From the IMG/VR virus record IMGVR_UViG_3300030047_000427, positions 1 through 20,070 of that record: a stretch of 20,070 nt of DNA, one strand, 5' to 3'. This DNA is from a virus. A model generated the notes under the pieces. It worked only from the letters and a program-made list of their open reading frames with translations. It was not told where the DNA came from and searched no databases. Below, piece by piece: positions 1-20,070 of the stretch (positions are counted from its first letter, which is position 1; each line of letters opens with the position of its first letter). The position numbers were made by a program, and so were the translations under genes.

Positions 1-14
1 CCACCTATATTCAT
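1..14 (-). CDS. Probable start of next tail gene (partial)
   Basis: An ATG at position 14 overlaps the TGA that ends the T-type chaperone reading frame (an ATGA overlap) and reads Met-Asn-Ile-Gly before the window edge. In lambda-like tail modules the gene after G/T is the tape measure protein, so this may be its start. Only four codons are visible. The identity rests on gene order alone, and the overlap is the only direct evidence. Confidence 0.3.
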
Positions 15-382
15 ATTTTTTGTTTTTTAGCTTCTTTTCGATTATGAGATTTTGTAAAAGCAAGGAGTATTGTTTTCATATCCTCTGCGGATTGTTGCGT
101 TTTATCCTCAACTTTTACGTTCCATGGAAATTCAAAATCTTTTACTGAAGTCAATTTTGCCCCTTGCTTACCTACAGCCCGAATAACCAAATTAGTCATC
201 AATGAAAACATATAACTGAACCTGTAATCATTTCGCAATTCCCCAATTGGATCCATCCGGTCATATTCTACCCATTCAGATAATTGGGATGAGGTTAATT
301 GTTCCAGCAATATATCCGGGTGTGCAAATTTAAGTTCCCGGCAAAGCCTGAAATAAAATTGCCGTTCAGGGCGGCTTTTTAG
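11..382 (-). CDS. Tail assembly chaperone T domain, made by -1 frameshift as a G-T fusion
   Basis: This frame is open from the slippery site at 382-388 to the TGA at 11-13 and adds about 123 residues to the 123-residue G protein, giving a fusion of about 246 aa. It has no credible start of its own: the first start-like codon is a TTG at 310 with no ribosome binding site, and coding-like sequence (RPERQFYFRLCRELKFAHPD) precedes it. The later stretch LLEQLTSSQLSEWVEYDR resembles the T part of lambda gpG-T and related tail assembly chaperones, which bind the tape measure protein during tail tube assembly and are absent from the mature tail. The frame is exactly -1 relative to the upstream gene. 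The domain assignment is from motif recognition and position. Confidence 0.85.
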   Translation of the reverse strand, partial: LKSRPERQFYFRLCRELKFAHPDILLEQLTSSQLSEWVEYDRMDPIGELRNDYRFSYMFSLMTNLVIRAVGKQGAKLTSVKDFEFPWNVKVEDKTQQSAEDMKTILLAFTKSHNRKEAKKQKI

Positions 383-388
383 TTTTTT
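347..388 (-). promoter_or_regulatory. -1 ribosomal frameshift signal: slippery heptamer plus predicted H-type pseudoknot
   Basis: The minus-strand message reads A AAA AAC at 388-382, in the X XXY YYZ phase of the G frame, and is followed at once by the zero-frame stop TAA (381-379). Six nucleotides after the heptamer a stem GCCG (375-372) pairs with CGGC (364-361). Its loop holds CCTGAA (370-365), which can pair with TTCAGG (352-347). The result is a 4-bp stem 1, a 6-bp stem 2, a 1-nt first loop and an 8-nt last loop, which is normal H-type pseudoknot geometry. Translation after slippage reads K-K-L-K-S-R-P-E. Efficiency cannot be judged from sequence. Confidence 0.85.
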
Positions 389-750
389 GTCAACTCCTCT
401 TTATCCTTTTCTGAAACCTTATTAAGACGGGAAGCCACTTCAACAATTTTATCCAATGTTTTTGCGGTCATGTTTTTGGATAATGTTTCCACGTCAGCAA
501 TAGTCAACAGGGGATTTCCTTCTTCATCGCATAAAGTAGCAACAGCAAGTTTTGCCCTGAAATTTTCGAGTGTTTGACGCTGTTCCATTTTATCCCCAAC
601 CTTAACTTGCTTCACAATACTGTTTTCAAACTCATCCCTTTCCTTACCGGACATTTCACGTACGTGCACCACGGTTTCTTCATCCAATTGTACTTGTTCA
701 ATTTTACATACTTCTTTTTTCAATAAGCCTTTGCGATCCAATGTTTTCAT
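379..750 (-). CDS. Tail assembly chaperone, lambda gpG-like
   Basis: This 123-residue acidic and basic helical protein starts with ATG at 750. It lies directly downstream of the tail tube gene and upstream of a frame that it can enter by -1 frameshifting. That is the position and size of lambda gpG-type chaperones, which coat the tape measure protein during tail assembly. A central segment (SGKERDEFENSIV) and the residues ATLCDEEGNPL are typical of this family in other siphoviruses. No strong ribosome binding site precedes the ATG. The C-terminal codons contain the slippery sequence. A charged Lys/Glu-rich tail (SEKDKEELTKN) ends the short form. Confidence 0.85.
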   Translation of the reverse strand: MKTLDRKGLLKKEVCKIEQVQLDEETVVHVREMSGKERDEFENSIVKQVKVGDKMEQRQTLENFRAKLAVATLCDEEGNPLLTIADVETLSKNMTAKTLDKIVEVASRLNKVSEKDKEELTKN

Positions 751-811
751 TTTGATTAAATTAAGTGTAAATGATTATTTTATTAGCCCGTGATTAGAGC
801 AGAAATAAATA

Positions 812-1252
812 TTATCCATGAAGACTGCTATTTGCCCCGCTGTTTATTACGATAATCCCTGAAACTTTTAAAGTCACCGGAGCTTTGATCACGTCATCAA
901 CCGTAATTGATAATCCAATTTCAGTAACCAACGCAGCAAATTCAAAACTGGTTTCTGCTAAATCAGGTAAAATGATTTCATAATTCTGCAAATCATCATC
1001 CTCAAAATCTGCATTCATCAAGTCATACCCTTCCCGGGTAAAAATCATATCCAAAGTTACAGTACCCCCATCCCTTAAACCTCCAATAAAGGTCTTGTAC
1101 CCTACCACAGCATTAAGCACTGTGGTATCAATTGTTGAGCGGGATTTCGATGGGCCATCAATCCCTTTAATTTCTGATATTTCATCCCACTTAGTTCCGG
1201 CAGTGTCCCACCGTTGAAATATCGTGCCTTTTCCGGCAACTGGTTCATCCAT
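812..1252 (-). CDS. Major tail tube protein
   Basis: A 146-residue beta-rich protein with the pattern of a lambda/HK97-type tail tube protein: an N-terminal strand region (GKGTIFQRWDTAGTKWDEIS), then TTVLNAVVGYKTFIGGLRDGGTVTLDM, then a C-terminal immunoglobulin-like part (APVTLKVSGIIVIN). In the virion it forms stacked hexameric rings through which DNA leaves the head. It sits between the tail terminator and the G chaperone, as expected. GGAGG at 1261-1265, eight nucleotides before the ATG, is one of the few strong ribosome binding sites here and is embedded in the last codons of the upstream gene, in line with high expression. Confidence 0.88.
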   Translation of the reverse strand: MDEPVAGKGTIFQRWDTAGTKWDEISEIKGIDGPSKSRSTIDTTVLNAVVGYKTFIGGLRDGGTVTLDMIFTREGYDLMNADFEDDDLQNYEIILPDLAETSFEFAALVTEIGLSITVDDVIKAPVTLKVSGIIVINSGANSSLHG

Positions 1253-1257
1253 AATTT

Positions 1258-1674
1258 TTACCTCCGTTGTAAATTTAAGTTAATAATAAATCTTGGTCTG
1301 CTGTTTTCATCCCAGTCCAAAAAGGTTGGGCCATTGATGACAACCACCAAAGTATAAAACGAATCATTCCATGTCTCATTTGCCCGGCCATGTAGTGAAT
1401 CCGCTATAAATTGCGCCATATCCCATCCATCCTCATAATTGTCTGATCTAACTCTTATTTGAACAGCTGGATATTCATATTTGCTGATTTTAGTTCCTAT
1501 ATTCAGTGCAGGGGATATGCTTGAGGTATCAAATACCGTTACACATATGTTTGGTTTTGCTGGTTCCTTTCCTACAAACAAATTTTCCCCAAAAGTAAGT
1601 CCTAAAGATTCTGAACTTGTTGTGGATGAATTATCAGCCAACATATCACATATATCAATTGAACTTGCTTTCAT
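1258..1674 (-). CDS. Tail terminator / minor capsid-like protein
   Basis: A 138-residue protein starting with ATG at 1674. Its layout resembles the phage minor capsid/tail terminator family (small alpha-beta proteins such as lambda gpU and PF12691-like proteins): an N-terminal helix (SSIDICDMLADN), a central strand region (NICVTVFDTSSISP), the typical YPAVQIRVRSDNYEDGWDMA segment, and C-terminal strands (TFLDWDENSRPRFIINLNLQ). Such proteins cap the tail tube and join it to the head. Its position between the gp10-like gene and the tail tube gene supports this. No strong ribosome binding site is seen. Fold-level identity is inferred from pattern and gene order. Confidence 0.78.
   Translation of the reverse strand: MKASSIDICDMLADNSSTTSSESLGLTFGENLFVGKEPAKPNICVTVFDTSSISPALNIGTKISKYEYPAVQIRVRSDNYEDGWDMAQFIADSLHGRANETWNDSFYTLVVVINGPTFLDWDENSRPRFIINLNLQRR
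1261..1265 (-). promoter_or_regulatory. Strong ribosome binding site of tail tube gene
   Basis: The minus strand reads GGAGG eight nucleotides upstream of the ATG at 1252. The same bases form the last Arg codons and stop (CGG AGG TAA) of the tail terminator gene, so the two genes are tightly linked. Confidence 0.75.
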
Positions 1675-1677
1675 AAT

Positions 1678-2181
1678 TTAGTTTTTAATCGTTGCTGATT
1701 TCCTTATCTCCTGTAAAACTTTTGCTGCATTTCGATTTATACTGTACTCAAAAAACTTTGGCCCACTCCCCGGTCTGCTCCATGTACCATTTGAATTGCC
1801 CATCATTTCATGAACCCACATAGCATATACTGCACTAAACCCCATCACTACAATTAATTTATCCCCGGCAATACTTTTTGCCCCGCTTAAATCTTTTGCA
1901 TGATTGGTGCTCATTTCTGCTTTTCCCTTTCCTCTAAAATTGGGATTCTTGGATTCAGCTATATCTGACAAAAAGTTTCTTCCTGTAACAGTATAAAAGC
2001 TTGCCCTCAAATTTCCTTTATCCAAAGGGATCAATGGGGAAGTCTTATCCATATCCCTTCTAATAATTATGGCAGCCCTGATCAAACCTTTCATGCTTAA
2101 ACCTTCAATGTTTTTTATTTCCCTTTGAAGATTTCTCATCACCTTTTCAATACCTACCAATTTAACTTTTCCCCGTTTCAT
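1678..2181 (-). CDS. HK97 gp10-like head-tail/tail completion protein
   Basis: A 167-residue basic protein with the signature of HK97 gp10-like proteins. An N-terminal helix (EKVMRNLQREIKNIEG) is followed by a helix ending in MDKTSPL and then by DKGNLRASFYTVTG, the usual P-x-x-T/D-G-x-L-R-x-S element. A later AVYAMWVHEMMG segment matches the Y-A-x-x-V-E/H part of the family. These proteins act at the head-tail interface or in tail completion. It lies two nucleotides downstream of the head closure gene and three upstream of the tail terminator gene. The start is ATG at 2181, without a clear ribosome binding site. Confidence 0.82.
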   Translation of the reverse strand: MKRGKVKLVGIEKVMRNLQREIKNIEGLSMKGLIRAAIIIRRDMDKTSPLIPLDKGNLRASFYTVTGRNFLSDIAESKNPNFRGKGKAEMSTNHAKDLSGAKSIAGDKLIVVMGFSAVYAMWVHEMMGNSNGTWSRPGSGPKFFEYSINRNAAKVLQEIRKSATIKN

Positions 2182-2183
2182 TA

Positions 2184-2582
2184 TTATTTTCCTAAATAAG
2201 CAGTTCTGATAAATTTGTCAGTGGATTTGACTTCAGGTATTTTATCAAAAGCAATAATTTCATAAGCCCCATTTACTTTTTTTGGATTCAAATAATCCCC
2301 AGAACTACTTTCTTCAGAATCATGAATTGAATCCAAATCTCCTAAATACAACCACCCTTCAATTTGTAAATCTATGGTGACTAATATTGAAGCATTGCTT
2401 ATTTGCTCAACACCCTGATTGTTTTTAACAATGCGTTGCTTGTCTTCCCATCGTACCCCGTTTGGGGATTTCAACTCAATTGGTGCATCAAAAGTCTTAC
2501 CCCCAAATCCATCATTAACCGGATTGCCCCAATAAACGGCTGTCTGAACGCATACTTTTTTTATGAAATTTTGAATGCTCAT
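2184..2582 (-). CDS. Head closure / head-tail joining protein
   Basis: A 132-residue protein in the slot between the gp6-like connector and the gp10-like gene. The TAVYWGNPVNDGFGGKTFDAPIEL stretch and the segment NASILVTIDLQIEGWLYLGD are typical of small beta-barrel head closure proteins (SPP1 gp16 and HK97 gp7-like), where parts of the barrel read as VRWEDKQRIV and YEIIAFDKIPEV. Such proteins plug the portal-connector channel after packaging. Its start is ATG at 2582 and an unusually long non-coding gap lies upstream. Sequence similarity in this class is low, so the assignment leans on order and size. Confidence 0.7.
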   Translation of the reverse strand: MSIQNFIKKVCVQTAVYWGNPVNDGFGGKTFDAPIELKSPNGVRWEDKQRIVKNNQGVEQISNASILVTIDLQIEGWLYLGDLDSIHDSEESSSGDYLNPKKVNGAYEIIAFDKIPEVKSTDKFIRTAYLGK

Positions 2583-2803
2583 TGAATGATATTTAATGAT
2601 AAATTAATTTTATATTAAATGTTGATGCTTTGCTAACTACTTGATTTATACCCAATAACATTATCTTTTTCAATTGATATACTTATGCCACTTTCAACAT
2701 AAATGCTTTAAATCGAATAAAAACAACATTAAATACAATGATGGTTAAAATTAATTAATGTTGATAAGACATAAATTTTATTTATTAGCTATAATATTTC
2801 AGG
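2583..2803 (-). other. AT-rich 221-bp gap with no intact gene
   Basis: This is the longest non-coding stretch in the late region, where other genes touch or overlap. No minus-strand ORF exceeds about 22 codons. One frame, between stops, reads SIYVESGISISIEKDNVIGYKSSS, which looks protein-like but has no start codon. It could be a gene remnant or chance. I found neither a clear promoter nor an obvious terminator hairpin. Confidence 0.6.
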
Positions 2804-3163
2804 TTAATAAGGGATGGCAAAAGTGTAGGCTGCGTTGCCTCCTAAAGCCGCAAAAGAACCTGATGAATCCAAATTTAAAACCATCTGACCGTATGAAGTT
2901 TGTTTCAAACCTTCTCCATAATTTCCGGTGTACTCAATAGAAGCCCCTCCAGCACCTTCTTTTTTTGCCTGACGTTCCCGGGTGATCGTGATCATATGGG
3001 CAGTCAACCATCGTTCAATTTCTTTCAAAATATCGGTCACCTCAGTTCCCAAAACTTTATTCACCATCACGTTGGCACTACTTATATAAACATCAACTTG
3101 CGGGTCAGTCAGTGAACTTTCATCCAATATTGCTTTTACTTCTGTTGCGGTAACTCTTACCAT
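2804..3163 (-). CDS. Head-tail connector, gp6/gp15-like
   Basis: A 119-residue protein of the gp6-like connector type: a helical N-terminus typical of these adaptors (TATEVKAILDESSLTDPQVDVYISSANVMVNKVLG), a long helix with WLTAHMITITRERQAKKEGAGG, and a flexible C-terminus with the usual YGEGLKQTSYGQMVLNLD segment. It would form the ring below the portal that receives the head closure protein. It begins with ATG at 3163, five bases after the sulfotransferase-like gene, so the modification cassette is wedged between the capsid gene and this connector. The family assignment is quite secure from motif pattern and position. Confidence 0.82.
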   Translation of the reverse strand: MVRVTATEVKAILDESSLTDPQVDVYISSANVMVNKVLGTEVTDILKEIERWLTAHMITITRERQAKKEGAGGASIEYTGNYGEGLKQTSYGQMVLNLDSSGSFAALGGNAAYTFAIPY

Positions 3164-3167
3164 GATA

Positions 3168-3830
3168 TTATTTTTTATGAATTAATTCAGTTAATGTTTG
3201 TTCAATTTTCGGATTCCATGATAAACCTAAATCAGTACATAAAGATTGCAGCTGAGAAAAATCATTTTCCAATACCCGGTCAGGCCAGACAAAAATCATA
3301 TTCAGTCCGTGGGATTTCATTTTTACCCATTCAGCTTCATATTTGTGAATTAACCACATCCACCCTTCCTCCTCCGTAGTCACCCCCACTAATTTTCGTA
3401 TCTCTGGATTTTTGAATGTACACATCCAATTTGTTTTCACACAAGAATTTACAATTTCAGTGGGCTTTCTTCGTACCACAATCCATACCGCATCAGGATA
3501 CAGATCCGTATATAATTTCCAAAGAGGGGTTAATAATGAACTTTTAAACATCCAAGGATTTTCATCAAATTCATTTCTCCCCTGAACCAACAAATTATAT
3601 TCCACTGAAGCTTTCAAATCCATGTTAACCTTATCCACTTCAGGAAATAAATTTTCACTATACGTGGATACAAGGTCTTCACATAAATGTTTTAATCGAA
3701 AATTTTCATACATCCCCGTCATGCTACCTGTCCACACCCCTCCGGTCATACTCAATGCCCGGGCTATAAGGGATGCCCCGCTTCTTTCCACTCCTGTTAC
3801 AAATATTGGATTATTTTTATGGAGGTTCAT
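3168..3830 (-). CDS. Sulfotransferase-like protein
   Basis: A 220-residue protein. The start is taken as the ATG at 3830, whose first base is the last base of the upstream TGA (a TGATG overlap), rather than the TTG one codon earlier. Residues 9-21 (IFVTGVERSGASL) match the 5'-phosphosulfate-binding loop of PAPS-dependent sulfotransferases, although the usual T/S-T-S end is A-S here. Residues 117-129 (WIVVRRKPTEIVNS) match the 3'-phosphate-binding motif R-x(6-8)-S. The rest has the family's helical lid and an acidic-aromatic segment EEEGWMWLIHKYEAEW. It would move sulfate from PAPS to a hydroxyl or amine of a glycan, but the substrate is unknown. Coupling to the glycosyltransferase gene suggests that the acceptor is made there. 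Confidence 0.75.
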   Translation of the reverse strand: MNLHKNNPIFVTGVERSGASLIARALSMTGGVWTGSMTGMYENFRLKHLCEDLVSTYSENLFPEVDKVNMDLKASVEYNLLVQGRNEFDENPWMFKSSLLTPLWKLYTDLYPDAVWIVVRRKPTEIVNSCVKTNWMCTFKNPEIRKLVGVTTEEEGWMWLIHKYEAEWVKMKSHGLNMIFVWPDRVLENDFSQLQSLCTDLGLSWNPKIEQTLTELIHKK

Positions 3831-5848
3831 CAAATATAATTTAGATAGTCTTTGCCAATCATTTTTTTCAAAATTTGCAATCTTTCAAATACCGTGGTTT
3901 CAGGCTTTTTAAACGATCTTATGTTATGCCCTGAACCTATACCAGCACGACCGGGCAACCCCTTTATTCCCACAGCCAAATCCCCTCCCTCAAACAAATT
4001 TACAACCCCAGAAGGAAGGGAACGAAAGAAATCCAAATCAATAAACTTTTGGTTTTGAATAGCCCTTTCAAATGCGGGTAAAGCTGAGGTTTTAAAAGCT
4101 GTTTGGAATAAGCTGGAATGTTTATGATTTTGATTTCGATAACCATCCTTTATTTCCACATTAAAATAATAGGTTAAAGCTTCCCCGGCAACTTGAAATC
4201 CCTTTAACTTTTCCCGCATCACATTCAGGTATTCAGGGCTGTACCAATCATCATCCTCAATTATAAATATTTCGGATACTTCATGCTTTTTAACTTCGTT
4301 AATAGCAGCTTTCAAATTTCGGCTTTGGGTGTTCTGCCCCGCCCTCCATACCGGGGCTGGGTTCACATGAATGATATCCCAATTGTCTTTAAAACCCTGT
4401 TTAATACTTTCTGTTGTTTTTGGTACACAGTCATCCACTATCACCCAAAGTACTTTACCCGGATATGTTTGGGCCTTCATGTATTTAGCACAAAGTTCAA
4501 TTTGTTTTTCCCTTCCCCCGGTTGGAGTGATTAAAGCAATAGTGTCTTTTGGGATTTCCTTTTTTGGTAAAACTTTCAGCCAACTATGATCTTGAAAAGT
4601 AAAATCAGGAGCAGTAAAAACTTCATCCACAGCTTGGATAACCCCCAGATGAGGAGCTTCCACATAATCATGACCCCCAATAAAACAACGGGATTTAGGG
4701 ATATAATTTTCAATGTCTTTTTTTACTTGTTCATAAGTATGGTTGCCATCAATATACACAAAATCAACTTCCGATATAAACTTCAAGGCATTGTCTGAAA
4801 AATCTCTTATCACTTCAATGTTTTCAAATTCTTTTATCCTGTTTTTAAAAGCTTGATATACAAGAGTCATGGAAGCTTCGTGGCAAGTAGGGTCTTTGGG
4901 ATCGTACATATCAATAAAGGGATCCACGGCAATAACTTTTTTGAAATGTTTTGCAAACAATACCGTACTTTCCCCTTGGTAACTTCCAATTTCGACCATC
5001 GTCATTTCAGAAGTATCCTGAGTTTCATTAATTTTAGCAATCAAGGCTTTTATACCCCTGATTCCATTGGTATCTCTCATCTGTACGACTTGTTTTGCTT
5101 TTAATCCCATTTGAATGTTTATTATTTTTGTGTTAACCTCCACAGCTTCCTTAACCATGGAATGATATTGACTCATATTGTAATGGATAGGGCTGTCACA
5201 CCTACCTTTCTTGACTTTCAATTCAAAATCTTCAACTGACTTACAATAATAATGATTGATCCAAGCCCTTTGTTGAACAGGGGTTTCCACGAAAGCCCCC
5301 AAAACAGTATTTCCAAATACATCAATAATTTTCCCGGTTTTAAACTTACAAAAATGAGGATGGTGCCACCCTCTTACCTTTTCAGGCCTGACAATACTCT
5401 TGATATGCTTATTTACTTCTGCCTTTACCGTAAGACAAGATGTAATACCAGAAACAAGCCCCTTTTCACGTGGATTCCCTGCGCCAAAGTTAATCCAGTT
5501 TAATCCTATTCCAGATTCTGTTATAGTGGCTAAAAAGGGCTTGATTTCACCTTCCTCAATAACTATAAATTCATCATCATCAATAAAAGCGATCCAATCA
5601 CACTTTGGAGTTTGTTTTTTGTTTTGTTTTTCAATACAATTGTTGTAAACCGGAAGTTGTTGGATAAGCCCTTTCCATTGGTATATGATCACCCCTGTTT
5701 TATCCTTTACCGTGTCGACAATAGGAATTTCAGAATCATTATCATACAAAAAGAAATAATTAACACCAATCAAACGGTGCCAAACTAACCACTCATTTAA
5801 GTAAGCTGCTGGAGTATCTTTCATAATGGAACATATCCCTACAACCAT
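3830..5848 (-). CDS. Three-domain glycosyltransferase-methyltransferase-glycosyltransferase
   Basis: A 672-residue protein. Residues 1 to about 235 resemble GT92/DUF23-like GT-A transferases: GICSIMKDTPAAYLNEWLVWH, DNDS at 36-39, a metal-binding D-D-D-E-F at 90-94 and a late H-x-Y region (WINHYYCKS). Residues about 265-425 form a class I SAM methyltransferase of the Methyltransf_24 type: VEIGSYQGES at 285-294, VDP at 308-310 and YIDGNHTYEQV at 365-375. Residues about 435-672 look like a second GT-A domain, with ALITPTGGREKQIELC and an acidic IIEDDDW at 529-535. The protein would build and methylate a short glycan or decorate a glycan carrier. The ATG at 5848 overlaps the upstream gene by 10 bp. 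Domain limits are approximate and donor sugars are unknown. Confidence 0.8.
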   Translation of the reverse strand: MVVGICSIMKDTPAAYLNEWLVWHRLIGVNYFFLYDNDSEIPIVDTVKDKTGVIIYQWKGLIQQLPVYNNCIEKQNKKQTPKCDWIAFIDDDEFIVIEEGEIKPFLATITESGIGLNWINFGAGNPREKGLVSGITSCLTVKAEVNKHIKSIVRPEKVRGWHHPHFCKFKTGKIIDVFGNTVLGAFVETPVQQRAWINHYYCKSVEDFELKVKKGRCDSPIHYNMSQYHSMVKEAVEVNTKIINIQMGLKAKQVVQMRDTNGIRGIKALIAKINETQDTSEMTMVEIGSYQGESTVLFAKHFKKVIAVDPFIDMYDPKDPTCHEASMTLVYQAFKNRIKEFENIEVIRDFSDNALKFISEVDFVYIDGNHTYEQVKKDIENYIPKSRCFIGGHDYVEAPHLGVIQAVDEVFTAPDFTFQDHSWLKVLPKKEIPKDTIALITPTGGREKQIELCAKYMKAQTYPGKVLWVIVDDCVPKTTESIKQGFKDNWDIIHVNPAPVWRAGQNTQSRNLKAAINEVKKHEVSEIFIIEDDDWYSPEYLNVMREKLKGFQVAGEALTYYFNVEIKDGYRNQNHKHSSLFQTAFKTSALPAFERAIQNQKFIDLDFFRSLPSGVVNLFEGGDLAVGIKGLPGRAGIGSGHNIRSFKKPETTVFERLQILKKMIGKDYLNYI

Positions 5849-6528
5849 GATTTGACTTCCTTTAAAGTGACTTTCTTGAAATCCGGGATAGCTGATTCAG
5901 GACAAACATTGAATATTTCCACCCCCAATCTTTTAGCATCAGCGGCAATAAATGGAAACCCTTGTAAATGGCGATTGAAAGGAAGTGCCCGGGCTTTTAC
6001 TCCTGCGGTACGATATTCAGAATGCCAATGTTGGGCATCCGCTTTTAGCTTCATATCAAACCCCAATAAAAATATCCTTTTAGCCCCCGCATGAACAGCC
6101 ACACTTATTGCTGCTGCCCCACTATTCTGATTCCAAGCAACCATATCCGGTCTGGTACTTATTCCACGGGGTTTGCTTCTTTCCCTTAACATGTATTTAA
6201 TCCACTCTATACGATCTGTGACCGGGGCTGAACTTACTTTTATGGCAGGATGTACTCTTAACAATTTTGCATGCTCATCCAAAAAACTACCATCACCGAA
6301 AAATATCATATCCATCCAATCCCCAATCAAGTAAGCTATATTGATTCCAATCACGTGCTTATCATGTAGGAATGATAAATGTTCGGAATATGAAGAAGGA
6401 GGGGAAAGCTTGGATGTGACACTTTGCACAACATCAGCAGGTATCTCAAACTGTTCAATAACAGATGGCCCCCCACCTAATATCCAAACATCCCCCCCAT
6501 TCCATATCTTTGGTACGCTCCACTTCAT
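5839..6528 (-). CDS. DUF115/MptE-like (norphogenetic-type) protein, possibly a glycosyltransferase
   Basis: A 229-residue Rossmann-like protein. VWILGGGPSV at 14-23 is a nucleotide-binding glycine loop. HVIGINIAYLIGDWMDMIFFGDGSF at about 58-82 and NSGAAAISVAVHAGAKRIFLLGFDM at 135-159 are the other conserved blocks of the DUF115/6-hydroxymethylpterin pyrophosphokinase MptE-like group, which shares features with GT42 sialyltransferases. Phage members are often called norphogenetic protein. A CMP-sugar or other nucleotide-sugar reaction is plausible here because the gene is coupled (TAATG overlap at 6528, 10-bp overlap at 5848) to glycosyltransferase genes. The exact reaction cannot be read from sequence. 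Confidence 0.68.
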   Translation of the reverse strand: MKWSVPKIWNGGDVWILGGGPSVIEQFEIPADVVQSVTSKLSPPSSYSEHLSFLHDKHVIGINIAYLIGDWMDMIFFGDGSFLDEHAKLLRVHPAIKVSSAPVTDRIEWIKYMLRERSKPRGISTRPDMVAWNQNSGAAAISVAVHAGAKRIFLLGFDMKLKADAQHWHSEYRTAGVKARALPFNRHLQGFPFIAADAKRLGVEIFNVCPESAIPDFKKVTLKEVKSWL

Positions 6529-6929
6529 TAATTACAAGCTTTTAGCATTTGTTCAGCCTCTTCTTTTTCAAGGCTTTCTTCAGTGATCTGTTTGCCGGTA
6601 TTGCTCACAATATGAAACATAGGGTTCTTTTGTGTTGAATTTTCTTCATCTTTTTTCAATGAAAAAACTTCTTTGAACCCTTCTGGCTTCTGAAAATTCA
6701 CATTTGGTTCTTCCTGCTTCTCAGCCGGGGTAACTACAATCAAAGCATTCAAAAAAGCTTTTGGAATGTCTGAAGGTAAAGCAGTGAAAGTTTCATTTGG
6801 TTTAATAATCCGGTTCTTCAGATTAAATGAACCCCCTCCAATTTTACGATATGTTACCAATTGGGATTCTTCAGCCCCTTTGGATACATTTACAATCGGA
6901 GTTACTGATGGTTTTGTTTTTCTTTCCAT
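6528..6929 (-). CDS. Hypothetical protein following the capsid gene
   Basis: A 133-residue protein I do not recognise. Its first half looks folded and beta-rich (QLVTYRKIGGGSFNLKNRII, then PNETFTALPSDIPKAFLNALIVV). Its second half is polar and charged, with Glu/Lys-rich linkers and a C-terminal helix (EESLEKEEAEQMLKAC). It sits 43 bp after the major capsid gene and its TAA overlaps the ATG of the DUF115-like gene. It could be a small virion protein, for example the acceptor or anchor for the modification enzymes that follow, or a head-associated accessory protein. No catalytic motif is visible and no strong ribosome binding site precedes the ATG. Confidence 0.6.
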   Translation of the reverse strand: MERKTKPSVTPIVNVSKGAEESQLVTYRKIGGGSFNLKNRIIKPNETFTALPSDIPKAFLNALIVVTPAEKQEEPNVNFQKPEGFKEVFSLKKDEENSTQKNPMFHIVSNTGKQITEESLEKEEAEQMLKACN

Positions 6930-6972
6930 TTTTATTAAAGGTATAATTGACTTGATTAGTCAAATGAGTTTA

Positions 6973-8076
6973 TTAAGCTAAATGAGCAATTCCACACTGA
7001 CCTTCCTGATCACTTCTGATCTGAGGAACCTGAATTGTCATGATTTTATGCTTGTCAATCAGGTTTCCTTCAGTACCCCATTGGAGATTCTGAATGCCCA
7101 TACCTTTTACAAGGCGAATGGTGCTTGGGGTCATCTGAACCAAAAGGACATTGTCAGCTTCCAAAGTATCATTCACTTTGATAGCCTTAATGTTTTCAAT
7201 TTTCATGATACGTTCCCGGATGGTGTTGTCGTTTTTCAACGTACTATAATCATCATCCAATATCATATCATAAGCAGTTGGTACATACAGGTAATATGGC
7301 CCATATTGATGTTTAGCAACCAAAGCTGCTTTCATACGGTTCACATCATCCACGATCTGTTTGCCGGTTTTGGCTGAATCATTCCATTCCAGATTCAAAG
7401 ATACCAAATTGCGATCAGGATAGTTCACATAACTGTAAATGGTGTTTCTGCTGTTACTGTCCTTTTCCCCGAAAGAATAATCAGTATCAGTGAACAGCAT
7501 ATTTTCCAATTGTTCATAAACAGATCGGGTTGCAAATTCAGCATCAGTGGTGTCCAGAGGATTTCCCATGTTCCGACTTAAAGCCAAATCACGTGCGCTG
7601 ATTTCATAATCGGCATGAACAATAGGGATAGGCAGATAGTGATATTTGTAATTTGGGCGATCATTCAATCCCCGGTTCACTCCATCCATAGTCATTACCG
7701 CTTTGATGCTTCCGCTCACAGTATGCCATTCCAATACAGTGGTTCCCATACCGTTGGCAAGGTTATACACCAATCCAAGGCTTTCCAAATCCTGAATACC
7801 ACCTAAACGATAACGGGCTACAGAAAGCAAAGCATCATCCAAGGTTTTCCACTCATCCCTTCTCAGAGTTCCATTGGCCACCATCTGGGTATGATAACTT
7901 TTAGGGTCTTTAACATCACCCCCCATATATACTGAAATATAGGGTCTGCCATCGGTATGAATGAATGGGCGCATTGCCCCAATATTCAAATTTCCGTTTG
8001 CTTGGAACTTAGATGCGACTGCACCCTGAACCATTCCATTCTGACCAATCAGGTCAACTGTTACATTTGGATCCAT
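6973..8076 (-). CDS. Major capsid protein, encapsulin/Linocin-M18-like HK97 fold
   Basis: A 367-residue protein. The C-terminal block, from IRLVKGMGIQNLQWGTEGN to the end IRSDQEGQCGIAHLA, matches the pattern of encapsulin/Linocin-M18-related phage capsid proteins. The centre has the long helix with ARSVYEQLENMLFTDTD and the P-domain-like YGPYYLYVPTAYDMIL segment. It would assemble into the icosahedral shell. It follows the protease/scaffold and decoration genes. An AAAGGAG ribosome binding site at 8088-8094 lies 11 bp before the ATG at 8076, consistent with very high expression. No N-terminal delta domain of HK97 type is evident, in keeping with a separate scaffold. Confidence 0.88.
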   Translation of the reverse strand: MDPNVTVDLIGQNGMVQGAVASKFQANGNLNIGAMRPFIHTDGRPYISVYMGGDVKDPKSYHTQMVANGTLRRDEWKTLDDALLSVARYRLGGIQDLESLGLVYNLANGMGTTVLEWHTVSGSIKAVMTMDGVNRGLNDRPNYKYHYLPIPIVHADYEISARDLALSRNMGNPLDTTDAEFATRSVYEQLENMLFTDTDYSFGEKDSNSRNTIYSYVNYPDRNLVSLNLEWNDSAKTGKQIVDDVNRMKAALVAKHQYGPYYLYVPTAYDMILDDDYSTLKNDNTIRERIMKIENIKAIKVNDTLEADNVLLVQMTPSTIRLVKGMGIQNLQWGTEGNLIDKHKIMTIQVPQIRSDQEGQCGIAHLA

Positions 8077-8087
8077 TATAGTTGTTT

Positions 8088-8094
8088 CTCCTTT
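8088..8094 (-). promoter_or_regulatory. Ribosome binding site of major capsid gene
   Basis: The minus strand reads AAAGGAG eleven nucleotides before the capsid ATG at 8076. Most genes in this window lack such a site, so it marks a highly translated gene. Confidence 0.7.
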
Positions 8095-8107
8095 CTTTTG
8101 TTATTAA

Positions 8108-8605
8108 TTAAATTACACGCACGGGAATACGACCATCAGGATCAGCGTGAGAAGTACCTGACATATTTACAGCTTTCAAAGCCTGTCCAATGATAGCCAA
8201 CGGTAAAACTGTCAAATCAATAGTGTTACCTGTTTGTTTAGAACTGGCAGCCCAAGATTCATCCACTACATCAGCAACATGTTTGCGCACTTTACCGTTG
8301 CCGGCAGATTCCAACCAGTCTCCAATAACTACGTTTTCACCGTCTTCAAGCAGGGCGTTCCACACATCACCTCTTCCAGTTATCCAGCACTGTACCTGAT
8401 CTGTGATCACATATTTATCATCAATCCCTTTACCCTGAAAACTGTCTTCAGTTGCCACCATTGGATAAACATTACCCCCAGCAACAGAATGGACTTGAAT
8501 CCCTGTTGGTTTTAATTCCACCAACATCCCCGGGGTGATAGTCCCAAGGGCTTTATACTCTTCAACAATGTCAGAGTATTTTTTCAATTTAATTGTATTA
8601 GCCAT
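8108..8605 (-). CDS. Head decoration (capsid cement) protein
   Basis: A 165-residue beta-rich protein immediately before the major capsid gene. It shows the pattern of small phage decoration proteins: an N-terminal ITPGMLVELKPTGIQVHSVAG element, then VYPMVATEDSFQGKGIDDKY and VQCWITGRGDVWNALLEDGENVVIGDWLESAGNGKVR. These residues describe a compact beta barrel that would bind the outside of the capsid lattice and stabilise it. A strong AAGGAG site at 8615-8620, nine bases before the ATG, supports abundant expression. The family name is inferred from motif style and gene order. An unrelated small head protein is the main alternative. Confidence 0.75.
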   Translation of the reverse strand: MANTIKLKKYSDIVEEYKALGTITPGMLVELKPTGIQVHSVAGGNVYPMVATEDSFQGKGIDDKYVITDQVQCWITGRGDVWNALLEDGENVVIGDWLESAGNGKVRKHVADVVDESWAASSKQTGNTIDLTVLPLAIIGQALKAVNMSGTSHADPDGRIPVRVI

Positions 8606-8614
8606 TTCAAATAT

Positions 8615-8620
8615 CTCCTT
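8615..8620 (-). promoter_or_regulatory. Ribosome binding site of decoration protein gene
   Basis: AAGGAG on the minus strand, nine nucleotides upstream of the ATG at 8605. Confidence 0.7.
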
Positions 8621-8636
8621 TCCTTTTTAAAATTTA

Positions 8637-9134
8637 TTACACAATTGGAAGCATTGGTACTACTTCATTGGTATTTACCTGAACTTGTTTCACATGATTC
8701 AAACCAAAGAAAGAATATGCACCCATTTCAGGGGCTTTCTTTACGGTTGCTGCGTGAAGCTTCTGAAGTTCATTGAACCCTTTTACACTAAGCTCTTCAG
8801 CAGTGTAGATTGTTCCAGTATTGGCAATGATTTCAGTCACCATAGTTACTTTTTGGTTTTGGTGCAACTCCAAACCTGTCCTCATTTGTTCCTGAAGATC
8901 AGCCGGGGCAAGACTCAAGAATTCATCTGCATTTAAGCTACCTTTCAGCGCACTCAAAGCAGTTTCCTTCGTTACTTGGGTATTTACCTGTACAGGGGCT
9001 TCAGGTGCCAGAAACTTGTCCAAACGTTCCTGAGGCAGACATTCCAGATAAGTACGGTCATCTTCACAAAACTTTCCATTGGTGATTAATTGATCAACCC
9101 TTTGTTTTACGCAGGGTGTGCATGGTTTATCCAT
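8637..9134 (-). CDS. Nested in-frame scaffold protein (internal start)
   Basis: ATG at 9134, codon 334 of the protease gene, is in frame and preceded by GAGGAGG at 9143-9149, eight nucleotides from GGAGG to the ATG. This matches or exceeds the ribosome binding sites of the capsid, decoration and tail tube genes, while most other genes here have none. The product would be 165 residues, polar, with helical segments such as KETALSALKGSLNADEFLSL and ELSVKGFNELQKLHAATV. That is the lambda C/Nu3 arrangement, in which the scaffold is translated separately from the 3' part of the protease gene. The scaffold function is inferred from this parallel. Confidence 0.6.
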   Translation of the reverse strand: MDKPCTPCVKQRVDQLITNGKFCEDDRTYLECLPQERLDKFLAPEAPVQVNTQVTKETALSALKGSLNADEFLSLAPADLQEQMRTGLELHQNQKVTMVTEIIANTGTIYTAEELSVKGFNELQKLHAATVKKAPEMGAYSFFGLNHVKQVQVNTNEVVPMLPIV

Positions 9135-10133
9135 CCTTTGTTCCTCCTCTTTTTGATTATTATTAAATTTAGTTCTTACAAACACATTTGCTGTTACAGC
9201 TTTGTATTCCACTTTCTTTTCAACCTCCAAAGGTTCAGATGTAAATTCTGCTTCCCCGGTAGTGACGTTGAATTGATAGTTTCTTTTGAAATATTTACTT
9301 TCGTATTTTCCACTGCTTGATTTTTCGGTTTCATAGATCAGATATGAATCAAACGCTTCCTTCAAATAACTGTACTCAGTTTGAATTAACTGTATATTGT
9401 TGTTAGAAGCTGGATTCAAAGATCGTACCAATTCACGCAAATCATCAAGCTTTTCTGACAACCCCATTTCTGAGTTATCTTGAATCACAGGCACGCTGTA
9501 CCCATTTTCCTTTAGTACTTGAAAAGCCGTTATGGCATCCACATTTGTTCCTCCTTTTCTTATTAATTGTTGATTGACTCTAATACCACAGCCATCAGCC
9601 ACTGAACATGCACCAACTGCTCCGGGCAAGAGCGCAAGATGATCAGGTCTATGATTTCTGGCCACAGCACTATATGGTTTACCCTCCCAAGTTCCGGGAG
9701 TTACTTCTTCATCCGTAAAACTACCAGCACTGACTTCCAATATTGTCCCATTGGTAACAGCTGTCAGTGTATCCACTGAAATCTTTTTCAGCTTTTCCTT
9801 TTCCAGCCAAGCCTCTGACTTCAATTTCTTTCCATCCAACATGGTATTAAAAACCATACCCACTGCCCAGTCTGTTAATACTTCCGGGCTGTTAGCTGAT
9901 ATGAAATTTTTAGCAGTATCCTGTGGATGGTACAAGGTGACCGGGATACCGTTCCAAGCAGCAGGTACTTTTCCAAACTCCTCAGCCAACTGTAACATTG
10001 GGCCACGGCTTCCTGCCATCACACCTTCTTTTATCATTACCACTGGGACAACCAGATATTCCTTGTTTTCAAACGTTTCTGTTCTGGTTTCGTATGCTTT
10101 CAGCAGCTGACTGTTTATGGATAATGTTTTCAT
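8637..10133 (-). CDS. DUF2213-type prohead protease with C-terminal scaffold region
   Basis: A 498-residue protein starting with ATG at 10133. Residues 1 to about 185 carry the DUF2213 pattern: YLVVPVVMIKEGVMAG near the start, WNGIPVTLYHP at 60-70, an EVSAGSF block around residue 136 that may hold the catalytic Ser, and NHRPDHLALLPGAVGACSVADG at 160-181 with the conserved His. This family supplies the capsid maturation protease of many phages. The remaining part is polar, rich in Lys/Glu/Gln and largely helical, as in scaffold proteins. It contains two internal in-frame starts with near-perfect Shine-Dalgarno sites (GTG at 9542, ATG at 9134), so shorter products are likely. The gene lies between MuF and the decoration gene. 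Confidence 0.82.
   Translation of the reverse strand: MKTLSINSQLLKAYETRTETFENKEYLVVPVVMIKEGVMAGSRGPMLQLAEEFGKVPAAWNGIPVTLYHPQDTAKNFISANSPEVLTDWAVGMVFNTMLDGKKLKSEAWLEKEKLKKISVDTLTAVTNGTILEVSAGSFTDEEVTPGTWEGKPYSAVARNHRPDHLALLPGAVGACSVADGCGIRVNQQLIRKGGTNVDAITAFQVLKENGYSVPVIQDNSEMGLSEKLDDLRELVRSLNPASNNNIQLIQTEYSYLKEAFDSYLIYETEKSSSGKYESKYFKRNYQFNVTTGEAEFTSEPLEVEKKVEYKAVTANVFVRTKFNNNQKEEEQRMDKPCTPCVKQRVDQLITNGKFCEDDRTYLECLPQERLDKFLAPEAPVQVNTQVTKETALSALKGSLNADEFLSLAPADLQEQMRTGLELHQNQKVTMVTEIIANTGTIYTAEELSVKGFNELQKLHAATVKKAPEMGAYSFFGLNHVKQVQVNTNEVVPMLPIV
9132..9149 (-). promoter_or_regulatory. Internal ribosome binding site and ATG inside protease gene
   Basis: The minus strand reads GAGGAGG AACAAAGG ATG. 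The purine block also encodes Glu-Glu-Glu, but its spacing to an in-frame ATG is ideal for initiation. Confidence 0.6.
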
Positions 10134-10141
10134 TTGGTCTT

Positions 10142-13100
10142 TTATATTTTTGTTAGTATCCCTTGTTTTTCCAATTTGGCTGAAAGAGCTTTACCGGCAG
10201 GAGAATAAACCCCAGAACCTTGTATGGAATAGCCTTCAGGCAATAATGAACGGGCTTTTTTATTCATAAAAGTGGCAATCCCTTTCCCTCTGAATTTATC
10301 ATCCACATAAATATTTGTCAATGATAAAACTTTAGTGTCTGAATTATAGCTTCCAGTCAATTTAGCATTTCCTGCTGAAAATATCCGTTCTGTATTATCT
10401 TTTTTCCAAACTCCTTGAATATTAAAATCCAAATCCATATTAAATCTTGCATTAACAATCTCATTTGGATTTTCATTAATTATTTTTAAAGTAGGTTTAG
10501 CCCTTTCAAACTTAACTACATCAGAAACAATATCCAATCTATCATCCTCAAATTTTAAATTTTTAATGATATTCCAATCTTCAACTAAAGAAGTTTTGGA
10601 AGTTATTTTTTCTTCAACTACCTTTTCAACAGGAGGAACTTCAACAACTGTAGCATCCGGCAAAGTAGGAAGTGCAATACAACGACAATTATGTACAACC
10701 ATTCCTTTGGCTATATATGATTCATCCTCTTCCACACTCAAATTATATAAAGGTCTTTGTCTTTTCAGCTTCCAACGTTTAATACTTTCAATGGATAAAG
10801 CTGTTGTTTGGTACTGACCTGTATGATTGTAAACTACTCTGATTAATTCTGTTCCTATCTCTTCAATACATGAATTAATCTTTGCCCCGGTATAACGTAA
10901 AACAAACCAACCTTCATTTTCAATTTCCTTTTGACGGGCTTCATCTTTTGCTTTATCTTTATGCCAATATTCTCCATCACATTCAATAGCTATCTTCAAA
11001 GCCGGGATAACAAAATCAACCCTGTATTTCAATATCGGATATTGACTCATGTATTCTATTCCTAAACGATCTAACAAATCAGCCATCTGTTGCTCAATCC
11101 ACGTCATTTTACCTTCCCAACGCATGATAGCTAACTTGTTATTCAATCTATTCTTTGAATCAGCTAAATAGGATATTTGCATTGATGCCTGAGCTTTCTT
11201 TACAACCTCTGGATCATTCATTGGATTATTTGCTTTCATACGTTTTGATGTACGTTCCCTTAATTCAGGAGTATGTGAACGCTCATTATTTTTAGCATGA
11301 AAAGCTTCATCCATCCAAGTTCCATATGTACCGTCTTTTACCATTGCCCGGGTTTTATTATTTGCCGCTTTCGTGGTAGCAAATCTATCCCGTTCACCTG
11401 ATTTGTATTGACGTATATTTGAAAGGCTGTTCTTTTTTGATACATTTTCACGATGCTTTGGATCAGCCCATTGTTTATCGGTTATGTCTTTACTCAAACA
11501 AGTACGTGAACAATATGTCCTGTAATAGGGTACTAATTCATTGCAACGTTTACATTCATTAGCCAAATACATTATTGAATCATTAACAGTACATTTCCCG
11601 GCTTCTTTCCATCTTGAAAAAGTATTACCTTTGGTTGATACTAATACCAAATGATTGGATGTCAATGATACCGTTTGCCCTCCTACAAATTTGAATGTTA
11701 TTACTTCAGTACCTTCTTGTCCTTTTGATCTTGGTAAAGCATAAACCTTTTTAAATCTCTTTTTATGCGTCAATACTTTATCCCCAACAACAACATTTCC
11801 AATGGGTTTCCAACCTTCAGAAGTATATACAGGGGTTTGAGGATCAATAAAACATTGCGGGTGAACTGGAATCAAGCCCTCAGCCTCAGTCAAAGTATAA
11901 ATCTTGCCCTGAAGCCCTGCACAGATACTACAAACACGCCCATCCCCGGCTGTTGTAAATTCTGCTTCCACGTTTACCCCCTCAGCCCCCCAGTTACTGT
12001 ATTCCTGTATGGTAGCTGCATGATGGGTTCTTATCACTTCCGTGCGGGCCAATATCTCTGCCCTGCGCTTGGCTGGCATAAAGTACTCAACCTGATTGCC
12101 CGACTTGTTGGTGTACTTTACTGCCTGACCTAAAGTACCTGCCCCGCTTCCGTCAATAGCATGTATCATTTTTTTAGCTAGGAAACTTGGCCCATCCCCA
12201 TCCGCAAGCCCCTGCGCTAATATACGACTGATTTGACTGTCCATTGCTGTCGTTATACCCTTTAAATCGGTATAAGTGCGACTATACACCAATCCCAATC
12301 GGTCAATGTGAAAAGGGGTTGTCATAGACATTTCTATGCCTCCTGTTTGTTCCATACCGGGTATGTTTTTGAATCCCGCTTTTTTGAGTTCACTCCGTGC
12401 CCGTATGACTCCCCTTTTATAACTATCTTTGATATATACGTTTGTCCATGCTTGATTTGCCCCTGCCCCCAATTGATTGATCTTGGTTGTTTCCAATAAA
12501 CCTTTATCAACCTGACCATTCAGCCATTCCATAAATTGTTCAACCTTCTCCTGACTGGTACTGTATTGAAAAGCTTTATGTCCTATTTCCTGATTTACTT
12601 GTAATTCATTGCGGATTAAAGCGGTGTTGATTCTTTTCAAATCCTTTATCTTGATTTTTCCTACCAATATAGGTTCATCTTTTCCCAACCATTTTTCTTT
12701 TCCTTGCTTATCTTTGTAATAATAAAAAGGATGCCGATAATAGTGATTTGAATTTATAGACCATTCACAAGTTCCTACTTTTCCCCAATGATTTGCTCTA
12801 CGGTACAAAACCCCGCTTTTAATTTTGTAAGCAGAACCTGAATCTGATTTGAATATATCTACATCAAGCCCATCCCATTCTGATTTTGGGACTACTGAAA
12901 AACTCCCTTTGGTGGAAAGAAAATAATCACGTTTAGATACCTTTGGCATTGCCGTAGTTATATCCTGAAACCCTGCTTTCTTCAAATCGCCTTCATCCAA
13001 CTTTTGCTGACTCCAGTATGACCGTTTACTTACAAATTCACCTAACCCCTTTTTTTCTGTTTTTTTCTTTGCAGTACGATGACCTTTGATCCCACTTCCC

Positions 13101-13363
13101 GGGCCACCATTGACTTGAAATATACATACATTTTCAATAATATCTTCTGCAAACGTAATTAATGAAGTTGGCTTTACCAATCCAAAACAATCCTCCTCTA
13201 CCACTGCCGTTTTAATCAACTTAACCAAATCATCAAACCTCTTATTTAAGGCTTTCCCAAAAGCATTCCTCAACCCGGTTGTATGAGTGGGATCATATGC
13301 TTTTAGATTTTGCTGCTGCTTAGCATTAACGATTAAATAACTATGGTTACAGGTTTCACACAT
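10142..13363 (-). CDS. MuF-like head morphogenesis protein with inserted domain, intein and C-terminal GNAT-like domain
   Basis: The precursor is 1073 residues if started at ATG 13363; a GTG at 13381 would add six residues and overlap the GH16 gene. Numbers here are from the ATG. The motif GGPGSGIKGH at 86-95 is common near phage head protein processing regions. Residues about 96-249 form an unrecognised inserted domain. Residues about 250-505 are the MuF region, with RAEILARTEVIRTHHAA, then CSICAGLQGKIYTLTEAEGL and HPQ. An intein occupies 504-892. The extein resumes with CRCIALP, restoring the conserved HPxCRC motif. Residues about 925-1073 end in FRGKGIATFMNKKA, resembling a GNAT acyl-CoA loop. 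MuF proteins sit inside the head near the portal. After splicing the product would be 684 residues. Confidence 0.82.
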   Translation of the reverse strand: MCETCNHSYLIVNAKQQQNLKAYDPTHTTGLRNAFGKALNKRFDDLVKLIKTAVVEEDCFGLVKPTSLITFAEDIIENVCIFQVNGGPGSGIKGHRTAKKKTEKKGLGEFVSKRSYWSQQKLDEGDLKKAGFQDITTAMPKVSKRDYFLSTKGSFSVVPKSEWDGLDVDIFKSDSGSAYKIKSGVLYRRANHWGKVGTCEWSINSNHYYRHPFYYYKDKQGKEKWLGKDEPILVGKIKIKDLKRINTALIRNELQVNQEIGHKAFQYSTSQEKVEQFMEWLNGQVDKGLLETTKINQLGAGANQAWTNVYIKDSYKRGVIRARSELKKAGFKNIPGMEQTGGIEMSMTTPFHIDRLGLVYSRTYTDLKGITTAMDSQISRILAQGLADGDGPSFLAKKMIHAIDGSGAGTLGQAVKYTNKSGNQVEYFMPAKRRAEILARTEVIRTHHAATIQEYSNWGAEGVNVEAEFTTAGDGRVCSICAGLQGKIYTLTEAEGLIPVHPQCFIDPQTPVYTSEGWKPIGNVVVGDKVLTHKKRFKKVYALPRSKGQEGTEVITFKFVGGQTVSLTSNHLVLVSTKGNTFSRWKEAGKCTVNDSIMYLANECKRCNELVPYYRTYCSRTCLSKDITDKQWADPKHRENVSKKNSLSNIRQYKSGERDRFATTKAANNKTRAMVKDGTYGTWMDEAFHAKNNERSHTPELRERTSKRMKANNPMNDPEVVKKAQASMQISYLADSKNRLNNKLAIMRWEGKMTWIEQQMADLLDRLGIEYMSQYPILKYRVDFVIPALKIAIECDGEYWHKDKAKDEARQKEIENEGWFVLRYTGAKINSCIEEIGTELIRVVYNHTGQYQTTALSIESIKRWKLKRQRPLYNLSVEEDESYIAKGMVVHNCRCIALPTLPDATVVEVPPVEKVVEEKITSKTSLVEDWNIIKNLKFEDDRLDIVSDVVKFERAKPTLKIINENPNEIVNARFNMDLDFNIQGVWKKDNTERIFSAGNAKLTGSYNSDTKVLSLTNIYVDDKFRGKGIATFMNKKARSLLPEGYSIQGSGVYSPAGKALSAKLEKQGILTKI
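10688..11854 (-). mobile_element. Intein with zinc-knuckle, NUMOD3-like and DUF559/Vsr-like homing nuclease
   Basis: The 389-residue element begins with Cys (CFIDPQTPVYTSEGWKPI, block A) and ends VVHN before Cys+1. Block B is LTSNHLVLV (TxxH) and block F is YNLSVEEDESYIA. The junction HPQ|C...N|CRC restores an intact MuF motif, so the insertion is precise. Between the splicing halves lie a CxxC...C...C cluster (residues 604-622 of the host protein), an NNPMNDPEVVKKA stretch like NUMOD3, and a nuclease domain with YRVDF, IECDGEYWH and GWFVLRYTG, the restriction-like fold of DUF559/Vsr proteins. All expected splicing residues are present, including the penultimate His. It would copy itself into intein-free alleles by double-strand cutting. 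Confidence 0.92.
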
Positions 13364-13367
13364 ATCC

Positions 13368-14111
13368 TTATTTATACACACGCATTGATTTAACGGTAAA
13401 ATTTGTACGATCTACTTTTTGTGCCCCTCCGGCATTGTTTATTATCACATGGTTTTCATCCTTGGATACAAACTCAGGATCAGAGGAAGTAAACAAAGCT
13501 GTAACAATTCCATCAGTATAAAATCGGTAACCATTGGGGAGAAACTCAACTGCAAATTCATGAAACTGGTTATCTGCTTTGAAACCTTTGAACCCTGACT
13601 TGAATTTACGATATGACTCATCATCCGTATATCCCCAATGAATGTTTACTTCAGTTTTGTGATTAATAACTTCCATTATATCAATCTCTGGGGTGATTGC
13701 TTTCTTTGTATGATTTGGTACTTCCCTGTCCTTTTTTAACAGCCATATTGCAGGCCAACTGTCCGGAGTATTACATACAAATACCCAAACCCCCATTGAA
13801 TGAGAAAACTTATCCGCACTGTGAATCATGCCAGATGTCCATAAGGAAAGACCATCCCTGTTGCTTTTTCTATATTGTACATCTCTATAACAAGCAATAT
13901 TCAATCCTTCTTCTGTTATGTTGACAGTATCTTTCGATAGATATACAGGATTATCATTATAAAATGAATCATCTACTACAAAAAAGTTATCCAAATTTTT
14001 AAAATTATCTGAAAACACAAGATTTCTATTAGTAAAAGTAATTTTCTTACAATACTCTTTGAAGTATCGAAATCTTACCTTGTAAAATATATTTAATAAA
14101 TATTGTATCAT
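13368..14111 (-). CDS. Glycoside hydrolase family 16-like enzyme
   Basis: A 247-residue protein with the concanavalin-like beta-sandwich pattern of GH16. LVFSDNF at 31-37 is the usual first strand and TSGMIHSADKFSHSMGVWVF at 92-111 the substrate-cleft strand. SWPAIWLL at 118-125 precedes the catalytic motif E142-I-D144-I-M-E147. HWGYTDDE and FHEFAVEFLPNGYRFYTDG match the late strands. GH16 enzymes cut beta-1,3 or beta-1,4 linkages in laminarin, lichenan, agar, carrageenan and related glycans; which one cannot be told. No signal peptide is clear, though the N-terminus (MIQYLLNIFYKVRF) is hydrophobic. It lies inside the head gene cluster, an unusual place for a depolymerase. Confidence 0.85.
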   Translation of the reverse strand: MIQYLLNIFYKVRFRYFKEYCKKITFTNRNLVFSDNFKNLDNFFVVDDSFYNDNPVYLSKDTVNITEEGLNIACYRDVQYRKSNRDGLSLWTSGMIHSADKFSHSMGVWVFVCNTPDSWPAIWLLKKDREVPNHTKKAITPEIDIMEVINHKTEVNIHWGYTDDESYRKFKSGFKGFKADNQFHEFAVEFLPNGYRFYTDGIVTALFTSSDPEFVSKDENHVIINNAGGAQKVDRTNFTVKSMRVYK

Positions 14112-14144
14112 AATTATTTTGGTTCAAATTGTTCCCTTGTCGTG

Positions 14145-14405
14145 TTAAAAGTTGGCAGCTTCATCAACCGTTAAAACTTCTATTTTGTCAGTTGTTACGT
14201 CCTCCAAATTAGTAATCATACTCGAATTTTCATCAAGTAATAAACCGTCATATACCTGGCCTTCTTTTTCCTCTGCCCAAACATTTACCTTTGCCCCATA
14301 TCCCTGATATTTGAGTTCCCCTGCAGATAATTGAAAAGCTGTACTGTTCCGGGTAACGGTTAAGCCTCCTGAGCCCCTTGCTACAATTGTTAATGTTATT
14401 GCCAT
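14145..14405 (-). CDS. Small hypothetical beta-rich protein
   Basis: An 86-residue protein starting with ATG at 14405, thirteen bases after the portal gene. It is made of alternating beta-like segments (ITLTIVARGSGGLTVTRN, AFQLSAGELKYQGYG, VNVWAEEKEGQVYDG) and ends acidic. I do not recognise the family. The position after the portal and the lack of any enzymatic motif fit a small head-associated or accessory structural protein. No strong ribosome binding site is visible. Confidence 0.6.
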   Translation of the reverse strand: MAITLTIVARGSGGLTVTRNSTAFQLSAGELKYQGYGAKVNVWAEEKEGQVYDGLLLDENSSMITNLEDVTTDKIEVLTVDEAANF

Positions 14406-14418
14406 TGTTTCTTAGTTT

Positions 14419-15834
14419 TTATTGATTTATATTTTGAGCATCCAATATTGCTTGTTCTTCCGGGGTGATATCCGGTTCATTCCTTACTTGTTCCGCTGAC
14501 ATCTGATTGATCAAGGTTATTTGATCAGGGGTTAATCCAAGGAAAAATTCCATGAATGCTGCCTCAGGAATAACCATAGCGGCAGTTGGGTTGGTAGTGT
14601 ATTCCTTCAAAGCTGTTGCCCTCTTTACTCCCACATCTGCTTTTTGAGCTTCACTGGGGGCAAATAAATCTTCCCACTGTACTGTATATTCCTTAGTTGG
14701 CTTTGGTAATATACCTACCTTGATCATATAATCAGCGAAAGGGCAAACAATTCTTGGGGCTGCATATTCATCCCTGCGATCTTGAATAAAACTGGCCCAT
14801 TCATCAGCATCCTGTCCTGAACTCAGTTCCCCTCTTTCGCTTCCGGTTAATATTCGTTTAGGGATATTGGTTTCAGCACTGATGATTTGTATTTGAATAT
14901 CCAGATGCTTGGAGGGGTCAGCTATTTCCTGTGCCAAAGCTTTGTAATCAATTCCCTTGCTGATCAACATCCTTCTCAGGCCATGTTCATATTCATCAAT
15001 CTGTTCTTTCAAATCAGCCTTGACGTCCGGGGTCAGGGTGAAATCTTTGTCCACTGTTCCCTGATATCCGGGTCTGGCACCTTTCCAAAACATTTCTGCG
15101 TCACCCCCTTCAATCTTTTCAATATTCAGTAGGTTATTGAATACAGACTGAAGCCGGGGCATGCCCTCCACTTCACTTTCCAAGATATCATCCACTACGT
15201 GAATAACCCTACTGAAATGAACGTTTAATGATACCGTATTCCCATTGGTACTGTCCGTGAAAGAAAGGCTATACATTACCGGCTTGCCATAACGATCTGA
15301 GGAGGGTTCTGTATCATAAACGGTTATTTTTGCACTGTCCTCAGATAATGGTCTAACATACATTAATTTTACAGCCCCGGTAACGGGTGTGGTATAATCC
15401 TCTATTTTATTTACTCCACTAAATCCTAACAGCAAAACACCATATCTGCCCAATCCTGTTAAACGATCCAAACGGCTAAAGGCAGATTTCAATTTAAGCT
15501 CCTCTGATAAGGTTTTCCATGCAGCTTCAAAGGCTGTATCCTTGGCATCATTTACTTCCACCAATGTGACTTTACCTTTCCATGTACGTTTAGCGGGTCT
15601 GTCAATAATAGCTTTTGCAATAGCCTGTCTGCTATATCGTGCAAAATAATCTCTGAACGTCAGTACCAATGGATAGCCCAATACAGCCATGATATTTCGA
15701 TCACCCCCGAAAGTCTGCAGGCCCATTTGTTGAGCAAGACCAAAACGGCTTGCTATGGTACTCATTACCATAAAACGGTTTTGAAGTTCGTGAACCTCCT
15801 GAGCCAGATTATTTGTTGGTGTTGTTCGTTGCAT
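14419..15834 (-). CDS. Portal protein (DUF1073-type)
   Basis: A 471-residue protein directly after the large terminase. The pattern is that of DUF1073 portal proteins: YFARYSRQAIAKAIIDRPAKRTWKGKVTL in the N-terminal part, the GLGRYGVLLLGFSGV strand-turn, VHFSRVIHVVDDILESEVEGMPRLQSVFNNL in the centre, and NIPKRILTGSERGELSSGQDADEWASFIQDRR in the stem/wing region. The C-terminus is rich in TPDQITLINQMSAEQVRN-type helices. It forms the dodecameric ring at one vertex through which DNA is packaged. The start is ATG at 15834, six bases after the terminase stop. Confidence 0.9.
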   Translation of the reverse strand: MQRTTPTNNLAQEVHELQNRFMVMSTIASRFGLAQQMGLQTFGGDRNIMAVLGYPLVLTFRDYFARYSRQAIAKAIIDRPAKRTWKGKVTLVEVNDAKDTAFEAAWKTLSEELKLKSAFSRLDRLTGLGRYGVLLLGFSGVNKIEDYTTPVTGAVKLMYVRPLSEDSAKITVYDTEPSSDRYGKPVMYSLSFTDSTNGNTVSLNVHFSRVIHVVDDILESEVEGMPRLQSVFNNLLNIEKIEGGDAEMFWKGARPGYQGTVDKDFTLTPDVKADLKEQIDEYEHGLRRMLISKGIDYKALAQEIADPSKHLDIQIQIISAETNIPKRILTGSERGELSSGQDADEWASFIQDRRDEYAAPRIVCPFADYMIKVGILPKPTKEYTVQWEDLFAPSEAQKADVGVKRATALKEYTTNPTAAMVIPEAAFMEFFLGLTPDQITLINQMSAEQVRNEPDITPEEQAILDAQNINQ

Positions 15835-15841
15835 AATATTG

Positions 15842-17425
15842 TTATTTTAAAACCTCTACCACATTACCTCTTGTTAATTGATTAAAAGCACCACTGCTTG
15901 CATCCACCTGATCTTTGTAAGTACCAAATGGGAAGTTTTCGTGTTCCTTTATATAATCGTCATTCCAATCCCCTCTTAAAATCAAAACATTTCCACGATT
16001 CACCTGTACACTGTAAGGGTCTGCCCTTCTTACCTTATCCCCCTTGCCGCTGGTTGTTTCGCTTTGTATGCAGAATCCTGCTAAATTTCGTATTGTTCCC
16101 CGGGCTGAGTCTTTTCCCCCACTTCCGGGTTCTTGTTCAATCCATACTTCAACATTGGTACCATCTGATTGGGCTGTTTCCAATATTATTGCTTCACGTT
16201 CATCTGTTCCCCATCGCCCTTTCTTCCTTCCCCAAACCAACCATTTACCATTAGCCAACAGTGACATTTTAATCCCTGCTGTATAGGCAGCATCTTTTCC
16301 TTTCTTCAACTCTGCTTCATCCGTTCCTGCCTTATCCCAATACCGTACTGTTTTAATCACGCTGACCTCAGGAGGCATGACCGGGATAACTTGAAAATGA
16401 TCTACACGGAACATCCCACCACCGGGCTTTGTTGGTTTCTGACCTACTTGGGCAGCATATCCGTACTGACCCAAATCAGCCTCCATTGCTTCCAATTCTA
16501 CCCACCCCAATCGTTTAGGGTCTAATAAACCATTAACATACTTTGATTCCAATTCCTTTGGCTCCAATTGGGGTAAATAATCAATGATCTGCCCCGGTAA
16601 GCAGATATGTTTAATTTTAATCTTTTTCTTCAATTGATGTTCCGTTGGATCGTTCTCAGCCAAACGTTGCATCATACCAATCATAACACTATTGGCTTTG
16701 CTGGTCTTGCGGGTACTTAACCCCTGATCCAGATAATCATTGGCATTCTTTAGTTCCACATCACTGAAAGCCCTCTTTGCATCAATCAAGTCATCCCAGA
16801 TAAGAATATCCCCATGAAATCCCATTATCCTTGCATCCACGCTGGTGCTTACTCTCCCCCCTCCATTAATCACTCTCGGCTGCTGTCCGGGCTGGCATAA
16901 ATCCAACACCTTCTTGACCACCCTAAAGTTTGACTTGTTGTCTTTATCTGTCTTGATATCAATCTCAGGGAACATTGCTTGGAACTTCTCACTTCGTATT
17001 ACATCCCTACTATACTCAGCTGACTCCAGACTTAATGTTGAACTATGACTGCTGGTAATAAATCTCATCCAATACCAATTAACCCAGCACCATACCGGAA
17101 AGAAAATAGATACTACAGCTGTCTTCGTTGTACCGGGGGGCTGATTAAATATTAGATCATACAGTTTCCTGTTTCTTGCCCCAAGGTTTCTTGCTACCGT
17201 TTCCAGTTCCTTACAGTTGTATTCAATGTGCCAATTCTTTTCAAAAGGAGTTTCTTGATAACAGCTCCAAAAGTATTGTATAAAGAAGTATAAATTATCT
17301 TTTACCAAAGCTTTCATGCTATGTAAAGGATTTTGAACAGCTACTTTCAAAATGGTATCCTCATCCATTTTATTTATAGGTGTTGACCTCTTTAACACTG
17401 ATGTTCTTTCTGCTATCTCTTGCAC
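15842..17425 (-). CDS. terL: Terminase large subunit
   Basis: A 527-residue packaging motor. NQPPGTTKT at 94-102 is a Walker A loop and ILIWDD at 207-212 a Walker B motif with D-D instead of the more usual D-E. SVMIGMMQRL looks like the coupling motif. The nuclease domain shows YWDKAGTD with D364, GKDAAY with D378, WIEQEPGSGGKDSA, and a late KDQVDA element that supplies the last acidic residue. It translocates DNA into the prohead and cuts it. I chose the GTG at 17425 because it follows an AAAAAGG run and the stop of the small upstream ORF by five bases. The ATG at codon 20 is the alternative. Confidence 0.92.
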   Translation of the reverse strand: MQEIAERTSVLKRSTPINKMDEDTILKVAVQNPLHSMKALVKDNLYFFIQYFWSCYQETPFEKNWHIEYNCKELETVARNLGARNRKLYDLIFNQPPGTTKTAVVSIFFPVWCWVNWYWMRFITSSHSSTLSLESAEYSRDVIRSEKFQAMFPEIDIKTDKDNKSNFRVVKKVLDLCQPGQQPRVINGGGRVSTSVDARIMGFHGDILIWDDLIDAKRAFSDVELKNANDYLDQGLSTRKTSKANSVMIGMMQRLAENDPTEHQLKKKIKIKHICLPGQIIDYLPQLEPKELESKYVNGLLDPKRLGWVELEAMEADLGQYGYAAQVGQKPTKPGGGMFRVDHFQVIPVMPPEVSVIKTVRYWDKAGTDEAELKKGKDAAYTAGIKMSLLANGKWLVWGRKKGRWGTDEREAIILETAQSDGTNVEVWIEQEPGSGGKDSARGTIRNLAGFCIQSETTSGKGDKVRRADPYSVQVNRGNVLILRGDWNDDYIKEHENFPFGTYKDQVDASSGAFNQLTRGNVVEVLK

Positions 17426-17430
17426 CTTTT

Positions 17431-17583
17431 TTATTTAACGGTTAAAATTTTAGTGATACGGTACGTTGTTATTTTTATATTAGGATTTTGATTGCTGATA
17501 AAATTCTTTAATTCCAGATGGGTTTTTATTTTTTGGGGTTCTTTTTCTGTATGCTTTATATTATACCACCAAAACATTTTCAT
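17431..17583 (-). CDS. Small ORF between terminase subunits (50 aa)
   Basis: This 51-codon frame starts with ATG one base after the small terminase stop and ends with TAA five bases before the large terminase GTG, so it exactly fills the gap between two essential genes. The protein begins MKMFWWYNIKHTEKEP, has a basic middle (KIKTHLELKNFISNQ) and ends in beta-like KITTYRITKILTVK. I do not recognise a family. The packing suggests a real, translationally coupled gene. Alternatively it is a chance ORF in an intergenic spacer. Confidence 0.55.
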   Translation of the reverse strand: MKMFWWYNIKHTEKEPQKIKTHLELKNFISNQNPNIKITTYRITKILTVK

Positions 17584-17584
17584 A

Positions 17585-18142
17585 TTAATTCAATTGATTT
17601 GTTGCCAGTTGTTTCATATTGATATCAAACAAAAGTTCCCTTTGTGCTTGGGTCAGCTCCTCTACTGGTATTTCATCAATCTTTCTATAATTGATGGTGC
17701 CCATATGGTTTACATTCACATTTACATTTTCTGCCCAAGTTTCCCGGGCCAATATTGTCAGTATTTTATTTGCAGCTTGGAAATTAGGAGGGTAATGCTT
17801 GATGTACTCCTTAGTTATTATATTGCCCTGATGCAAGAAAAATTGAGTATCTTTACATTTATAGCCTACAGCCAGTTGATATAGCTTTTTGCTGACCTTT
17901 AATGTTTTTTCAAGCCTTCCTTTTTTGACAGCCCTTTCAAAATCCTTATATACACGTAACCAATAATCAATTGTTTTTGGGCTGATACCGAAATACAAAG
18001 CAAGTTCAGCATTTCCTCCTCCCAGCTTTCCTACTATATCACGGGCATCATCTGCCATCCATGGTTGGTATGTTGTTTTGCTTCCTCCCCCCTCTGCTCG
18101 GATTCTTTTAACGGGCTTTTTGGTACGTGTTAAATTTATCAT
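17585..18142 (-). CDS. terS: Terminase small subunit
   Basis: A 185-residue DNA-recognition subunit. An N-terminal basic segment (LTRTKKPVKRIRAEGGGSK) is followed by a helix-turn-helix (NAELALYFGISPKTIDYWLRVYKDFERAVKKGR) typical of phage small terminases. A helical core (KTLKVSKKLYQLAVGYKCK) and a segment HYPPNFQAANKILTILARETW follow, the latter the usual element before the C-terminal motor-binding tail. I take ATG at 18142 as start rather than the in-frame TTG at 18151. It would bind the packaging site and stimulate the large subunit. It is the first gene of the leftward late cluster. Confidence 0.88.
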   Translation of the reverse strand: MINLTRTKKPVKRIRAEGGGSKTTYQPWMADDARDIVGKLGGGNAELALYFGISPKTIDYWLRVYKDFERAVKKGRLEKTLKVSKKLYQLAVGYKCKDTQFFLHQGNIITKEYIKHYPPNFQAANKILTILARETWAENVNVNVNHMGTINYRKIDEIPVEELTQAQRELLFDINMKQLATNQLN

Positions 18143-18410
18143 GACTGTCAATTTTTAACTAATTTTAGTGAAAAATTATAGTTTATTCCTTATATAAACC
18201 TAATTTCAAGCCCCGGATTGATAGGGGGAATTTTATTATGGTTATGTAAAGTATTTATTATCAATGTTTAATGTTGTTATTTAGATTGATTATTAATTAG
18301 CTTTTATTTAAAAAAAGTTTAAAAATTTCTTTAAAACGGGGTCTTTTATTCAAAAATAATATTTACTTTTAACCCATTGTATTATTAATCATTTAAAACA
18401 CTACACTATT
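18143..18410. promoter_or_regulatory. Divergent AT-rich intergenic region
   Basis: About 268 bp separate the leftward terminase gene from the rightward cysteine-repeat gene, and there is no ORF above ten codons. Promoters for both directions are expected here. A weak Bacteroidota-style -7 match (TACTTTTA, plus strand, 18364-18371) lies 47 bp before the ATG at 18411, and a TATTTTTG match lies on the minus strand at 18351-18358. Neither has a good partner element at the expected distance. The region is otherwise runs of A and T. Confidence 0.35.
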
Positions 18411-18944
18411 ATGAAAACTGAAAATGGTTATTATTTAGATGAAAATAACAATCGTTGGGATTGCGATTTATATACTGCGGAACAGGCTGAAAATAATAGT
18501 AAAAGTTTGACAAAGTGTTCCGATTGTTCCGGTTGTTCCGGTTGTTTCGGTTGTTCCGGTTGTTTTGATTGTTCCGGTTGTTCCGGTTGTTTTGATTGTT
18601 CCGATTGTTCCGGTTGTTCCGGTTGTTTCGGTTGTTCCGGTTGTTTCGGTTGTTCCGGTTGTTTTGATTGTTCCGGTTGTTCCGGTTGTTCCCGTTGTTC
18701 CGGTTGTTCCGATTATAAACACAACCCCCAAAGATACATAAGCCCAAAATTAGGAAATAGAAATTCACAAACTCAAATATATTGGACTTCGTCAATGGAT
18801 GTTCAAGTGGTTTGTGGCTGCTTTAAAGGGGATTTGGGGGATTTTGAAAATGCTATCCAAACTACCCATAAAAATACAGTTCATTTAGCTCCTTACCTAA
18901 AATTGATTGAATTAGCACATTACATGATTGATTTTCAATTTTAA
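18411..18944 (+). CDS. Cysteine-triplet repeat protein of unknown function
   Basis: A 177-residue protein in three parts. Residues 1-35 are a polar N-terminal domain ([20 protein letters not shown]). Residues 36-101 are 22 uninterrupted triplets of Cys followed by Ser or Phe and then Gly, Asp or Arg. Residues 102-177 are a C-terminal domain with [39 protein letters not shown] and a final helix. Cys at every third residue gives overlapping CxxC motifs, consistent with metal binding or a disulfide-rich or solenoid-like rod. I recall similar Cys-rich repeat proteins in phages and bacteria but know no function for them. It is the first gene of the rightward cluster and lies five bases before the next gene. 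Confidence 0.75.
18516..18713 (+). repeat. 9-bp tandem repeat, 22 units
   Basis: The unit TGTTCCGGT and its variants (TGTTTCGGT, TGTTTTGAT, TGTTCCGAT, TGTTCCCGT) follow in perfect 9-bp phase for 198 bp inside the cysteine-repeat gene. TGT is invariant. Gain or loss of units would keep the frame. Confidence 0.95.
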
Positions 18945-18949
18945 TAACC

Positions 18950-19447
18950 ATGAAAGTAAAAACACTACACCCTGATGAAATTGCCTTCCTTATTATTGAG
19001 GAAGGTATCAACAACGGGTATTTAGCCCGGGATATTTCTGAACTGATCCAAGAACGTACAGAGTGGGATGAAAAAATAGTAGATATTCAAATCAGAACCC
19101 TACTGTCAAGAAAGAAGTTTTACAAGCAATATGTAACTGATGAAATGCTTGGTAAACTTCTGTTTTATACCTTTGAGAAACCCGCAAAACCTGTGGTGAA
19201 ACATGTGGGTTCTATTGTGTATGCTGACAAGTTTCAGAATGGTTCTGTATTAAGGGAAGCTGGATTCAAAACCTTCAATAAATCTCAAAAAGGTAAAGTT
19301 GTTATTGATGTTCCTGCTTACCATTTTCCAAAGTTGGTTAAAGTAGTTCCTAAACTTACAAGGACTAAATTTTCAACTCCTGCTCCTGTTGCGTGTCGTT
19401 TTACCAGAACCAAATTTCCAAAAACTAAATTAACCAGAACAAAATAA
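18950..19447 (+). CDS. Hypothetical protein with basic LTRTK-rich tail
   Basis: A 165-residue protein. The N-terminal half is helical and acidic (HPDEIAFLIIEEGINNGYLARDISELIQERTEWDEK, then DIQIRTLLSRKKFYKQYVTDE). The C-terminal part is strongly basic and holds three copies of an (L/F)TRTK element, with SKINGLE-residue variation between them, and a fourth in looser form. It may bind nucleic acid. The N-terminal half of the small terminase also begins with LTRTK, which may be chance. The gene starts with ATG at 18950 and ends two bases before the helicase ATG, so the two are probably co-expressed. I do not recognise the family. Confidence 0.65.
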   Translation: MKVKTLHPDEIAFLIIEEGINNGYLARDISELIQERTEWDEKIVDIQIRTLLSRKKFYKQYVTDEMLGKLLFYTFEKPAKPVVKHVGSIVYADKFQNGSVLREAGFKTFNKSQKGKVVIDVPAYHFPKLVKVVPKLTRTKFSTPAPVACRFTRTKFPKTKLTRTK

Positions 19448-19449
19448 TC

Positions 19450-20070
19450 ATGGCAAATAAATCTGCTACAATTATCACGAAACGTTCAGGAAACAAGGCT
19501 ATCAAAGTTGTTTTCCCTTTTGACTACACTTCCGTGGCAAAAATCAAAAGCTTTACCGGAAGCACTTGGTCTAAGGTAAACAACTGTTGGTATATTCCTT
19601 TATCTTTGATGAATGTCAAGGAATTGGAAAGGTGGGGTTGTTTCCTTTCCGACCCCCTGAAACTTTGGGTAAATGATGAAATTCAACGTTTGGAAGCCAC
19701 TGAACAAATTATGTCTATCCCAGGGCTGAAGGGGGGGGAGCCCTACCGATACCAATGGCAAGGTATCAGCTTTATTGAAAAGCGAAAGGGAAGAGCCTTG
19801 ATTGCTGATGATATGGGATTGGGCAAAACTTTACAGGCTTTGGCTTGGTTACAACTTCATCCTGAGCATAGACCTGCTGTAATATCCGTACCTGCTTCTG
19901 TTAAGCTTAATTGGGCAAGAGAATGCCATAAATGGATGACCCATAGTAACCTTCAAATCATTTCCGGGGAAAATTCTATTGGGGTTAGATTAGATCATAA
20001 AATTATAATCATCAGTCATAATCTATTGAATTACCCATTTTGGGAACAAAAAATAATAAAGGCACAACCG
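19450..20070 (+). CDS. SNF2-family helicase (N-terminal part, runs off the window)
   Basis: A frame of 207 codons, open to the window edge, starting with ATG at 19450. Residues about 15-65 (KAIKVVFPFDYTSVAKIKSF, then WYIPLSLMNVKELERWG) resemble the HARP-like annealing-helicase accessory region found before the motor in SMARCAL1-type proteins. YRYQWQGISFIEKRKGRALIADDMGLGKTLQALAWL contains the Q-like motif and the Walker A DDMGLGKT of SNF2 ATPases. VISVPASVKLNWARECHKW is motif Ia and KIIIISHNLL the region toward motif Ib. It would be an ATP-driven DNA translocase in phage replication or recombination. The DEAH box and the second RecA lobe lie beyond the window. Confidence 0.88.
   Translation, partial: MANKSATIITKRSGNKAIKVVFPFDYTSVAKIKSFTGSTWSKVNNCWYIPLSLMNVKELERWGCFLSDPLKLWVNDEIQRLEATEQIMSIPGLKGGEPYRYQWQGISFIEKRKGRALIADDMGLGKTLQALAWLQLHPEHRPAVISVPASVKLNWARECHKWMTHSNLQIISGENSIGVRLDHKIIIISHNLLNYPFWEQKIIKAQP

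Follow-up and report, generated by a model that had tools for sequence, protein, structure and literature searches.

The question raised by the virus record IMGVR_UViG_3300030047_000427, analysed over its full 20,070 bp (the window), is what a cassette of predicted glycan- and sulfate-modifying genes does in the middle of a phage head operon, and whether its target is the virion or the surface of the infected host. The operon is encoded on the minus strand in the order small and large terminase, portal, a GH16-like gene, a Mu gpF-like gene with an intein, DUF2213, decoration protein, major capsid protein (MCP), the four-gene cassette, a DUF4054 connector, and neck and tail genes. The names terminase, portal and DUF2213 were given from gene order and sequence inspection only. 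The features of the locus are listed in the table.

Table. Cassette genes and flanking genes of the locus in the window.
Feature	Coordinates	Strand	Basis or remark
Major capsid protein (MCP), upstream flank	6973..8076	-	DUF6260, 1.4e-20; PHROG 771 (virion structural protein), 2.5e-21; PHROG 264 (major head protein), 9.3e-7
small133	6528..6929	-	ORF directly downstream of MCP
MptE/DUF115-like, Maf/GT42-fold putative protein O-glycosyltransferase	5839..6528	-	PHROG 4603 match and predicted fold
Three-domain GT92/GT2_4-like, Methyltransf_24 and GT2 protein	3830..5848	-	Pfam, above cut-off
Sulfotransfer_3 family sulfotransferase, last cassette gene	3168..3830	-	Pfam
DUF4054 head-tail connector/adaptor, downstream flank	2804..3163	-	Pfam DUF4054, 4.4e-8; PHROG 302 (virion structural protein); PHROG 132 (head-tail adaptor)

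The four minus-strand reading frames, their coordinates and all three overlaps were as given in a first-pass annotation of this DNA, the sole correction being the ATG of the sulfotransferase at 3830 (the mechanical ORF list begins at a TTG, 3833). The small133 and MptE-like genes have TAATG in common at 6528, the MptE-like gene and the glycosyltransferase gene overlap by 10 bp (5839-5848), and the glycosyltransferase and sulfotransferase genes have TGATG in common. No terminator-like sites were seen between the genes of the window.

Related loci on metagenomic contigs were collected by scanning viral contigs with the MCP only, ignoring the cassette (24 loci, then the best 80 of 394 MCP relatives), and with the MptE-like protein only (the best 80 of 193 relatives), and were mapped with profiles. 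The best matches were taken first, and the percentages describe closer relatives; E-values of the locus scans are relative to the candidates. The shared plan was MCP, small133 and MptE-like gene, followed by zero to nine further genes that vary between loci, then in most cases a sulfotransferase, and lastly the connector. Among closer relatives with a complete MCP-to-connector interval, small133 was located directly after the MCP in 59 of 62 loci with distinct MCPs. The MptE-like gene was also present in 59 of these loci, directly behind small133 in 57, and the sulfotransferase in 51, as the last gene in 46. In the MptE-anchored loci of closer relatives with enough upstream sequence, the order MCP, small133, MptE-like gene was found in 79 of 79, the latter two genes overlapping or abutting in 63, and the interval in MptE-anchored loci was 98% co-directional coding sequence. 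The MCP-to-connector interval of closer relatives ranged from 540 to 8742 bp, with a median of 5297 bp. The minimal forms were MCP, small133, MptE-like gene and connector (L178), and an interval with small133 and a sulfotransferase only, without the Maf-like gene (L024). The recurrence in 59 of the 62 loci indicates that the arrangement is not due to chance. It also bears out the earlier expectation that the cassette genes travel as a unit in the late head operon; the opposite outcome named at that time, random phage contexts, fails for the close homologues, all 79 of which have small133 and the MCP upstream. The predicted sulfate modification applies to a common but not universal form of the cassette.

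In the distant relatives L028, L029 and Brevundimonas phage MaInes (L112), whose MCP is 34% identical to that of the window, one small gene occupies the cassette site. The cassette can therefore be called inserted, as in the first-pass annotation, relative to these distant relatives only; within the phage group it is standard. The absence of the MCP-cassette-connector arrangement from the three distant relatives indicates that the cassette is characteristic of this phage group. A search of 50,697 phage records yielded no member, the best MCP match in them being approximately 34% identical. A scan of bacterial genomes detected related loci in three metagenome-assembled genomes (Bacteroidetes, Crocinitomicaceae and Spirochaetota), whose binning may be wrong, and no related locus in 394 other genomes of the phylum of the Bacteroidetes assembly. 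Copies of the locus from the same species were identical, and other relatives were too divergent for dN/dS.

Gene sharing was compared between pairs of loci in three bands of MCP identity, the lowest beginning at 45%. The MptE-like gene was common to 100% of pairs, small133 to 84-98%, and the sulfotransferase to 97-98% of pairs where both loci have one. In contrast to these 84-100% values for the bookends, the middle genes were common to only 9-19% of pairs, and 261 middle genes fell into 65 clusters, 40 of them singletons. The commonest Pfam families in 240 sampled middle proteins were GT2, GT11, GT47, Gly_transf_sug, FkbM and other methyltransferases, and GDP-mannose dehydratase and epimerases; GT9 and Caps_synth were among the other families of the middle genes. 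In the window, the middle is a single protein described earlier as glycosyltransferase-methyltransferase-glycosyltransferase, and all three domains scored above the Pfam cut-offs. Residues 2-160 matched Glyco_tranf_2_4 (49.6 bits, cut-off 27.5) and GT92 (34.5 bits, cut-off 23), residues 285-395 matched Methyltransf_24 (50.1 bits, cut-off 26.3), and residues 440-572 matched GT2 (26.2 bits, cut-off 23.3). The same three-domain order was found in relative L168; elsewhere among the relatives, the parts are encoded by separate genes or replaced.

The MptE-like enzyme is a single domain of 229 amino acids. The protein, labelled DUF115/MptE-like earlier, would act like a member of Pfam PF01973 without being classed as one: it missed the cut-off of that family (16.9 bits, cut-off 34.6) but matched PHROG 4603, "alpha-2,3-sialyltransferase", at 5e-29 and is predicted to have a Maf/GT42 fold. 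The AlphaFold model (mean pLDDT 94.1, pTM 0.91) was most similar to the Maf flagellin glycosyltransferase 5mu5, with Z 15.0 over 191 residues at 4.1 A. The GT42 enzymes Cst-I and CstII matched with Z 10.6-12.6 (Cst-I 2p2v, 12.6; CstII 1ro7, 12.1) and archaeal MptE with Z 10.6, and unrelated chains reached at most 4.4; Foldseek matched the model to CstII at E 9.6e-6. The motifs GGGPS, NSG, GFD and HWH were kept through 73 relatives. A sequence search against solved glycosyltransferases gave no significant match, and only a weak one to MptE. The model thus places the enzyme in the Maf/GT42 fold over its full domain, and its activity is a prediction, as similarity of fold does not prove activity. 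The evidence that links the protein to Maf is the fold, which also includes MptE, a pterin diphosphokinase, and this counts against the link. Maf enzymes transfer nonulosonic acids to Ser/Thr of flagellins (PMC11339370). NeuB was sought in 11 long phage records and was found in none, and the phage genes therefore do not imply a nonulosonic donor.

The first gene of the cassette had been described as a small protein of unknown family, which agrees with the lack of a Pfam or PHROG family for small133. The predicted structure (AlphaFold mean pLDDT 84.9, pTM 0.42) has two domains, an N-domain with a small beta fold (about residues 22-68) and a beta-beta-alpha C-domain (about residues 89-133), joined by a flexible linker rich in P, E and K. 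Sequence searches of Pfam, PHROGs, the PDB and phage records returned nothing consistent, and fold searches gave weak small-domain matches only, of which the most suggestive, YqbF 2hjq (Z 2.9) and phage proteins of about 50 amino acids, were not significant. The small133 profile was negative against the single small gene of the cassette-less L112 and L028. VP882 gp10, which occupies the same place between head protein and head closure, was considered as a relative and gave no clear motif match.

It had been suggested that the small first gene encodes the acceptor. In that case small133 would be a displayed glycoprotein of the head surface with the Maf-like enzyme as its dedicated transferase, a special case of virion glycosylation. 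This is consistent with the translational coupling of the two genes, which are obligate neighbours and overlap or abut in 63 of 79 loci, and with the tandem copies of small133 that precede the Maf-like gene in a number of loci (e.g., L010, L012 and L055). However, small133 is not an obvious acceptor, since Ser and Thr together make up only about 8-13% of each part, linker included. In addition to the stand-alone gene behind the MCP, extra copies of the N-domain (about 55 residues) are fused to a Maf-like enzyme in L016 and L019, to a Capsule_synth-like protein in L171 and in L192, a near copy of it, and to a protein without an assigned family in L018 and L191. Because the N-domain is also fused to cassette enzymes, we infer from these sequences that it fits a docking module better than an acceptor, and the role of small133 as the displayed acceptor is considered rather unlikely.

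The alternative to a modified particle is a late change of the host surface, in which LPS, capsule or other envelope glycans would be modified, e.g., to block superinfection or release progeny, and adjacency to the MCP would only ensure late expression. Many of the middle genes do resemble envelope-polysaccharide genes (GT2, GT11, GT9, Caps_synth and epimerases), and peripheral glycosyltransferases can use host lipid-linked acceptors. However, no flippase, polyprenol transferase or GtrC-like protein was found among 437 distinct cassette proteins. By a simple hydropathy measure, a crude predictor, none of the 437 had two or more membrane segments, and the same measure gave seven, two and one segments for GtrC, GtrB and GtrA of P22. 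The cassette sequences thus lack the integral-membrane flippase and glycosyltransferase of gtr-type serotype conversion. Flipping of phage-made glycans to the outside could be left to host enzymes, and the lack of membrane proteins is therefore compatible with surface targets as well. Surface-modifying genes would nevertheless need no single fixed point beside the MCP, where the cassette was found in 59 of 62 loci, and small133 and its fusions would be left unexplained. In 11 phage records of 58-72 kb, no GT2 or sulfotransferase gene was detected outside the cassette. Both targets had been offered in the first-pass annotation. The fixed place by the MCP, the Maf-like fold of the model and the lack of multi-pass membrane proteins favor modification of the virion, with a cytoplasmic, virion-bound acceptor, and a host-surface target appears improbable.

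The sulfotransferase-like assignment of the last gene was confirmed by a Sulfotransfer_3 score of 33.9 bits (cut-off 27). RSG, R122 and S130 were invariant in nine relatives, and the RSG and R...S residues belong to the PAPS site in the sulfotransferase family. The sequence is thus that of a Sulfotransfer_3 member with intact PAPS-binding residues and predicted activity. The sulfotransferase query had no match in phage records. Neither a phage APS kinase nor phage-made PAPS was found in the 11 long records, indicating that PAPS would come from the host. The solved structures closest to the family profile were TPST2 (8e-7) and TPST1 (7e-6). This similarity, together with the L024 interval of small133 and sulfotransferase only, raises the alternative that the enzyme is mainly of the protein-tyrosine type and sulfates a capsid protein largely independently of sugars. 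Sulfotransfer_3 is a broad family, however, the TPST matches do not fix the acceptor, and in most loci the sulfotransferase is accompanied by glycan genes, which makes this alternative unlikely. Some phage base hydroxymethylases belong to the thymidylate-synthase family, and no enzyme of that family was found in the 11 long records. DNA-acting phage glycosyltransferases are known (Pyle 2024, as cited in PMC12619734), but decoration of phage DNA bases by these transferases is highly improbable given this absence, the enzyme types (Maf/GT42, GT92, GT2, GT11 and sulfotransferase) and the location in the head operon.

The likely explanation, as judged from sequences and models, is that the cassette forms an island in the head operon whose phage-encoded enzymes glycosylate virions in the cytoplasm, with a Maf-like start, a variable extension and often a sulfated product. 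The tailed phages of this group thus probably coat their own virions with sugars that vary between phages. The cassette genes form one co-directional unit with the MCP and would be transcribed late with it. From its fold and position, the Maf/GT42-fold enzyme may add the first sugar to Ser/Thr of a capsid-associated protein, for which the MCP, the decoration protein and small133 are candidates. The position, coupling and fusions of small133 suggest a capsid-associated dock that would hold the Maf-like enzyme at the nascent head, to which the fused N-domain copies would bring other cassette enzymes. The middle enzymes (GT92, GT2 and methyltransferase in the window; GT11, GT2, FkbM methyltransferases and sugar-nucleotide epimerases elsewhere) would then extend and methylate the glycan into a structure of the phage's own. 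The sulfotransferase may cap the glycan with sulfate from host PAPS or sulfate the protein directly. Each phage would thereby gain a coat of its own type, in many cases sulfated, and the differences between coats could serve defense evasion, adhesion to matrix or capsule, or stability. Virion glycosylation is supported by the retention of the core in the minimal form L178 and weakened by L024, which keeps small133 and the sulfotransferase without the Maf-like gene. More tentatively, the locus might encode a diversity-generating coat, in which a fixed small133 adaptor and Maf-like starter recruit exchangeable glycan genes, so that each phage makes its own type of sulfated capsid glycan in the cytoplasm. 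If true, such coats would correspond in phages to the glycan serotypes of bacteria.

Phage enzymes are already known to glycosylate capsids in mycobacteriophages, with glycans on the capsid (and tail tube) of Che8 and relatives (Freeman et al. 2023, as cited in PMC11256854 and PMC12619734). The likeness lies in the phage-encoded glycosyltransferases, and in those citing papers glycans are reported on the capsid and a shield is proposed. In the F1 phage Maravista, the glycosyltransferases are near the 3' end of the genome (PMC11256854), whereas the present cassette is fixed between the MCP and the connector. Unlike the mycobacteriophage systems, it has a Maf-like enzyme with small133, often a sulfotransferase, and a middle that is replaced between phages, and its modification of the virion is a predicted one. 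With Maf flagellin systems it shares the fold of the near-invariant transferase (Z 15.0 to 5mu5), soluble enzymes and, as proposed for the phage, an abundant self-assembling structural protein as the target. In contrast to those systems, the phage enzyme is a 229-aa single domain without a detectable sequence match, the 11 long records have no NeuB, the locus is a capsid rather than a flagellin locus, and the cassette has variable transferases and ends in a sulfotransferase. FlmG of Caulobacter (PMC7591256), in which a binding domain fused to a glycosyltransferase gives a structural-protein target, resembles what is proposed for the small133 fusions, although its folds are TPR and GT-B and docking by small133 is inferred only. 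The GT42 sialyltransferases Cst-I and CstII share the fold of the MptE-like enzyme, with no significant sequence match. P22 gtrABC O-antigen conversion is likewise a phage-encoded glycan modification, but it uses membrane proteins and adjoins the integrase, while the cassette is soluble and in the head operon. In the Caulobacter phage Ccr (Bertelyvirus, L113), an MptE-like gene likewise precedes a gene cluster that contains a methyltransferase and genes without annotation; this cluster is located after the tail genes rather than the MCP, the identity is 29%, and no sulfotransferase is annotated. No published description of the present arrangement was found in literature searches of open-licence papers.

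Most of what is known of virion glycosylation comes from a few mycobacteriophages, and the function of phage sulfotransferases was stated to be unclear in a 2023 paper (PMC10580990). The locus ties sulfotransferases and virion glycosylation to one place by the MCP, with an invariant core and a variable interior, in a large uncultured group. It points to a docking protein by which transferases would be directed to capsids, gives a compact enzyme set for cytoplasmic protein glycosylation, and would make sulfated, phage-specific capsid glycans directly testable.

The N-terminal domain of small133, the two-domain small protein encoded directly downstream of the major capsid gene, is joined to cassette proteins of three different kinds at six loci. 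The MptE-like domain, a putative glycosyltransferase of the Maf/GT42 fold, likewise occurs in fusions, lying together with further domains inside very long ORFs of 948 to 1108 aa (L067, L081 and L182).

Loci at which the small133 N-terminal domain is fused to another protein
Locus	Coordinates	Fusion partner
L018	10540-11487	unassigned protein
L191	11181-12125	unassigned protein
L171	11189-13306	Capsule_synth-like
L192	11514-13634	Capsule_synth-like
L016	6070-7542	Maf-like enzyme
L019	3084-5375	Maf-like enzyme

The head operon of the window contains a laminarinase-type GH16-like gene (13368-14111), flanked by the portal region and gpF; profile matches for this GH16-like gene among related contigs were confined to contigs of the window's own phage. 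The Mu gpF-like head gene (10142-13381) is interrupted by an intein with an internal DUF559/Vsr-type endonuclease domain (Pfam DUF559, 7.9e-12); the Intein_splicing match (6.8e-8) was under the family cut-off. Homologous insertions were detected in two relatives, L020 and L022. The connector is separated from the next neck gene by a spacer of about 220 bp (2583-2803) in which no gene is evident; this region is shorter in the near-identical contig L004, whose connector is 96.6% identical. At 18411-18944, a plus-strand ORF that has no match in Pfam carries an extended Cys/Gly/Ser repeat; the opposite strand is also open, reading as an Asn/Arg repeat.

In Caulobacter phage CcrSC, a distant MptE-like gene and its cluster (L113:8037-12523), comprising a methyltransferase and unannotated genes, are located immediately downstream of the tail genes. 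This cluster is perhaps a tail-modification relative.
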